Below are positions 1 through 57,623 of a stretch of DNA of 57,623 nucleotides, one piece after another. Made by a program: the position numbers and the translations under genes. Source of the DNA: Acidimicrobiaceae bacterium (GTDB taxonomy: Bacteria; Actinomycetota; Acidimicrobiia; Acidimicrobiales; MedAcidi-G1); contig PBDJ01000028.1 in NCBI GenBank assembly GCA_002717365.1, forward strand, positions 1 to 57,623, given 5' to 3'. A model generated the notes under the pieces. It was not told where the DNA came from. It made no database searches and worked only from the letters and a program-made list of their open reading frames with translations. The stretch's first letter is position 1; the number at the start of each line of letters is the position of its first letter.

Positions 1-414
1 CACTTCCGTCCTGAGTTTCTGAACCGGATTGATGACACCATCGTGTTCCACGAGTTGTCTCTGGAAGAGGTGACGCGCATCGTGGACCTCATGGTGATCC
101 GAGTGGCCGGCCAGCTGGCTGGTCAGGGCATCGGCCTGGAGCTCACGGATGCAGCAAAGGTCTACCTGGCTGAGCAAGGCTACGACCCGTCGATGGGAGC
201 TCGTCCGCTGCGTCGAGCTATCCAGCGGTTGGTTGAGGACCCGTTGTCCGAGCGCCTCCTACACAAGGAATTCTCGGCCGGTGAGATTGTGGTGGTAGAC
301 GTCGAGGAGACCCCGGACGATCCGGACGCACCGGATGGTCGCACGGTCGTATTCCGGGGCATTGCCGGGTTTGAGCCACCGACCGTCGAGATGGCGGTCG
401 AGGGCGCCGAGTAG
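1..414 (+). CDS. clpC: ATP-dependent Clp protease ATP-binding subunit ClpC, C-terminal fragment
   Basis: The window opens inside this gene, and the frame is open from base 1. It reads the end of the second AAA+ module (HFRPEFLNRID, the sensor-2 region) and then the small C-terminal domain with the GYDPSMGARPLRRAIQ signature shared by ClpA/B/C. The FRPEFLNRID and ARPLRR wording, with no ClpB-specific tail, favours ClpC, the unfoldase that feeds ClpP in actinobacteria. An acidic Asp/Glu/Pro-rich linker and a short tail end the protein at the TAG stop. The N-terminal domain and both Walker A motifs lie outside the window. ClpB is the main alternative. Confidence 0.85.
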   Translation, partial: HFRPEFLNRIDDTIVFHELSLEEVTRIVDLMVIRVAGQLAGQGIGLELTDAAKVYLAEQGYDPSMGARPLRRAIQRLVEDPLSERLLHKEFSAGEIVVVDVEETPDDPDAPDGRTVVFRGIAGFEPPTVEMAVEGAE

Positions 415-461
415 CCCACTCGCCGGTCGTCGGGCATCGGCCGGCCAACCAGGAGTCTGCC

Positions 462-1961
462 GTGTACCCGCTGGTTCGTCGCGTGGCCGTCTGGTTGTTC
501 TTGGTTACTGCCCTGGCCGTCTCGGCGTCGGCCTGCCGGGTGGACGCCACGGTCGCCGTCTCGGTAGCCGCCGACGGATCGGGCACCGTCGCCGTCGCTC
601 TGGAACTAGACGCCAGTGCCGTCGAGGCGTTGGGTGGCCTTGACGGCCGGGTTCACATCGGCGACCTAGTAGCCGCCGGCTGGAAGGTGACCGGTCCGAC
701 TACCGATTCCTCGGGTGGGGGCCAAATCTCGGCCGTTAAATCATTCGACGAGCCGTCCCATCTGGGGCCGGTGCTAGCTGAGGTGGCAGGACCGACGGCT
801 ATCCGGGATGTGTCGCTGGTTCGGGAGCGTTCATTTGCCCGGACCACCTGGCGCCTGAGTGGCGCTATCGATCTCTCCGACGGCCTGGATCTGCTGGCCG
901 ATCGGGAGCTTGCCGAGGTGCTTGGGGGTTTGCCATTTGCTCGCTCCGAGGAGGAGCTAGCCGAGATGGCTGGATGTGGCGATGGATCGTGCGCGCCGGC
1001 TGACGCCTTCACCCTGATCCTGGAGGCCACCATGCCTTCCACGGACGACGAAGTAGATCCGGCAGTGCCGATGGTCGTGGAACGGTGGTCGGTGGGCCTT
1101 GGCGACCGATCGGTCACCGTGTTCAGTTCCACCGGGGTCCTGGTTGACCGAGAGCCGAGGACCTGGTTGGCCGTATCGGCCGTGGCTGGCGGCCTGCTCC
1201 TGATTTTCTTGGCCTTCCAGAGTCTTCGCCTCGTCCGGTCTCGGCGATTTGCACGGGCGGTCCCGGCCTCCGTCTCCGACAAGCCCCCAGGCTCTACGGA
1301 GATCAAGGAGGAGCGACGTTCTGCCGCCGAACCGGCTCAACGGAAACTTCGGCTGGTTGTCCTGGGGGGCATTGGGGTGGTGTGGGACGCCGGGAGCGAC
1401 CCGGAGGGCCTACTAGTCCCGTTTGTGCGAGAGCAGGGAGGCGTGGTGGATCCCCGCGAAGTGGCCGATCACTACCGGGCGGCCAGCCTCGGCTACCTAT
1501 CCAGCGAGGAGTTTTGGGGTGCAGTCGGTGTGGTCGGTGACTTCGAGGTGCTGGACGCAGAGTACCTGTCCCGGGTACGGATGAGAGCTGACGTTCTGCC
1601 CTTCCTGGACCGGATGGACGAGCGTTCGATGCCGGTGGCCTGTCTGACTAACGCCGTGCTGGCCTGGTCCTTCCAGCTCCGGGACCGGTTCGAGCTGGAG
1701 GGCCGTCTAGAGCCGTGGGTGGCCTCTGGCGAGGTCGGAGCCCGCAAGCCCAGTCAGGCCATGTTCGAGGCGCTGCGGCGGATGTCCGGTGAGGCATTTG
1801 GCGATATGTTGCTGATCGACTCCGATCCGGCCACTCTGGAGGTTGCCCGTGGCCTAGGCATGTCCACCGTCCTTCTGAGGGGCACGGCTCTGGTTCCGGC
1901 TGATTTTCCACATCCCGTCATCGACGGTTTTGCCGACTTGTTTCGCACTTCTGGTTCCTGA
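462..1961 (+). CDS. LppM-like lipoprotein domain fused through a membrane segment to a degenerate HAD-like domain
   Basis: The GTG start follows an AGGAG ribosome site (AGGAGTCTGCC). Residues 1-25 form a signal peptide ending ASAC, a lipobox-like site with Cys25. Residues 26 to about 230 resemble the LppM/DUF3153 beta-rich domain. A hydrophobic segment at about 235-255 is followed by basic residues, then a linker. Residues 294-499 form a HAD-superfamily domain. Motifs II (CLTN), III (ARKPS) and IV (LLIDSDP) are recognisable. Motif I reads VVLGGIGVVWD, with Val300 where the nucleophilic Asp of the usual FDLGG is expected. The layout places the lipoprotein domain outside and the HAD domain in the cytoplasm. 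It may be a sensor or scaffold rather than a phosphatase. The function is unknown. Confidence 0.75.
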   Translation: MYPLVRRVAVWLFLVTALAVSASACRVDATVAVSVAADGSGTVAVALELDASAVEALGGLDGRVHIGDLVAAGWKVTGPTTDSSGGGQISAVKSFDEPSHLGPVLAEVAGPTAIRDVSLVRERSFARTTWRLSGAIDLSDGLDLLADRELAEVLGGLPFARSEEELAEMAGCGDGSCAPADAFTLILEATMPSTDDEVDPAVPMVVERWSVGLGDRSVTVFSSTGVLVDREPRTWLAVSAVAGGLLLIFLAFQSLRLVRSRRFARAVPASVSDKPPGSTEIKEERRSAAEPAQRKLRLVVLGGIGVVWDAGSDPEGLLVPFVREQGGVVDPREVADHYRAASLGYLSSEEFWGAVGVVGDFEVLDAEYLSRVRMRADVLPFLDRMDERSMPVACLTNAVLAWSFQLRDRFELEGRLEPWVASGEVGARKPSQAMFEALRRMSGEAFGDMLLIDSDPATLEVARGLGMSTVLLRGTALVPADFPHPVIDGFADLFRTSGS

Positions 1962-2035
1962 TCACCCTGGCAGCCGGTTTGCTCCCGAGGACGGCCAGGG
2001 AGGCAGGTGGGGATCCCGTGCGCTAGGCAAGGGGG

Positions 2036-2692
2036 GTGCGAACCAAATTGCCGTCCGGGACTGCCGCCGAGCTGGTCCACCCGCCCACCGGGCCATCTCC
2101 ACGAGGGCTAGTCGTGATCCCCGACGTGATGGGTATGCGGCCGCTTTTCGACGGGTTGGTGGCCCGTCTGGCTGCTGAGTGGGGCTGGTCGGTGGCCGCT
2201 TTCGAGATCTACCCGGGCCGCGAAGGCCTGGACGTGACGGCCCGCCTGGCCGCTGCTTCAACACTCGCCGACGACCGGGTACTGGGCGACGCGGTGGCCG
2301 CCGCCGATCTCACTGCCGCCGACCGGGTGGGGATCCTGGGGTTCTGCATGGGGGGTATGTACACGCTAAAAGCGGTGAGTACTGGGCGCTTCGATCGGCA
2401 CTGCCCCTTCTACGGGATGATCCGGGTGCCTGAGGCCTGGCAGGGTCCGGGACAGGGCGAGCCGCTGGATTCCCTGATCGCAGGCGACACTTCCACGGTG
2501 CTGGCCGTGGTTGGCACCGTGGACGCCTGGACGCCACCCGACGACGTTGATGACCTAGAGGCCACCGGGGTGACCGTCGTGAGATACGCGGAGGCTGACC
2601 ACGGCTTCGTGCATGACCCGGACCGCCCGGCCCATCGGGCCCGCGACGCGGCGGACGCCTGGCGTCGGGTGAAGGCTTGGCTGGATGCCTGA
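2036..2692 (+). CDS. Dienelactone hydrolase family protein
   Basis: This is a 218-residue alpha/beta hydrolase of the dienelactone hydrolase (carboxymethylenebutenolidase) family. The nucleophile elbow is GFCMGG with Cys104, and the rest of the triad is visible as Asp163 (TVDAWTP) and His189 (ADHGF). The Cys-Asp-His triad is typical of DLH rather than Ser esterases. The length is normal for the family. The GTG start is preceded by the purine-rich run AAGGGGG. A TAGGCA box lies directly upstream, so a very short leader is possible. No chlorocatechol genes are nearby, so the substrate cannot be inferred. It is probably a general cytoplasmic lactone or ester hydrolase. Confidence 0.85.
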   Translation: MRTKLPSGTAAELVHPPTGPSPRGLVVIPDVMGMRPLFDGLVARLAAEWGWSVAAFEIYPGREGLDVTARLAAASTLADDRVLGDAVAAADLTAADRVGILGFCMGGMYTLKAVSTGRFDRHCPFYGMIRVPEAWQGPGQGEPLDSLIAGDTSTVLAVVGTVDAWTPPDDVDDLEATGVTVVRYAEADHGFVHDPDRPAHRARDAADAWRRVKAWLDA

Positions 2693-2704
2693 ACAACTGT
2701 TCAG
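2689..2704. terminator. Hairpin spanning both convergent stop codons
   Basis: CTGAAC-AACT-GTTCAG forms a perfect 6-bp stem with a 4-nt loop. It contains the stop of the dienelactone hydrolase gene on one arm and abuts the stop of the opposing crp-like gene on the other. No T-tract follows, so terminator function is inferred from position and symmetry only. Confidence 0.4.
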
Positions 2705-3360
2705 CGTGCTCGGATGGTCAACTGTTCGCGGTTGGTGATGCGGTAGGTCCGGTCGACTTGTTCGATCCAGCCCAAGCGGATGAACGAGGAAATGGCCTTA
2801 TTGACCCGTTCCCGAGAGGCGCCGACCATGCCGGCCAGTTCCTCTTGGGTGATAGGGAGCGAAAACTCCTCCTCCTCGCCGGCCAACTCCAACAGGCGTT
2901 TGGCCGTCCGGCCCGTCACGTCCAAGAACACCGAGTCGGCCAGGGCGGCGTCCATGGTCCGCAGGCGACCGGCCAGCATGGCTACCACCCGCCAAAGGAG
3001 CGTGGGGTCGTCCTCGTAGAGGTCGCGGACCGGCCCGTAGGGGATTGCGGTTACCACCGACGGTTCCAGGGCCCGGGCCTCGGCTGACCTACCTCGACCG
3101 TCGAACAGCCCCATCTCGCCGAATAAGTCGCCTTCCTCCATGAGGGCCACCATGGACTCCCTGCCGTCGATTGACTTGTTGGCGATGGCGATGCGCCCCG
3201 AGACCACTATGAACAACTCATCAGGGGTGTCCCCCTCACGGAACAGGACGTCGCCTCGCCGGAGGTCGAGGTCCTTCCCGGCCTCGGTGATTGCATCTAG
3301 GGACCTGTCATCCAGACTGGCGAACAGAGTGGTTTCACGGAAGAGTGTGGTGTCCGGCAT
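2701..3360 (-). CDS. Crp/Fnr-family transcriptional regulator (GlxR/CRP-like)
   Basis: This 219-residue protein has the Crp layout. An N-terminal cyclic-nucleotide-binding beta-roll (about 10-125) carries the phosphate-binding cassette FGEMGLFDGRGRSAEARA, close to the cAMP-binding consensus with Arg-Ser. A linking helix follows, and then a C-terminal winged helix (about 150-219) with the recognition helix GASRERVNKAISSFI. The intact cassette suggests real cyclic nucleotide binding, as in actinobacterial GlxR/CRP. There are no Fnr-type cysteines at the N-terminus. A possible -10 (TAGCAT) lies 11 nt before the ATG on the minus strand, giving a very short leader. It is probably a global regulator. 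Confidence 0.88.
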   Translation of the reverse strand: MPDTTLFRETTLFASLDDRSLDAITEAGKDLDLRRGDVLFREGDTPDELFIVVSGRIAIANKSIDGRESMVALMEEGDLFGEMGLFDGRGRSAEARALEPSVVTAIPYGPVRDLYEDDPTLLWRVVAMLAGRLRTMDAALADSVFLDVTGRTAKRLLELAGEEEEFSLPITQEELAGMVGASRERVNKAISSFIRLGWIEQVDRTYRITNREQLTIRAR

Positions 3361-3459
3361 GTCGAGTGGCCATGCTAGTGAGGTGTTCTGTCAGCCACTG
3401 CCACCGAAAATTGGTCTCGTCCGCATTCCGGTCGTCGGGTCTGTCCCCGGGACCTCCGG

Positions 3460-4143
3460 ATGACTGTTCGGGATCGCCGGGCGGTGGTGTGGTCGGTGGT
3501 AGTGGCCGCCGGGAGCGGCGAGCGGTTTGGGGGAGATAAGCAGGCCGCTGACCTGGCCGGCCAACCGGTGGTCGTCCGGGCGGTTCGGGCCGCCACCTCG
3601 GTTTCCGACGGGGTCGTGGTCGTGGCAACTGCTGACCGGCGTTCGGCGGTGGTCGACCTACTGGCCGGTCTGGATGGGGTGGAGGCCATCGTGAATGGTG
3701 GGGACACCCGGTCGGCATCGGTGCGCTGCGGTCTGGCCGCCGTTCCCGCTGATGCTGAGGTGGTACTGGTCCACGACGGGGCGAGGCCGCTGGCCACCCC
3801 AGATCTGTTTCGCCGGGTCGTTGAGGCGGTGTGTCTAGGAGCCGAAGCTGTTGTCCCCGGCATCCCGTTAGCCGACTCGCTACGGTCCGTCGAAGGCCGA
3901 GTTATCGATCGCGATGGGGTGATTGCCGTGCAGACGCCACAGGGCTTCGCCGCTGAGGCCCTGCGACGAGCCCATGCCGATGGGGGCGAGGCCTCTGACG
4001 ACGCCACGTTGGTTGAGGCGACGGGTGTCACAGTGGTGGTTGTGGAAGGGGAGCCAGCGAACCTGAAGGTCACTCGGCCGATGGACCTAGCGTTGGCGGT
4101 CCTCGAGGTGACCAGTGCGGCGGAGCAGTCGACCGATGCCTGA
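3460..4143 (+). CDS. ispD: 2-C-methyl-D-erythritol 4-phosphate cytidylyltransferase
   Basis: IspD transfers CMP from CTP to MEP in the non-mevalonate isoprenoid pathway. The N-terminal nucleotide-binding signature AAGSGERFGGDKQ is present with its Gly, Arg and Lys residues. The downstream family motifs VHDGARPL and VQTPQGF are also clear. At 227 residues the length is normal. Its last 8 bp overlap the start of ispF, so the two consecutive MEP-pathway steps are translationally coupled. It appears to be the first gene of an ispD-ispF-rlmB operon. Confidence 0.95.
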   Translation: MTVRDRRAVVWSVVVAAGSGERFGGDKQAADLAGQPVVVRAVRAATSVSDGVVVVATADRRSAVVDLLAGLDGVEAIVNGGDTRSASVRCGLAAVPADAEVVLVHDGARPLATPDLFRRVVEAVCLGAEAVVPGIPLADSLRSVEGRVIDRDGVIAVQTPQGFAAEALRRAHADGGEASDDATLVEATGVTVVVVEGEPANLKVTRPMDLALAVLEVTSAAEQSTDA

Positions 4144-4624
4144 GATACGGGTCGGCCAGGGGTTCGATGTCCATCCGTTCAGCGACGACCCGGGCCGTCG
4201 GCTGGTGCTAGGAGGCGTGGCCTTCGACGGCCGGGGACTGAGCGGGCACAGCGACGCCGACGTGGTGGCCCACGCTGTGACCGACGCCCTCCTTGGGGCG
4301 GCCGGCTTAGGCGATATCGGCCAGCGCTACCCCGACACCGATCCTGCTCACGCCGGGGCCGACAGCATGGATCTGCTGGCCGACAGCGTTGCCGCCGTCC
4401 GGGCCGACGGCTGGGAAGTGGCCAACGTCGACTGCACGGTGGTCTTGGAGGCCCCAAGGTTGGCCTCCCGTCGGACCGATATGCAGGAGGCTCTAGCTGT
4501 CGTGGTCGGTGCGGCGGTGACCATCAAGGGGAAGCGAGCCGAAGGTCTGGGCGCTATCGGCCGGGAGGAGGGTGTGGCCTGCTTCGCCGTGGCCCTCCTG
4601 ACCCGGCCCGGGACTCCCTCGTGA
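4136..4624 (+). CDS. ispF: 2-C-methyl-D-erythritol 2,4-cyclodiphosphate synthase
   Basis: IspF cyclises CDP-ME 2-phosphate to MEcPP with release of CMP. I start it at the ATG at 4136 because the protein then begins MPEIRVGQGFDVHPF, matching the family N-terminus with the metal-binding Asp and His of DVH. The LSGHSDADVVAHAVTDALLGA block supplies the rest of the zinc site and the trimer interface. The C-terminal KGKRAEGLGAIGREEG is also standard. The 162-residue length is typical. A longer in-frame start at 4115 exists but would add only a non-conserved basic tail. Its stop overlaps the next start in GTGA. Confidence 0.95.
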   Translation: MPEIRVGQGFDVHPFSDDPGRRLVLGGVAFDGRGLSGHSDADVVAHAVTDALLGAAGLGDIGQRYPDTDPAHAGADSMDLLADSVAAVRADGWEVANVDCTVVLEAPRLASRRTDMQEALAVVVGAAVTIKGKRAEGLGAIGREEGVACFAVALLTRPGTPS

Positions 4625-5544
4625 GCGGAACTCGGGGTCCCAAGCGAGGCGACGGCCGGTCTACCCGATCAACCGGTGGTGGAGGTAGGGGCGGCGGTCG
4701 ATCGGGACCCAGACGCCGATCGACCGGCCGGCCCGGTCCCCGGGGTCGCGGCCAGCGAGGAAGCACCCCGATGGGGAACCGTCCGGACGGCCCACCGAAG
4801 GGCCTAGGAGGCGACCAGGTGGAGGGCCGACAGGCGGTCCGGGAACTGTTGCTAGCCGGAACGCGACGGACCCGGGAGGTCCTAATGGCCGGCGACCTGG
4901 ACCCCGCCCCGATCTTGGACGACATCATCGATCTGGCCGACGAGGCCAGGGTCACCATCCGGGAGGTGTCCCGGTTCAAGTTCGAGTCGGTGGCACGCAC
5001 CGATGCCCCCCAGGGGGTACTGGCCCTGGCCCAGCCGATCCGCGAACACGAGCTGGAGGACCTGCTTGGTCCTGACGCCTCTGGTCGTGATCCGTTCCTG
5101 CTGCTGTTGGACGGGGTAACCGATCCTGGCAACTTGGGGGCCATTCTCCGGTCGGCTGAGTGCGCCGGGGTTACCGGCGTTGTGCTACCCCGCCACCGGG
5201 CTGCCGGCGTAACGGCGGCAGCTACCAAGTCGGCAGCCGGGGCCATCGAGCACCTGCGGATGACTCGAGTGTCGGGACTCCCCAAGGCGCTGGGCCACTT
5301 GGCCAAGGCGGGGGTGTGGTCGGTGGGTTTGGACGTCGGTGGCGACACGGCCATTCACAACCTGGCGGTGGCCGACCAACCGGTTGCCCTCGTCCTGGGC
5401 GCCGAAGGCTCGGGTCTGTCACGCCTGGTTCGCGAACGATGCGACACCATTGCCCATATCCCGCTGGTCGGGGTCCTGGGGTCACTGAACGTGTCAGCCG
5501 CTGCTGCCGTGGCCCTATTCGAGGTGGCCCGCTGTCGGACCTGA
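4621..5544 (+). CDS. rlmB: TrmH/SpoU-family 23S rRNA 2'-O-methyltransferase (RlmB-like) with an Arg/Gly-rich tail
   Basis: The GTG start overlaps the ispF stop by 4 nt. Residues 1 to about 60 are almost entirely Gly, Arg, Pro and Ser with GRGG-type repeats and are probably disordered and RNA-binding. The SpoU substrate-binding domain follows (VEGRQAVRELLLAG onward), then the SPOUT knot domain. The SAM-binding motifs are LDGVTDPGNLGAILRSAECAGV, LVLGAEGSGLSRLV and IPLVGVLGSLNVSAAAAVALFE. It should methylate G2251 (E. coli numbering) or a related ribose in 23S rRNA. The exact target is not proven, and tRNA Gm18-type activity is a less likely alternative. Confidence 0.9.
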   Translation: MSGTRGPKRGDGRSTRSTGGGGRGGGRSGPRRRSTGRPGPRGRGQRGSTPMGNRPDGPPKGLGGDQVEGRQAVRELLLAGTRRTREVLMAGDLDPAPILDDIIDLADEARVTIREVSRFKFESVARTDAPQGVLALAQPIREHELEDLLGPDASGRDPFLLLLDGVTDPGNLGAILRSAECAGVTGVVLPRHRAAGVTAAATKSAAGAIEHLRMTRVSGLPKALGHLAKAGVWSVGLDVGGDTAIHNLAVADQPVALVLGAEGSGLSRLVRERCDTIAHIPLVGVLGSLNVSAAAAVALFEVARCRT

Positions 5545-5567
5545 GTCCGGTGGCCGGCTGGACGGCT

Positions 5568-5612
5568 TAGGTCGCGAACCCGGGGCGGGTGTGCCCGCGG
5601 GCCCGCGACCTA
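5568..5612. terminator. Long inverted repeat between convergent genes
   Basis: The outer arms TAGGTCGCG (5568-5576) and CGCGACCTA (5604-5612) are perfect complements. Inside them GCGGG-TGTG-CCCGC forms a second hairpin. The structure sits between the ends of rlmB and the opposing membrane-protein gene. It looks like a GC-rich bidirectional terminator without a clear U-tract. Confidence 0.5.
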
Positions 5613-5621
5613 TGACCTTGG

Positions 5622-6239
5622 TCAGGCTGTCGCGCCCGTCCTGCGGAACATGATGATGCTGGAGAGCAGCAGCCAGACGCCGAACACCAGGAAGCCGACG
5701 AAGGAGATCGGGTGGGGGATCACGAGGATGAGGGCTGCCGCGTAGCCGATCCAGGCCAGCCACGAGGGGATGAGGTCCGTCTGCTTCGCTGAGGCGCTCA
5801 CGCCGACCATGATGAGGAACATGCCGAGGAGGAAAGGCAGCCACAGGTACTGGAGCATGGCGCTGACCGCCACCACTGCAGCGGCAGGCATGTGCTCGGC
5901 GGCGTCGAGGAGGGCAACCCGGGAAGCGGAGTCCACGGCGATTCCGACGGCGATGAAGACGGTGCCCACGGCAACGGCGGGGGTCAGGATGGTCACCCCT
6001 CGTTCCCGAAGGGCGTTGCTGGTCCAGAGCCCCCAGAGCAGCATGAGGATCCCTATGGGGATCCCTAACCACATGGAGAACCAGGCCCCGCCGCCCAGGT
6101 CCACCCAGTGGGCGACGATCTGCTCGGTGGTCTTCTCGGACACATCCGGTGGATCGCCGTCGATGGAGATGGTGACGAAGACGCCGATGATCGAGACGGC
6201 CCCGAACAGGGCACCGAAGCGTTCGATGAAGCGTTGCAA
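5622..6239 (-). CDS. Multi-pass membrane protein of unknown function
   Basis: This 205-residue protein has about six hydrophobic segments and only short loops. The longest loop, after the first segment, contains DGDPPDVSEKTTEQIVAHW. The start codon is TTG, chosen because GAGGAG lies 6 nt upstream and no ATG or GTG is better placed. The general shape resembles DUF4386-type integral membrane proteins, but I cannot assign a family with confidence. It ends a few bases from the rlmB-side hairpin and is transcribed towards it. No enzymatic motif is visible. Confidence 0.7.
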   Translation of the reverse strand: MQRFIERFGALFGAVSIIGVFVTISIDGDPPDVSEKTTEQIVAHWVDLGGGAWFSMWLGIPIGILMLLWGLWTSNALRERGVTILTPAVAVGTVFIAVGIAVDSASRVALLDAAEHMPAAAVVAVSAMLQYLWLPFLLGMFLIMVGVSASAKQTDLIPSWLAWIGYAAALILVIPHPISFVGFLVFGVWLLLSSIIMFRRTGATA

Positions 6240-6325
6240 GGGTGACTCCTCACTGCCGGTGACAGGGTCTGCTCCCCGCCGGAATCGTGATCATCGCACG
6301 GATTTGGCTGGAGAAGCGGAACTCG

Positions 6326-6399
6326 AGCCCGGGGTCGGATTCGAACCGACGACCTGACGCTTACAAGGCGCCTGCTCTGACCAACTGAGCTACCCGGGC
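6326..6399 (-). tRNA. tRNA-Thr (anticodon TGT)
   Basis: The minus strand folds into a full cloverleaf. The acceptor arm is GCCCGGG/CCCGGGC, the D arm is GCTC-AGTTGGTCA-GAGC, and the anticodon stem GGCGC/GCGTC has one G-T pair. The loop is CTTGTAA with anticodon TGT, reading ACA. The T arm is GTCGG-TTCGAAT-CCGAC. The discriminator base is T and CCA is not encoded, so it must be added after transcription. Confidence 0.95.
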
Positions 6400-6537
6400 G
6401 AAACGACGCTGGTGGTAGCGCCGCACCCACCCGAGACTACTGAGGCGGGCCAAGCACGTCGCCCGATCCACCCCGGTAGCCGGACCTATGAAGGGGGGGT
6501 ACTTGAACCACCCCCCGCGGTGGAGGATCATCGGGTT

Positions 6538-6798
6538 GTGGCACTGACACAGCGGGAGCGCGACATCTTGGACTTCGAGCGGTCCTGGTGGACGGCCACC
6601 GCACCGAAGGACGTGCAGATCCGGGAGCGGTTTGAGCTCTCGGCGACTCGCTACCACCAGTTGCTCGGCGAGTTACTCGGTACCGCCGACGCCATGGACT
6701 ACGACCCGCTCGTGGTTCGCCGCCTCCAGCGCCAGCGAGATCGCCGTCGGCGAGCTCGCCTTGAGCCACGGATGGTTGAAGAAGACGGCACCCAATGA
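6538..6798 (+). CDS. DUF3263 domain-containing protein
   Basis: The 86-residue product matches the small actinobacterial DUF3263 family. It has LTQRERDILDFERSWW at the N-terminus, then RERFELSATRYHQLLGELL, which reads like a helix-turn-helix, and a very basic C-terminal helix. I chose the GTG at 6538 because GGAGG lies 11 nt upstream and homologous proteins begin just before LTxRE. The open frame extends back to 6412 but that part has no family resemblance. Its ATGA overlap with the LytR_C gene implies co-translation. The role is unknown and may be DNA-binding. Confidence 0.85.
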   Translation: MALTQRERDILDFERSWWTATAPKDVQIRERFELSATRYHQLLGELLGTADAMDYDPLVVRRLQRQRDRRRRARLEPRMVEEDGTQ

Positions 6799-7439
6799 AC
6801 GTGGGCCGCGGCGGCGGAGGGCTCGGCCCCAGCAACGCCGCTGCCGCGCCGCGGGCCTTTCTGCTCATTGCGGTGGCTGTTGTGCTGGGCTTGGTCCTGC
6901 TCTGGAAGGGTCTGGACGACACCCCAGGGCTCGGCCCGGTGGCCGACAGCGGAGAAGAGACGGCGGTAGCCGATAGTTCGGCTGGAGAGATAGAGGGCGC
7001 GTCGGGAACAGTCACTCCCACCTCGACGGAGGTCGTGGGTGGTGACGCGGAACTTTCGCCAACCACCACAGTTGCTCCTACCACCACTCGGGAACTCTTT
7101 CCGGCGCCCACCCATGCACCCAACGAGGTGAAGGTTCTGGTGGCCAACGGTTCCGGGGTCTCAGGTGCTGCCGGAAAGGTCACCGACATGCTCAGTCCGC
7201 TCGGGTGGGCCATGGAGTCCCCGGCCAACGCCGAAAAGGCCAGCGCTACTCGGATCTACTACCGCACCGGCTACGTGGCCGATGCCAAGGTGATCGTGGA
7301 CCACTTCGGAGAGATTGCGGACGTTCTCGAGGAGATGCCGCCCGGCGGCCCGGCCGTACCATCCAACGCCGAGGAGAGGGTAGCCAACGCCGACATCGTG
7401 TTGATCCTGGGCTCCGACCTGCGCATCCAGTCCAGCTGA
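6795..7439 (+). CDS. LytR C-terminal domain protein, membrane-anchored
   Basis: This is a 214-residue protein with a short cytoplasmic N-terminus, one membrane helix at about 17-36, and a Ser/Thr/Glu-rich extracytoplasmic linker with several Thr-Thr runs. A LytR_C domain follows (about 113-205, beginning EVKVLVANGSGVSGAAGKV). LytR_C domains accompany LCP ligases that attach teichoic acid or arabinogalactan to peptidoglycan, but no LCP domain is present here. Standalone LytR_C proteins next to DUF3263 are a common actinobacterial arrangement. An envelope role is inferred. Confidence 0.85.
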   Translation: MNVGRGGGGLGPSNAAAAPRAFLLIAVAVVLGLVLLWKGLDDTPGLGPVADSGEETAVADSSAGEIEGASGTVTPTSTEVVGGDAELSPTTTVAPTTTRELFPAPTHAPNEVKVLVANGSGVSGAAGKVTDMLSPLGWAMESPANAEKASATRIYYRTGYVADAKVIVDHFGEIADVLEEMPPGGPAVPSNAEERVANADIVLILGSDLRIQSS

Positions 7440-7448
7440 GGTTGGCTG

Positions 7449-8435
7449 GTGCGGGTCGTCGCCGCGCTGGACAAGTTCCGGGGGACCGCCACGGCGGCCC
7501 AAGTGGCCTCGGCGGTGGCCTCGGCGGTGGCCGGGCACGGTGGCACCACGGTCGAGGTACCGATGGCCGATGGCGGAGAGGGGTTGCTTGACGTCTTCGG
7601 GGGTCCTGATCGAACTAACGAGGTAACCGGTCCCCTAGGCGAACCAGTGTCGGCCGGCTGGCGGCTCTCTGGAGAGACGGCGGTCATCGAGATGGCCCGG
7701 GCGGCCGGCCTAGCACTGGCCGGCGGGGCGGACGGGAACCGGCCGCTGGACGCCACCACGACTGGGGTGGGAGAGCTCATGCACCATGCCGTAGAGCAAG
7801 GGGCCCGCCGGATCATCGTGGGTATGGGTGGCTCCGCCTCCACTGACGGCGGCCTGGGAGCAGTGGACACCATGGGGTCGCCGGCTCGGTACCGGGGGGT
7901 GGAGTTGTTAGGTGCCTGCGACGTGCGAACCCGGTTTACCGCTGCCGCTGAGGTTTTCGGACCACAGAAAGGGGCCTCCGACGCCCACATCCGCCTGCTG
8001 ACCGGACGTCTGGAGCGCCTGGTCCAGGTGTACGAGGAGCTCTACGGCGTCGATGTATCGGCGATGGACCGGGCGGGTGCCGCTGGAGGCCTTGCCGGAG
8101 GCCTGGCCGCTCGGGGCGCCCAACTGGTCGACGGTGTTGACCTGGTAGCCGAAGAGGTGCGGCTCGACGAGCACCTGGTTGGAGCCGACTTGGCGGTCAC
8201 TGGTGAGGGTCGGTTGGACGCCACCTCGATGGCGGGCAAGGTGGTGAGCGGTGTAGCTGCCTACGCGGCGGCCGCCGGCGTGCCGCTCCTGGTGGTGGTG
8301 GGCAGTGCCGATCCGGATGTGGTAGTCCCGGGCGACGTGCTCTCCCTGGTCGACCTCTTCGGGCTGGATCGCGCCCAGACTGATACCAGTGCCTGTGTCA
8401 CTGAGGCGGTGACCGGGTGGTTGGCGAGGCGGTGA
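7449..8435 (+). CDS. glxK: Glycerate kinase
   Basis: This belongs to the GarK/GlxK glycerate kinase family, which phosphorylates D-glycerate to 2- or 3-phosphoglycerate with ATP. Motifs include ALDKFRGTATA at the N-terminus, VPMADGGEG, IVGMGGSASTDGGLGA and TGEGRLDATSMAGKVVSGVA near the C-terminus. At 328 residues it is somewhat shorter than the usual 370 or so, with the middle compressed, but the conserved blocks are in order. The GTG start is 9 nt after the LytR_C stop, so it is probably in the same transcript. Confidence 0.9.
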   Translation: MRVVAALDKFRGTATAAQVASAVASAVAGHGGTTVEVPMADGGEGLLDVFGGPDRTNEVTGPLGEPVSAGWRLSGETAVIEMARAAGLALAGGADGNRPLDATTTGVGELMHHAVEQGARRIIVGMGGSASTDGGLGAVDTMGSPARYRGVELLGACDVRTRFTAAAEVFGPQKGASDAHIRLLTGRLERLVQVYEELYGVDVSAMDRAGAAGGLAGGLAARGAQLVDGVDLVAEEVRLDEHLVGADLAVTGEGRLDATSMAGKVVSGVAAYAAAAGVPLLVVVGSADPDVVVPGDVLSLVDLFGLDRAQTDTSACVTEAVTGWLARR

Positions 8436-8471
8436 CCTCGACAGCGGGTGGGGGCAGGCCGGTGCGCTGGG

Positions 8472-8477
8472 TAGGTT
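8472..8477 (+). promoter_or_regulatory. Candidate -10 box (TAGGTT) for a leaderless start
   Basis: TAGGTT ends 7 nt before the ATG of the MoaD/ThiS-like gene. No ribosome site is visible, which fits a leaderless transcript. No clear -35 is seen. Confidence 0.45.
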
Positions 8478-8484
8478 TCTGTCT

Positions 8485-8760
8485 ATGGCCGTCACCATCC
8501 GTATTCCCACCACACTCCGCCCCCTGACCGGTGGCCGGCCCGAAGTCGAAGTGGAGGCGGGCACAGTCGCCGATGCGCTCTCTGCCCTAAACGCTGCTCA
8601 TCCGGGCTTCTCCGAGCGGATCCTGGACGAGGCTGGTTCCCTGCGCCGCTTCGTCAACGTCTTCGTGAGCGACGATGACGTGAGGTTCCTGGACGGCCTG
8701 GCCACCATCGTGCCTGATGACGGTACAGTGTCCATCGTGCCAGCGGTGGCTGGGGGCTGA
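8485..8760 (+). CDS. MoaD/ThiS-family ubiquitin-like sulfur carrier protein
   Basis: The protein has 91 residues, a beta-grasp pattern and a C-terminal Gly-Gly (VAGG). That is the residue pair adenylated and thiocarboxylated in MoaD, ThiS and CysO. FVNVFVSDDDVRFLDG and the acidic ...IVPDDGTVSIVPAVAGG end match the MoaD-like group closest to mycobacterial CysO. No moaE, thiG, cysM or activating E1 enzyme is adjacent, so the pathway (molybdopterin, thiamine or cysteine) cannot be settled here. FdhD, another sulfur-transfer protein for molybdoenzymes, lies two genes downstream. Confidence 0.88.
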   Translation: MAVTIRIPTTLRPLTGGRPEVEVEAGTVADALSALNAAHPGFSERILDEAGSLRRFVNVFVSDDDVRFLDGLATIVPDDGTVSIVPAVAGG

Positions 8761-8815
8761 CCCCGCCCTTCTTGTCTTGTCTGGCCAAGTTTTCGGCTCG
8801 GGGCGTTGATTGCAG

Positions 8816-8833
8816 AACGTGGCCGGCCACGTT
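8816..8833. promoter_or_regulatory. Perfect 18-bp palindrome upstream of groEL
   Basis: AACGTGGCC-GGCCACGTT is a perfect palindrome without a spacer. It is the first of three dyads lined up before groEL. It could be a regulator operator or the base of a hairpin ending the upstream transcript. No T-tract follows. Confidence 0.5.
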
Positions 8834-8837
8834 GGAA

Positions 8838-8856
8838 AACCAGCGGTCTGCTGGTT
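8838..8856. promoter_or_regulatory. Inverted repeat AACCAGC-N5-GCTGGTT upstream of groEL
   Basis: The two 7-bp arms are perfect complements separated by 5 nt. The site lies between the 18-bp palindrome and the CIRCE element. The spacing resembles an operator for a dimeric regulator, but it is not HrcA consensus. Confidence 0.45.
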
Positions 8857-8859
8857 GGA

Positions 8860-10557
<1,698 letters not shown>

Positions 10558-10573
10558 GCGGGTCGATCAGACA

Positions 10574-10593
10574 CGATTCCCGAACCGGAATCG
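10574..10593. terminator. Hairpin downstream of groEL
   Basis: CGATTCC-CGAACC-GGAATCG forms a perfect 7-bp stem 17 bp after the groEL stop. There is no T-run. It is the best candidate for the end of the groEL transcript before fdhD. Confidence 0.45.
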
Positions 10594-10689
10594 GACCACG
10601 TCGAGCGAGTGCCCTCCGGGGTGCCCGCCCTGTTTTCCCGCTGGGGCGTGTTCACTGGTGGGCATGGCCAGTTTGAAGAGATCCGGGTG

Positions 10690-11475
10690 ATGAGCCGAGG
10701 TCGGACGTCACGGGTCTTTACTCGCCGGGTTGACGCCGACGACTCGCGGCGAGTGCCCGACGAGCTCATCGTGGAGGAGCCCCTAGCCATCCGCCTGGAC
10801 GGCGAGTTGGTGGCTACCACCATGCGCACCCCGGGTGACGACTTCGAGTTGGCCGTCGGTTTCTGCATTACCGAGGGTGTCCTGCACGATGTCCCTATCC
10901 GAACCGTGCGGTATTGCGGGGAGGGACCGGCCGCTCAGGCTGAGTACAACGACGTCACCGTTGACACCGGTGGTCGTGCACCGGCGCCCACGCCGCGCCT
11001 AGGACCTGCTTCGTCCTCATGCGGTATCTGTGGGACGGTGGCCATCGATGAACTCCGAGAACGCCTCCGGCCCCTGGAAGTGGAGCCCTTCGAAATCAGG
11101 GTGCTCACCGGCTTAGCTGACCGGATTGACGGCCAGGCCCTCTTCTCGACCACCGGGGCCGTCCACGCTGCGGTGGCCTTCGACCGGTCGGGCAAGCCGC
11201 AGGTGCTTCGGGAGGACATCGGGCGCCACAACGCCGTCGACAAAGTGGTCGGGCGGCTCCACATGGACGGACTCCTGCCAGCCGGGGACTTAGGCCTGTG
11301 GGTCAGCGGCCGGGCCTCATTTGAGATGGTCCAGAAGGCATGGGCAGCTGGGTTTGCTTGCCTAGTGGCGGTGAGTGGACCGTCAGCCCTGGCTGTGGAG
11401 ACAGCCACCGCGGCCAACCTGCAGCTGGCCGGGTTCGCCCGGGGCGACCGTCTCAACCTCTATACGGGAGATTGA
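10690..11475 (+). CDS. fdhD: Formate dehydrogenase accessory sulfurtransferase FdhD
   Basis: FdhD carries sulfur from a cysteine desulfurase to the molybdenum cofactor of formate dehydrogenases. The protein shows the family blocks EEPLAIRLDGELVATTMRTP, ELAVGFCITEGVL and EDIGRHNAVDKVVG. The mobile-loop cysteines are Cys111 and Cys114 (SCGICGT). I start at the ATG at 10690 because the conserved region begins soon after. The open frame extends back to 10609 without conservation. No formate dehydrogenase gene is in the window, so its client enzyme must be encoded elsewhere. Confidence 0.93.
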   Translation: MSRGRTSRVFTRRVDADDSRRVPDELIVEEPLAIRLDGELVATTMRTPGDDFELAVGFCITEGVLHDVPIRTVRYCGEGPAAQAEYNDVTVDTGGRAPAPTPRLGPASSSCGICGTVAIDELRERLRPLEVEPFEIRVLTGLADRIDGQALFSTTGAVHAAVAFDRSGKPQVLREDIGRHNAVDKVVGRLHMDGLLPAGDLGLWVSGRASFEMVQKAWAAGFACLVAVSGPSALAVETATAANLQLAGFARGDRLNLYTGD

Positions 11476-11497
11476 CGGTCTGTCCGAGACCCCTCTC

Positions 11498-11503
11498 TAG
11501 ACT
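11498..11503 (+). promoter_or_regulatory. Candidate -10 box (TAGACT) for leaderless hemQ
   Basis: TAGACT ends 7 nt before the hemQ ATG and no ribosome site is present in between. Confidence 0.45.
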
Positions 11504-11510
11504 TCACCGG

Positions 11511-12197
11511 ATGAGCGAACCGGTCAGCCCCGCCGTCGGCCTTGGCGTCCTCCATCTGTTCTGCCGGATCCCCGGCCCGGGTGTCGACCGGGAGGCGATC
11601 CGCACCGCCGTCGAGGCTGCCACCACTGCTGGCGATCAGGTGGTTCCGGTAGCGATTCTGGGCCACAAGGCCGACCTAGCGTTCATGGGTCTGGGCGACG
11701 ACCTCTGGCGCCTGCGAGACCTCCAGACCGCCCTGGTGGCCGCCGGCCTACAGGTTGTGGACAGTTACGTGTCGCTGACCGAGGTCTCCGAGTACGCCCA
11801 AGGCGTGCCGGACGAGATGAAGCAGACCCGACTCCACCCAGAGTTGCCTCCCGCAGGGAAGCCGGCATGGTGCTTCTACCCGATGTCCAAGCGACGCAAC
11901 GTGGGTGCCAACTGGTATCGCCTCCCGTACGACGACCGCCACGAACTGATGATGGAGCACGGTGCATCGGGGCGGAGGTTTGCCGGCCGCGTCCTGCAGG
12001 TTGTTACCGGATCGACCGGGGTGGACGACCACGAGTGGGGGGTCACGCTGTTTGGCGAACACCCCGACGACCTCAAAGACGTCGTCTACACGATGCGCTA
12101 CGACCGGGCATCGGCCGACTACGGAGATTTTGGCACCTTCTACACCGGCATGGTTGATGACCTGGACACCGTCCTGACCCGGGCGGGTTGTGCCTGA
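11511..12197 (+). CDS. hemQ: Coproheme decarboxylase HemQ/ChdC (chlorite-dismutase-like)
   Basis: This 228-residue protein belongs to the chlorite dismutase superfamily, coproheme decarboxylase branch. It performs the last step of the coproporphyrin-dependent haem pathway, using H2O2 to convert coproheme III to haem b. The diagnostic stretch FYPMSKRRNVGANWYRLPY carries the tyrosine used for radical decarboxylation. RHELMMEHGASGRRF, VTGSTGVDDHEWGVTLF and MRYDRASADYGDFGTFYTG complete the signature. The Arg needed for chlorite dismutation is not in its usual context, so a true chlorite dismutase is unlikely. The hemE and cgoX genes of the same route are at 41.8-44.3 kb. Confidence 0.93.
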   Translation: MSEPVSPAVGLGVLHLFCRIPGPGVDREAIRTAVEAATTAGDQVVPVAILGHKADLAFMGLGDDLWRLRDLQTALVAAGLQVVDSYVSLTEVSEYAQGVPDEMKQTRLHPELPPAGKPAWCFYPMSKRRNVGANWYRLPYDDRHELMMEHGASGRRFAGRVLQVVTGSTGVDDHEWGVTLFGEHPDDLKDVVYTMRYDRASADYGDFGTFYTGMVDDLDTVLTRAGCA

Positions 12198-12199
12198 TT

Positions 12200-13018
12200 G
12201 TGGAACCGGTTGTCGTCGACGAGCCATCGTTGGAGGGCCTCCGGAGGGTCCTGCACGATTTGGGTCGGGTCGTGGTGGCCTTTTCCGGCGGCGCCGACTC
12301 GGCCTTCTTGGCCCGGATGGCCCACGACACCCTGGGTTCCGACCGAGTTCACGTGGTCACCGCCGTGTCCCCGTCACTGGCCGGCGACGAGCGAGCCGAG
12401 GCCGCCTCCTTGGCTGACGAGTGGGGTCTCCGCTGGTCAGAGGTCGAGACCCACGAAATGGTTGACGCCGCCTACCGGGTCAACGATGCCGACCGGTGCG
12501 GACGGTGCAAGGACGCTCTGATGGACGCGCTGGACCCCATTGCCGACCTGGAGTCAGCCATCGTTGTCCTGGGCGTTAACGTCGATGACCTCGGTGATCA
12601 CCGCCCCGGTCAAGCCGTGGCGTCGAAACGAGGAGCCCGGTTCCCCCTCGTGGAGGCCGGTATGACCAAGGCCGATGTCCGCCGTCACTCCCGTCGCCTG
12701 GGTTTGCGTACAGCCGACAAGCCAGCCGCCGCCTGCTTGGCCTCGAGGGTCCCCTACGGCTCCGAGGTCACAGTCGATGTCCTAACGGCCGTGGAACGCG
12801 CCGAGGCAGCCTTACGCCGGCTGGGGTTCGAGGATCTTCGCGTTCGCCATTACGACGACGCAGCCCGCCTAGAGGTCCCGACCGATCGACTGGCCGAAGT
12901 AGTGGAGCGCCGAACCGAGGTGGTGGCCGCTGTGGAGGCCGCCGGCTACGCCTACGTCACCCTCGACCTGGAGGGACTGCGGTCTGGGAACCTGAACCGG
13001 GCCCTAGACGGTGGGTGA
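12200..13018 (+). CDS. larE: LarE-like ATP-dependent sacrificial sulfur transferase
   Basis: LarE proteins use a PP-loop to adenylate a nicotinate-derived cofactor and donate sulfur from their own cysteine, building the nickel-pincer cofactor of lactate racemase and related racemases. The PP-loop is SGGADSAFL (about residue 29), RCGRCKDAL matches the family, and Cys179 in KPAAACLASRVPYG aligns with the sacrificial cysteine. I prefer the GTG at 12200; a TTG at 12188 overlapping the hemQ stop is an alternative. No larA, larB or larC lies nearby, so a different thiolation target is possible. Confidence 0.85.
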   Translation: MEPVVVDEPSLEGLRRVLHDLGRVVVAFSGGADSAFLARMAHDTLGSDRVHVVTAVSPSLAGDERAEAASLADEWGLRWSEVETHEMVDAAYRVNDADRCGRCKDALMDALDPIADLESAIVVLGVNVDDLGDHRPGQAVASKRGARFPLVEAGMTKADVRRHSRRLGLRTADKPAAACLASRVPYGSEVTVDVLTAVERAEAALRRLGFEDLRVRHYDDAARLEVPTDRLAEVVERRTEVVAAVEAAGYAYVTLDLEGLRSGNLNRALDGG

Positions 13019-13084
13019 CCGGGTGCCCAGCCGGGCGGGCTCCGGGATGATCCCCCGCTGCCGTAGCGCCGTTAAGGCCCAGCG

Positions 13085-13381
13085 ATGAGGGTTGCCGCCC
13101 ACGTTCCGGACCTCATGGACCGGTCTCGGCTCCGGTCGACCAAGGCCGAAGTGGTCCTAGTGGCAGATCCGGCCGAGCTGGTGGGCCTAGATGTCGACCT
13201 TGTGGTGGTGGACCTATCCCGACCCGGTGTGCTCGACGTACTGGGTGATATCGGTGTGCGCACTGTGGGCTTCGCCGCCCACGTGGAAGAGGAACTGATG
13301 GCTGCCGCCTCGACTGCTGGATGTGACGAAGTGCTGGCCCGGTCGGTGTTCTTCCGACGGTTCCCAGACCTCGCTAACTGA
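13085..13381 (+). CDS. Small conserved-looking protein of unknown function
   Basis: The product has 98 residues. Alternating beta strands and helices (VVLVADPAELVGLDVDLVVVDLSRPGVLDVL, then VRTVGFAAHVEEELMAAASTAGCDEVLARSVFF) resemble a shortened response-regulator or flavodoxin-like fold. The phosphorylatable Asp cannot be identified confidently. It sits between larE and glnD on the same strand, 23 nt before glnD. A weak TAAGGC box lies 6 nt before the ATG. I do not recognise a family. Confidence 0.7.
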   Translation: MRVAAHVPDLMDRSRLRSTKAEVVLVADPAELVGLDVDLVVVDLSRPGVLDVLGDIGVRTVGFAAHVEEELMAAASTAGCDEVLARSVFFRRFPDLAN

Positions 13382-13391
13382 GCGGCCCTAC

Positions 13392-13397
13392 TACCGT
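13392..13397 (+). promoter_or_regulatory. Candidate -10 box (TACCGT) for leaderless glnD
   Basis: TACCGT ends 7 nt before the GTG of glnD. There is no ribosome site between them. The box overlaps the region just after the stop of the small upstream gene. Confidence 0.4.
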
Positions 13398-13404
13398 CGC
13401 GCCG

Positions 13405-15705
13405 GTGGGCCAATTCGACGTCTCCAACCTGCTGGCTGACCGTCATCTACAGGGCCCGGAGTTCTGCGAGGCCCTGACCGAGCGGATCGACGGTTTCCTG
13501 GCCGGTGTCTTCGTATCGGCCGAGGCTCCAGAGGGAACTGCTCTAGTGGCCGTAGGAGGTTACGGTCGACGAGAGCAGTGCCCGGGCAGCGACGTGGACG
13601 TGGTCCTGGTGCACCGGCCCGATGTGGACGTTGGGGAGGTCGCCCAGCGGATCTGGTACCCGCTTTGGGACGCTGGACTAAAGCTGGGCCACCAAGTCGG
13701 GACGGTGGCCCAACTACTGGAGGTGGCTACCGACAGTTTGGAGACAGCGACCAGCCTCCTGGCCGCCCGTCCAGTGGCCGGCGATGGTGAGCTTGCCGAT
13801 GCGCTGGCTGTTGCCGCTCTGCAGCAGTGGATTAGCCGGTCCAAGCACTACCTGGACCGGATGAAGGCTTCGGTGGCCGAACGTCATGCTCGGTTCGGTG
13901 AGGTGGCCTTCCTGTTGGAGCCTGACTTGAAGGAGGCCCGGGGTGGGCTGCGCGACGTTCACAACCTTCTCTGGGTAGAGAAAGCCACGGTGCCCATCCT
14001 GCGCGAAGCTGAGTCAGCCGGCCTGGCCGCTGCCTCGGAGGTCCTGCTGGCTGTCCGAGTGGAGCTCCATCGCCTGACCGGGCAGCGGTCCGACCAGTTG
14101 TTACTGGAACTCCAGGATGACGTAGCCGATGCCCTTGGCTTGGCCGACGCCGACGTGCTCATGGCCGAGGTCTCCTCCGCCGGAAGGACCGTCGCCTGGA
14201 CGGGGGAGGGGGCGGCTCGCCGGACCCGTCGGGCGGCACGTCGGCGTGGTCCCTTGAGGGCCCTGACGGGCTCCCGCCGTCGAGAGGTAGCGCCCTGCCT
14301 GGTCCTGGACGACGGCCGTCTGGAACTCACCCAGGAGGCGAACTTGGCCGACCCTCTGCTGGTACTGCGGTGTGCCGTGGTGGCCGCCCGCCACGACGCT
14401 TATCTCCAGCGCGGTTCCCTGGAACGCCTAGCCGACCACGGCAGGCCCCTTTCCACACCGTGGCCGGCTGAGGCTCGAGAACTTTTTGTGGAACTCCTGT
14501 CGTGTGGGCCAGCCGCCGTACCCATCATCGAGGACCTGGACCACGTAGGCCTGTTCGTGCTGCTGGTGCCCGAGTGGGAGCCGTGTCGGTCCCGACCCCA
14601 GCGCAACGCCTATCACCGATTCACCGTGGACCGGCACCTAATGGAGGCAGTGGCCGAAGCCTCCCGTCTGGTGGACCGGGTAGACCGACCTGATCTCCTA
14701 CTGGTCGGGGCTTTACTTCACGATATTGGCAAGGGTTATCCGGGGGATCACACTGAGGTTGGCGTGGACCTGATGAGGACTATCGGCTCCCGCATGGGCT
14801 TCGGCGAGGCTGATACCGACCTCCTGGTGGCCATGATCGAGCACCACCTGCTGCTCCCCGATGTGGCCACCCGCCGGGACCTCGACGACGACGGCACCAT
14901 CCGATCGGTGGCCGATGCGTTGGGCAGCATCCGTCTGTTGGAACTGCTGGGTGCCCTGACCGAAGCAGACTCCATCGCCACCGGCCCGTCAGCTTGGAGT
15001 TCCTGGAAGGGCGACCTCGTACACGAGCTGGTGGCTCGGACCCGGCATGTCCTAAGCGGCGGCGACGTGGGCGAGGTATTAGGTGACTCTTTCCCCGATA
15101 CCGGGCAACGGGTATTGCTGGCCGAGGGGGGATTCGTGGTCCGAGGCGAGGGATCGACGCTCACCGTGGTGGCTGACGACCGACCGGGCACGTTCTCCAA
15201 GGTGGCGGGGGTGCTGTCACTGAACGGCGCCGATGTCCAGGATGCCGCCGCCCATTCGGAGAATGGGCGGGCCCTGTCGGTGTTCCGCGTGGGCCAGGTT
15301 CTGGGCGGTACACCGGACTGGGCGCGGATCGAGGACCAGATCGGACGTGCCTTATCCGGCCGTCTGGCCTTGGCTGCTCGGTTAGGGGACCGGTCCCGGA
15401 CCTACCAGCCGATTCGTATGACCGCACGCCCGGCCCGGCCCCGGGTCACCGTGGACAACGAAACCTCGGCCACTGCCACTGTCCTGGAAGTCACCTGTCC
15501 AGACGGCGTGGGTCTGCTGTATCGGATCACCCGGGCCTTTGCTGAACTGGACCTCGACATCGTCCGGGCCCGGGTCCAGACACTGGGCTCCGACGTTGTC
15601 GACGCCTTTTACGTTCGGGACTCGTCGGGGTCCAAGATCACCGATGCAGACCACCTGGCCGAGATTGAACTCTCGGTGTTGCGCTGGGTGGCTGCCGACT
15701 TCTGA
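13405..15705 (+). CDS. glnD: [Protein-PII] uridylyltransferase / uridylyl-removing enzyme
   Basis: GlnD senses glutamine and adds or removes nucleotidyl groups on PII proteins (in actinobacteria often AMP on GlnK). Domains in order are a nucleotidyltransferase (GGYGRREQCPGSDVDVV, from about residue 53), a helical linker, and an HD hydrolase (LLHDIGKGYPGDHTEVG, about 436). Two C-terminal ACT domains follow (ADDRPGTFSKVAGVL at about 590; CPDGVGLLYRITRAFAEL at about 695). At 766 residues it is shorter than the E. coli enzyme. No amtB or glnB/glnK adjoins it, unlike the amtB-glnK-glnD operon common in actinobacteria. Confidence 0.93.
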   Translation: MGQFDVSNLLADRHLQGPEFCEALTERIDGFLAGVFVSAEAPEGTALVAVGGYGRREQCPGSDVDVVLVHRPDVDVGEVAQRIWYPLWDAGLKLGHQVGTVAQLLEVATDSLETATSLLAARPVAGDGELADALAVAALQQWISRSKHYLDRMKASVAERHARFGEVAFLLEPDLKEARGGLRDVHNLLWVEKATVPILREAESAGLAAASEVLLAVRVELHRLTGQRSDQLLLELQDDVADALGLADADVLMAEVSSAGRTVAWTGEGAARRTRRAARRRGPLRALTGSRRREVAPCLVLDDGRLELTQEANLADPLLVLRCAVVAARHDAYLQRGSLERLADHGRPLSTPWPAEARELFVELLSCGPAAVPIIEDLDHVGLFVLLVPEWEPCRSRPQRNAYHRFTVDRHLMEAVAEASRLVDRVDRPDLLLVGALLHDIGKGYPGDHTEVGVDLMRTIGSRMGFGEADTDLLVAMIEHHLLLPDVATRRDLDDDGTIRSVADALGSIRLLELLGALTEADSIATGPSAWSSWKGDLVHELVARTRHVLSGGDVGEVLGDSFPDTGQRVLLAEGGFVVRGEGSTLTVVADDRPGTFSKVAGVLSLNGADVQDAAAHSENGRALSVFRVGQVLGGTPDWARIEDQIGRALSGRLALAARLGDRSRTYQPIRMTARPARPRVTVDNETSATATVLEVTCPDGVGLLYRITRAFAELDLDIVRARVQTLGSDVVDAFYVRDSSGSKITDADHLAEIELSVLRWVAADF

Positions 15706-15736
15706 CCGGACCAGTCTGGGAGCGGATCGGAGCGCC

Positions 15737-15742
15737 TACGGT
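15737..15742 (+). promoter_or_regulatory. Candidate -10 box (TACGGT) for a leaderless NUDIX gene
   Basis: TACGGT ends 6 nt before the GTG of the NUDIX gene. No ribosome site intervenes. Confidence 0.45.
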
Positions 15743-15748
15743 GCAACT

Positions 15749-16453
15749 GTGACCGAACCAGCCGGTGGCCCCCCGACCCGACGGGACCTGTTGCGGTGGG
15801 CCGAGGCTCTAGCCGGTTCGGCCCGGACCGGCCTCGGTTTCACTGAGTCGCTCTACGAGCGGGAACGCTACGAGGAGATCCTCCACGTGGCGGCCGACAT
15901 TCGGGCTGGGGCCGACGCCCTGGCCGGACGGGAGGTAACGGCGGCGACTCTGGTCGACGAGTGGATGGACACTGTGGGCCGCGGGGTTTCGGGATACATC
16001 ACCCCCAAGGTGACCGTCGGCGCGGTAGTCGGCAACGACGACGGCGAACTACTGCTTGTACAGCGGGCCGACTCCGGACTCTGGCTCTACCCAACGGGTT
16101 GGGCTGACGTCGGCTACTCGGCGGCTGAGGTAGTGGTCAAGGAGGTTCGGGAGGAGACGGGCATCGAGTGCGAGGTAGTGCGACCCATCGCCATTTTGGA
16201 TGGGATGAGACTCGGCTTTACGGGTATCCCGCTTTACTCGCTGGTTTTCCACTGCCAGATGACCGGTGGTCGGCTGAGGGCCCATCCGCTGGAGTGCTCC
16301 GATGTGGGCTTTTTCGCCGAGGGCGACCTGCCCGACGACACAGTTCTGCCCGACCAGTGGGCCGAAGACGCCTTTATGGCAATCCGGGGTGAGCCGATAG
16401 AGGTGCGCTTCGACGTTCCGCGGAACCCAGCCTGGCGAGGCAGCGAGGCCTGA
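15749..16453 (+). CDS. NUDIX hydrolase with an N-terminal X-linked-nucleoside-diphosphate hydrolase domain
   Basis: This 234-residue protein has an N-terminal helical domain (LLRWAEALAGSARTGLGFTESLYERERYEEIL) of the Nudix_hydro N-terminal type, and a NUDIX fold from about residue 85. The catalytic core REVREETGI-type helix (KEVREETGIE) is intact. The first Glu of the GX5E part is replaced by Tyr (GWADVGYSAAE), where relatives usually have GWADVGES. It probably hydrolyses nucleotide-sugar or ADP-ribose-like pyrophosphates. The GTG start at 15749 is chosen because the conserved domain starts just after it and a -10-like box sits 6 nt upstream. Confidence 0.87.
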   Translation: MTEPAGGPPTRRDLLRWAEALAGSARTGLGFTESLYERERYEEILHVAADIRAGADALAGREVTAATLVDEWMDTVGRGVSGYITPKVTVGAVVGNDDGELLLVQRADSGLWLYPTGWADVGYSAAEVVVKEVREETGIECEVVRPIAILDGMRLGFTGIPLYSLVFHCQMTGGRLRAHPLECSDVGFFAEGDLPDDTVLPDQWAEDAFMAIRGEPIEVRFDVPRNPAWRGSEA

Positions 16454-16466
16454 GGCCAGCCGACCC

Positions 16467-17336
16467 TTAGGTACCGGGCTGGTTGCGGAGGAAGTCTTCG
16501 ACCTCGGCCACCAGTTGATCCGGGTTGTCGGTCGCCTCCTCGTCGAAGTCAACTTCTAGTTGTTCCACATACTCAACGGTGTCGTCATCCTCGGCTACCA
16601 GGTCGCTGACCTGGCGTTCGTAGGCGGCGGCGGCGATCTCCAGGTCAGTCCGGGGGACGTTTACGGCCAGTACATGGCAGAGCCGATCCACGAGGGCCAG
16701 GGCGGCTTTAGGTGACGGGGCGTTGGAGACGTAGGACGGAACGCTGGCCCAGAACGAGGCCGTGGCGACCCCCCGCTCGCGGAGTTCGGCCGACAGGACG
16801 CCCACGATGCCGGTTGGGCCCTCATAGGTCGACGGGGACAGGGTCAGGCGGGCGGCCAGAACTGGATCGTCGGTCCCGCCGTACACTTGGGTAGGCCGAG
16901 TATGGGGTACGTCGGTCAGGAGGGCCCCGAGGGTGCACACCATGGTGGCGCCTATGGCCTCAGCGGTAATGGCTAGGTGGTCCACGAAGCTCCGCCAGCG
17001 CAGTTGGGGTTCGTGGCCGATGGCGCACACTAGGTCGTGTTCGGCGCTGGGGATCCGAGCCACGTGGATGCCCGTCGACGGCCAGACGATCCGGCGAACG
17101 TCGTGCTCGTCGAGGTGCACGTTGGGTCGGGCCACCGTGAAATCGAAGAAGTCTTCGGCTTCGATAGTCGCCACATGCTCAGCTTGGAAATGGTCCCGGA
17201 CGTAGCGGGCGGCCGTGGAACTGGCTTCCCCGGCGTCGTTCCAGCCCTCGAAGGCAGCGACCAGGACCGGGGACCGCAGGTCAGTCGGCACCTTGTCGAC
17301 ATTCCAGATGAGGTGCGGGGCGTGATCAGAGGCCAT
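16467..17336 (-). CDS. PAC2-family protein (proteasome assembly chaperone-like)
   Basis: This 289-residue protein matches the actinobacterial PAC2 family. Blocks include SPVLVAAFEGWNDAGEASSTA, DFTVARPNV, IGHEPQLRWRSF and MVCTLGALLTDVPHTRP. It ends in an acidic tail rich in Asp and Glu (EQLEVDFDEEATDNPDQL). PAC2 proteins chaperone 20S proteasome assembly in eukaryotes; the bacterial function is unclear. I start at the ATG at 17336 (MASDHAPHLIW). A TAGCCT box 8 nt upstream supports a leaderless start there. A longer frame to 17390 is not supported. Confidence 0.88.
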   Translation of the reverse strand: MASDHAPHLIWNVDKVPTDLRSPVLVAAFEGWNDAGEASSTAARYVRDHFQAEHVATIEAEDFFDFTVARPNVHLDEHDVRRIVWPSTGIHVARIPSAEHDLVCAIGHEPQLRWRSFVDHLAITAEAIGATMVCTLGALLTDVPHTRPTQVYGGTDDPVLAARLTLSPSTYEGPTGIVGVLSAELRERGVATASFWASVPSYVSNAPSPKAALALVDRLCHVLAVNVPRTDLEIAAAAYERQVSDLVAEDDDTVEYVEQLEVDFDEEATDNPDQLVAEVEDFLRNQPGT

Positions 17337-17344
17337 CGATTTGG

Positions 17345-17350
17345 AGGCTA
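17345..17350 (-). promoter_or_regulatory. Candidate -10 box (TAGCCT) for leaderless PAC2 gene
   Basis: On the minus strand TAGCCT ends 8 nt before the ATG of the PAC2 gene. It is one half of a divergent promoter pair with the acetyltransferase box at 17397. Confidence 0.4.
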
Positions 17351-17396
17351 ACCAGAGACATGCCGACGCGCGCCGGGAGACGTCCGGCACCGGCCC

Positions 17397-17402
17397 TAGG
17401 CT
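17397..17402 (+). promoter_or_regulatory. Candidate -10 box (TAGGCT) for a leaderless acetyltransferase gene
   Basis: TAGGCT ends 8 nt before the ATG at 17411 without a ribosome site between. Confidence 0.45.
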
Positions 17403-17410
17403 GAGCGACG

Positions 17411-17866
17411 ATGGGTGACCGAGGATCGGAGTTCACAATCCGGATCGTCGAGGCGACCGAGGTAGACGATGTCCTAGTGTCCGCCATGGCACGGCTGGTC
17501 CCCCAGCTCTCCCGGTCCAACCCGCCGCTCGACACCGCTGCCCTTGAGGCCATCGTGGACTCGGAGGCGTCGACCCTTCTTCTGGCCCTCGACGAGGAGG
17601 GGGTTGTAGTGGGGAGCTTGACCCTGGCCCTATTCCGGATTCCCACCGGCCTTCGAGCCTGGATTGAGGACGTAGTGGTGGACGAGGCGGCGCGGGGACG
17701 GGGGGTTGGCGAGGCCCTCAACCGGGAGGCCATAGGCCGGGCTCAAGCCGAGGGAGCGACCACGGTGGACCTGACGTCGCGCCCGTCGCGGGAGGCCGCC
17801 AACCGGCTTTATCAGCGGCTTGGCTTTCAGGAACGATCAACCAATGTCTATCGCCTCGATCTCTGA
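17411..17866 (+). CDS. GNAT-family N-acetyltransferase
   Basis: A 151-residue single-domain GNAT protein. The acetyl-CoA-binding signature is VVVDEAARGRGVGEALNREAI (the R/QxxGxG/A loop). The C-terminal half reads ATTVDLTSRPSREAANRLYQRLGFQER, the usual strand-helix-LGF ending. It lacks extra domains, and the substrate cannot be predicted. It is transcribed divergently from the PAC2 gene. A degraded M20 peptidase gene follows 21 bp downstream. Confidence 0.9.
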   Translation: MGDRGSEFTIRIVEATEVDDVLVSAMARLVPQLSRSNPPLDTAALEAIVDSEASTLLLALDEEGVVVGSLTLALFRIPTGLRAWIEDVVVDEAARGRGVGEALNREAIGRAQAEGATTVDLTSRPSREAANRLYQRLGFQERSTNVYRLDL

Positions 17867-17874
17867 CTGGCTGA

Positions 17875-17880
17875 TACCTT
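17875..17880 (+). promoter_or_regulatory. Candidate -10 box (TACCTT) of the M20 pseudogene
   Basis: TACCTT ends 7 nt before the ATG of the disrupted M20 gene. The promoter therefore seems to have survived the decay of the coding region. Confidence 0.35.
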
Positions 17881-17887
17881 CCGCCAT

Positions 17888-18330
17888 ATGGCAGACCCGA
17901 CGGTAACCGAGGTTTCGAGTAAGGCCGCGGCCCGGAAGGTATTCGGGCTGGTCGAGACCGAACTTCAGGATCTTTCGCAGTGGATGTAAGAGAACCCCGA
18001 GCTGGCATACGAGGCGTTCGAGGCGTCGGAACGCCTGAACTCGTTTCTGGGGGCAAAGGCTTCGGCGTGACCTACCCCCGTCACGGACTGGACCCGGCTG
18101 TCGAGGCCACGAGGGGAACGTCGGGTCCACGGGTGGTCGTCTGTTACGAATACGACGCTCTGCCCGAGGTGGGGCACGCCTGCGGAGACACCATCAACTA
18201 CCAGCCCGAGTTCGCTGCACGGACCGTGGTGCCCGGCGGCAAGTCGGCGCTGCGTGATGGGGAGCTTGGCGTGGCGTACACCGTTATCGACACGGCTGGG
18301 CAGGACATCTGGGACAGACTCAGGGCCTGA
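17888..18330 (+). pseudogene. M20-family amidohydrolase/peptidase remnant
   Basis: From the ATG at 17888 the frame reads an M20 N-terminus, then hits a TAA at 17987-17989 inside what should be WMYENPELAYEAFEAS. It continues in the same frame to about LNSFLGAK. It then needs a one-base shift to reach GFGVTYPRHGLDPAVEAT, and VVVCYEYDALPEVGHACG, the M20 metal-binding block. After HACG the text jumps straight to a C-terminal stretch (EFAARTVVPGG...ALRDGELGVAYTVIDTA), so several hundred internal codons are missing. The three lesions together show a dead gene. The intact ancestor would have been a p-aminobenzoyl-glutamate hydrolase-like or related amidohydrolase. Confidence 0.85.
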
Positions 18331-18334
18331 ACCG

Positions 18335-20113
18335 ATGATCGGATCTGAGGTGCAGCGGGCGGTGCTGCAGTTCCCCCTTGACGGTGAGCGGGTGTGGCTC
18401 TCGTTCGATTCGCCGCGCCGGACCATCTCCGCCAATGAGTTGGGCGACGTACCGGCGGTGATGAAGGCCGCCGAGCGGGCCGCTGCCGATGGCAGCTGGG
18501 TGGTTGGCATGGTCTCCTACGACGCCGGTCCGGCCTTCGATGGCGCCGTCCGGGCAGCCCGCCTGCGACGGTGCCCACTCGTCTCCTTCGGAGTGTTCGA
18601 CGCTCCGAAGCCCGCTGGCGGCGGGCCGGGTGGCCGGCCGTCGGCCACTGGCGGCTACCACGTAGGCCCCTGGACACCCAACCGCTCTAGGCCCGCCTAC
18701 CTGACGTCGATACGGACCGTGCAGGAGCTCATTGCCGCCGGCGAGACATACCAGGTCAACTACACGATCCGGCTCCGGTCGTCCTTCAGCGGAGACCCGC
18801 TGGGGCTGTTTGGAGACCTGATCCGAGCCCAGCGGGCCGACCATGGGGCGTATCTAGACCTGGGCGACCGGGCGGTCTGCTCGGCATCGCCCGAACTGTT
18901 TGTCCGGAAGGAGGGACGTCGCCTCACCTCGCGCCCGATGAAGGGCACGATCGGCCGCCACGCGGATCCCGAATTCGACCGGCTGGCGGCGGCCCACCTG
19001 GCGCGTTCCGAGAAAGACCTGGCCGAGAACACGATGATCGTGGACATGGTCCGCAACGACCTCGGCCGGATTGCCGAGTACGGCACGGTCCGAGCTCCAG
19101 CCTTGTACACGGTGGAGACCTATCCCACACTCCACGCGATGACCTCGACCGTCGTGGCCGACTCCGACGCCGGACTGGCCGAGGTGTTCGGGGCACTGTT
19201 TCCCGCAGCCTCCATAACCGGCGCGCCGAAGGTACGTACCAGCGAAATCATCGAGGCGCTGGAAGGTGAGGGTCGCGGCATCTACACCGGAGCCATCGGC
19301 GCTCTAGCGCCGGACGGAACGATGGAGTTCAACATCGCCATCCGGACCGTATGGATCGACCGGGAACTTGGCACTGCCGAGTACGGAGTCGGTGGCGGCA
19401 TCGTCCGGGACTCGAATCCAGATGAGGAGTGGACCGAGGTGGAGCACAAGAGCCGGGTGCTGGGACGGGCCAGATCCGACTTCCGACTTCTCGAGACGAT
19501 GGCCTGGACGCCGGAAGGAGGGGTTGCCCTCCGGAGGCGGCACATGGATCGCATGGCCGCCTCGGCCGATCACTTCGGGTTCGAGTTCGATGTCGAGGGG
19601 GTCGACCGACTACTTGACCGCGTGGATGCCGACGCACCCCGATGCCTTCGACTCTTGGGTGCTCCCGACGGAGGGGTGGAACTCCAGGTTGCTGAAGCCC
19701 CGGAGCCGACGACCGGGGCGTGGGACATTCCGATTGACGTGGAACCGGTGCCCAGTGGTTACGAGTTCCTTTTCCACAAGACGACCGTGCGCGAGGTTTA
19801 CGATGACGCCCGTGCCCGCTTTCCCGGAGCGCCGGACGTGCTGCTCTGGAACGAGGTCGGTGAGCTCACCGAGACCACCATGGGTAACCTGGTCGTGCGG
19901 TTGGACGGCCGGCTCGTCACCCCACCCGTCACGTGTGGTCTGCTCCCGGGCACGTTTCGCGCCCAGCTTCTGGCCGAAGGTGAGGTGGTCGAGCAGGTGA
20001 TTCCGCGTTCCGATCTGGATCGGGCAGAGGGGGTCTGGATGGTCAATTCCGTCCGGGGCTGGGTACCGGTCAGCCCCGTCTACGCCGGATCTCTTCGATC
20101 AGCACCGGTATGA
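18335..20113 (+). CDS. pabBC: Fused aminodeoxychorismate synthase component I / aminodeoxychorismate lyase
   Basis: This 592-residue fusion makes p-aminobenzoate for folate. Residues 1 to about 365 are the chorismate-binding PabB domain, with AAGETYQVNYT, LTSRPMKGTIGRH, DLAENTMIVDMVRNDLGRI, and FPAASITGAPKVRTSEIIEALE. Residues 384-592 are a PLP fold-type IV lyase (PabC-like) with the Lys of FHKTTVREVYDDAR (about 481) and NEVGELTETTMGNLVV. I start at the ATG at 18335, 5 nt after the M20 remnant ends. The open frame reaches back to 18254 without conservation. No PabA glutamine amidotransferase is adjacent, so ammonia or an unlinked PabA is needed. Confidence 0.93.
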   Translation: MIGSEVQRAVLQFPLDGERVWLSFDSPRRTISANELGDVPAVMKAAERAAADGSWVVGMVSYDAGPAFDGAVRAARLRRCPLVSFGVFDAPKPAGGGPGGRPSATGGYHVGPWTPNRSRPAYLTSIRTVQELIAAGETYQVNYTIRLRSSFSGDPLGLFGDLIRAQRADHGAYLDLGDRAVCSASPELFVRKEGRRLTSRPMKGTIGRHADPEFDRLAAAHLARSEKDLAENTMIVDMVRNDLGRIAEYGTVRAPALYTVETYPTLHAMTSTVVADSDAGLAEVFGALFPAASITGAPKVRTSEIIEALEGEGRGIYTGAIGALAPDGTMEFNIAIRTVWIDRELGTAEYGVGGGIVRDSNPDEEWTEVEHKSRVLGRARSDFRLLETMAWTPEGGVALRRRHMDRMAASADHFGFEFDVEGVDRLLDRVDADAPRCLRLLGAPDGGVELQVAEAPEPTTGAWDIPIDVEPVPSGYEFLFHKTTVREVYDDARARFPGAPDVLLWNEVGELTETTMGNLVVRLDGRLVTPPVTCGLLPGTFRAQLLAEGEVVEQVIPRSDLDRAEGVWMVNSVRGWVPVSPVYAGSLRSAPV

Positions 20114-20126
20114 CCTGGTGCAGGTC
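20112..20126. terminator. Short hairpin between convergent pabBC and mnhG
   Basis: GACCT-GGTGC-AGGTC overlaps the pabBC stop codon in the 33-bp gap between convergent genes. The stem is short and has no U-tract, so this is a weak terminator candidate. Confidence 0.3.
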
Positions 20127-20146
20127 GCCGTCATGCCGGGCCGCCT

Positions 20147-20500
20147 CTAGACCTGCGGGGGGCCATCTCGTTGGTCGTCGGCTAACTCGTCGGACAGCGT
20201 GTGGTCCCACTGTCGGAGTCCCCTGCTGTGGGCGGCCTTGGCCAGGATGTGAGAGCCCACCGGGGTGGCTACCACGGTGAAGAGCAGGGTAAGAGCCGCC
20301 TTGATTAGGGCGTCGACTGTCCCGATATACACCACGGCGCCTGCCAGCATTCCGAACAGGCCCAGCGTCGAGCACTTGGACGAGGCGTGTAGCCGGTGGT
20401 AGGCGTCGGGCAGCCGGACCACTCCCCACGCCCCGATAAGCATGAAGGACAGGCCCGACCCCAAAAGGATCACGGTTATTACGTCGCGCACGGTGTCCAC
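20147..20500 (-). CDS. mnhG: Mrp/Mnh Na+/H+ antiporter subunit G
   Basis: The protein has 117 residues and three membrane helices, with the MnhG/PhaG signature GVVRLPDAYHRLHASSKCSTLG. It is the last gene of the seven-gene antiporter operon. Its GTG start at 20500 directly abuts the mnhF stop. Subunit G is small but required for complex assembly in characterised Mrp systems. The C-terminal tail after KAAHSRGL is hydrophilic and somewhat longer than usual. Confidence 0.92.
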   Translation of the reverse strand: MDTVRDVITVILLGSGLSFMLIGAWGVVRLPDAYHRLHASSKCSTLGLFGMLAGAVVYIGTVDALIKAALTLLFTVVATPVGSHILAKAAHSRGLRQWDHTLSDELADDQRDGPPQV

Positions 20501-20797
20501 TTATGAACCCGTCCGGTCGTCTGGAGGCTCGCTGCCTGAACGGGTCATGCCGATGAACTGGGCGAAGGCCAGCGTGGAGGCAAAGCCCACGATGGCGACC
20601 AACAGGGCGGCGTCCAGCGATAGGGACCGCTGCTGGTCAACGGCTAGGAGGATGACCAGGCCAACCACCTTCAGGGACAGCACGTCGGCAGCCAAGACCC
20701 GATCGGCCACCTCAGGGCCTCGCACTATGCGAACCATGGCCATGCCGATCCCGGCTACGAGGGTCACTACGCCCAACTGGACAACGGTACCTACCAC
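20501..20797 (-). CDS. mnhF: Mrp/Mnh Na+/H+ antiporter subunit F
   Basis: This 98-residue protein has three helices and the MnhF signature (MAMVRIVRGPEVADRVLAADVLSLKVVGLVILLA). I place the start at the GTG at 20797, overlapping the last 7 nt of mnhE. The frame is open far upstream, but that part lies inside mnhE in another frame and has no MnhF similarity. The conserved Asp in the second helix region is present. Confidence 0.9.
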   Translation of the reverse strand: MVGTVVQLGVVTLVAGIGMAMVRIVRGPEVADRVLAADVLSLKVVGLVILLAVDQQRSLSLDAALLVAIVGFASTLAFAQFIGMTRSGSEPPDDRTGS

Positions 20798-21270
20798 GAG
20801 AACACCTCGCGTCGTAGTCGGTCGTCCAGCTTTTGAAGACCATTGACGGCCTTTGCCCGGTCCTCGGCGTACATGCAGTGCACATACAGCCAACGTCCGT
20901 CTTCGGAGGCGTCTACGACCAGGGTCCCGGGGGTCAGGGTGATGCAGTTGGCCAACACTGTCACCTGTAAGTCGTCCAGGTCCTGGACCGGGTACCGGAC
21001 GATGCGCGGCGTCTGGTTGAAGCCCGGGGTCAGGATCTCCCGGGCGATCTGGAGGTTGGCTCGTATCAGGATAGCTAGGAAATAGCCAGCGAAGTGGATC
21101 ATCCACAGTAGGCGGCGGCCGTGGTTGGGGCGGCCGAAGGCCAGGTCGGAGGTCGATACGATCACGAAGCCGATGGCCAGGCCGATCACGAATCCTGGCC
21201 AGCCGGGGCGTCCGGCCCATAGCGAGAAGAGCACGGCCACTAGGAAGTCGGCACCGAGGCGGAGGATCAT
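20791..21270 (-). CDS. mnhE: Mrp/Mnh Na+/H+ antiporter subunit E
   Basis: This 159-residue membrane protein has N-terminal helices followed by a cytoplasmic domain carrying the MnhE signature TVLANCITLTPGTLVVDASEDGRWLYVHCM. It overlaps mnhD at its start and mnhF at its end. The length and gene position are normal for subunit E of group-type Mrp complexes. Confidence 0.93.
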   Translation of the reverse strand: MILRLGADFLVAVLFSLWAGRPGWPGFVIGLAIGFVIVSTSDLAFGRPNHGRRLLWMIHFAGYFLAILIRANLQIAREILTPGFNQTPRIVRYPVQDLDDLQVTVLANCITLTPGTLVVDASEDGRWLYVHCMYAEDRAKAVNGLQKLDDRLRREVFSW

Positions 21271-22823
21271 CCGGCGGCGCTACTTTCGACTGCCGCGGCG
21301 ATTCGCAGCGGGTCCACGGCTTCGATGTAGGCCGTGGGGTCGGTCAGTTGTTGGCCAGCGTGGAAAGCGATGTCGTAGATCGGCTCAGCGGCCAGGCCGA
21401 CGAACAGGGCGGTGGCTACCAAGACTCCGATGCCGACGTGGGCGCCTCGCAGGCTCTCGACTCGTACGGTGGGGCGCCGGTCGGCGCCCGAGGGCGCCGG
21501 TTCGGTTCGCCAAAAGCTCAGAGTCCAGATCTTCAGCATGGATAGCAGGGTCAGGGCACCGGTGGCCAGGGCGAGGGTTGATAGCCACCAGTGGATCGAC
21601 CACCCCTCGCGGATGAGGACCAGCTTGCCGAAGAATCCGCTTAGCGGGGGTAGTCCAACCAGACTCAGGGCGGCTACGAGGAAGGCAGTGGCCAGCCAGC
21701 GGTGGCGTCGGGCCAGGCCGCCGATCTCGTCCAGATCGTCGGTTCCGGCGTGCTGTTCCATTACTCCGCAGCACAAGAACAGCGAGCTCTTTACCACCAT
21801 GTGCTGGACCATGTAGTAGAGGGCTCCAGCCAGGCTGGCAGCTGTCATCAGTGACAGGCCGAACACCATGTACCCCACCTGGCTGATGACGTGGATGGCC
21901 AGGATGCGGCGCACTTGGTTTTGGGAGACCGCACCGAGGACCCCGAGGAACATGGTGAACCCGGCCGAGATAGCGAGTAGTGGGAGTATCACGTCGCGGG
22001 CCTCGCCTGCCGCGAACACTAGGGGGAAGGTCCGCAGCACGGCGTAAACGCCGATCTTGGTTAGTAGCCCGCTGAACAGGGCAGCAATCGAGATTGGAAA
22101 AGTGTGGTATGTGTCGGGCAACCAGAACCAGAGGGGGAAGAACGCACCCTTGAGGCCGAACACGATGAGGAGAAGGACCGACAGACCAGTGAAGCCAGTG
22201 GGCAGAGGTACCCCGGCTTCGGTTCGCTCGACCACCATCCGGGCCAGGTCAGCGATGTTCAACGTGCCTGTCATCCCGTAGACCAGGCCGGCTGTGATGA
22301 CGAAGACTGTCGAGCCGACCAGGTTCAACAGGAGGTACTTGTAGGCCTGCGCCATCTGTTGGCGAGTGTGACCGATGGACAGCAGGCCGTATGAGGCCAT
22401 CAGCATGATTTCGAAGGCCACGAAGAGGTTGAAGAGGTCGCCAGTCAGGAAACTTTGGTTGATGCCCATGAGCAGCAGTTGGACCAGCGGGTGGAAGTAT
22501 CGCCGCTCAATTTGCGGGTCAATCAGGGAGAAGCTGTGGATGGAACAGCTGATAGCCACGATCAGGCCGGCGCATAACAGGAGGCCGGACAGGCTGTCGA
22601 AGACCAGCGTGATGCCGAACGGTGCTCGCCAGGATCCCATCTGGGAGACCATCACCTCGCCGTCCCGGATACGCACCAGCCACGTTAGGGCCAGGGCCAG
22701 CATGGTCAACTGGCTAGCCAGCCCGAGAACCCGTTGGTGGGTTGGATGGCCTATCAGGGCGACTGACACCACGGCGGAGGCCAAGGGGATAACCACCAGA
22801 AGGCCGAGTAGGTCGTTGGTCAT
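21267..22823 (-). CDS. mnhD: Mrp/Mnh Na+/H+ antiporter subunit D (NADH-quinone oxidoreductase-like)
   Basis: This 518-residue polytopic protein has about 14 helices and belongs to the NuoL/M/N family. Key regions include FEIMLMASYGLLSIG with the conserved channel Glu, FGLKGAFFPLWFWLPDTYHTFP with the conserved Lys and the D of LPD, and QVGYMVFGLSL. It is one of the two ion-translocating subunits. The start codon overlaps the mnhC stop as ATGA. Confidence 0.95.
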   Translation of the reverse strand: MTNDLLGLLVVIPLASAVVSVALIGHPTHQRVLGLASQLTMLALALTWLVRIRDGEVMVSQMGSWRAPFGITLVFDSLSGLLLCAGLIVAISCSIHSFSLIDPQIERRYFHPLVQLLLMGINQSFLTGDLFNLFVAFEIMLMASYGLLSIGHTRQQMAQAYKYLLLNLVGSTVFVITAGLVYGMTGTLNIADLARMVVERTEAGVPLPTGFTGLSVLLLIVFGLKGAFFPLWFWLPDTYHTFPISIAALFSGLLTKIGVYAVLRTFPLVFAAGEARDVILPLLAISAGFTMFLGVLGAVSQNQVRRILAIHVISQVGYMVFGLSLMTAASLAGALYYMVQHMVVKSSLFLCCGVMEQHAGTDDLDEIGGLARRHRWLATAFLVAALSLVGLPPLSGFFGKLVLIREGWSIHWWLSTLALATGALTLLSMLKIWTLSFWRTEPAPSGADRRPTVRVESLRGAHVGIGVLVATALFVGLAAEPIYDIAFHAGQQLTDPTAYIEAVDPLRIAAAVESSAAG

Positions 22824-23197
22824 CGGTCGTCGCCTTCAGGCCCGGGATTGGAGCGGCCCAGGGTGGCTAGCTCGTCGACGTTCAGGGTGCCGGTCCGACG
22901 TGCCGTTACGATTAGTAGGGTCAGAAGGAATCCCATCACGGCGAAGTTGATGACGATGGCCGTGAGGATTAGGGCCTGGGGGAGGGCGTCGACCAGGTCC
23001 GATGATCCGAGGATGGGTGGATTTCGCAACCCGCCGCCGGGCAGCACTGGCGACCCACTCATGGCGATGATGGCCAGGTTCGCACCGTGCCCGAGGACGA
23101 ACACGCCCATGGCCACTGACTTCAACTCGCGGGACAGCATCAGGTAGATGCTCACCGTCACGAGGACGGCTACACATACGGCGAGCACGGTGGTCAT
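22820..23197 (-). CDS. mnhC: Mrp/Mnh Na+/H+ antiporter subunit C (NuoK-like)
   Basis: A 125-residue, three-helix NuoK-like subunit. It carries GVFVLGHGANLAIIAMSG and DALPQALILTAIVINFAVMGFLL, the standard MnhC signature (DPLPQALVLTAIVI). It has 4-bp overlaps with both neighbouring genes. The hydrophilic C-terminus is short. Confidence 0.95.
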   Translation of the reverse strand: MTTVLAVCVAVLVTVSIYLMLSRELKSVAMGVFVLGHGANLAIIAMSGSPVLPGGGLRNPPILGSSDLVDALPQALILTAIVINFAVMGFLLTLLIVTARRTGTLNVDELATLGRSNPGPEGDDR

Positions 23198-23667
23198 CGC
23201 TCCGCCTCCTCATCCAGCCGGCTGATCATCCCGATGGCCACGCCGACTACCACCATCAGCACTCCCAGATCGAAGGCCGTGGATGAGACAAGGTGTAGGT
23301 CGGCGTTTCCTAGGTGGATGGAGGTTGCAGCGGACCTCAGTACCGGATTGCCGGCCGCTAGGGGCAGGGCGGCCACGCCAACCGCCAGGCCCAGGCCGAT
23401 GAAGACCAGCCAGCGGGGGTGGAGGGGCACCAGACGGTGGAAAGCTTGGTACCCGTAAGACATCCGGTAGGTACACAGACCAACGGAGGCCACCAGCCCG
23501 GCGATGAAACCGCCGCCCGGCCCGTTATGCCCCTTAAGGGCGGCATAGACAGCGAACAGGAAGGTCAGGGGCAGGATCAGGCGGACCGCCGTCCTCAGGA
23601 TCACTGAGGACGTTCCGCCGATCGGTCCTCCGACCGGCCATCGGGTCCGGCGCAGGAAGGGCCTCAT
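23194..23667 (-). CDS. mnhB: Mrp/Mnh Na+/H+ antiporter subunit B
   Basis: A 157-residue protein with four helices and the MnhB signature FAVYAALKGHNGPGGGFIAGLVASVG. It starts at the ATG at 23667, which overlaps the mnhA stop as ATGA. The longer frame to 23739 lies within mnhA and is not conserved. The conserved GHxxPGGGF is complete and STAFDLGVLMVVVGVAIGMI is at the C-terminus. Confidence 0.94.
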   Translation of the reverse strand: MRPFLRRTRWPVGGPIGGTSSVILRTAVRLILPLTFLFAVYAALKGHNGPGGGFIAGLVASVGLCTYRMSYGYQAFHRLVPLHPRWLVFIGLGLAVGVAALPLAAGNPVLRSAATSIHLGNADLHLVSSTAFDLGVLMVVVGVAIGMISRLDEEAER

Positions 23668-26126
23668 GGTCCGTCCTCCGTGGTGGCACTTTGGACGGGT
23701 TCGTCCCGTAGCCAGCGACGACTGGGCAGCATCGACCACACCCCGAGAGCCGCGGTGGCTAGCACCGTGATCTCACCCAAGGTGTCGAAGCCCCGGAAGT
23801 CGACGAGGATCACGTTCACGATGTTGCGACCTTCTCCGCCCCGCCCGTTGGTGATTACCGAACCCTCCAGACTGTGATCCTCGAAGAAGGTCCCGAGGGT
23901 CGGGGTGTCGCTGGCCCGCTGTTCTGCGGCATGACCGGCCAGCAGGGTCATCCAGCCGATGGACAAGCCGACGACGGAGGCTAGGGCCAGGCGGGGCAGG
24001 ACCCGAACCTGAGGTCGCCGGTCGAGGGGAGGGAGCAGCCGTAGGACCAGAAGGAACAGGATCACAGAGATGATTTCGAACATGAGCTGGGTGAGGGCTA
24101 GGTCGGGGGCTTGGTAGAGGATGTAGAGGCCCACGACGGCAAAGCCGCTGGCTCCTAGTACTAGGACCCTGACGACGCGCTCTTCGACAAGGGGCAGGGC
24201 AATGGCCGTGGAGCACACCACGGCTCCGAGCAGGAGTCCGGTAGGTGACTCCAAGGGCGACATCGAATCGGGCGTGCTCAGCATGTCCGGATTGATCCAC
24301 GCCGCCCAGCCGATTCCCAGCAACAGGGCTCCGAATACCACCGTCAGGTAGAGGCGAAGGTGGCCTGTCTGGACGGAGTGGAAGGCCCGGTGTCCACCGC
24401 GGAGGATGCCCCGGTAGGCGGCTGGCCATAGGCCGCTGTGGGGGTCGATCCGCTCGCCTCGAAGGCGAGGCGAGAGCCCGAGGGCCGTTCCACCGACGAT
24501 GGCTATCGCCGAAAGAAGCAGTGGTAGACCCGGGTGGAGGAACGGCTCCCACGGCCAGGGGAGCCCGTCTGCGAACGCCTCAGCGTGTCGGTTCACTTCC
24601 AGTGGACGCGCTGCAGCGTTCCAGACCGGTGGGAGAAGTCCCCCGACGTACTGGAGGGCGACTAAGAGGGCGGCTGGTAGCCACAGCAGAATCGACCAAC
24701 GGTCGGTGATCGGCCCGCTATTGGTGGGAGCGTTCGGTGCCTCGTCGGACCGTAGACCCGGGCCTCGACCAAGGATGGTGGTCGCTAGGCGCACGAAGAT
24801 AGCTACGTTGCAGGCCGCAGCGATCACTCCACCTGCGCCAACCAGGGCCAGGACGGGTCGCCCATCGGCGGCGTGCCGAACTGCATCGAAGAACAGTTCT
24901 TTAGCCACGAAGCTAAGGGTCCCGGGCCCCCCAGCCAGGGCGTAGCCGGCCAGTAGCAGAACTAACAATGAGGCCCGAGTCCCGCTCCGGGACCGTCGCC
25001 ACAGGCCAAACAGGTCGGGAAGCCGCTTGGCGCCGGCCAGCACCCCTAGGGCTCCGGCTACCAGAAAGAGAGGTGCCTTGTAGAGAGCGTGGTTGGCAAT
25101 CTGGGTCAGGTCCCAGTCGATGGCCGGATCGCCGTGGCTAGTAGTGGCACCGCCCATTCCGTAGGTGGCGATTAGGAGTCCCAGCTGGCTGACCGTGGTG
25201 TAGGCAAAGATCCGCTTCAGGTCGTGCTGGCGCAGGGCCAGGACGGCCCCCAGGATCATGGTGCTGGTACCAATCGCCGTCACCAGCGGCACCCAGGCAG
25301 CCAGCACACCAAATACCGGGAGCATGCGGCCCACCAGGAAAACCCCAGCTTTCACCATGGTGGCCGAGTGGAGGTAGGCCGACACCGGTGTCGGTGCCCG
25401 CATGGCTCCGGGCAGCCAGTCGTGCAGGGGCCACTGGGCGCTTTTAGCTGCCGCACCGGCGAACATCAGGGCGAACGAAGCAGCTACCGCCCCGCTCGGG
25501 TCCAGGGTCGCCGCACCCCCGATGACCTCACTCCACCGCCAAAGATCGGTAGTCCCGCCCAGGAGCAGGACCCCGCCCAGTAAAGACAGGCCGCCCAGGC
25601 CGGTAGTGACGAAGGCTTGCAGGGCCCGGCGTCCTGCCTCGGGGTCGTCGCGGTCCCAGCCGATAAGGAGGAACGAACTGATTGAGGTCATCTCCCAGAA
25701 CAGGACGGTCAGCAGAAGGTGGTCGGCCAGAACGATGCCCAACATGGCGCTAGTGAAGAACCCCAGGGTGGGCAGGAAACGGGCCAACGCAGTGTCGTCT
25801 GGTCCAAAGAAGGCCCGGCTGTACAGGACGACCAGGACACCTACACCGGCGATGAGGAGAGCGAAGAACGTGCCAAGCCCGTCGACAAGAAAGCTCACGT
25901 CGAGGTGAAGGCTGGGAACCCAGGCCAGAGCGTCGGTGGGCGTACCGTTGGTGGACAGGCCGTGGCGCTGTAGGTGGATGGTCAGCAGCACCAAGGCCAA
26001 GACCGGGCCGACCGCTGCCACTAGGGGGCGGGCAAGCGTCCGGCGACCTGGCAGCACCATGGAGGCCAGACCGGCCAGAACGGGAGCACCGACGGCTAGT
26101 AGTACCAGAATCGGAGAGGCCATCAT
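23664..26126 (-). CDS. mnhA: Mrp/Mnh Na+/H+ antiporter subunit A
   Basis: This is an 820-residue protein: a NuoL-like N-terminal two-thirds fused to the MnhA-specific C-terminal region. The N-terminal part has FWEMTSISSFLLIGWD with the conserved Glu, SAQWPLHDWLPGAM with Lys/Trp/His, and LKRIFAYTTVSQLG. The C-terminal part has APDLALTQLMFEIISVILFLLVL and ILVDFRGFDTLGEITVLATAALGV, the latter typical of MrpA. I start at the ATG at 26126 (MMASPILVLLAVG). A GTG at 26129 or the ATG at 26123 are equally possible. It leads the mnhABCDEFG operon. Confidence 0.95.
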   Translation of the reverse strand: MMASPILVLLAVGAPVLAGLASMVLPGRRTLARPLVAAVGPVLALVLLTIHLQRHGLSTNGTPTDALAWVPSLHLDVSFLVDGLGTFFALLIAGVGVLVVLYSRAFFGPDDTALARFLPTLGFFTSAMLGIVLADHLLLTVLFWEMTSISSFLLIGWDRDDPEAGRRALQAFVTTGLGGLSLLGGVLLLGGTTDLWRWSEVIGGAATLDPSGAVAASFALMFAGAAAKSAQWPLHDWLPGAMRAPTPVSAYLHSATMVKAGVFLVGRMLPVFGVLAAWVPLVTAIGTSTMILGAVLALRQHDLKRIFAYTTVSQLGLLIATYGMGGATTSHGDPAIDWDLTQIANHALYKAPLFLVAGALGVLAGAKRLPDLFGLWRRSRSGTRASLLVLLLAGYALAGGPGTLSFVAKELFFDAVRHAADGRPVLALVGAGGVIAAACNVAIFVRLATTILGRGPGLRSDEAPNAPTNSGPITDRWSILLWLPAALLVALQYVGGLLPPVWNAAARPLEVNRHAEAFADGLPWPWEPFLHPGLPLLLSAIAIVGGTALGLSPRLRGERIDPHSGLWPAAYRGILRGGHRAFHSVQTGHLRLYLTVVFGALLLGIGWAAWINPDMLSTPDSMSPLESPTGLLLGAVVCSTAIALPLVEERVVRVLVLGASGFAVVGLYILYQAPDLALTQLMFEIISVILFLLVLRLLPPLDRRPQVRVLPRLALASVVGLSIGWMTLLAGHAAEQRASDTPTLGTFFEDHSLEGSVITNGRGGEGRNIVNVILVDFRGFDTLGEITVLATAALGVWSMLPSRRWLRDEPVQSATTEDGP

Positions 26127-26233
26127 CACAGGGCACATTCTGGGCGCTGGTCCACGTTCGCGCGGGCATCGTTCCATCCGGCGCGTTGGTGCAGACTGGG
26201 AGCCAGACGGATATAGGCGTTGGGAGTGATCCG

Positions 26234-26989
26234 ATGACTAGTACCGAGACGACCATGGCCTACTTGGATGAGGCCCAGGTACGCGTCGATCTGGCAGCCT
26301 CTTTCCGCCTGGCGGCGGGTATGGGACTCCACGAGTCCGTGGCCAACCACTTCAGCGCCGCCGTGTCTGCTGACGGTCGACGGTTTCTGTGTAACCCAAG
26401 GTGGCGTCACTTCAGCCTGGTCCGGGCCAGCGAACTCATCCTGCTGGATGCCGATGACCCGTCCACCATGGACCGTCCGGATGCCCCGGATCCGTCGGCC
26501 TGGTGCATCCACGGGGCCATCCATGCCCGGATTCCAACGGCCCGGGCCGTGCTCCACTGCCACCCGCCATACGCTACGGCCCTGTGTGGACTGGCCGACC
26601 CGACCATTCCGCCGCTGGACCAGGCCACGGCCCGCTTCTGGGGCCGGACTGTCTACGACCAGGAGATGGCCGGTCCGCCAGACGATCCGGCCGAGGGGGC
26701 CCGGGTGGCCGAGGCCCTGGTCGGCAACTCTGTGATGATGATGGGAAACCACGGCGTGACGGTGGTCGGAGAGTCGGTGGCCCACGCCTTCGAGGACCTG
26801 TATTTCCTGGAGCGGGCCTGTCGGACCGTGGTCTTGGCTCTCAGTACAGGGCGGGAGTTGCGTCCCATGGACGACGACCTAGCCGATTCAGTGGTGCGCA
26901 TGTGGACCCGGTTCACTGACCAGGGCGTGGCCCACTTCGCCGAGTTGAAGTCTCTACTCGACCGGGACGACCCCTCCTACCGCGACTGA
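26234..26989 (+). CDS. Class II aldolase/adducin family protein
   Basis: This 251-residue protein has the class II aldolase fold. The zinc-ligand block ARAVLHCHPPYATALCGL supplies HxH, and MMGNHGVTVVGESVAHAFEDLYFLERACR supplies the third ligand region. It starts at the ATG at 26234, with GGGAG 7 nt upstream. A TATAGG -10-like box precedes it. The gene diverges from the mnh operon and leads a + strand trio with the SnoaL-like and Rieske genes. Family members cleave sugar phosphates or modify small aldols. The substrate is not evident. Confidence 0.85.
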   Translation: MTSTETTMAYLDEAQVRVDLAASFRLAAGMGLHESVANHFSAAVSADGRRFLCNPRWRHFSLVRASELILLDADDPSTMDRPDAPDPSAWCIHGAIHARIPTARAVLHCHPPYATALCGLADPTIPPLDQATARFWGRTVYDQEMAGPPDDPAEGARVAEALVGNSVMMMGNHGVTVVGESVAHAFEDLYFLERACRTVVLALSTGRELRPMDDDLADSVVRMWTRFTDQGVAHFAELKSLLDRDDPSYRD

Positions 26990-26995
26990 TGACTC

Positions 26996-27454
26996 GTGGC
27001 TGACGGGGCTGAAAAGCGGATCGCCAATCGAGCCCTGCTGGAACACGTCGTCTCGCTCTACGGCACCGACCGGGCTGGGGAGTTGGCCGGTTGCTACACA
27101 GAGGACTGGGTCCTGGAGCTGCCTTTTGGTGACCCACCCCAGTGCCTCAAGGGCGCCGGTGAGGTTCGGGACTACCTGGCTGGGCGTTCGGGCGCCTTCG
27201 TGTTCACCCTGCGGCTGACCGCCGTGCACGAGTGCGTAGACCCTGACCTCTTAGTGGCCGAGTACGAGAGCGATGGCCACGTTTCCCACAACGGGAGGCC
27301 CTACCGCAATACCTATATCGCCCTGTGGCGCTTCCGGGATGGTCGGGTCTGCGGGGTTAAGGAGTTTCCCAACCCGATGGTGGCCGCCGAGGCCCTCGCG
27401 CTAGGTCCGGTCGACGAGCGGGGGGGCGACCTTCCGGAGGACGAAGAGGAGTGA
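26996..27454 (+). CDS. SnoaL/NTF2-like fold protein
   Basis: This 152-residue protein matches the NTF2-like/SnoaL superfamily. N-terminal helices (NRALLEHVVSLYGTDRAGELAGCYTEDWVLELPFG) are followed by the curved sheet (VFTLRLTAVHECVDPDLLVAEYESDGHV...YRNTYIALWRFRDGRVCGVKEFPNP). Proteins of this fold act as isomerases, dehydratases or small-molecule binding proteins. The GTG start lies 7 nt after the aldolase stop and its stop overlaps the Rieske start as GTGA, so all three are co-translated. The acidic tail is unusual. Confidence 0.82.
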   Translation: MADGAEKRIANRALLEHVVSLYGTDRAGELAGCYTEDWVLELPFGDPPQCLKGAGEVRDYLAGRSGAFVFTLRLTAVHECVDPDLLVAEYESDGHVSHNGRPYRNTYIALWRFRDGRVCGVKEFPNPMVAAEALALGPVDERGGDLPEDEEE

Positions 27455-28227
27455 CGGCCCACCGACCGCCGTTTCCGGTCGGATGGTTCGCGGTGGCCGC
27501 CCTTGCTGATTTACCGGTCGGCGCCCTGGTGCCACTAGCCGCTTTCGGCCAGGACCTGGCTATCGGACGGACAACCGACGGGCGGGCACTGGTCACCCAC
27601 TCGTTGTGCCCCCACCTAGGAGCCAACCTGACTGCTGGCGGCCGCATCGACGAGGACCAGGTGGTCTGCCCGCAGCACGGGTGGTGCTTTGGCTACGACG
27701 GGGCCTGTACGTGGAGTGCTGGCGAGCCGACTCCCGACACGGCCCGGTTGAGGGTATGGCCGACTGTGGTGGCCGCCGACACGGTGCTGGCCTACCACGG
27801 TCGGGAAGGCGAAATCCCGTCGACTGATTCGCCGCCGGTGGTCATAGAGGGTGTGGCGCGTGTCGAGTCCCGACAGGATCATCCGGAGGACATGCTGGTA
27901 GGCCTGTTGCGGGCCGCCGGCGTGGTTAACGGCGAGGCCGACGGCGACAGTTGGTCGGCAACGGCAGGTGATGGAAACCCGATCGTGGTTTACGGCCCGG
28001 GCACCGTTGAGCACCGTGACGGAACTGGCGGGGCCTCGGTCGTTTACGTCACCCCGGTCAACGGGTTCTCGATAGCTGTGCGGTCAGCCGAACTAGATCC
28101 TTCACCCATTGTCGGTGACGGCGACCTTCCGGGCTTCCGAGACTGGTACCGCCGCTTCGACCGATCCTCGGCCCAGCGGACCCGGCCCGCCCGGTCGGGT
28201 CGCCGGGCCCGACCACGGAAGGTCTGA
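27451..28227 (+). CDS. Rieske [2Fe-2S] protein lacking a recognisable mononuclear-iron site
   Basis: This 258-residue protein has an N-terminal Rieske domain resembling those of KshA/Neverland-type oxygenases. Its cluster ligands are Cys53-x-His55 (CPHLGANL) and Cys73-x2-His76 (CPQHGWCF). The C-terminal half is short (about 150 residues) and does not contain the Asp/Glu-x-x-Asp-x2-His-x4-5-His iron motif of Rieske oxygenases. It ends in a strongly basic Arg-rich tail. It could be an electron carrier, a regulator of an oxygenase, or an oxygenase that lost its active site. It is translationally coupled to the SnoaL-like gene. Confidence 0.8.
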   Translation: MTAHRPPFPVGWFAVAALADLPVGALVPLAAFGQDLAIGRTTDGRALVTHSLCPHLGANLTAGGRIDEDQVVCPQHGWCFGYDGACTWSAGEPTPDTARLRVWPTVVAADTVLAYHGREGEIPSTDSPPVVIEGVARVESRQDHPEDMLVGLLRAAGVVNGEADGDSWSATAGDGNPIVVYGPGTVEHRDGTGGASVVYVTPVNGFSIAVRSAELDPSPIVGDGDLPGFRDWYRRFDRSSAQRTRPARSGRRARPRKV

Positions 28228-28233
28228 CCGGGT

Positions 28234-29364
28234 TCAGCCGGTCCGGCCCACGAACCCCTCCAGGCCGTAAGGGAGGTACGGGCCCACGACGAGTTGCTCC
28301 AGGACGCCAAGGCCCACCCGGTCACCCAGAGTGGCTCGCACCACGTGCTGGCAGTGCTGGTTTTCGAAGGCTTGGTCGTCCACCTCGGCTAGGTCCCACC
28401 GTTCGCCATCCATGGCCAGTTCGCCCTTCCACGCCCCGTGGCCCCACTCGGGGTGGTGGTACCCGATGCCCTTCATCCGGAAGGTGAAAAGCTTCTCCAA
28501 GCGGACCTCGTGACGGCTCCCGTCGTCGACGGCGCTGAACGCCAGGTTGGCCGAACGGACCATCCGACTGCCCTCCTCGAACTCCAGCCGGTGCTCATGG
28601 GACCGCATATGGCGAGTAGCCGGGTCCTCGATACCGGGGAGGTCGGTCAGCGTGTTGTAAGTGGGCATCAGGGCGCCGACGCTGGACAGGGGTCGGCCCT
28701 GGGCGTCTTCGAACAACTGATAGTGGAAGCAGAGATCGTCGAAGTTCAACGGGGCCCACAGGAAGAACAAGCTGTTGCGGGCCTGCGAGGCGGGAGCACC
28801 ACGGGGGTCGCCGCCGGCTAGCGGTCGAATTCCCCAAGACCGGTCCTTGGTGCCTCGTGTGGTAGCCGAGTCGAACTCCAGACGACGACCGTCAACGTCG
28901 ATCCACCCGCTCCACCGTCCCATCTGGGTGAACCGGGTGGTATCCATGGTCCGTCGGATAGCGCTGCCCCAGTGGTGCCGGGGCTCCTCGACATTGCCCG
29001 TCCGGCCCTCGAAGGTGAGATCGCAGGCGAACCCGGTCTCGTTGGGCTCCAGTACCACCTGGCAAGACTTCATGGGCTTCAACACCTCAAGCCGAAAAGG
29101 CCCCACCTGCTGGTCGGCCGGGTCCCCTTCGGCCCGACACGAGGCGTGGAAGGCGTGCTGCACGCCGTCGACGATCACGCTCAGGCCACAGTCTCGGATG
29201 CCGAGGTGCGGGTAGTAGGCGGTCCCGATTCCAAAGAATCGGTTGGCGTCGGTCGGGTAGCCGTTAAACCAGTAGCGCTCGTATACGTCGTTGTCGCTGG
29301 ACGCTGGAGTGGCGATGGGATCCGGGGTTTGGTGGATGGGGTAGTCGTCGAACCTCGAGAGCAT
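28234..29364 (-). CDS. Uncharacterised protein with a possible CrtC/AttH-like calycin fold
   Basis: This 376-residue soluble protein is rich in Trp, Tyr and His. From the ATG at 29364 it begins MLSRFDDYPIHQTPDP and contains YERYWFNGYPTD, RYWFNGY-like strands, TRFTQMGRWSGWIDVDGRR, RDRSWG-like KDRSWGIRPLAGG, and YHHPEWGHGAWKGEL. The RDxSWG-type motif and repeated beta strands recall hydroxyneurosporene synthase (CrtC)/AttH-like lipocalin-fold proteins. That is only a resemblance. It forms an operon with the acetoacetate-decarboxylase-like gene 28 nt upstream. A lipid, terpenoid or steroid ligand is a reasonable inference. Confidence 0.7.
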   Translation of the reverse strand: MLSRFDDYPIHQTPDPIATPASSDNDVYERYWFNGYPTDANRFFGIGTAYYPHLGIRDCGLSVIVDGVQHAFHASCRAEGDPADQQVGPFRLEVLKPMKSCQVVLEPNETGFACDLTFEGRTGNVEEPRHHWGSAIRRTMDTTRFTQMGRWSGWIDVDGRRLEFDSATTRGTKDRSWGIRPLAGGDPRGAPASQARNSLFFLWAPLNFDDLCFHYQLFEDAQGRPLSSVGALMPTYNTLTDLPGIEDPATRHMRSHEHRLEFEEGSRMVRSANLAFSAVDDGSRHEVRLEKLFTFRMKGIGYHHPEWGHGAWKGELAMDGERWDLAEVDDQAFENQHCQHVVRATLGDRVGLGVLEQLVVGPYLPYGLEGFVGRTG

Positions 29365-29392
29365 GGTGGTGGTCCCGTCTCGGGAACGTCGG

Positions 29393-30163
29393 CTAGGCGG
29401 CCGACCGGGGACCGCCCCGCTCACCGGGCCAGCGCGAGCCACCGATAGTGTCGGCGTACGGCCAGAAAGCGTCGGGGTCCAGCGGCCCGGCGTTGGTGAT
29501 CTCCCGCTCCTTGTGCAGGGATGTCACTAGGCGGGCTTCCATGATCTCCTCGACCGGGAGCAGTTCGGTGTACGGGTCCCAAGGGCTCTCCCGGAGTACC
29601 AGGTCGCCTTCCAGGGCCTCGACATGGATCGGCTCGCTGACCTGTCGCACGTGGACCACGTGAGGCGGGTAGTCCCACTGCCCCTCGGCTCCTCCGACGG
29701 CTCGCGAGTACTTGGTCCACCACTCATTGTGCTCAAGGTCAGTGCCGTCCGTCGGGACCTCTCCGGTGACTGTGCCCCGGTACTCCAGGAACGTATAACC
29801 CTGGTGGGTGCAGGTGGCTTCAATCCGGTCGCCCAGCCTGAAGTAGCGGATGGAACAAGGGAACTTGGGTTGTCCGTTGGTCTCGGCGCTGATGAATATG
29901 GCCGCCTCCTGGTCAATGCCGATGCCCAGCGAATACTGACCCACGACGCCGTTCCAGGAGGCGTCGACCTTGGTAGAAACGCCGTACTCGGGCTCACCGC
30001 GGATGGGAACGCAGTAGACGCCGAGGTGGACGTTAGGGCTGCCCACTGGGTCGATTCCCGGAGGGAGCAGGGCGGCCACCCGGTCCGGGTCGGTCCGGTA
30101 GGTGATGTTTAACTTTGGATGGGCGGCGATCTCGCCGGGCCTGGCAGTAGGGGCGTCGGTCAC
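29393..30163 (-). CDS. Acetoacetate decarboxylase-family protein
   Basis: The ADC-superfamily fold is seen in LNITYRTDPDRVAALLPPGI near the N-terminus and the catalytic-lysine region FISAETNGQPKFPC (ETxGxPK). The Lys that would form the Schiff base is present. Family members include decarboxylases and aldolase-dehydratases acting on keto acids. I start at the GTG at 30163 (MTDAPTARPGEIAAHPKLN), with GGAGA 4 nt upstream. The frame stays open to 30334, overlapping the small upstream gene, so a longer N-terminus is possible. It precedes the CrtC-like gene on the same strand. Confidence 0.78.
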   Translation of the reverse strand: MTDAPTARPGEIAAHPKLNITYRTDPDRVAALLPPGIDPVGSPNVHLGVYCVPIRGEPEYGVSTKVDASWNGVVGQYSLGIGIDQEAAIFISAETNGQPKFPCSIRYFRLGDRIEATCTHQGYTFLEYRGTVTGEVPTDGTDLEHNEWWTKYSRAVGGAEGQWDYPPHVVHVRQVSEPIHVEALEGDLVLRESPWDPYTELLPVEEIMEARLVTSLHKEREITNAGPLDPDAFWPYADTIGGSRWPGERGGPRSAA

Positions 30164-30248
30164 GGGGTCTCCGGTTGCTGGTCGGGGTGGGTATACAGCC
30201 TGTCCGACCTTTGGGTCCGAGGCCCAATCGGTCTTCAGCCACTGGTCG

Positions 30249-30446
30249 TTAGGTACGTCGGTGCCGCCTCTGCTTAGCAGCCAGTTGTTCGGCAATCCGG
30301 ATGTCGTTTCGTTGCACGGCTGTCTTGGCCACAACCATGACTAGTTGGACGATGGTGAAGATGATGGACAGTGCCACCAGGACCGGCCAGCCGATGACCA
30401 GTCCGACCACTAGGGCGAGTAGTCCGATGGCGGTGGAGACAATCAC
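30249..30446 (-). CDS. Small membrane protein
   Basis: This 65-residue protein has two closely spaced hydrophobic helices (STAIGLLALVVGLVIGWP and LVALSIIFTIVQLVMVVA) and a basic, glutamine- and arginine-rich cytoplasmic tail (EQLAAKQRRHRRT). It starts at a GTG preceded by TAGGGT 6 nt upstream, a leaderless arrangement. No family is recognised. It lies between the MarR gene and the decarboxylase-like gene on the same strand. Confidence 0.65.
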   Translation of the reverse strand: MIVSTAIGLLALVVGLVIGWPVLVALSIIFTIVQLVMVVAKTAVQRNDIRIAEQLAAKQRRHRRT

Positions 30447-30452
30447 GGGCGC

Positions 30453-30458
30453 ACCCTA
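30453..30458 (-). promoter_or_regulatory. Candidate -10 box (TAGGGT) for the leaderless small membrane protein gene
   Basis: On the minus strand TAGGGT ends 6 nt before the GTG at 30446. It lies in the 33-bp gap after the MarR gene, implying a separate transcript start. Confidence 0.45.
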
Positions 30459-30479
30459 CGGCATAGCCCCGGGCGGTAG

Positions 30480-30980
30480 TCAGAAGTCGCCGGCCTCTCG
30501 GCGAAGGTCGACTAGGGCGCCTTCGGCTCGGGCTAGGTCGGCTGGCGACATGCCGTCGAGGCCGAAGCCGATCTCGGCCAAGGTCTCGGCCGCCTTGACG
30601 ACTCGACGCCGTCCAGCAGGCGTGATGCAGGCCAGGGTGGTGCGCCGGTCCGTGGGGTGGGGGATCCGGTCCACGAGGCCATCGGCCTCCAGACGGTCGA
30701 CGGTGTTGGTGACACTGGTCGGGTGGACCTGAAGCCGGTCACCGACCTTACCTAGGGGTAGCGCCCCCTGGCGACTGAACCATAGGAGGGCCAGGGCTTC
30801 GAACCGGCTAAAGGTGAGGCCGAGCGGCTCAAGGGCGTTGTCGATGCGACGCAGCAGGATTTGGTGGGCCCGGGTGATTGCCGTGGCGGTAGCCATCTGA
30901 TTGGTGGCACCCCATTTGTGGGCATCCCAGTTCCGTCGGGCCTCGAAGATCGGGTCGAAGGGGAGAGGCACAACGACCAT
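30480..30980 (-). CDS. MarR-family transcriptional regulator
   Basis: This 166-residue winged-helix protein has the MarR arrangement. N-terminal helices are followed by FSRFEALALLWFSRQGALPLGKVGDRLQVHPTSVTNTVDRLEADGLVDR as the recognition region, and then PTDRRTTLACITPAGRRR as the wing. It is divergent from the acyl-CoA mutase operon with only 53 bp between starts, so it probably controls that operon and itself. No ligand can be predicted. A TACATC box lies 6 nt before its ATG. Confidence 0.9.
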   Translation of the reverse strand: MVVVPLPFDPIFEARRNWDAHKWGATNQMATATAITRAHQILLRRIDNALEPLGLTFSRFEALALLWFSRQGALPLGKVGDRLQVHPTSVTNTVDRLEADGLVDRIPHPTDRRTTLACITPAGRRRVVKAAETLAEIGFGLDGMSPADLARAEGALVDLRREAGDF

Positions 30981-30990
30981 GTTAGCGATG

Positions 30991-31012
30991 TAGTCGGTTA
31001 GCAGATAGTCGG
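30991..31012. repeat. Direct repeat TAGTCGG in the marR-icmA intergenic region
   Basis: TAGTCGG occurs at 30991-30997 and 31006-31012 (15-bp period) in the 53-bp divergent gap. It is a candidate regulator contact site for the adjacent MarR protein. It is too short to be sure. Confidence 0.3.
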
Positions 31013-31021
31013 AAGTCCTAG

Positions 31022-31027
31022 TAATAT
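31022..31027 (+). promoter_or_regulatory. Candidate -10 box (TAATAT) for leaderless icmA
   Basis: TAATAT ends 6 nt before the ATG at 31034 and there is no ribosome site. It is the box closest to the sigma-A consensus in the window. Confidence 0.6.
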
Positions 31028-31033
31028 GAGACT

Positions 31034-32614
31034 ATGACAGGGAAGACTTTCCGGACCCTGTCGGGTATCCCGGTCGAAGCCGTATACGGGGATGGACCAC
31101 TGCCCGGCGAGTTCCCGTACACCCGGGGCGTGCATCCCGACATGTACCGGTCCCGCCTCTGGACCATGCGTATGTTCGCCGGGTTCGGTACCGCCGAAGA
31201 CACCAACACCCGGTTTCGGGAACTCCTGCGATCAGGAGGCACCGGGCTGTCTACGGCCTTTGACATGCCCACCCTTATGGGCCGCGACTCGGACCACGAG
31301 TGGGCCCTGGGTGAGGTGGGCAGGGCCGGTGTCGCTGTGGACACCGTGGAAGACATGGCCGACCTGTTCGACGGGATCGACCTAGGGGCCGTCTCCACGT
31401 CCATGACCATCAACGGTCCTGCTCCCATCCTGCTTGCCATGTACGTGGTCGTGGCCGAGGAATCCGGTGTGGAGCGTTCCCGTCTGGCTGGCACGCTCCA
31501 GAACGACATCCTCAAGGAATACCAAGCCCAGAAGGAGTACCTGTTCCCGCCCCGGCCGTCGGTTCGCCTCGTTACCGATGCCATTCGGTTCACCACGGCC
31601 GAGATGCCGCGGTGGAACCCGGTATCGGTCTCCGGCTACCACATCCGGGAGGCCGGCTCCACAGCCGCTCAGGAACTGGCCTTCACTCTGGCCAACGGGT
31701 TCGCATACGTGGAGGCGGCCTGCGCCGCCGGTCTTTCGGTGGACTCCTTTGCACCGCGGCTGAGTTTCTTCTTCAACAGCCACGTGGACTTCTTTGAGGA
31801 GGTGGGTAAGTTCAGGGCTGCTCGCCGCATCTGGGCCCAGTGGATGCGTGACCGTTATGGAGCCACCGACGAGCGGAGCCTCAAGCTCCGATTCCACACC
31901 CAGACGGCCGGGGTGTCGTTGACCGCACAGCAGCCCGAGGTCAACATCGCCCGGGTGGCGCTCCAGGCGCTGGCCGGTGTGATGGGGGGCACCCAGAGCC
32001 TCCACACCGATAGCCACGACGAGGCCTTGGCTCTGCCCACCGCTGAGGCAGCTCGCATCGCCCTGCGAAGCCAACAAGTCATCGCCCACGAGACCGGTGT
32101 GGCCAGCGTGGCCGATCCGCTGGGGGGCTCTCACTACGTGGAGTGGATGACCGACGAGCTGGAACGCCGGGCCGAGGAGGTGTTCGCCCATCTGGACGAG
32201 TTGGGTGGGGGTTCGCTCCTGGAAGGTGTCTATGCCGCTATTGAGTCCGGCTGGTTCGTCGGTGAGATCGCCGACGCCTCCTACCGCTACGAGCGGGAGG
32301 TCAACGCCGGGGATCGGATCGTGGTCGGGGTCAACGCCTTCACCGAGGGCAGTGACTCCCGGCAGGCCGAACTTCTGCGCATCGGCCAGGAAACTGAAGA
32401 CCTCCAGTGCCAACGGCTAGATGCCGTTCGTCGGTCCCGGGACGATCGGGCAGTGGCCGCCTCTCTTTCCCGGGTGGCCTCAGACGCTGCCGAGCCGACC
32501 ACCAACCTCCTGCCCGCCCTCCTGGAGGCCGTCTCGGTTCGAGCCACGTTGGGCGAGGTGGTTGAGGTCCTGGAAGGTGTCTTCGGGACCTACGTGGAAC
32601 GGACCGTGGTTTGA
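31034..32614 (+). CDS. icmA: Acyl-CoA mutase large subunit, isobutyryl-CoA mutase type
   Basis: This is a B12-dependent acyl-CoA mutase catalytic subunit of 526 residues without its own cobalamin domain. The TIM-barrel blocks are RSRLWTMRMFAGFGTAEDTN, GLSTAFDMPTLMGRDSDH and LQNDILKEYQAQKEY. The two substrate-selecting positions are Phe48 and Gln166, 118 residues apart. Methylmalonyl-CoA mutase has Tyr89/Arg207, hydroxyisobutyryl-CoA mutase Ile90/Gln208, and isobutyryl-CoA mutase Phe80/Gln198. The pattern therefore fits n-butyryl-CoA/isobutyryl-CoA interconversion. The size and split subunits resemble Streptomyces IcmA/IcmB. It is followed directly by the B12 subunit and MeaB. Confidence 0.85.
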   Translation: MTGKTFRTLSGIPVEAVYGDGPLPGEFPYTRGVHPDMYRSRLWTMRMFAGFGTAEDTNTRFRELLRSGGTGLSTAFDMPTLMGRDSDHEWALGEVGRAGVAVDTVEDMADLFDGIDLGAVSTSMTINGPAPILLAMYVVVAEESGVERSRLAGTLQNDILKEYQAQKEYLFPPRPSVRLVTDAIRFTTAEMPRWNPVSVSGYHIREAGSTAAQELAFTLANGFAYVEAACAAGLSVDSFAPRLSFFFNSHVDFFEEVGKFRAARRIWAQWMRDRYGATDERSLKLRFHTQTAGVSLTAQQPEVNIARVALQALAGVMGGTQSLHTDSHDEALALPTAEAARIALRSQQVIAHETGVASVADPLGGSHYVEWMTDELERRAEEVFAHLDELGGGSLLEGVYAAIESGWFVGEIADASYRYEREVNAGDRIVVGVNAFTEGSDSRQAELLRIGQETEDLQCQRLDAVRRSRDDRAVAASLSRVASDAAEPTTNLLPALLEAVSVRATLGEVVEVLEGVFGTYVERTVV

Positions 32615-33021
32615 TGTCCGGCGATTCCCCAATCCGGGTCGTGCTTGCCAAGTTGGGACTGGACGGGCACGACCGGGGCCTGAAGGTGGTGGCCCGGATA
32701 CTGCGAGATGCCGGCATGGAGGTCATCTACCTAGGTCTCCGCCAGACCACCGAGACCATCGTGGACGCTGTGGAGCAGGAGGATGCCGACGTGGTGGGCA
32801 TTTCCATGCTTAATGCCGGCCACCTAACCCTGGGACCCCGAATAGTCGACGCCCTGGCCGACGCCGGGCTGGACGTCCCGGTGGTGATTGGCGGGATCGT
32901 GCCCGACGAAGACCGTCAGGCCCTTGCCGATGCCGGGGTAGCCGGGGTTCTCGGCCCGGGAGCCCCGGCCGAGGAGGTGGTGGCCGGTATTCGGGACGCG
33001 GTGGCCACCCACGGCTGGTGA
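32614..33021 (+). CDS. icmB: Acyl-CoA mutase cobalamin-binding small subunit
   Basis: This 135-residue B12-binding domain has the base-off motif LDGHDRGLKVVAR (DxHxxG with the cobalt-ligating His), GISMLNAGH and VVIGGIVP. The length matches the IcmB-type small subunit. The ATG overlaps the icmA stop by one base (TGATG), giving tight translational coupling and equimolar subunits. A TTG three bases upstream is not needed. Confidence 0.93.
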   Translation: MSGDSPIRVVLAKLGLDGHDRGLKVVARILRDAGMEVIYLGLRQTTETIVDAVEQEDADVVGISMLNAGHLTLGPRIVDALADAGLDVPVVIGGIVPDEDRQALADAGVAGVLGPGAPAEEVVAGIRDAVATHGW

Positions 33022-34022
33022 GCAGGGGATCCTCCCAGGAGCCACCTATGGTCGGTAACCGAACTGTTACCCAGCTGGTCGCTGCCGCACGGGGTGGCGA
33101 ACGCCGGGCAACGGCACGGCTCTTGACCCTGGTCGAACAGGGCGGCCAGCTGGCCGATGAGGTGGCCGGGGCCACCCACCAACTGGTCGACAACGCCCAT
33201 GTGGTGGGTGTGACCGGTCCACCGGGGGCCGGGAAGTCCACTCTGACTGCCGCCCTCACCACCCTGCTAGCCGATCGGGGCCGTCGCCCGGCGGTGCTGG
33301 CCGTCGATCCCTCATCTCCCCTCACCGGGGGCGCCATCCTGGGTGACCGGGTCCGGATGGTCGAGGCCACTGCGGCCGGCGTTTTCATTCGCTCCATGGC
33401 CACTCGCGGTCACGCTGGGGGTTTGGCTCTCGCCGTTCCCGGCATGGTCCGGGTGCTGGACGCCGCAGGTTTCGACCCGGTGGTGGTGGAAACGGTGGGC
33501 GTAGGCCAGGTGGAGGTCGATGTAGCTGCAGCGGCCGACACCGTCCTGGTGGTTGTCACTCCGGGCATGGGCGACGCTGTACAAGCCAACAAAGCCGGTC
33601 TGCTGGAGGTGGCCGACCTGTTCGCCGTTAACAAGTCGGATCAGCCCAATGCCGCTGATGCTCGTCGTGACCTAGAGCTTATGTTGGACCTCTCCGACCT
33701 GACCGGCCACAGACGGGCTGGACTTCCGGAGCGCCCCACCATCGTGTCCACGGTGGCCACCACCGGTGGAGGGGTGGAAGAGCTAGCCGGGGCCGTGGAC
33801 GACCATCTGGAGGCTCTGAGATCCAGCGAGTCTCTGGCCGTCCGGCGTCAAGATCGTCGGAGCGTCGAGGTTCGCTCCCGGCTGGACCACCTCCTCCTGG
33901 AAGCCTCCGCAGCCGCCGTAGCGTTGGCATCAGTCGACGGGTCGGCGGATGGGGAAGCTCCGGGTGCAACGGCCAAACGACTGGCCGACCACCTGCTAGG
34001 CGGACCCGACCACACACGGTGA
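33018..34022 (+). CDS. meaB: MeaB/ArgK-family GTPase, chaperone of the acyl-CoA mutase
   Basis: This 334-residue G3E GTPase has a Walker A motif VTGPPGAGKSTL, the DPSSPLTGGAILGDRVRM block, ETVGVGQVEVDV and the base-specificity motif NKSD. MeaB proteins gate loading of adenosylcobalamin and protect the mutase from inactivation. The GTG start overlaps the icmB stop as GTGA. The presence of a dedicated chaperone in the same operon supports a working B12 enzyme rather than a relic. Confidence 0.93.
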   Translation: MSRGSSQEPPMVGNRTVTQLVAAARGGERRATARLLTLVEQGGQLADEVAGATHQLVDNAHVVGVTGPPGAGKSTLTAALTTLLADRGRRPAVLAVDPSSPLTGGAILGDRVRMVEATAAGVFIRSMATRGHAGGLALAVPGMVRVLDAAGFDPVVVETVGVGQVEVDVAAAADTVLVVVTPGMGDAVQANKAGLLEVADLFAVNKSDQPNAADARRDLELMLDLSDLTGHRRAGLPERPTIVSTVATTGGGVEELAGAVDDHLEALRSSESLAVRRQDRRSVEVRSRLDHLLLEASAAAVALASVDGSADGEAPGATAKRLADHLLGGPDHTR

Positions 34023-34058
34023 ATCCCTCGGAGTGCCGTTACGTTCGGGGGCCGTCGT

Positions 34059-34064
34059 TAGGCT
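34059..34064 (+). promoter_or_regulatory. Candidate -10 box (TAGGCT) for a leaderless gtrA-type gene
   Basis: TAGGCT ends 8 nt before the GTG at 34073. It helps to choose that start over the GTG at 34019. Confidence 0.4.
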
Positions 34065-34072
34065 GGGGCGCC

Positions 34073-34540
34073 GTGGTCTCTAACCCCCTTTCGCTCCCCG
34101 CACGCCTGTGGCGGGACCACGGCAAGACGCTCCTGCGCTTCTCCAGGGTGTCGTTGGTCAACGTCGTCGTTGGCCAAAGCTTGCTCTTCACCTTCCACAG
34201 TGTGGTCGGTTGGCCCGGAGCAGTCGCCAACATGGCCGCTGTGGCCATTAGCAGTTGGCCGGCCTACTGGCTGAGCCGGCACTACGTATGGGAGCAGGAC
34301 CAGGGAGGGCACACGGTCGGTGAGATCGCACCCTTCTGGATACTCTCCTTCGCTGGACTCTTCCTCTCGACTGCTGTGGTCGGAGTAGTCGACTCCATCT
34401 TCGGTGGTGCCCTCTCGGTCCAGTTGGCCAATGCCGGAGCGTTCGCCGCCCTGTGGGTGGTCCGCTACCTGATCTTCCACCACGTGATCTGGGGAGACCG
34501 TTCGGGGAAGAAGGACGACGCCGGCTCTGGAGTCGACTAA
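34073..34540 (+). CDS. GtrA-family membrane protein
   Basis: This 155-residue protein has four hydrophobic helices and the GtrA pattern. It contains RFSRVSLVNVVVGQSLLFTFHSVVGWPGAVAN, SSWPAYWLSRHYVWEQ and AALWVVRYLIFHHVIWG. GtrA proteins move lipid-linked sugars across the membrane or support glycan modification. I chose the GTG at 34073 on the basis of the -10 box; a start at 34019 would overlap meaB. A methyltransferase gene follows 3 nt later. Confidence 0.85.
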   Translation: MVSNPLSLPARLWRDHGKTLLRFSRVSLVNVVVGQSLLFTFHSVVGWPGAVANMAAVAISSWPAYWLSRHYVWEQDQGGHTVGEIAPFWILSFAGLFLSTAVVGVVDSIFGGALSVQLANAGAFAALWVVRYLIFHHVIWGDRSGKKDDAGSGVD

Positions 34541-34543
34541 GTC

Positions 34544-35212
34544 GTGTCCGCCGCCGATTCCGGTGGCCGGGAACCCAACGGTCGCCCCGCCGAGGTGCTG
34601 GCTCACGCCGAGGCCGCCCGGGGCTTCATGCCTGTCGACGAGGGTCAGGCTCTGTTTCGTCGGGCTTCGGTGGTGGCCGTGGATGGGCCGTTCCTCGAGG
34701 TAGGGAGTTACTGTGGCCGCTCGACCTGCTTCTTAGGAGCGGCCGCCGAGGTCCGGGGCCGCCTACTGTTCGCCGTGGACCACCATCGGGGCTCCGAGGA
34801 GAACCAGGTGGGCTGGGAGTGGCATGAGCCTGATCTGGTGGACCCTGTCCTAGAGAGGATCGACACCCTTCCCGCCTTTCGTCGGACCATTCACGACGCC
34901 GGCCTAGAGGACACCGTGGTGGCCGTAGTGGGGGACTCACCTGCTGTAGCCGCTGCCTGGGCCACACCGCTGGCCCTGCTGTTCATCGACGGGGGACATG
35001 GGGTCGAGCCGGCACATCGGGACTACGAGGGCTGGGTACCCCACCTGGCTTTTGGGGGCACGCTCCTGATCCACGACGTGTTCGAGGATCCCGCCGACGG
35101 AGGCCGTCCGCCGTACGAGATCTGGCGCCGGGCCGTGGACTCCGGGGCTTTCGCCGAGGTAGACGCTGTGGGCTCGCTAAGAGTCCTGTGTCGAACCGGC
35201 CCCGGGAACTGA
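34544..35212 (+). CDS. Class I SAM-dependent methyltransferase (Methyltransf_24-type)
   Basis: This 222-residue protein has the SAM motif GPFLEVGSYCGRSTCFLGAAA and an acidic residue after strand 2 (LLFAVDHHRG). The late motif ALLFIDGGHGVEPAHRDYEGWVPHLAFGGTLLIHDVF is typical of cephalosporin hydroxylase/macrocin O-methyltransferase-like enzymes that bind a metal through Asp/His. It lies close behind the GtrA gene and faces the minus-strand glycan cluster, so a sugar or lipid O-methyltransferase is plausible. Confidence 0.85.
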   Translation: MSAADSGGREPNGRPAEVLAHAEAARGFMPVDEGQALFRRASVVAVDGPFLEVGSYCGRSTCFLGAAAEVRGRLLFAVDHHRGSEENQVGWEWHEPDLVDPVLERIDTLPAFRRTIHDAGLEDTVVAVVGDSPAVAAAWATPLALLFIDGGHGVEPAHRDYEGWVPHLAFGGTLLIHDVFEDPADGGRPPYEIWRRAVDSGAFAEVDAVGSLRVLCRTGPGN

Positions 35213-35232
35213 TCGGGATGGCGAGTCAGGTA

Positions 35233-36297
35233 TCAATCGACCTCACGTACCCGGGTCTCCACGTCGATGATGTCGGGCAGGGCTGAGTGGTTGACGAACA
35301 GGCTTGATGCTGGGCTCGCCCCGCTGAGGGCGTCGGCGGCCAGGATCACGGCCGCCGCCGTGTACGTCGAGCACTCTCCGTCTGGGAAGGTCACCCGGTC
35401 CGGGTAGACGATCCCGGTTAGATAACGACCGTCTGGTTGACGCATGGCCAGGGTGGAGTGGAACAGGTCCGCGGCCGTTTTCCGGTCGTCGACCAGGAGG
35501 TGGGCCATGGCGCACTCGCTGGTTTCGGCCGCCGTGGCCCAGTCCTTGTTGCCGACGCAGCGCACACCGTGGCCCTCCATCACGAACTCGTGGTACCGGT
35601 CGGCGAGGTGGTAACGCGCCTCGTCGCCAGTGATGGCACCACCCAGCACCGGGTAGTACCAGTCCATGGCCCAACGATCCTTGGGGGCGAACGCCCCGTC
35701 GGGTCGGGTCCGGACCACATGGGCCAAGTGACCCAACGAAAGCTCCCAGTCGGGTCGCTCGTGGCCAAGTTCCTCGGCCAGCGCCACCGCACAGCGCAGG
35801 CTGTGGCAGATACTGGACGATCCGGTCAGCAGGGCAAATGACCACGGGGTGCCGTCCGGGTGGCGTGCCCACAACACCTCGCCTCGTGGTGTCTGCAGGT
35901 CCAGGACGAAGTCGATGGCCCGTTCCACAACCGGCCACAGGGCTTCGAGAAAGCTCCGGTTGCCGGTCATCAGCCAGTGGTGCCACACGCCGGTGGCTAC
36001 GTAGGCGGTGACGTTGGCGTCGAACTTGGCGTCCTCGATCCCGCCGGTCAGATAGAACCGATGCCAAGCTCCGTTCTCGTGTTGGTTTCTGATCAGCCAG
36101 CGATAGGCGGCCTCGGCCTCGTCCAGATGACCGGTGACGGCTAGAGCCATGGCTGCCTCCACGTGGTTCCACGGGTCGGCGTGGCCACCGGGAAACCAGG
36201 GAATCATCCCGTCCGGCAGCTGCCATTCGGCGATGGTCCCCGCTGTGCACCGCAAGTCCGCCGCCGAGACCAGGCCGGGTACTTCAGGCAGCGACAC
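35233..36297 (-). CDS. Six-hairpin/prenyltransferase-like alpha-toroid protein
   Basis: This 354-residue all-alpha protein has the repetitive pattern of the (alpha/alpha)6 toroid superfamily, as in squalene-hopene cyclase and glycosidase folds. Examples are WNHVEAAMALAVTGHLDEAEAAYRWLIRNQHENGAW and SLRCAVALAEELG. There is no DxDD cyclase motif and I cannot see a clear catalytic pair, so the activity is unknown. I start at the GTG at 36297, with GAGG 6 nt upstream and a 14-bp overlap with the methyltransferase gene. An ATG at 36354 would overlap by 71 bp. It groups with a methyltransferase and a GT4 enzyme, a set I associate with actinobacterial envelope glycans. Confidence 0.75.
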   Translation of the reverse strand: MSLPEVPGLVSAADLRCTAGTIAEWQLPDGMIPWFPGGHADPWNHVEAAMALAVTGHLDEAEAAYRWLIRNQHENGAWHRFYLTGGIEDAKFDANVTAYVATGVWHHWLMTGNRSFLEALWPVVERAIDFVLDLQTPRGEVLWARHPDGTPWSFALLTGSSSICHSLRCAVALAEELGHERPDWELSLGHLAHVVRTRPDGAFAPKDRWAMDWYYPVLGGAITGDEARYHLADRYHEFVMEGHGVRCVGNKDWATAAETSECAMAHLLVDDRKTAADLFHSTLAMRQPDGRYLTGIVYPDRVTFPDGECSTYTAAAVILAADALSGASPASSLFVNHSALPDIIDVETRVREVD

Positions 36298-37060
36298 TTG
36301 TGGCCTCGAGTTGGGCTGTTGGCTGGTCAGCGACTGTCCCGGGTCGGCGTGCATAGATCACCAGGCTCTTGCCCAGTACCGGGGCCAGGAGCCGTTCGAC
36401 GATCCGAGTGGTACGTGGTGCCTGGACGATGTCCCAGGTCAGAAACCGGTGGTACCAGCGCACCAGCCGGTTGTCTTCGATCGGGCGGTTTGGACCCACC
36501 GCGCACCGGAGCCACCAGTAGGGACTATGCAGGGCGTGGACTCGGTGGTCGTCCTCCGGGACTAGCCCAGCGGCTGCCATCTTTCGTTGGAGCTCACCGG
36601 TGCCGTAGATGCGGACGTGGCCCCCCGGTTGGTTGGGCGCGTGGTAGTCCGCTGATAACGCCCAACAGATGCGCTCCGGAAGATAGGCAGGGATGGTTAC
36701 CGCCAACGTTCCGTCCGGACGAAGAACCCTGACCAGCTCGGCTAGGGCACCGTCATCGTCGTCAATGTGCTCCAGGACTTCCGAGGCGATGATCCTGTCG
36801 AAGGAGTTGTCAGCGAACGGCAGTCGGGTAGCGTCGCCATTAGCTGTCTCCAGGACTACCCCCTCGGGCACCTCACTGTCGCCGTGCATTACAGCGCCGA
36901 TGGCCCGTACCTCTCGGAGCTCGTCGAGGCCCAGATCACAAGCCACTACGTGAGTCCCCCGGCGTAACGCCTCGTAGGCGTGGCGGCCGAAGCCACAACC
37001 CAGATCGAGCATCCGCTCTCCGGCCCGCAGTCCTAGGCGGTCGTAGTCGGCAGTCAGCAC
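36284..37060 (-). CDS. Class I SAM-dependent methyltransferase (UbiE/COQ5-like core)
   Basis: This 258-residue protein has motif I MLDLGCGFGRHAYEALRRG, then ACDLGLDEL, DATRLPFADNSFDRIIASEVLEHIDDD and RVLRPDGTLAVTIPAYLPE. The 'EVLEHI' and 'DNSFD' blocks are typical of methyltransferase domain 11. The C-terminal part has WWLRCAVGPNRP and a Trp/Tyr/Arg-rich segment that might contact membranes. It lies 10 nt downstream of the GT4 gene, so it is in the same operon. It probably methylates a glycan or lipid intermediate. Confidence 0.87.
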   Translation of the reverse strand: MLTADYDRLGLRAGERMLDLGCGFGRHAYEALRRGTHVVACDLGLDELREVRAIGAVMHGDSEVPEGVVLETANGDATRLPFADNSFDRIIASEVLEHIDDDDGALAELVRVLRPDGTLAVTIPAYLPERICWALSADYHAPNQPGGHVRIYGTGELQRKMAAAGLVPEDDHRVHALHSPYWWLRCAVGPNRPIEDNRLVRWYHRFLTWDIVQAPRTTRIVERLLAPVLGKSLVIYARRPGTVADQPTAQLEATSVAA

Positions 37061-37070
37061 GGGCTTGGAT

Positions 37071-38354
37071 TCATCGGGTCGCTACTTCGTTCAGCAGTTC
37101 GCGGTATTGCTCGACCGTCCGCAACGCCGTGTGGCGCCAGCTCCACTGGTCAATGACCCGTTGGCGGCCGGCGGCCCCAACCCGGGCCCGGGCCTCCGGG
37201 TCGTCCAGCACCGTGCGCAGGGTGGCCGCCAGCGCGTCGCTGTCAGCGGGCGGAACCTGGAAGCAGGTCTCGCCGTGCCGACCGGTTACCTCGGGGAGAG
37301 CGCCGCCGGTGGTCGTCACCAGCGGCACGCCGCATGACATTGCTTCGATAGCTGGGAGGGAAAATCCTTCGTAGAGCGACGGTACGCAGGCCACCTCGGC
37401 CTCGCTGTAGAGTTCGACGATCCTCTCGTCGGGTACATCATGGACGTAGGTCACACAGTTGGTCAGGCCAAGTTCTTCGAACACGTTGGTCGAGCTGCTG
37501 TCCTCCCGGGGCCGGCCGATTATGACCAGTTCCACATGGCGTTCGGTTCGTAGCTTGGCTACCGCCTCCAGCAGGTACTTCAGACCCTTCATGGCCACGT
37601 CGGCACTGGCCGTCGTGACGATGCGTCCCGGAGAGGGCTCCACGCTGGGGATAGGCAGGAACAGGTCGGGGTCCACCCCGACTGGAACTACGTGGATGCG
37701 GCCGGGGTCTACCCGGTGGTCGGCTGCGATATCGGTGGCCGATGATTTCGAAACTGTCATTACCCGGGGCATCCGGCGGGCCACTCGGGTCTGCATCCGG
37801 GTAAAGGCGTACCAGCGGCGTTTACCGAACTCCTCCCAGCGGGTCCGGGCGTGCTGGATTTCCAACCTCCGGTCCACGGTGATGGGGTGGTGGATGGTTG
37901 ACAGGATGGGGAGTCTTTCTCGGGACTGAAGGAGCAGGAGCCCCCAACCCAGGCACTGGTTGTCGTGGACCAGATCGAACTGCCCGGGTCGACCTCGGAG
38001 GTGGTCCCAGGCCCGCATGCTGAACGCCATCGGTTCGGAGAAGTTGCCGGTGTTGAACGAGACGGTTTCGGCGACGTCCCATCGGGTCTTGAGTTCCCAG
38101 ATTCGGGGCTTCCGCATCGGGAAGTGGTCGTTGTAGAGCTGCAGGCTGGGTAGTTCGACCAGAGGTACCCGCTCGTCTAGTTCTGGGTAGGGAGGGCCGG
38201 CGAGCACCTCGACGTGATGGCCTAGTTCCACTAGGGCACGAGTCAGGTGGCGGGTATAGACACCCTGTCCTCCACAGTGTGGCTTGCCGCGATAGGCCAG
38301 ATAGGCAATCCGTAGGGGGTCGTCGGTGCCGGGGCCGACTGGAGAGGTGGGCAT
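37071..38354 (-). CDS. Glycosyltransferase family 4 (GT4) protein
   Basis: A 427-residue GT-B enzyme. The N-terminal domain begins RIAYLAYRGKPHCGGQGVYT with the GGxG-type loop. The C-terminal domain has VPVGVDPDLF and the retaining-GT EX7E motif in VPSLYEGFSLPAIEAMSCG. VTTTGGALPEV completes the nucleotide-sugar site. It is the first gene of the minus-strand trio GT4, methyltransferase and toroid protein. Donor and acceptor sugars cannot be read from the sequence. Confidence 0.92.
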   Translation of the reverse strand: MPTSPVGPGTDDPLRIAYLAYRGKPHCGGQGVYTRHLTRALVELGHHVEVLAGPPYPELDERVPLVELPSLQLYNDHFPMRKPRIWELKTRWDVAETVSFNTGNFSEPMAFSMRAWDHLRGRPGQFDLVHDNQCLGWGLLLLQSRERLPILSTIHHPITVDRRLEIQHARTRWEEFGKRRWYAFTRMQTRVARRMPRVMTVSKSSATDIAADHRVDPGRIHVVPVGVDPDLFLPIPSVEPSPGRIVTTASADVAMKGLKYLLEAVAKLRTERHVELVIIGRPREDSSSTNVFEELGLTNCVTYVHDVPDERIVELYSEAEVACVPSLYEGFSLPAIEAMSCGVPLVTTTGGALPEVTGRHGETCFQVPPADSDALAATLRTVLDDPEARARVGAAGRQRVIDQWSWRHTALRTVEQYRELLNEVATR

Positions 38355-38422
38355 CTGACAAGTCTGGCGTTCCGTCCGGAAGATCCCTCCACCGGGCTGC
38401 GTTACTACATACTCCGCCCCTC

Positions 38423-38428
38423 TAGGGT
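38423..38428 (+). promoter_or_regulatory. Candidate -10 box (TAGGGT) for leaderless dtd
   Basis: TAGGGT ends 7 nt before the GTG of dtd with no ribosome site between. Confidence 0.5.
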
Positions 38429-38435
38429 CGCCGAG

Positions 38436-38873
38436 GTGCGGGCGCTAGTCCAAAGGGTTTCGCGAGCCTCGGTCGTGGCGGAAGATGAATTGGTGGGCGA
38501 GATCGGGATGGGCCTGTGCGTGTTCGTCGGGGTCACTCACGATGACGGTCCGGCACAGGCCGACCGTCTAGTTGACAAGCTGGCAGGCCTGCGCCTCATG
38601 GACGATGCCGACGGGGTGATGAACCGGTCGGTGGTTGACGTGGGCGGTGCGGTCCTGGTGGTCAGCCAGTTCACCCTCTACGGCGACACCTCAAAGGGAC
38701 GCCGTCCCACCTGGATGGCCGCCGCCCTACCCGATCGGGCCGAGCCACTAGTCAACCGGGTGGTGGCTGGCTTACGGGAGCGGGGCCTAGAGGTGGCCAC
38801 CGGTCGCTTTCGGGCCGACATGGTGGTTGACCTTGCCAACGAGGGTCCGGCCACCCTGATGCTCGAGGTCTGA
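38436..38873 (+). CDS. dtd: D-aminoacyl-tRNA deacylase
   Basis: DTD removes D-amino acids mischarged on tRNA. The N-terminus MRALVQRVSRASV, the SQFTLYGDTSKGRRPTW block and the C-terminal NEGPATLML (Gly-cisPro-like motif region; here NEGPA replaces the usual NxGPVT) define the family. The 145-residue length is exact. The GTG start is preceded by a TAGGGT box, a leaderless arrangement. A frameshifted methyltransferase gene follows 5 nt downstream. Confidence 0.94.
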   Translation: MRALVQRVSRASVVAEDELVGEIGMGLCVFVGVTHDDGPAQADRLVDKLAGLRLMDDADGVMNRSVVDVGGAVLVVSQFTLYGDTSKGRRPTWMAAALPDRAEPLVNRVVAGLRERGLEVATGRFRADMVVDLANEGPATLMLEV

Positions 38874-38878
38874 CGGCT

Positions 38879-39660
38879 ATGGGTTCGCCGAGCGTTCACG
38901 GTGACCGGTTCGGGTCGGTGGCTGACGACTACGCCGACATCGGGCTGACTTCCCGGCGGCTGGTATCGACCGGATGGTGGCCCTAGGCGTTGGTACGCCG
39001 GGTCAGCGACTACTCGACATGGGCTGCGGGACCGGTACCCTCGCCCGCCAGTTCGCGGCCCGGGGGTGCATTGTCACCGGTGCCGACGTAGACACCCGGA
39101 TGCTCGCAGCTGCCCGCTCCTTGGCCGTTGCCACCGGCCTACAGGTGGCGTGGTGGGAGTGCCCTGCCGAGGACACCGGCCTCCCGTCGGCGTCGTTCGA
39201 CGTGGTCACCGCTACACAGTGCTGGCACTGGTTTGATGGTGAGGCGGCGGCAGAAGAGGTCCGGCGCCTGCTTGTTTCCGGTGGTCTGGTGGCCGTGTGC
39301 GGGTTCGACTGGTTGCCGCTGTCCAACACAGTGTCAGGGGTAACCGAGGCACTCGTCCAGGCTCACAACCCGTCTTGGAACCTAGGTGGCATACGGGACC
39401 CGGGCCCGGAGGTTCGTTGCCACCTATCCGGTGCCGGCTTCGTGGTGGTCGAGACGTTCACCTTCGACGTGGACGTTCCCTACTCCGTGGATTCCTGGCG
39501 ACTGCGGATCCGGGTCAGTGCGGCGATCCTCGACCTGAGCACCGCTAGGGCAGCGGCTTTCGACGCCGAATTGGCGGGGGTCTTGGCCGACCGGTTCCCG
39601 GGCGATTCCCTGATGGCTCCCCACCGGGTGTGGGCCTCAGTGGCCGTAGCGCCGCCCTGA
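38879..39660 (+). pseudogene. Frameshifted class I SAM-dependent methyltransferase gene
   Basis: From the ATG at 38879 the frame reads MGSPSVHGDRFGSVADDYAD, a typical methyltransferase N-terminus, but runs out of frame after about 38940 and stops at 38984. The remainder, from the next frame, reads RADFPAAGIDRMVALGVG, then the SAM motif LLDMGCGTGTLARQFAARG, and continues to 39660. Restoring one C near 38940 joins them as YADIRADFPAAG. A product starting at the ATG at 38974 would keep the whole SAM domain but lose about 30 residues. It is either a recent pseudogene or a one-base sequence error. The 3' end overlaps lnt by 24 bp. Confidence 0.8.
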
Positions 39661-41154
39661 CCAGGGGGACCCGATCCAGCAGGCGACCCATGCCACTAGG
39701 GCGAGGGCGACCATCGGTCGGGACCCGCTCCGGCTGGCCCATGTGAGGCCCCGGCGCATCTCCACCCGGTGGTGGAGTACGGCCTGCTCGCTCACGGCGG
39801 TGCGTTCCAGGACCCGGCCTCCTTCGTCGACCACAGCGCTGAAGCCGGTCGGCGCTACCTGGAGCACCCAGCGACCCGTTTCCAGGGCTCGGAGGCGGCT
39901 GGACGCCACCTGCTGGGTTTGGACCTGGGTCAGCCAATAGCTGGCTCCGTTCGTTGGGTTGAGGATGACTTCCGCCCCGTGGAGGACCGCGTCTCGTGAC
40001 CGGTGATCGAAGAAGACCTCCCAGGAGATGGTGACGCCGAGGGTCCCCACCGAAGTCTCCAGGATCGCCGGCTCGGTCCCGGGGCGCAGGTCGCGGGCCG
40101 GAAGCATGTTGGCGGCCACCTGCTCCACCAGACTCCGGAGGGGTACGAATTCACCAAACGGGACTATTCGAACCTTGTCGTACCGATCGACAACCGTTCC
40201 GTCGGGCTCGATGGCCGTCTGGTAGTTGACGTTGGCCGTTGGGTCGTCGTTGGCCCGGTGGAACCACCCAGGAACCAGTAAAGCATCCAGGCGGGCCGCC
40301 TCGGCGGCCAGCACAGTCAAGGCGTCATCGGCGTATAGGTGGTCCTGGCGGCGCCACTCTCCGGTGGACGGCAGCGGAACCGGGTTGACCACGTTCTCCG
40401 GCCATACCACCAGGTCCACAGGAGCCTCTACCAACTGGTTCGCCTCCACCTGGCTCGCGAACACCTGCGCCGCTCCGGTAGGCGTGGCCCGGGTGCGCTG
40501 GGGCCCTCCGCCTTGAACGAGGGCCACGTCCAGGGTGCCGACCGTTGTGCCAGTCGGTGCCGTTGCGGATAGAACGGCCGCGGTCGCCAACAGTCCGGCC
40601 ACCGCAGCGATTGTGGTTGCCGAAGCTCTGTCAGCCTTCCTCCCATCGGCCAGGGCAGACAGTCCGACCCCAATGGCCACGGTGAGGGCCACCAACAGGA
40701 GGGGTCCGGCCACCCGGACCACGGGAGCTAGAGGTCCGCCGGCCTGTCCCACAGCGATGGTGGCCAGAGGAACCCCGCCGAACGGCACAGTCCACCGGAC
40801 GAGTTCGGCCAGGGTCACCGTGCCGACTAGACCCAGGCGTCGCCATCGACCGGACGGTACGAGAGCGGCAGCCAGGCCTATCCACAGTCCGTGGAGCAGG
40901 GAGGCGATGACCCAGCCGGGTGGTGTCAGGTCGACCATCCAGAGCGTGGAGGGAAGAGCCCAGACCAGGCCGGCCACCAGACCCCGGCCGAAGCGCTGGC
41001 CCGCTGGCCGGTTAGCCAGCGACCGGTCGAGGAGGGCAATCCCGCAGTAGGCGGCTGGCCACCAACCCCACGGCGGAACCGATGAGGCGATCAGCAATCC
41101 GGCGAGCGGGGCGAGAGCCGAGGAACGTAGCCGGGGGTGGATTATGAAGGCCAT
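39637..41154 (-). CDS. lnt: Apolipoprotein N-acyltransferase with Ser at the nucleophile position
   Basis: Lnt adds the third acyl chain to the N-terminal Cys of lipoproteins. About six N-terminal membrane helices are followed by a nitrilase-like periplasmic domain and a last helix. The triad residues Glu253 (VVWPENVV) and Lys327 (YDKVRIVPFGEFVPLR) are in place. The third position, normally Cys in ICxE, is Ser377 in GVTISWEVFFDHRSRD. Family topology, 505-residue length and motifs otherwise fit. I start at the ATG at 41154. A longer frame to 41202 overlaps the cyclase gene. Activity with Ser is uncertain. Confidence 0.87.
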   Translation of the reverse strand: MAFIIHPRLRSSALAPLAGLLIASSVPPWGWWPAAYCGIALLDRSLANRPAGQRFGRGLVAGLVWALPSTLWMVDLTPPGWVIASLLHGLWIGLAAALVPSGRWRRLGLVGTVTLAELVRWTVPFGGVPLATIAVGQAGGPLAPVVRVAGPLLLVALTVAIGVGLSALADGRKADRASATTIAAVAGLLATAAVLSATAPTGTTVGTLDVALVQGGGPQRTRATPTGAAQVFASQVEANQLVEAPVDLVVWPENVVNPVPLPSTGEWRRQDHLYADDALTVLAAEAARLDALLVPGWFHRANDDPTANVNYQTAIEPDGTVVDRYDKVRIVPFGEFVPLRSLVEQVAANMLPARDLRPGTEPAILETSVGTLGVTISWEVFFDHRSRDAVLHGAEVILNPTNGASYWLTQVQTQQVASSRLRALETGRWVLQVAPTGFSAVVDEGGRVLERTAVSEQAVLHHRVEMRRGLTWASRSGSRPMVALALVAWVACWIGSPWSGRRYGH

Positions 41155-41182
41155 GGGAAGCGGATCCGGCAGGCCGGGCCTG

Positions 41183-41767
41183 TCAGCGGGCAGACACCCC
41201 AAGACGCAGAATGCCGTCGATCGCCCCTACGCCCCGAATGTTCACCTTGCCGACTTCTCGAACGTGGATCCAAGCGGGGAGGTCGTCTTGCTCACAACTG
41301 GCCAGGATCTCTCCTGGTTGGGCCACGGTGCAGAGCTTGGCGGCCAGATTCACCGGCTCGCCGATGTAGTCATCCCCCTCAAACAGCAGGGCTGGACCAG
41401 TGGCCATACCGATCCGCAGATCCAGTTCAGCGACGTCCCCGAAGTGGTCGATCATGTGACCTCCCCAGGCGATACTGGGGGTGGGTTCCGTGCCGACCAA
41501 CATGACGCCGTCTCCCAACCACTTAGACACTCTGACGCCCCGCTTGGCAGCTACGTCGCGGGACACGGCACGGAACTCTTCGAGAAGGGAGACGGCAGCG
41601 TGGGGTCCGTTCTCCCGGGTGTAGTGGGTGAAGCCGGTCAGGTCGGCGAAGCAGAACGTGCGGACGACCGACAGGTGGGCGGTGTCCGGCAGGTCGTCGG
41701 GATGCTCGGAACCGCTGCCCTGTCGGGCTTCGGACCACTCGCGTGCGGGGGTTGTCTCGGGGGCCAC
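41183..41767 (-). CDS. Class III adenylate/guanylate cyclase-like protein with an altered catalytic residue
   Basis: A compact 194-residue cyclase homology domain without transmembrane or HAMP segments. Metal-binding aspartates are Asp42 (FCFADLTGFT) and Asp86 (SKWLGDGVML). The base-selecting Lys82 and Asp133 (GDDYIGEPVN) favour ATP. Asn140 of the transition-state pair is present, but the partner Arg is Lys144 (VNLAAKL). The dimerisation arm is short. Conserved residues suggest adenylate cyclase ancestry with possibly weakened activity. It lies between cgoX and lnt in a minus-strand run. A Crp-type regulator at 2.7-3.4 kb could be an effector. Confidence 0.83.
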   Translation of the reverse strand: MAPETTPAREWSEARQGSGSEHPDDLPDTAHLSVVRTFCFADLTGFTHYTRENGPHAAVSLLEEFRAVSRDVAAKRGVRVSKWLGDGVMLVGTEPTPSIAWGGHMIDHFGDVAELDLRIGMATGPALLFEGDDYIGEPVNLAAKLCTVAQPGEILASCEQDDLPAWIHVREVGKVNIRGVGAIDGILRLGVSAR

Positions 41768-41841
41768 GACCCCATCGAACCACGTCGAGCAGGAGAACGA
41801 GCGGTTGGTTCGGAGTTTTCCCCGACGTTGCGAGAGGACGG

Positions 41842-43221
41842 TCAGGTGCGGTGGGTAGCGGCGGCGGTTGCTGCCTCGGTTCCCGAACGGATACAGGCCG
41901 GGATGCCCACGCCGTAGCGGACTGCCCCGGCCAACACCACCCCGGGTGCTCGATCAGACAGGTCGCGGTCCACTTCGGCTATCCGCTTAGCGTGCCCGAT
42001 CGGGAACTGAACCAAAGATCGGGGCCATCGAGAAACCCGGAGGGCAGACGGTCGGGCATCAGCGTCCAGCGTGGTCGCCAAGTCGGCTAGAAGGGCCTCG
42101 CTCAGCGACCGGTCGTCCAGATCGGCGGGCCGATCATCATCGACCCGGCCGCACGAGACCCGCAGGACTGTGTGGTTCCCGTCATCCAAGTGGGACCACT
42201 TGCGGTCGGCAAAAGAGCAGGCGGTCATCAAGAGGCCCTCTGAACGACCAACCAGGAACCCGCTCCGGTCCTCGGGCGTTACTAGGTCGGCCCGCCGAAA
42301 GGCCACGGTGGCCAGCACCACCGAGGCGTGTACGAACTCGGCCAGGGTCCCAGCACCGTCGGGGGCCACCGGAGCCAACAGAGCAGCCGCCGCGTGGGCT
42401 GGAGTGGCCACCACCACGGCATCGGCGACTACAGCCCCGCTATCGGCCGTGCCGACCGCCCAGCCGTCGGGGACCCGGTTGAGGGACACCACCGGTGTAT
42501 TTCGGCGGACCCGGGCCCCGAGGCGTCCGGCTAGGGCTGCAACTAGCCGTTCCATCCCATCCCGGGGAGCGTTGAACACGGGAGCCGCCGGATCGACTGA
42601 CCGTTGGGTAGCCCGCAGTGAACCCAGCAGGCCGTCACCAGACCGGGCGGCAGCTAGTAGTTGAGGCGCCATGGTCGTACAGCTGAGGTCGTCGGCTCGT
42701 CCAGCGTTCACCCCGCCTAGGAGCGGGTCCACCAGTCGTTCGTGGACGGCGTCGCCCACGCAGGCACGAACCACGGCACCCACGCTGAGGTCACCGTCTC
42801 CGAGTGAGACGTCGGGATGACCGGCACCGGCCAATCGGTTTAAGTCAGCTGCGGCCAGGATTCCTGGGGCCACAGTCGACGGATCCAACGGAAGGCCGAG
42901 CACGTTGGGTGCCGGGAGGGGTCGTAGGACACCATCCAACCATAGGGAGGCCCGCCGGGCACTGGGGGCCACCAGCTCTTCGCCCAGACCCAGCTCAGCG
43001 CACAGGTCGGCCGCCCACGGCACCCGGACCAGGAAGGCATCAGCTCCCTCGTCGACCTCTAGACCGGTCCCCTCCAGAGGGCTAGTGGCCAAGGCACCGC
43101 CTACCCGTGGGCCAGCTTCCAGCACGGTGACAGTCAGCTCAGGGTGGTCGACAACTAGACGGTAGGCAGCAGTCAGGCCAGAGATACCGGCACCCACTAC
43201 GACGACCCGGGAACCGACCAC
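41842..43221 (-). CDS. cgoX: Protoporphyrinogen/coproporphyrinogen oxidase (HemY/CgoX type)
   Basis: This 459-residue FAD enzyme has a dinucleotide-binding N-terminus VVVVGAGISGLTAAYRL, an ADP-binding Glu (VTVLEAGPRVGGAL), and the conserved EVDEGADAFLVR. The C-terminal FAD motif is GVVLAGAVRYGVGIPACIRSGTEAA. HemQ/ChdC in the same window means its physiological substrate is most likely coproporphyrinogen III, as in Gram-positives. It lies 3 nt downstream of hemE in one operon. Confidence 0.9.
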   Translation of the reverse strand: MVGSRVVVVGAGISGLTAAYRLVVDHPELTVTVLEAGPRVGGALATSPLEGTGLEVDEGADAFLVRVPWAADLCAELGLGEELVAPSARRASLWLDGVLRPLPAPNVLGLPLDPSTVAPGILAAADLNRLAGAGHPDVSLGDGDLSVGAVVRACVGDAVHERLVDPLLGGVNAGRADDLSCTTMAPQLLAAARSGDGLLGSLRATQRSVDPAAPVFNAPRDGMERLVAALAGRLGARVRRNTPVVSLNRVPDGWAVGTADSGAVVADAVVVATPAHAAAALLAPVAPDGAGTLAEFVHASVVLATVAFRRADLVTPEDRSGFLVGRSEGLLMTACSFADRKWSHLDDGNHTVLRVSCGRVDDDRPADLDDRSLSEALLADLATTLDADARPSALRVSRWPRSLVQFPIGHAKRIAEVDRDLSDRAPGVVLAGAVRYGVGIPACIRSGTEAATAAATHRT

Positions 43222-43224
43222 CGG

Positions 43225-44265
43225 TCAACTGCCGTTCGGGTGGGCGTGGACCTGTTCTACGACCCGTTCTAGGATCGCCGGGTCGGTCTCCGGAAGCACC
43301 CCGTGGCCCAGGTTGAACACGTGGCCCGGATGTCCGCCGTTGCGGCGCAGGATGTCGGCCACCTCGGCCTCTACCACCTCAGCCGGCCCCAGGCACACCG
43401 CCGGGTCCAGGTTGCCCTGAAGGACAGCGTTGGGACCGAGCCGGCGGCGGGCCTCGTCCAGGGGTACCCGCCAGTCCACCCCGATCACGTCAGCTCCAGC
43501 GGTGGCCATGAGCGGGAGGATCTCCCCGGTACCGACCCCGAAGTGGATACGGGGTACATCCAGGTCTGCGAGCCCTTCGAAGATCCGGCGGCTGAATGGC
43601 AACACGTAGCGTTCGTAGGTCTGCGGACTCAGGGCCCCGGCCCAACTGTCGAAGAGCTGTATGGCCGATGCGCCGTTGGCCACTTGAGACCTCAGCGAGG
43701 CAAGGGCCATGTCGACCAACCGGTCCAGGAGGGCGTGCCAAAGCCCGGGATCACCTAGCATCAGGGCCTTAGTGCGGCCGTATGTCCGAGATGGTTTCCC
43801 CTCGATGAGGTACGAGGCCACGGTGAATGGCGCACCGGCGAAGCCGATCAGTGGAACCGACCCGTCGGCCACCACCCGACGGACCGTCTCCAGTACGTGG
43901 GGGGTGTCCTCCTCGGGCTCCAAGGGTCGCAGGCGCTGGAGGTCGGCGGTGTTCTCGAAGGGTCGGTCGACGACCGGTCCGATTCCCGGGTGGACCTCCA
44001 CGCCAAAGCCCACGGCGTGGGCTGGAACTACGATGTCAGAGTAGAGAATGGCGGCGTCAACCCCGTAGCGACGGACCGGCTGGAGAGTGATCTCGGCCGC
44101 CAGATTGGCGTCGGCGATGGCGTCCAGGATGCTCCCCGTTCCCCGGACAGCCCGGTACTCGGGAAGTGACCTTCCGGCTTGGCGCATGAACCACACCGGT
44201 GTCCGGTGGTGAGGTTCGGCCCGACAGGCGGCGAGGAACGGCGAATCGGCGTGCTGCTGACTCAT
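43225..44265 (-). CDS. hemE: Uroporphyrinogen decarboxylase
   Basis: HemE decarboxylates uroporphyrinogen III to coproporphyrinogen III. The N-terminal signature TPVWFMRQAGRSLPEYRAVR contains the substrate-binding Arg pair. DAAILYSDIVVPAHAVG contains the catalytic Asp. GFAGAPFTVASYLIEG and HPGHVFNLGHGVLPETDP are also canonical. The 346-residue length is standard. It overlaps the patatin gene stop as ATGA and is followed by cgoX. Confidence 0.97.
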   Translation of the reverse strand: MSQQHADSPFLAACRAEPHHRTPVWFMRQAGRSLPEYRAVRGTGSILDAIADANLAAEITLQPVRRYGVDAAILYSDIVVPAHAVGFGVEVHPGIGPVVDRPFENTADLQRLRPLEPEEDTPHVLETVRRVVADGSVPLIGFAGAPFTVASYLIEGKPSRTYGRTKALMLGDPGLWHALLDRLVDMALASLRSQVANGASAIQLFDSWAGALSPQTYERYVLPFSRRIFEGLADLDVPRIHFGVGTGEILPLMATAGADVIGVDWRVPLDEARRRLGPNAVLQGNLDPAVCLGPAEVVEAEVADILRRNGGHPGHVFNLGHGVLPETDPAILERVVEQVHAHPNGS

Positions 44266-45230
44266 GGGGCGACGCTATCCAGCAGCCGTCGGGCGGCCGC
44301 CGCCTCAGGTAGAGCGAGGCGGGCCAGAGTCGAGATCCGGGCCGCCTCGCACACCTCGGCCAGCCCGACGTCGGCCCGGTCATCTATCGGGCGTCGGGCT
44401 AGGTCAGTAGCCGTGGGCTCCAGGACCAGGACAGCCGCCCCCCGTTTCTTCACCGCCTCCACTTCTCGTCGCAGGGTCCGGCCGTGCCAGGTCCGGGCCA
44501 GCGAGCCAGTACCGCCCGCCGGCCCAGCTACTCCGCCTACCGTCTTGGACGAAGCCACCACGACCACGTCCAGGGCCAGAGCGGCAACTAGGTCGGCGTT
44601 GGTGGTGGAGTGCACCCCACCGTCGACCAAACGTCGGCCGTCGACTTCCACCGGGACGAACCACCCGGGGACAGCAGAGGATGCCTGGACGGCGGAGCCG
44701 ATGTCGATGTCGATATCGTCCCGACCGAGTACCACCCGGCGGCCTGAGTCCAGGTCCACAGCACAGATCCAAGTTGGGTGGTCGGGCCAGCGGGCGTAGT
44801 GCATCTCGCGCATTCGGGCAGCCAGGGAGGAACCATCGTGGGTGCCGACGGGGAGCAACCCGGCTAGGGGAACTACCGGCCGGGGCCGTCCGGTGGAGAG
44901 CAACTCGCGGACAACCAGCATCGGGTTGGCCGGAACCCGTCGGGCCGGTTGATCGGAGGGGTTCCTGAGGTTTAGCGGGGTCGTCACCCGGTCGATCAGG
45001 GCCTGCCCCTCGGCGGACAGCGGGGTGCGAGAATAGTAGAAGCAGTGATCGGCCGCCGAAAGCCCGGCCCGGAGACTGACCGCCGTAGAGGCCCCGGCCG
45101 AGGTCCCGACGACGACGTCGGCCGTTCTGGGATCCCAGCCTGTGGCCTCAGCGAGCGCGGCGAGGGTTCCAGCATGATGGGCGGCGGCATGGAGGCCACC
45201 GGCCCCGAGGACGAGCCCGATCGTGGTCAC
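44262..45230 (-). CDS. Patatin-like phospholipase family protein
   Basis: This 322-residue protein has a patatin catalytic dyad: the nucleophile elbow VVGTSAGAS (GxSxG) and the Asp of VDGGVHS. The N-terminal oxyanion loop reads LGAGGLHAAAHHAG, matching GGxR-type loops with His in place of Arg. It has no membrane segment. The GTG start at 45230 is the first gene of the patatin-hemE-cgoX operon. It may be a lipid acyl hydrolase. Its link to haem synthesis is not evident. Confidence 0.87.
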   Translation of the reverse strand: MTTIGLVLGAGGLHAAAHHAGTLAALAEATGWDPRTADVVVGTSAGASTAVSLRAGLSAADHCFYYSRTPLSAEGQALIDRVTTPLNLRNPSDQPARRVPANPMLVVRELLSTGRPRPVVPLAGLLPVGTHDGSSLAARMREMHYARWPDHPTWICAVDLDSGRRVVLGRDDIDIDIGSAVQASSAVPGWFVPVEVDGRRLVDGGVHSTTNADLVAALALDVVVVASSKTVGGVAGPAGGTGSLARTWHGRTLRREVEAVKKRGAAVLVLEPTATDLARRPIDDRADVGLAEVCEAARISTLARLALPEAAAARRLLDSVAP

Positions 45231-45321
45231 GGGGCCATCGTCGCATGTCGGGCGCGAATTCCCGACTCCGCGGTGGGGTGGCGCCTCTTCAGATCTCCAA
45301 GGTCAGGTGCCCTCCACCCGA

Positions 45322-45334
45322 TAGGATCGATCCT
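45322..45334 (+). promoter_or_regulatory. Candidate helD promoter box within a 12-bp palindrome
   Basis: TAGGAT (45322-45327) fits the -10 pattern used by many genes here. It overlaps AGGATCGATCCT (45323-45334), a perfect palindrome. A hairpin TTCGGG-N7-CCCGAA (45343-45361) follows in the roughly 70-nt leader before the helD ATG. The other bases of the 173-bp gap between patatin and helD hold no gene that I can see. Confidence 0.4.
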
Positions 45335-45403
45335 CGGCCGATTTCGGGCTTCAGCCCCGAAGCAGCCAAAAGGCACGGTCCACCGTCCTCCACAGGCTCG
45401 CTG

Positions 45404-47482
45404 ATGACCACCGAACACCCCGAGATGGATGCCGAACAGGCCTACGTCGACCACGCCTATGCGTGTCTCGAGTCCGCCCGCGACCGGGCCCTGGAGTTGA
45501 CCGCCATGGTCGAGGTGGGCCAAGGGGGCACCAACCAGGCCCGTTTCGAGCGTGAGGCCATCTGGGATTCGGTAGCCGCTCGTCTGGGGCGGTTGGACAC
45601 GGGGGATGCCGCGCTGGTTTTCGGTCGTATCGACCAGGAGGTCGAGGTCGGCGGAGGCCGCTTCTACATCGGTCGGGTCGGAGTCTGGGACGTCGACCAG
45701 GATCCGGTAGTCGTGGACTGGCGGGCCCCAGTCGCTGAGGCCTTCTACCGGGCCACCGGTCCAGTACCTATGGGCCTAGAGCGGCGCCGGCATCTGGTCA
45801 GCCGCGGTCGGGTCGTGGTCGGCATCGAGGACGAATTGTTCGGCGACCCGGAGAGGTTCCGGGACGGTGACGGAAGCCGCCTGAAGGGAGAGGGAGCCCT
45901 GATCGCCGCCCTCGAAACAGCCCGCACTGGTCGGCTGGGCGACATCATCGGAACGATCCAAGCTGAGCAGGACGACATTATCCGGGCGCCGTTGTCCGGC
46001 GTCCATGCCGTGCAGGGCGGACCGGGAACCGGAAAGACCGTGGTGGCTTTGCACCGGGCCGCCTACCTCCTGTACACCCACCGGTTCCCGCTAGAGGGAC
46101 AAGGCGTCCTGGTGGTCGGACCCAACAGGCTCTTTCTGGCCTACATCGAGCAGGTACTGCCGTCCCTCGGGGAGGCCGGGGTCCAGATGGCCACCCTCGG
46201 GGACATAGTGGGAGGAGTTCGGGTAGACGACCGTCGGGAGCAAGCAGAGGTGGGGCGCCTCAAGGGCGACCTACGCATGGTGCGGTTCGTTTCCCGGGCC
46301 GTCCGGACCCGCCAGCGGGCGCTGCGGACCGACCTTCGCATCGGCTACGGCCTGCAGTGGCTGGTCCTCCCGGCGGAGGAGTCCCAGCGAATCGTCGACC
46401 AGGCCCGGCGCCGGTACCGGACCCACAACGCGGCTCGGAAGTTCGTAGAGGCCGAGTTCTACGAGGCCCTGGTGGCCAGCGGTAGGGGCGATCTAGACCC
46501 CAAAGCCGTACGCGAGCGCCTGCGAGGTGAGTTGTCGGTCCGCGAAGCCCTGGAGTGGATGTGGCCAGTGCTGACACCAGCCCGATTGCTTAACGACCTA
46601 TTCGGATCCCGGGCCCTGATCCGGACCGCTGACCCGTCGCTCACCACCGAGCAGGTTGACGCCCTTTACCGAGAGCGGGTGAGTCAGCCCGACGACCTCC
46701 TGTGGACAGCATCCGACGCTCCGCTATTAGACGAGGCTCGGGCCGTCCTCGGAGCCCGTCCGGGGCGCAGCGAGGAGGACACCGTACGAACCTACGGACA
46801 CATCGTGGTCGACGAGGTCCAGGACCTGTCCCCGATGGATCTCCGAATGCTGGACCGCCGGTCCCTGAACGGCTCGATGACTGTGGTGGGCGACATCGCT
46901 CAGGCCACGGGCGCTTGGGCCCACAACGACTGGGAGGAGATCCTGCGTCACTTGCCAGATCGACACCCGCCCGTGCGCCATGAACTGACCGTGGGTTACC
47001 GGATTCCCGGACCGTTGATGGACGTGGCGGCCCGGGTCCTGACTGTTGCCGCACCGGACCTGGCCCCACCCCGGTCAGTTCGTGGTGACGGCGACCCCCC
47101 ACGGTTCGTAGCCCTAACTGGCGAACAGGCTGAGAAGCTGGACGGGCTGGCCGAGGTGGTCCGCAGCGAGCTAGAGGCGGTGGGCACCGGAAATCTGGCC
47201 ATCGTCACGACCGACTCCCAGGCTGCCGACGTCGAGGATGCCCTAGAACGGTTCGGAATCGCCTACGGCCGTCCGACCCGTCAGGGCCTGGACGCCCAGG
47301 TGGCAGTCGTCCCCGTTGGCTTGGTCAAGGGCTTGGAAGTCGACGGTGCCGTGGTTGTGGAACCGGCCCGTATGGTGCGAGAACACGCCCAGGGCATGCG
47401 GGCCCTTTACGTCGCCCTGACCCGGGCCACCAGACGGGTGGCCATCATTCATACTGAGCCATTACCCCGAGTCTTGGAATAA
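45404..47482 (+). CDS. helD: HelD-like RNA polymerase recycling factor (UvrD/Rep superfamily)
   Basis: This 692-residue protein belongs to the HelD branch of superfamily 1. It has a coiled N-terminal region (EQAYVDHAYACLESARDRALELTAM), Walker A GGPGTGKTVVALHRAAYLLYTHR and Walker B HIVVDEVQDLSPMDLRML. The last motif is RALYVALTRATRRVAIIH. HelD removes stalled RNA polymerase from nucleic acid with ATP and can act in rifampicin tolerance. I start at the ATG at 45404 because the upstream 53 codons look like intergenic DNA. Confidence 0.88.
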   Translation: MTTEHPEMDAEQAYVDHAYACLESARDRALELTAMVEVGQGGTNQARFEREAIWDSVAARLGRLDTGDAALVFGRIDQEVEVGGGRFYIGRVGVWDVDQDPVVVDWRAPVAEAFYRATGPVPMGLERRRHLVSRGRVVVGIEDELFGDPERFRDGDGSRLKGEGALIAALETARTGRLGDIIGTIQAEQDDIIRAPLSGVHAVQGGPGTGKTVVALHRAAYLLYTHRFPLEGQGVLVVGPNRLFLAYIEQVLPSLGEAGVQMATLGDIVGGVRVDDRREQAEVGRLKGDLRMVRFVSRAVRTRQRALRTDLRIGYGLQWLVLPAEESQRIVDQARRRYRTHNAARKFVEAEFYEALVASGRGDLDPKAVRERLRGELSVREALEWMWPVLTPARLLNDLFGSRALIRTADPSLTTEQVDALYRERVSQPDDLLWTASDAPLLDEARAVLGARPGRSEEDTVRTYGHIVVDEVQDLSPMDLRMLDRRSLNGSMTVVGDIAQATGAWAHNDWEEILRHLPDRHPPVRHELTVGYRIPGPLMDVAARVLTVAAPDLAPPRSVRGDGDPPRFVALTGEQAEKLDGLAEVVRSELEAVGTGNLAIVTTDSQAADVEDALERFGIAYGRPTRQGLDAQVAVVPVGLVKGLEVDGAVVVEPARMVREHAQGMRALYVALTRATRRVAIIHTEPLPRVLE

Positions 47483-47487
47483 CCGGA

Positions 47488-47505
47488 CTCCACCGAAGGG
47501 TGGAG
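47488..47505. terminator. Hairpin after helD
   Basis: CTCCACC-GAAG-GGTGGAG is a perfect 7-bp stem with a tetraloop, 5 bp after the helD stop and 29 bp before the end of the opposing permease gene. There is no T-tract, but it lies where a bidirectional terminator would be expected. Confidence 0.55.
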
Positions 47506-47533
47506 ACAGATCCGTTCTCAAGAGGCGGGGCTG

Positions 47534-50254
47534 TTATTCGTGGGAGATGGCGTCCAGCACGTTCAACCTTGAGGCACGTCTGGCCGGCAGGATGGCGGCG
47601 AGCATCCCGAACAGGCCGGACACCAGCAGGTAGTTAAACAAGCTTGTATAGGGGATCGAGACAATGTCGACGAACGTCTCGGGCAGGGCAGCGATTGCTG
47701 CTAAGCCAAAGAGGACACCCATGGCCACGCCGAGCAGGCCACCGAAGAGGGCGATGATGACGGCTTCCCAGCGGATCATTCGGCGGAGTTGTCGGCGGGT
47801 CATACCGATGGCCCGTAAGAGGCCAAGTTCTCGCGTCCTCTCATAGACCGACAAGGCCATCGTGTTGGTGATGCCCAACACGGCAATCATTAGCGACAGT
47901 CCAAGGAACACCTGAATTATCGACAGCAACTGGTCGAGTTGCTTCTCTTGCGAATCGCGGAATTCGGATCGATTCTCTACAACGACCTGTGGGTAGGCGT
48001 CGGTGTAGACCTCGATAGCAGTTCGAGAGGCGTCGTTGTCAGCGCCGACTGGGAACAGCACCGAAATCCAGCCAAGTGGCGCAGTCGGAAGGTACGAGTC
48101 AAAGACCGAGACGTCGACTACCCAGTTCCCCAGAAGGGTCGAGTCTTCAAAGATTGCTGCCACGGTCAACTCGATAGTCCGATTACCTGGGAATTTGGCT
48201 GCAACTGGATCACCGATGGTGAGCCCCAGGTCAGCTGCCGGGTCGACGTGGACCAGGACCCCATTGGTCCCGGCGTGGAACTCGGAGCCCTCGATCACCT
48301 GCAGGTTCATGTGATCGTCGAGGACTGCGAGGTCGGCGGCCACCACGTCCTTGAAGCTGTCGCCGATGTTTACTCCACCCAAAGTCCAGCGCATTGTCAT
48401 TGCTGACTTGACGAGGTCGGGTCTTTGAAAAGCTAGCTGCTGTAGGTCGGCCCCGAGTTCAGTGGAGAAGCCGGCCTGTGGGTTGAACGCGTCCCCATAT
48501 ACGAAGAGATCCGCCTCGACACTCTGATCCATAGTGCTGAGAAAGGTCGTTTTCACAGAGTCGCTTACCACTGCGGCGAGGCTTACCAGGGCGAGTCCGA
48601 TGGTCAGGGCTGCGGCGGTTGCCGCGGTGCGGCGCGGCGAGCGGCGAGCGTTGTCGGTCGCTAGTCGGCCTGGTATTCGGTACACCTTGCGGACGGGCCA
48701 CCCGAGCACGGCCGCAACCTGCCCAGTTATCGCAGGGCTAAGCAGATATACGCCTATGAACGCAGCGAGAGCGCCTCCTCCAATCGCGACCAGGATCAAG
48801 CGGGTGGACATTTCGACGGTCATCCCCGCGGCGAGGGCGCCAATACCGGCGACTGCCACTGCGCCACCTACCACAAGGCGCCGTCGCAGCCCCGTCGGGG
48901 TAAGTCGAAGGTCGTCTCGTAGGGCAGCGACCGGCGGAATCTTCCGAACGCGTCGTGATGGTCCGATCGCAGATAAGAGAGTGGCGCCTACCCCGACCAC
49001 CGATGCCACAACGATGGTCCGGGGTCGGATCGGGATCGAGCCGGGCAAATCTCCGAAGCCGATCTTGACAAGCACCCAACGGAGAAGAGCGGCCAGTAGG
49101 TAGCCGGCTAGTAGACCGAGTGCGCTTGCGACCACACCTATTACAACTGCCTCCAGCCTTACTGATCGGCTGATCTGCCGGCCGGTGGCTCCCAGCGCTC
49201 GGAGCAGGGCCAGTTCGCGAACTCGCTGCCCGATCACGATCGAGAACGTGTTGTTGATGATGAAGGCACTAACCACTACGGCGATAACTGAGAAACCCAG
49301 AAGGACCGAGGAGATGATGTTCAGAAATTGGTCGAAGTCACTCTGGTCCTCGGCGATCTTGGTGGCTGCTGTCACCACCTCTAACTCGACCTCTGCGAAA
49401 ATCGCTAGCTGGTTCTGTTGGTCCTCTGGAAGGGTTGAGAGAAAGGCTCGGAATTCGGCTGTCGCCATGTCGAGGCGATCCCGGATTGCGGTCATTACCG
49501 CAACCTCGTCCGTATCGTCCGCCAGGGCGATGGCGATCTCGTCGTAGACGCCAACCTTGTTGGCGACCTCCTGGGCAGTCTCTTCGTCGAACGCGCTGAT
49601 GTTGGCGCCGATGTTCTTGTTTTCGTCCGGGTCGCCGAAGTTGGCCGTTCCCACGAGGACAAATTGGCGGTTACCGATAGGTGCACTGACCGTGTACGTC
49701 TCGCCAATGGTGAACCCGTATTCGTCGGCCGTCATGGTGTCGAGGACAAACTCGCCGACGACGTTTGGGTCCGATATCGATCCGGTACGTAATGGGGCCC
49801 GACCGTCTGCAATGAAGAGTTGGCTTAGGTCCTCCAATGCGTTCCCGTAGTCGGCCCCGTCCGGTACTCCGTAGTTGAAGCCGAACTGCGGCGCTCCGCC
49901 GTTGGTGCCGATTGCCGCGAGTTCGCCGTTGTCGTCGGTGTACAGGGGGACCACATTCCAGCCCACTACCGACGGTCCCACGGACCGAATCCCGGGGACG
50001 TCCTGTATGAACCCAAGGACCTCCTCCGGTACGGGGAGCCGGTTGATTCGGTCGGCCCCTTCATCGATTGATGCCCGGACGACCAGGTCCAACTCGCCAC
50101 TGATGTCGGTAGCGAGCTCGTCAAAAGTGTCTCGGAGTCGGTCTGTGAGGAAGAACGACGTTGACAGGAATGCGACACCCAACACCACGGCCAGGGTCGT
50201 GAGGGCAAACCGCAGCTTGCGGCGCGTGATGTTCCGGAAAGTAAGTCGGAACAC
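47534..50254 (-). CDS. ABC transporter permease of the FtsX/MacB family, duplicated
   Basis: A 906-residue permease with two FtsX-type modules. After an N-terminal helix (ALTTLAVVLGVAFLSTSFFL) come a large extracytoplasmic domain and helices around FIINNTFSIVIGQRVRELALLRALGATGRQI. A second periplasmic domain follows, then ALSVYERTRELGLLRAIGMTRRQLRRMI with the last helices. The RELxLLRAxGxxRxQ signature occurs twice, as expected. It is coupled to the ATPase gene 4 nt upstream. These systems usually export peptides, lipoproteins or drugs or act as mechanotransducers. The substrate is unknown. Confidence 0.92.
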   Translation of the reverse strand: MFRLTFRNITRRKLRFALTTLAVVLGVAFLSTSFFLTDRLRDTFDELATDISGELDLVVRASIDEGADRINRLPVPEEVLGFIQDVPGIRSVGPSVVGWNVVPLYTDDNGELAAIGTNGGAPQFGFNYGVPDGADYGNALEDLSQLFIADGRAPLRTGSISDPNVVGEFVLDTMTADEYGFTIGETYTVSAPIGNRQFVLVGTANFGDPDENKNIGANISAFDEETAQEVANKVGVYDEIAIALADDTDEVAVMTAIRDRLDMATAEFRAFLSTLPEDQQNQLAIFAEVELEVVTAATKIAEDQSDFDQFLNIISSVLLGFSVIAVVVSAFIINNTFSIVIGQRVRELALLRALGATGRQISRSVRLEAVVIGVVASALGLLAGYLLAALLRWVLVKIGFGDLPGSIPIRPRTIVVASVVGVGATLLSAIGPSRRVRKIPPVAALRDDLRLTPTGLRRRLVVGGAVAVAGIGALAAGMTVEMSTRLILVAIGGGALAAFIGVYLLSPAITGQVAAVLGWPVRKVYRIPGRLATDNARRSPRRTAATAAALTIGLALVSLAAVVSDSVKTTFLSTMDQSVEADLFVYGDAFNPQAGFSTELGADLQQLAFQRPDLVKSAMTMRWTLGGVNIGDSFKDVVAADLAVLDDHMNLQVIEGSEFHAGTNGVLVHVDPAADLGLTIGDPVAAKFPGNRTIELTVAAIFEDSTLLGNWVVDVSVFDSYLPTAPLGWISVLFPVGADNDASRTAIEVYTDAYPQVVVENRSEFRDSQEKQLDQLLSIIQVFLGLSLMIAVLGITNTMALSVYERTRELGLLRAIGMTRRQLRRMIRWEAVIIALFGGLLGVAMGVLFGLAAIAALPETFVDIVSIPYTSLFNYLLVSGLFGMLAAILPARRASRLNVLDAISHE

Positions 50255-50258
50255 TTGG

Positions 50259-50999
50259 TCAGCCGCCGATGGCCTTGATTCGATCGAGAATACGGTCGGC
50301 GTCAGGGTTGGTCATCTCGTCGACGATCTGTCCATCAGCCAAAAACAGCACCCGATCGGCCATCGCCGCTGCTCCGGCATCATGAGTGACGACCACGAGC
50401 GTTTGGCCAAGGTCGTCTACGGCACCCCGTAGAAAGTCGAGAATTTCGCCACCAGTTACCGAATCGAGATTGCCGGTCGGTTCGTCGGCAAAGATAATTT
50501 CCGGCCTGCTCACCAGCGCCCGAGCTACGGCGACCCGTTGCTGCTGTCCCCCCGACAACTCGTCTGGCCGGTGTCGAAGACGGTCTTGAAGGCCAACCGT
50601 CTCGATGACGTTGACCACCCACGAGGCATCAGGCTTCCGACCTGCCAGGTCCAAGGGCAACGTGAGGTTCTCTTCAGCAGTCAGAGTGGGGATGAGGTTG
50701 AACGCCTGAAAGACGAACCCAACCTTGTCACGCCGCAAGAGGGTGAGATCGCGCTCGGAGAGGCTGCCGAGTTCCACATCGCCGATATGGACCGTGCCCG
50801 ACGTCAGGTCGTCGAGACCCGCGGAACAGTGCATGAGGGTGGACTTGCCGGAGCCCGACGGCCCCATGATGGCGGTAAACCTTCCCCGTTCGAATTCGAC
50901 ATCTACACCGTCCAGGGCACGAACTTCGGTATCCCCGGTTCCGTAGATCTTTGAGCCGCCCGACATGCGGGCTGCTGACACGATGGTCTGACTTGTCAT
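50259..50999 (-). CDS. ABC transporter ATP-binding protein (MacB/LolD-like)
   Basis: This 246-residue ATPase has Walker [14 protein letters not shown], signature [16 protein letters not shown], Walker [14 protein letters not shown] and the switch His in VVVTHDAG. The Q-loop is [18 protein letters not shown]. It starts at the ATG at 50999, 7 nt after a minus-strand TAGGGT box, so the message appears leaderless. It forms an exporter with the permease immediately downstream. Confidence 0.94.
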
Positions 51000-51006
51000 G
51001 GGTTGG

Positions 51007-51016
51007 ACCCTAGGGT
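51007..51016. promoter_or_regulatory. Palindromic ACCCTAGGGT: shared -10 region of a divergent promoter
   Basis: ACCCTAGGGT is a perfect 10-bp palindrome. Read on the minus strand, TAGGGT ends 7 nt before the ATG of the ABC ATPase gene. Read on the plus strand, TAGGGT (51011-51016) ends 7 nt before a GTG at 51024. A single symmetric site could thus open in both directions. Confidence 0.55.
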
Positions 51017-51023
51017 CAGATCC

Positions 51024-51062
51024 GTGGCAAGGACTTGTTGTGTGGCGTGGCAGGGACCGTGA
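51024..51062 (+). CDS. Candidate leaderless 12-codon upstream ORF with Cys-Cys
   Basis: GTG at 51024 lies 7 nt after TAGGGT, the same spacing as other leaderless genes here. The frame encodes MARTCCVAWQGP and its TGA (51060-51062) overlaps the GTG of the acetyltransferase gene at 51059 as GTGA. Two adjacent Cys codons recall leaderless poly-cysteine leader ORFs that act as attenuators in mycobacteria, although only two Cys are present. No protein evidence exists. Confidence 0.4.
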   Translation: MARTCCVAWQGP

Positions 51063-51577
51063 ATTCTGTCACCGGTCCGGGTATCCGCCCTGCTACATCC
51101 GACGACCTGGTCCGCCTGGTCGAGTTGAACAACGCCGCTGTTCCGGCTGTCAACTACCTCACTCTGGACGAGATGGCTCGGTTCCTTCGGGTAGCACACC
51201 GATTCCTAGTAGCAGAGGTTCCCGAAGACGGCACCGTAGCGGCCTTCCTTGTCGGTCTAGATGGTCCCGAGTGTTTCTACGACAGCCTCAACTACGAGTA
51301 CTTCTGTGATCGCTATGACCGATTCCTCTACGTCGACCGGATAGTCGTTGATCCAGTGGCCTGGGGGCGGGGTCTAGCCCAAGGCTTTTATCGAGCTTTC
51401 GTTACCTCTGCAGTTGGACACACTCACCTATGTGCTGAGGTCAACACGGTGCCGCGCAACGAGCGGTCGCTGGACTTTCACCAACGGTTCGGCTTCAAGG
51501 CCATTGGGGAGCGATCTGACGAAGGGACAGGCAAGTCCGTCCGAATGTTTGCCCTGGAGATTTCAGGAGACGGTTAG
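51059..51577 (+). CDS. GNAT-family N-acetyltransferase
   Basis: This is a 172-residue GNAT-like protein beginning MNSVTGPGIRPATSDDLVRLVELNN. The acetyl-CoA loop is VDRIVVDPVAWGRGLAQGFYRAF, and AEVNTVPRNERSLDFHQRFGFKAIGE closes the fold. An FCDRYDRFLYVDRIVV segment resembles a group of predicted acetyltransferases (COG3818-like). I chose the GTG at 51059 because it overlaps the uORF stop and starts just before the conserved IRPAT. A GTG at 51047 is possible. Its TAG overlaps the stop of the opposite gene. Confidence 0.85.
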   Translation: MNSVTGPGIRPATSDDLVRLVELNNAAVPAVNYLTLDEMARFLRVAHRFLVAEVPEDGTVAAFLVGLDGPECFYDSLNYEYFCDRYDRFLYVDRIVVDPVAWGRGLAQGFYRAFVTSAVGHTHLCAEVNTVPRNERSLDFHQRFGFKAIGERSDEGTGKSVRMFALEISGDG

Positions 51578-51780
51578 TCGCGGACCACGATGGTGCCGGC
51601 GGGCCGACTCCCCCTCGACCCACAGGACCAGCACGGCTCGTTGGGGTCGCCCCGCCAAGCCACCTCGCAGCGTGAGCAAACCAGACCAACCCAGTGGGCC
51701 GGCTCAACGGGGGCTATCGGGGCCGAGGACCGAAACGGTGGGACGCCACGTAGCGGATGGTCGAGAGACGGATCGCCCAT
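51574..51780 (-). CDS. Small zinc-ribbon protein
   Basis: This 68-residue protein has a Cys4 ribbon: CSRCEVAWRGDPNEPCWSCG (CxxC-x11-CxxC), followed by a short basic C-terminus. The N-terminus is Pro-rich and probably flexible. It starts at the ATG at 51780, with GGAG 6 nt upstream on the minus strand. The open frame continues upstream to 52023 but runs through the cyclophilin leader. Its stop overlaps that of the acetyltransferase (TTAG). The function is unknown. Confidence 0.75.
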   Translation of the reverse strand: MGDPSLDHPLRGVPPFRSSAPIAPVEPAHWVGLVCSRCEVAWRGDPNEPCWSCGSRGSRPAGTIVVRD

Positions 51781-51946
51781 GCTTTGCTCCGGGGACCGGG
51801 ACAACGGCCGGGGTGCCATGCGCGGCACCGTAGCGAAGGTCCGCGCGCCACTGGGTGACCCCGGCTCCGCGGCCCGTAGCCTGCCTGCGGCGACCACACG
51901 GTGCCTGTGCACCACCCACCCGATCCGGGTCGCCGAGGAGATCCCG

Positions 51947-52504
51947 ATGTCGGACCTGATCCCGAACCCCGACGGCTCCAGTGAGCGCCGTATCTCTTTC
52001 CCGGCAGCCCCGCCCATGGTCATCGACCCGGCGAAGGCTTACACGGCGGAGATGGTCACCTCTATGGGGAGCATGACCATTGGCCTGGACCCCCTGGCCG
52101 CCCCAAAGACTGTCAACAACTTCGTATATCTGGCCCGCTGGCATTACTACGACGGTCTGGTATTCCACCGGGTGATCAACGGTTTCGTGATCCAGGGAGG
52201 CTGTCCGGAGGGGTCGGGTCGGGGCGGTCCCGGCTACCGTTTCGCTGATGAGTTGCCGAAGCCCGGCCGGTATGAGATCGGTTCGTTGGTCATGGCCAAC
52301 GCCGGGCCGGACACCAACGGTAGCCAGTTCTTCGTGGTCACCGGCTCCAGCGGGGTGGGCCTGCCGCCGGCCTACGCGCTGTTCGGCAAGGTCATCAAGG
52401 GCGTCGAGGTAGCTACGGCCATCCAGGAGGTCCGGACGGGACCCGGCGATCGCCCGGTGGAAGATGTGGTCATCGAGTCGGTCACCGTGACCGAGTCGGA
52501 CTGA
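51947..52504 (+). CDS. Peptidyl-prolyl cis-trans isomerase, cyclophilin type
   Basis: A 185-residue cytosolic cyclophilin. The catalytic Arg is in DGLVFHRVINGFVIQGG. ANAGPDTNGSQFFV and ALFGKVIKGVEVATAI complete the active site. The first 45 residues (MSDLIPNPDGSSERRISFP...) form a short lead before the beta-barrel. It starts at the ATG at 51947 with GAGGAG 6 nt upstream. No signal peptide is visible. The gap 51781-51946 upstream shows no other gene. Confidence 0.93.
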   Translation: MSDLIPNPDGSSERRISFPAAPPMVIDPAKAYTAEMVTSMGSMTIGLDPLAAPKTVNNFVYLARWHYYDGLVFHRVINGFVIQGGCPEGSGRGGPGYRFADELPKPGRYEIGSLVMANAGPDTNGSQFFVVTGSSGVGLPPAYALFGKVIKGVEVATAIQEVRTGPGDRPVEDVVIESVTVTESD

Positions 52505-52540
52505 CGCGAGTCGTTCGAGAGACGGGAACTAGGAGGAGCG

Positions 52541-53398
52541 ATGAGTATCAAGCGTGTCGGAGTGGTGGGCGGTGGGCAGATGGGTGGGGGCGTGGCCGAG
52601 TTAACAGCCAAGGCCGGCCTACGCACCGTGGTCCGCGAAGTGAGCCCGGAGGTTGCCGAGCGGAGTCGAGCCGGAATCCAGAAGTCCCTGGACCGTGCCC
52701 TGGAGCGCGGCAAGCTCGACGAAGCGGCCCACGAAGCGGCCCTAGGCAACCTGTCTTTCACCACCGAGATCGGAGATCTGGGCGACTGCGATCTGGTCGT
52801 TGAGGCGGTTGTCGAGTCGTTCGACCTCAAGGCCGAGATCTTCCAGGCCCTCGACGAGGTTGTGGTCTCACCAGACGCTGTTCTGGCCACCAACACCTCG
52901 TCCATCCCGATCATCGATATCGCCATGGCCACAGGCCGTCCGGAGCGGGTCATCGGGATGCACTTCTTCAACCCTGCTCCCGTGATGAAGCTGGTTGAGG
53001 TGATCCCATCGGTTCGCACCGACCCCGCCGTGACCGACCTGATTACTGCGTTCGCCACCGATGTTCTGGACAAGGTGGTGGTGGCGGCCAAGGATCGTGC
53101 GGGCTTCGTGGTCAACATGCTGCTGGTTCCCTACCTAAACGCCGCTATGCGGATGTACGCCGACGGCCACGCCACGGCCGCCGACATCGACAACGGTATG
53201 AAACTGGGTGCTGCCCACCCGATGGGCCCGCTTGAACTCAGCGACATGATCGGGCTGGACACCATGATGCTGGTCGCCGAGACACTGTTCGCAGAGTACG
53301 GCGACGACTTTTACCAGCCGCCCCCGTTGCTGCGTCGCATGGTGGCCGCCGGCCACCTGGGCCGCAAGACGGGCCGGGGCTTTTACGACTACGGCTGA
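52541..53398 (+). CDS. 3-hydroxybutyryl-CoA dehydrogenase
   Basis: This 285-residue protein belongs to the 3-hydroxyacyl-CoA dehydrogenase family (FadB2/PaaH-like). The NAD-binding N-terminus is RVGVVGGGQMGGGVAE. The catalytic region is ATNTSSIPIIDIAMATGRPERVIGMHFFNPAPVMKLVEVI, with His and Glu in the family pattern. The C-terminal domain has AAHPMGPLELSDMIGLDTM and ends RKTGRGFYDYG. The ATG is preceded by an excellent AGGAGG site. It may supply or use C4-CoA compounds that also feed the IcmAB mutase. It overlaps the MFS gene by 10 bp at the 3' end. Confidence 0.93.
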   Translation: MSIKRVGVVGGGQMGGGVAELTAKAGLRTVVREVSPEVAERSRAGIQKSLDRALERGKLDEAAHEAALGNLSFTTEIGDLGDCDLVVEAVVESFDLKAEIFQALDEVVVSPDAVLATNTSSIPIIDIAMATGRPERVIGMHFFNPAPVMKLVEVIPSVRTDPAVTDLITAFATDVLDKVVVAAKDRAGFVVNMLLVPYLNAAMRMYADGHATAADIDNGMKLGAAHPMGPLELSDMIGLDTMMLVAETLFAEYGDDFYQPPPLLRRMVAAGHLGRKTGRGFYDYG

Positions 53399-54885
53399 CC
53401 CCTCGCCGAGCCCTCGGAGCCACGAACGCTGACTGATCTTCGGCTGCTTCCCGGTAAGGGGTCCGCCATCCCGGTGGCCAGGATGGCGGCACCGATGCCG
53501 GCGCCCGCCGCCACCAGGTGCAGGGCCAAAAAGCGTCCGCCGCTCACAGCGTCCCCCATCAGAGCGGCCAACACGGTGATTCCAACTGCGGCGCCGATTT
53601 GCTGGAGCATGTTCATGGACCCACCGGCGACACCTAGGTCGTCATCGCCGGCCGCCGAGGTCACAGCATTGGCGATCGTCGGCCTGAAGTAGCCGCTGCC
53701 TGCACCGGACAGCATCGCGCCGGCTAGGAAGACCGGAAGCCAGCGTTGGTAGGCGCCGATTCCAGCCACCACCATGGCTAGAGCGAATACCAACATCCCG
53801 GTGACTGCCACCCGCCGGGCACCATGACGGGGGTCGTGGTGGCTTCCCAACCTGGCAAAAAAGGCGAAGGACAGTGGTCGGGGCAACATCACCAGCCCAA
53901 TAGCCGTGGGTTGGAAGCCCCATCGCCGCTCCAACAAGAAAGGGGCCATGACCATGGCGCCCATGTAACCGGCTTGGAGGACGGCCTGGGCGACCATGGG
54001 ACGAATGAATGCCCGGTGGTGGAGTAGAGCCGGTGGGAGTAGTGGGGCTGATGATCGGGCCTCAATTCGGGTGAAGGCGGCCAGGCCGACCGAGGCCACC
54101 ACAGCAGCTACCAAGACCACCGGGTGGGTCCACCCCCAGGAGATTCCCCGGTTGAAGGACAGGAGCAGGCCACCCACCCCAAGACCGAGGGTTACCGCAC
54201 CGGGGAGGTCGAACCGGATGCCGGTCCGCCGGGGCGTTTCCGGAACGATGAACAGGGCGCCTACCAGAGCGATGAGAACCGTTGTGCCCTGAACAACGAA
54301 GAGGGCCCGCCACCCGATCCACTCGATGAGTGGACCACCGGTTACTACACCGAGAGCCGGCGAGAGGGCTACCACGACAGCCCAGATGCCAAGGGCGCGG
54401 GTCCGTTCCTGTCGCGGGAAGGTGGACAGAATCATGGCCATAGCGGACGGCCCTGCTGCTGCCTTAGCGGTCTGGGCGATGGTCCGCAGCACGATCAGCG
54501 AGGTGGTATTCCAGGCTAGGGCGGTGGCAAAGGCCAGTAGCGCGCCCAGGGCGAAACTGATCAGATAGGTGCGCCGGTGGCCGTAGAGGTCGCCGACCTT
54601 GCCCACGATCGGTGTCACGACGGCGAAAGCCAGCAGGGGGGCGGCCAAGACCCACGCGATGGTGTCGTCTTGTGCACCCAGGTCGTTGGCGATTCGAGGG
54701 AGCGATGCTGACAGTACGGTCACCGGATAACTACCGGCAGCCGTTCCAAACAGGGCAGTGACGAGGACCAGTCTCCGGTAGTTGCTGCGCTGTCGGATGA
54801 GTGCCCGCCGGGCTCCCCAGGCCGTGACTGGCTCGTCGGGGTCAGCGGCGACGGTTCCCGCGTCGTCGTCAACCGGTTTGTTCAT
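53389..54885 (-). CDS. MFS transporter, DHA2 (EmrB/QacA) type
   Basis: This 498-residue polytopic protein is a drug:H+ antiporter family member. Motif A is VGKVGDLYGHRRTYL between helices 2 and 3. Motif C-like glycine-rich VVVALSPALGVVTGGPLIEWIGWRALF follows in helix 5. The length and central helix spacing fit the 14-helix group. A cytoplasmic acidic tail precedes helix 1. The start at 54885 has TAGGGT 8 nt upstream. The transporter diverges from the AcoX-like gene. Confidence 0.9.
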   Translation of the reverse strand: MNKPVDDDAGTVAADPDEPVTAWGARRALIRQRSNYRRLVLVTALFGTAAGSYPVTVLSASLPRIANDLGAQDDTIAWVLAAPLLAFAVVTPIVGKVGDLYGHRRTYLISFALGALLAFATALAWNTTSLIVLRTIAQTAKAAAGPSAMAMILSTFPRQERTRALGIWAVVVALSPALGVVTGGPLIEWIGWRALFVVQGTTVLIALVGALFIVPETPRRTGIRFDLPGAVTLGLGVGGLLLSFNRGISWGWTHPVVLVAAVVASVGLAAFTRIEARSSAPLLPPALLHHRAFIRPMVAQAVLQAGYMGAMVMAPFLLERRWGFQPTAIGLVMLPRPLSFAFFARLGSHHDPRHGARRVAVTGMLVFALAMVVAGIGAYQRWLPVFLAGAMLSGAGSGYFRPTIANAVTSAAGDDDLGVAGGSMNMLQQIGAAVGITVLAALMGDAVSGGRFLALHLVAAGAGIGAAILATGMADPLPGSSRRSVSVRGSEGSARGQP

Positions 54886-54893
54886 CCGTCCGG

Positions 54894-54899
54894 ACCCTA
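54894..54899 (-). promoter_or_regulatory. Candidate -10 box (TAGGGT) for leaderless MFS gene
   Basis: On the minus strand TAGGGT ends 8 nt before the ATG at 54885. It lies 37 bp from the plus-strand box of the divergent kinase gene. Confidence 0.45.
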
Positions 54900-54935
54900 G
54901 GGGCCTCCCCTTCGGGCTCCCTCAGCGGCGAACAG

Positions 54936-54941
54936 TACGGT
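54936..54941 (+). promoter_or_regulatory. Candidate -10 box (TACGGT) for the AcoX-like gene
   Basis: TACGGT ends 7 nt before the ATG at 54949. There is no ribosome site between. Confidence 0.45.
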
Positions 54942-54948
54942 CCGGCCC

Positions 54949-55956
54949 ATGGCGGACGGATCTCCGAGTCGACCAATCGGAATTGTGGTCAATCCGCGCT
55001 CGGGGACCGATGTTCGCCGGGCCGTAGCCGCGGCGGGCACCGTCACCGTGGAGGACAAGGCCAACGTGGTCCGTCGGGTTGTCCGCGGCGCCCGAGAGGC
55101 TGGAGCCAGTCGGTTCGTGGTCCACCACGATCCGCACCGGATCGTACGGCGGGCTACCGAGACCATGCGCGACGTCGATCTGTCGTGGCTGGATCTGGAT
55201 CTGACCTTCACCGAGGAGGACACGGTGGCTGCTGTACGGGCCATGCGGGAGGCTGGATGCGCCGTGGTGGTGGTCCTGGGCGGGGACGGCACCAACCGGG
55301 CGGCAGCTCGCGGTTGGACCGACCTGCCCGTGATCCCGCTGTCGACCGGCACCAACAACGCTTTCGCCCTGCTTGTCGAACCGACGGTGGCCGGGGCGGC
55401 GGCCGGCCACCTAGCCACAGGGTGGTGCGCGGTGGCTGACGTGGCCCGGCCGGCCACCGTGATCTGGGTCACGTCGGTAGGGGCCGGCAGGCCGGAGGAT
55501 TTGGCCCTCGTTGACGCTGTGGCTGTCGACGATCCATACGTCGGATCGTTCGAGTTGTTTGATCCGTCGACAGTTCGGTTCGCCGTACTGGCCCGGTCGG
55601 ATCCAACCGCCGTGGGGTTTGCTGGGGTGGGGGGTTTAGTCGAGCCCCTTGAGCCTGGATGCGCAGATGGGCTACTTCTCCGGTTCGGTCCAGCTGATCA
55701 GTGTGACCGGGTGGTCCGTGGGCCGACGGCCCCGGGACATTACGACGACTTGGGCCTCGTTGAGGTCCGGCGACTGGCCCCCGGAGAGGGTGTGGAGGTG
55801 GCCGGCCCGCTGCTCCTGGCTTTCGATGGTGAGCGGAAGCGTCGCCTAGTCGACGGCGAGCGGGTCGTCTTATCGGTCCGAGCTGACGGCCCTTGGGTGG
55901 TCGACGTGGGCACCGTTATGGCTCTCGCTTCGGCCGGTGGCACCTACCTCCGTTGA
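54949..55956 (+). CDS. ATP-NAD kinase/AcoX-like protein
   Basis: This 335-residue protein belongs to the NAD kinase/diacylglycerol kinase fold, AcoX-like subgroup (COG3199 style). IGIVVNPRSGTD begins the domain, VVVVLGGDGTNRAAA is the GGDG nucleotide motif, and IPLSTGTNNAFAL is the second glycine loop. The C-terminal part has VAGPLLLAFDGERKRRLVDGERV, which resembles the C-terminal beta-domain. AcoX homologues are often found with acetoin genes but none are nearby. The substrate is not established. Confidence 0.85.
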   Translation: MADGSPSRPIGIVVNPRSGTDVRRAVAAAGTVTVEDKANVVRRVVRGAREAGASRFVVHHDPHRIVRRATETMRDVDLSWLDLDLTFTEEDTVAAVRAMREAGCAVVVVLGGDGTNRAAARGWTDLPVIPLSTGTNNAFALLVEPTVAGAAAGHLATGWCAVADVARPATVIWVTSVGAGRPEDLALVDAVAVDDPYVGSFELFDPSTVRFAVLARSDPTAVGFAGVGGLVEPLEPGCADGLLLRFGPADQCDRVVRGPTAPGHYDDLGLVEVRRLAPGEGVEVAGPLLLAFDGERKRRLVDGERVVLSVRADGPWVVDVGTVMALASAGGTYLR

Positions 55957-55965
55957 GACCGGCGG

Positions 55966-56682
55966 TCAGGCGACGGACCAGTCGGCCAGTAGGGCGGGAA
56001 GGTCGGCTAGGCGGTCCAGGACCGGGAACCGGACAGCGGCCACGGCCTTCGGGTCGGGTTCCTCCAGGATCCACGTTGTTGTGTGGGGGACATGGACCGC
56101 CCTCCCACCGATTCCCAGGACGGGAAGCACGTCAGACCGGATCGAATTGCCGACCATCACGAAGTCCGAGGGCTGAATACCGAGGCGGTCGAGGACGCTG
56201 GCGTAGGTGGCCTCATCCTTCTCGGCCACTACCTCGACCCGCCAGAACCGGTTGGCCAGGCCGCTCCGAGCCACTTTGGTCATCTGGTCGTTTAGGTCCC
56301 CCTTGGTGATGACGAGCAGGCGGTGAGTACGTGAGAGGGCGTCGACGGTGTCGGCGACTCCATCCAGTAACTCGATTGGGTGATCCAGAAGCTCATGGCC
56401 CCAGGCCACGATGTCGCCGATCTGGTTGGCGTTGATATCCCCGTCACTGAGGTGGACCGCGGTGACGATCATGGACAATACGAAACCCTTTACCCCGTAA
56501 CCGTGGCGGGCAATGTTCTTTCGTTCGGTGGCCAGCAGGGCGGCGTCGGTGGCCTCTTCGTCCGACCACGGGGCCATCAGGTCTCGGAACCGGGCCTCCA
56601 CCTCGTGGAAACGGGCTTCGCTCTCCCAGAGAGTGTCGTCGGCGTCCAGTCCGAGGACGGAGAGCGAGTCAGATCTGGACAC
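55966..56682 (-). CDS. HAD-superfamily hydrolase
   Basis: This 238-residue HAD protein has an intact motif I (LGLDADDTLWESE, DxD), motif II in LLVITKGDLNDQ, a Lys in VVAEKDEATYASVLDRL, and motif IV MVGNSIRSDVLPVLGIGG. The cap is inserted between motifs I and II (type I). It ends ...LLADWSVA. A GTG start preceded by TAGGCT 6 nt upstream indicates a leaderless gene. It contrasts with the degenerate HAD domain near 1.4 kb. Confidence 0.92.
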   Translation of the reverse strand: MSRSDSLSVLGLDADDTLWESEARFHEVEARFRDLMAPWSDEEATDAALLATERKNIARHGYGVKGFVLSMIVTAVHLSDGDINANQIGDIVAWGHELLDHPIELLDGVADTVDALSRTHRLLVITKGDLNDQMTKVARSGLANRFWRVEVVAEKDEATYASVLDRLGIQPSDFVMVGNSIRSDVLPVLGIGGRAVHVPHTTTWILEEPDPKAVAAVRFPVLDRLADLPALLADWSVA

Positions 56683-56688
56683 ACCCCG

Positions 56689-56694
56689 AGCCTA
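56689..56694 (-). promoter_or_regulatory. Candidate -10 box (TAGGCT) for leaderless HAD gene
   Basis: On the minus strand TAGGCT ends 6 nt before the GTG of the HAD gene. Confidence 0.45.
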
Positions 56695-56747
56695 CGGTCC
56701 GGTATCCGTCGCGTTGGGGTGTCCCCGTCCGGTCCCTACCCCGGGAG

Positions 56748-56753
56748 TACCGT
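56748..56753 (+). promoter_or_regulatory. Candidate -10 box (TACCGT) for the DUF3499 gene
   Basis: TACCGT ends 8 nt before the ATG at 56762 with no ribosome site between. Confidence 0.45.
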
Positions 56754-56761
56754 TTCAGCCC

Positions 56762-57307
56762 ATGCGGGACCTGTGCATGCGGTCGGCCTGCCTTGGCACG
56801 GCCGATGCCCTTGTCGTGATGGATGTCCGAGACCTGACCTTCGCCGTCTGCGACCTCGACGAGGTGGACGGACCCGGGTCGGTGGTGCTGTGCGAGATGC
56901 ATCTGGACCGGCTCCGGGCGCCAAACGGATGGACCTTGGTCGACGTCCGTACCCGAGGCAACCTGATACCGCTGCCCGAGCGCCCCAGGGATTCCGAGGA
57001 GTCGGACGACCAGACACTGCGGCCGGTGGCCGACGTGGAGCCGATCCGCCCAGTGGCTGCTGCTGTGCATCCGCTTGAGTCAGCGCGCGACGCCGAGACC
57101 CGACCCGAGCCCTCCCCAGCCCCGGAGGCCGCTGAGACACCGTTGCTGGCCCGGGCCTTCCTAGGCGTCGACCGGCACCCCGCTGCAACCGACGACCGGT
57201 CGGAACTGAAGGACGATCCGTTCGAGGACCACCAGTGGGACCAACGGGACCAATCCGAGGATCAGAGCGACGGTCAGCTCACCTTCGGGGGCGAGCCGGT
57301 CGCCTGA
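56762..57307 (+). CDS. DUF3499 domain-containing protein
   Basis: This 181-residue protein begins MRDLCMRSACLGTADALVVMD, then FAVCDLDEV and VVLCEMHLDRLRAPNGWTLVDVR. That matches DUF3499, a small actinobacterial domain with paired Cys and Cys/His that may bind zinc. The C-terminal two-thirds is low-complexity (Pro, Glu, Asp-rich; EDHQWDQRDQSEDQSDGQ). The start at 56762 is chosen because the family begins with this Met and a -10-like TACCGT precedes it. It is divergent from the HAD gene. Confidence 0.82.
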   Translation: MRDLCMRSACLGTADALVVMDVRDLTFAVCDLDEVDGPGSVVLCEMHLDRLRAPNGWTLVDVRTRGNLIPLPERPRDSEESDDQTLRPVADVEPIRPVAAAVHPLESARDAETRPEPSPAPEAAETPLLARAFLGVDRHPAATDDRSELKDDPFEDHQWDQRDQSEDQSDGQLTFGGEPVA

Positions 57308-57330
57308 ATGTTGGCCGTCGTCGTCTGACG

Positions 57331-57623
57331 ATGTCCGCCCTCCGGGCTGTTGCGCCCATAACCCTCTTCATCCTTCTAGTCGCCTGTGGAGGACCGTCGG
57401 GGGAGACGGTCGGGGATCTGTTCGCCGGGTCGTCGACCACGTCGGTTGTCGTGACGTTGACTACGGAATCGGTGCAGGGCGCCGAAGTCGCCACGACCGG
57501 AGTCATCCCATCTAAGTCCGACGGGTTGGCCTCGACCATGCCCTCGGCTACAACCATGCCCTCGGCTACAACCATGCCCTCGGCTACAACCATGCCCTCG
57601 GCTACAACCATGCCCTCGGCTAC
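57331..57623 (+). CDS. Putative lipoprotein with a Met-Pro-Ser-Ala-Thr-Thr repeat (partial)
   Basis: The reading frame opens at the ATG at 57331 and runs off the window end. It encodes a lipoprotein signal peptide (APITLFILLVACGG; lipobox LVAC). A Thr/Ser/Val-rich linker leads into repeats of MPSATT encoded by an 18-bp unit. No family is recognised. The mature protein would be an anchored surface lipoprotein with a Thr/Pro-rich stalk. It lies 24 bp after the DUF3499 gene. Confidence 0.75.
   Translation, partial: MSALRAVAPITLFILLVACGGPSGETVGDLFAGSSTTSVVVTLTTESVQGAEVATTGVIPSKSDGLASTMPSATTMPSATTMPSATTMPSATTMPSA
57535..57623 (+). repeat. 18-bp in-frame tandem repeat
   Basis: The unit ACCATGCCCTCGGCTACA repeats without mismatch, about 4.9 times before the window ends. 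In frame it gives MPSATT. The repeat is cut by the window edge so the true copy number is unknown. Confidence 0.95.

What the first reader, a model, noticed from the sequence alone, without database searches (positions are those of the whole stretch)
51000..51062. One palindromic -10 box appears to fire both ways, and one side opens into a Cys-Cys leaderless uORF coupled to an acetyltransferase
ACCCTAGGGT (51007-51016) is a perfect palindrome. Each strand contains TAGGGT placed 7 nt before a start codon: ATG of the ABC ATPase on the minus strand and GTG 51024 on the plus strand. The plus-strand GTG begins a 12-codon ORF (MARTCCVAWQGP) whose TGA overlaps the GTG of the acetyltransferase as GTGA. 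Seen directly: palindrome, spacings, ORF and overlap. Known: palindromic -10 elements can give bidirectional promoters, and leaderless poly-Cys ORFs act as attenuators in mycobacteria. Inference: the exporter and acetyltransferase may be co-fired, with the uORF tuning the latter to cysteine supply.
Basis: partly seen in the sequence, partly recalled or inferred. Interest (0 to 1): 0.75.

Follow-up and report, generated by a model that had tools for sequence, protein, structure and literature searches.

The report
Two-way promoter with coupled mini-gene
A short symmetric DNA signal between two back-to-back genes in a marine actinobacterium probably starts messages in both directions, and one message begins with a tiny coding stretch that may hand ribosomes to the next gene; the proposed link to cysteine is not supported.

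Summary
The reported letters are all there. The palindrome is 12 bp (51006-51017); its ACCCTAGGGT core occurs once in the assembly. TAGGGT is the commonest leaderless -10 hexamer in a 450-kb sample of this genome, 10 of 72 sites. A -10 lies 6-8 nt before the ABC ATPase start in 40 of 41 loci, the window's included: that side is solid. The opposite hexamer is complete in 13 of 40, in three lineages. An ATG/GTG uORF at leaderless spacing exists in 3 of 42 loci, the window and its two nearest species. There the promoter half is nearly frozen (1 of 30 positions vary) while the uORF body drifts (10 of 29) without codon periodicity. Cys-Cys survives in 3 of 3, which chance allows about one time in ten; RNA folding and gene function give cysteine control no support. 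Best reading: a symmetric-TA bidirectional promoter plus a leaderless, GTGA-coupled uORF relaying ribosomes to the acetyltransferase; plain leadered initiation is a close rival. Both kinds are known.

The parts
47534..50254 (-). FtsX/MacB-type ABC permease, next gene on the minus strand after the ATPase
   Evidence: ORF; NCBIfam matches, all under cut-off, to ADOP/MacB/LolCE-type permeases
50259..50999 (-). ABC ATPase (MacB/LolD-like); predicted leaderless, A of ATG at 50999 is also the predicted transcript start
   Evidence: PF00005; -10 at 6-8 nt in 40 of 41 loci
51006..51017 (.). 12-bp perfect palindrome GACCCTAGGGTC, core of the proposed two-way promoter
   Evidence: read; the inner 10-mer is unique in the assembly; invariant in L002-L004
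51007..51012 (-). -10 hexamer TAGGGT for the ATPase, 7 nt before ATG
   Evidence: TANNNT at 6-8 nt in 40 of 41 loci
51011..51016 (+). -10 hexamer TAGGGT for the uORF/acetyltransferase, 7 nt before GTG 51024
   Evidence: TAGGGT is the commonest leaderless hexamer in the own-genome sample; full TANNNT on this side in 13 of 40 loci
51024..51062 (+). 12-codon uORF (M/V)ARTCCVAWQGP, predicted leaderless; G of GTG 51024 is the predicted transcript start
   Evidence: same length and position only in L002, L003, L004 (3 of 42 loci)
51036..51041 (+). the two Cys codons TGT TGT (TGT TGC in L004)
51059..51062 (+). GTGA stop/start overlap of uORF and acetyltransferase
   Evidence: kept in 3 of 3 nearest species
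51059..51577 (+). GNAT-family acetyltransferase, substrate unknown
   Evidence: PF00583 E 9.2e-9; divergent neighbour of the ATPase in 41 of 41 loci where both are in view

Best explanation
The 12-bp palindrome is the shared core of two overlapping -10 elements whose TA dinucleotide is common to both strands (ANNNTANNNT). It starts a leaderless ATPase/permease mRNA at 50999 (minus) and an mRNA at 51024 (plus), one polymerase at a time. Because the plus mRNA begins with GTG, ribosomes load on its 5' end, read the 12-codon uORF, and on terminating at GTGA restart on the acetyltransferase GTG 51059, whose Shine-Dalgarno-like AGGG is modest and very close. The uORF acts as a ribosome relay; its peptide, Cys-Cys included, is probably incidental. 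Shown: letters, spacings, conservation, genome-wide leaderless signal. Inferred: both transcript starts, uORF translation, reinitiation, polymerase exclusion.
For: Genome-wide TANNNT peak at 6-8 nt before ATG/GTG start candidates (ATG 17, 16, 10 and GTG 16, 9, 4 at distances 6, 7, 8, against 0-3 at most other distances); 72 of 311 called genes have it, TAGGGT the top hexamer with 10 of 72 sites. ATPase -10 in 40 of 41 loci. Plus-side TANNNT in the window clade (3), the L005/L006/L009 clade (ACCCTATGGT: both hexamers kept although the palindrome is broken) and genus g3 (7). Both predicted starts have C at -1 and a purine at +1, preferences described for mycobacteria (PMC4633059, passages). Of the 59 positions from ATPase start to acetyltransferase start in L002-L004, 1 of the first 30 and 10 of the last 29 vary (Fisher P 0.0025); conservation returns at GTG 51059 (4 of 36 positions vary in the first 12 codons). 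uORF length, GTG and GTGA kept in 3 of 3. Short ORFs overlapping a called gene start as RTGA are enriched at leaderless spacing elsewhere in the sample (3 of 38 against 1 of 256, P 0.007; with alternative starts 5 of 38 against 10 of 256, P 0.03; small numbers, some rows nested).
Against: No transcript or ribosome data. The plus-side T is present in 13 of 40 loci, three lineages, which base composition alone could give. Independent leaderless signals would give about 1.3 two-sided sites in the sample against 3 seen (P 0.15), and 0 of 44 sites has called gene starts on both sides. Short ORFs that merely end near a gene start are not enriched at leaderless spacing: 7 at five distances against 14 at ten control distances. 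Anti-SD energy at GTG 51059, -6.0 (-8.7 in L003), is near the median of leadered-type starts (-5.8) and like that of L007-type relatives without the uORF (-6.2 to -7.0), though weaker than the L005 clade (-9.5 to -11.6): plain leadered initiation from a 35-nt leader is possible. The uORF is confined to three species.
Confidence: 0.55

Rival explanations
1. Plain 5' leader: the plus transcript starts at or near 51024, but the acetyltransferase is initiated directly at GTG 51059 by the nearby AGGG; the uORF is a by-product without effect.
For: Anti-SD energy -6.0 is ordinary for leadered-type starts here (median -5.8; random median -3.7) and like that of L007-type relatives (-6.2 to -7.0); the uORF body shows no codon constraint; relatives appear SD-led, e.g. 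-9.5 to -11.6 in the L005 clade and -11.4 to -13.4 in four of five g5 loci.
Against: AGGG ends only 3 nt from GTG; the GTGA overlap and exact 12-codon length are kept in 3 of 3 with no indel; an mRNA beginning with GTG would be translated from its end if the rule found in mycobacteria holds (PMC4633059, passages).
Confidence: 0.28
2. One reading: the leaderless Cys-Cys uORF is a cysteine-responsive attenuator of the acetyltransferase.
For: Cys-Cys in 3 of 3 nearest species, one with a synonymous TGT to TGC change; CC in only 0.5-0.9% of such frames; Cys density 2 of 12 equals that of six mycobacterial Cys-rich sORFs taken together (25 of 145 codons, worked out from numbers in PMC9094748, passage).
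Against: Keeping CC is expected in 8-12% of cases given drift of the body; four non-synonymous codon replacements elsewhere in the uORF between L002 and L003; no ATG/GTG uORF at leaderless spacing in 39 of 42 loci; fold z-scores -0.61 and 0.15 for the window and L003 (L004 not folded); GNAT of unknown substrate without a sulfur link; none of 32 cysK-type/cysD loci has a Cys-bearing leaderless sORF upstream; among 38 leaderless-spaced sORFs in the sample 1 has CC (this one), against 7 of 300 at control distances; no room for a terminator between uORF and gene.
Confidence: 0.07
3. The palindrome is an operator for a dimeric regulator, and promoter function is one-sided (ATPase only).
For: Perfect 12-bp dyad; invariant in the three nearest species.
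Against: The inner 10-mer is unique in the assembly; the dyad is broken in the L005 clade and elsewhere while the ATPase hexamer stays; the symmetry follows from two TANNNT hexamers sharing TA.
Confidence: 0.1

Closest known systems
Bidirectional promoters with symmetric -10 elements (Warman, Grainger and colleagues; PMC12825309 abstract and introduction read, PMC10268837 passages read; the 2021 primary paper is not held)
   Same: Two overlapping -10 elements on opposite strands between divergent genes. Two hexamers sharing TA would give start sites 23 bp apart at the optimal -10 spacing (my geometry), and 23 bp is one of the common distances named in PMC12825309. Predicted distance here is 25 bp, the upper edge of the 7-25 bp definition in PMC10268837.
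   Different: Both sides predicted leaderless, so the shared element lies directly beside two start codons; GC-rich TAGGGT hexamers in an actinobacterium; starts not mapped.
Leaderless small ORFs coupled by RTGA to the next gene in mycobacteria (Shell et al. 2015, PMC4633059, passages read)
   Same: GTG placed where the transcript should start, short ORF, TGA overlapping the next RTG, architecture kept while the peptide drifts.
   Different: Found in an Acidimicrobiales MAG; lineage-specific (3 species); translation not measured.
Polycysteine leaderless sORF attenuators of mycobacteria (Canestrari et al. 2020; paper not held; known here only through passages of PMC9094748, PMC9031893 and PMC13236596)
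   Same: Short ORF at leaderless spacing with adjacent Cys codons before a gene.
   Different: Only two Cys codons, mid-ORF; downstream gene not tied to sulfur; not found beyond three species; no functional data.

Membership tests
Bidirectional promoter (symmetric -10) | Overlapping -10 elements on opposite strands | tested here: met
   TAGGGT on both strands sharing TA, 51007-51016
Bidirectional promoter (symmetric -10) | Divergent transcript starts 7-25 bp apart | tested here: inconclusive
   Predicted 50999 and 51024, 25 bp apart; starts inferred from sequence, not mapped
Bidirectional promoter (symmetric -10) | Transcription in both directions | not testable with these tools
   Needs 5'-end mapping or reporters
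RTGA-coupled leaderless sORF | RTG at the first base of the transcript | tested here: inconclusive
   GTG 7 nt after TAGGGT; 6-8 nt is the genome's leaderless spacing; start not mapped
RTGA-coupled leaderless sORF | TGA of the sORF overlaps the next start as RTGA | tested here: met
   GTGA 51059-51062, and in L003 and L004
RTGA-coupled leaderless sORF | Architecture conserved more than peptide | tested here: met
   3 of 3 nearest species keep it; body varies at 10 of 29 positions; absent further out. Three species only
Polycysteine leaderless attenuator | Run of Cys codons conserved by selection | tested here: inconclusive
   CC in 3 of 3, expected by chance in 8-12%
Polycysteine leaderless attenuator | Downstream gene(s) of cysteine/sulfur metabolism (as for cases described in the passages seen; some lie before hypothetical genes) | tested here: not met
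   GNAT PF00583; the one NCBIfam match is far under its cut-off
Polycysteine leaderless attenuator | Output responds to cysteine supply | not testable with these tools
   Needs reporter assay

The most novel reading that the evidence does not exclude
A single palindromic -10 puts an exporter and an acetyltransferase in direct competition for one polymerase slot, both mRNAs being leaderless, and in one lineage the acetyltransferase side gained a Cys-Cys uORF whose stalling at low cysteine gates the enzyme: polymerase exclusion and a cysteine gate within 65 bp.
Probability: 0.05. Interest if true: 0.65.

Novelty: new member of a known kind. Interest (0 to 1): 0.3.

Why it matters
It is a compact natural case in which two published ideas, symmetric -10 promoters and leaderless coupled uORFs, may meet in an uncultured actinobacterial group. 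The conserved ATPase side and the changing acetyltransferase side across 41 genomes give a series for studying how a one-sided promoter becomes two-sided and how a gene may come to depend on a leaderless relay.

Tried and rejected
Cysteine attenuation: tested by conservation, codon pattern, RNA folding, gene function and a look upstream of cysK-type and cysD genes; no support. Operator palindrome: inner 10-mer unique in the assembly, dyad not conserved across lineages while the ATPase hexamer is. Earlier acetyltransferase starts (TTG 51035, TTG 51038, GTG 51047): 51035 and 51047 are not ATG/GTG/TTG in L003, TTG 51038 is shared by all three, L003 alone has an ATG at -30; conservation begins at GTG 51059. 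Acetyltransferase itself leaderless in relatives: 0 of 42 loci within 260 nt upstream of the aligned region. Looser uORF matches (TTG starts, or 5 or 9 nt) turn up in 14 further loci; in the parts printed none has Cys-Cys, and they are not treated as the same feature. Correlation of the two-sided site with a short intergenic gap: looked at by eye, no pattern (L027 has a shorter gap and no second hexamer). Rfam at E up to 1: one match far under its gathering score, mir-6132, E 0.59. Homology of GATCCGTGG between the window clade and the L007-type leaders: MAFFT did not align the copies; unresolved. Codon-position variation over the whole acetyltransferase was spoiled by an indel and an N run in L004 and is not used; only its first 12 codons are. 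One search took one start position for all loci although L098 and L102 are truncated; one search checked both with the right start and found nothing either.

Full report
What is there. The window lies in a 1.87-Mb, 45-contig assembly, 78% complete. Between an ABC ATPase (minus, ATG at 50999, followed by a permease) and a GNAT acetyltransferase (plus, GTG at 51059) lie 59 bases. They hold ACCCTAGGGT at 51007-51016, which extends to a 12-bp perfect palindrome at 51006-51017, with TAGGGT 7 nt before ATG 50999 on one strand and 7 nt before GTG 51024 on the other. GTG 51024 opens a 12-codon ORF ending in GTGA with the acetyltransferase start.

Is it a promoter? I took a 449,910-base sample of the own genome (20 stretches plus the window, 24% of the assembly) and called genes with a codon-score script of my own (311 genes, 75% coding; it missed the acetyltransferase itself). 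TANNNT peaks sharply 6-8 nt before ATG and GTG start candidates (ATG 17, 16, 10; GTG 16, 9, 4), against 0-3 at most other distances. 72 of 311 genes carry it, and TAGGGT is the commonest hexamer, 10 of 72 sites; 15 of 34 TAGGGT sites have ATG/GTG at 6-8 nt against 8% for TANNNT at control distances. So this organism very probably uses leaderless starts, with 7 nt a usual spacing and TAGGGT a favoured -10. Both predicted starts also have C at -1 and a purine at +1, preferences described for mycobacteria (PMC4633059, passages).

Conservation of the pair. The acetyltransferase was found in 43 of 48 genomes of the family, 5 of 6 genera (44 matches). I examined 42 loci from 41 genomes, the window's own among them; the matches of G025 and G040 were not fetched. 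In 41 of 41 loci where the ATPase is also in view it is the divergent neighbour (in L011 the contig ends too early). A TANNNT hexamer 6-8 nt before an ATPase start codon is present in 40 of 41 (L026 lacks it). This is strong evidence for a leaderless ATPase across five genera. The second hexamer, read from the same TA on the other strand, has its final T in 13 of 40 loci: the window and its two nearest species (ACCCTAGGGT), L005, L006 and L009 (ACCCTATGGT), and seven loci of genus g3 (AGGATACGTT, once AGGATACATT). On an ATPase tree this needs at least three changes, of which well-supported branches force two (quick tree, many forks weak). A T in three lineages is no more than base composition could give, so two-way use is not a family-wide feature. 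That the L005 clade keeps both hexamers while the palindrome is broken speaks for promoter use rather than an operator.

Two-sided sites in the genome. The exact 10-mer occurs once. Of 44 ANNNTANNNT sites in the sample (3 perfect palindromes), 3 have ATG/GTG at 6-8 nt on both sides (window 51007; L085:266; L079:7576) and 0 do so in each of four control ranges; 0 of 44 has a called gene start on both sides, and the sample holds 47 divergent called pairs. Background expectation is 0.29; expectation from independent one-sided leaderless signals is 1.3. So the excess over background is small and no more than leaderless promoters overlapping now and then would give; it is not a widespread design here.

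The uORF. An ATG/GTG 6-8 nt after a TANNNT, opening a short ORF upstream of the acetyltransferase, is found in 3 of 42 loci: the window, L003 and L004, each with 12 codons, Cys-Cys at codons 5-6, and GTGA. Looser matches (TTG starts, or spacing 5 or 9) occur in 14 other loci. The three peptides are (M)ARTCCVAWQGP, (M)AWDCCAAVQGP and (M)ARDCCVAWQGQ. Aligned without gaps, the first 30 intergenic positions (promoter, GTG and the Ala codon) vary at 1, the other 29 at 10 (Fisher P 0.0025). The ten variable positions fall 3, 4, 3 on codon positions 1, 2, 3 of the uORF (counted), so there is no sign of codon-level constraint. For scale, ATPase third positions vary at 63 of 246. Given that drift, keeping the five letters that matter for Cys-Cys has a chance of about 8-12% (rough; treats sites and species as independent). 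Variation drops again at GTG 51059 (4 of 36 positions in the first 12 acetyltransferase codons), which supports that start.

How it probably works. The plus mRNA should start at GTG 51024; in mycobacteria an RTG at +1 was found necessary and sufficient for leaderless initiation (PMC4633059, passages). RTGA coupling of leaderless small ORFs is over-represented there, and the authors noted that linkage can be kept while the peptide is not. In the present sample, short ORFs overlapping a called gene start as RTGA make up 3 of 38 at leaderless spacing against 1 of 256 at other distances (P 0.007; with alternative starts 5 of 38 against 10 of 256, P 0.03; the window's own uORF counts as uncoupled there because its gene was not called). 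Against this, short ORFs that merely end near a gene start show no excess: 7 at five leaderless distances, 14 at ten control distances. The acetyltransferase GTG has an anti-SD energy of -6.0 (-8.7 in L003), with AGGG ending 3 nt from GTG. That is ordinary for leadered-type starts (median -5.8 of 259), better than random (-3.7), similar to L007-type relatives without the uORF (-6.2 to -7.0), and weaker than the ATG of the L005 clade (-9.5 to -11.6). I therefore favour a ribosome relay, with direct initiation as a serious rival. With one shared -10 only one polymerase can bind at a time; at the E. coli promoters tested, basal transcription is too low for competition, which can arise when one side is activated (PMC12825309, abstract and introduction).

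Why not cysteine. Two Cys codons mid-ORF; a GNAT with no specific family over cut-off (three weak PDB matches); unremarkable RNA folds for the window and L003 (z -0.61 and 0.15); restriction to three species; and no Cys-bearing leaderless sORF in the 500 nt upstream of 32 loci of the genus: 20 of 28 cysK-type matches and 12 of 12 cysD matches (one sORF without Cys before L111). All cysK-type matches lie under the family's own cut-off, so some may not be cysteine synthases, and the window's own assembly has no cysD match. Leaderless-spaced sORFs in the sample are not clearly richer in Cys (two or more Cys in 7 of 38, against 37 of 300 at control distances; CC in 1 of 38, this one, against 7 of 300). 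The primary paper on those attenuators is not held.

Verdict. A real, tidy arrangement made of two known kinds of part. The ATPase promoter is well supported, two-way firing likely, uORF coupling somewhat more likely than not, cysteine control unlikely. Two searches of the held open-licence papers (2 papers, 10 of 271 listed) showed no title on leaderless transcription in Acidimicrobiales or on bidirectional leaderless promoters; this is no proof of absence from print.

Mends made on checking. Added: anti-SD energies of the L007-type relatives, the missing excess of nearby short ORFs, the 0 of 44 sites with two called genes, the looser uORF matches, and the numbers of cysK-type loci not examined; genera corrected to five of six. 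Because of the first two, the confidence in the relay was lowered from 0.58 to 0.55 and that of the plain-leader rival raised from 0.25 to 0.28.

Noticed in passing
window 51574-52023 (-): A 149-aa ORF with a Cys-rich zinc-ribbon-like C-terminal part runs convergent to the acetyltransferase and meets its stop; similar Cys-rich coding DNA appears at the same place in several relatives (seen by eye in flanks printed).
   Followed up: no
window 51019-51027; leaders of L007, L008, L010-L012, L016-L018: GATCCGTGG, which holds the uORF start GTG, also precedes the acetyltransferase start in these other members of the genus, where no leaderless uORF is found. Only 4 copies in the 450-kb sample on both strands. 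MAFFT did not align the copies.
   Followed up: partly
L085:266-275 and L079:7576-7585: Two further ANNNTANNNT sites of the own genome with ATG/GTG at 6-7 nt on both sides: candidates for other two-way leaderless promoters.
   Followed up: no
L076, L077, L080 (minus strands): Other leaderless-spaced short ORFs overlapping a called gene start as RTGA: MVCFDPVVLARLIR, VLRGLPTLVVVR and a 38-residue one with three Cys.
   Followed up: no
L005 upstream of the acetyltransferase: A TTG 5 nt after TATGGT opens a 12-codon ORF (LLAADHGVTGDA) whose TGA overlaps the acetyltransferase ATG as TGATG; sisters L006 and L009 lack the TTG, so it may be chance.
   Followed up: no
L027 upstream of the acetyltransferase: ATG 5 nt after TAAAAT opens a 5-codon ORF (MLRPR) ending in ATGA at an in-frame ATG of the acetyltransferase; may be chance, since a longer in-frame start exists and L075 lacks the overlap.
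   Followed up: partly
G002 contigs C48 and C51 (L018, L011): One genome carries two near copies of the acetyltransferase locus, which may be strain mixture in the bin; G013 has no match at E 0.001.
   Followed up: no
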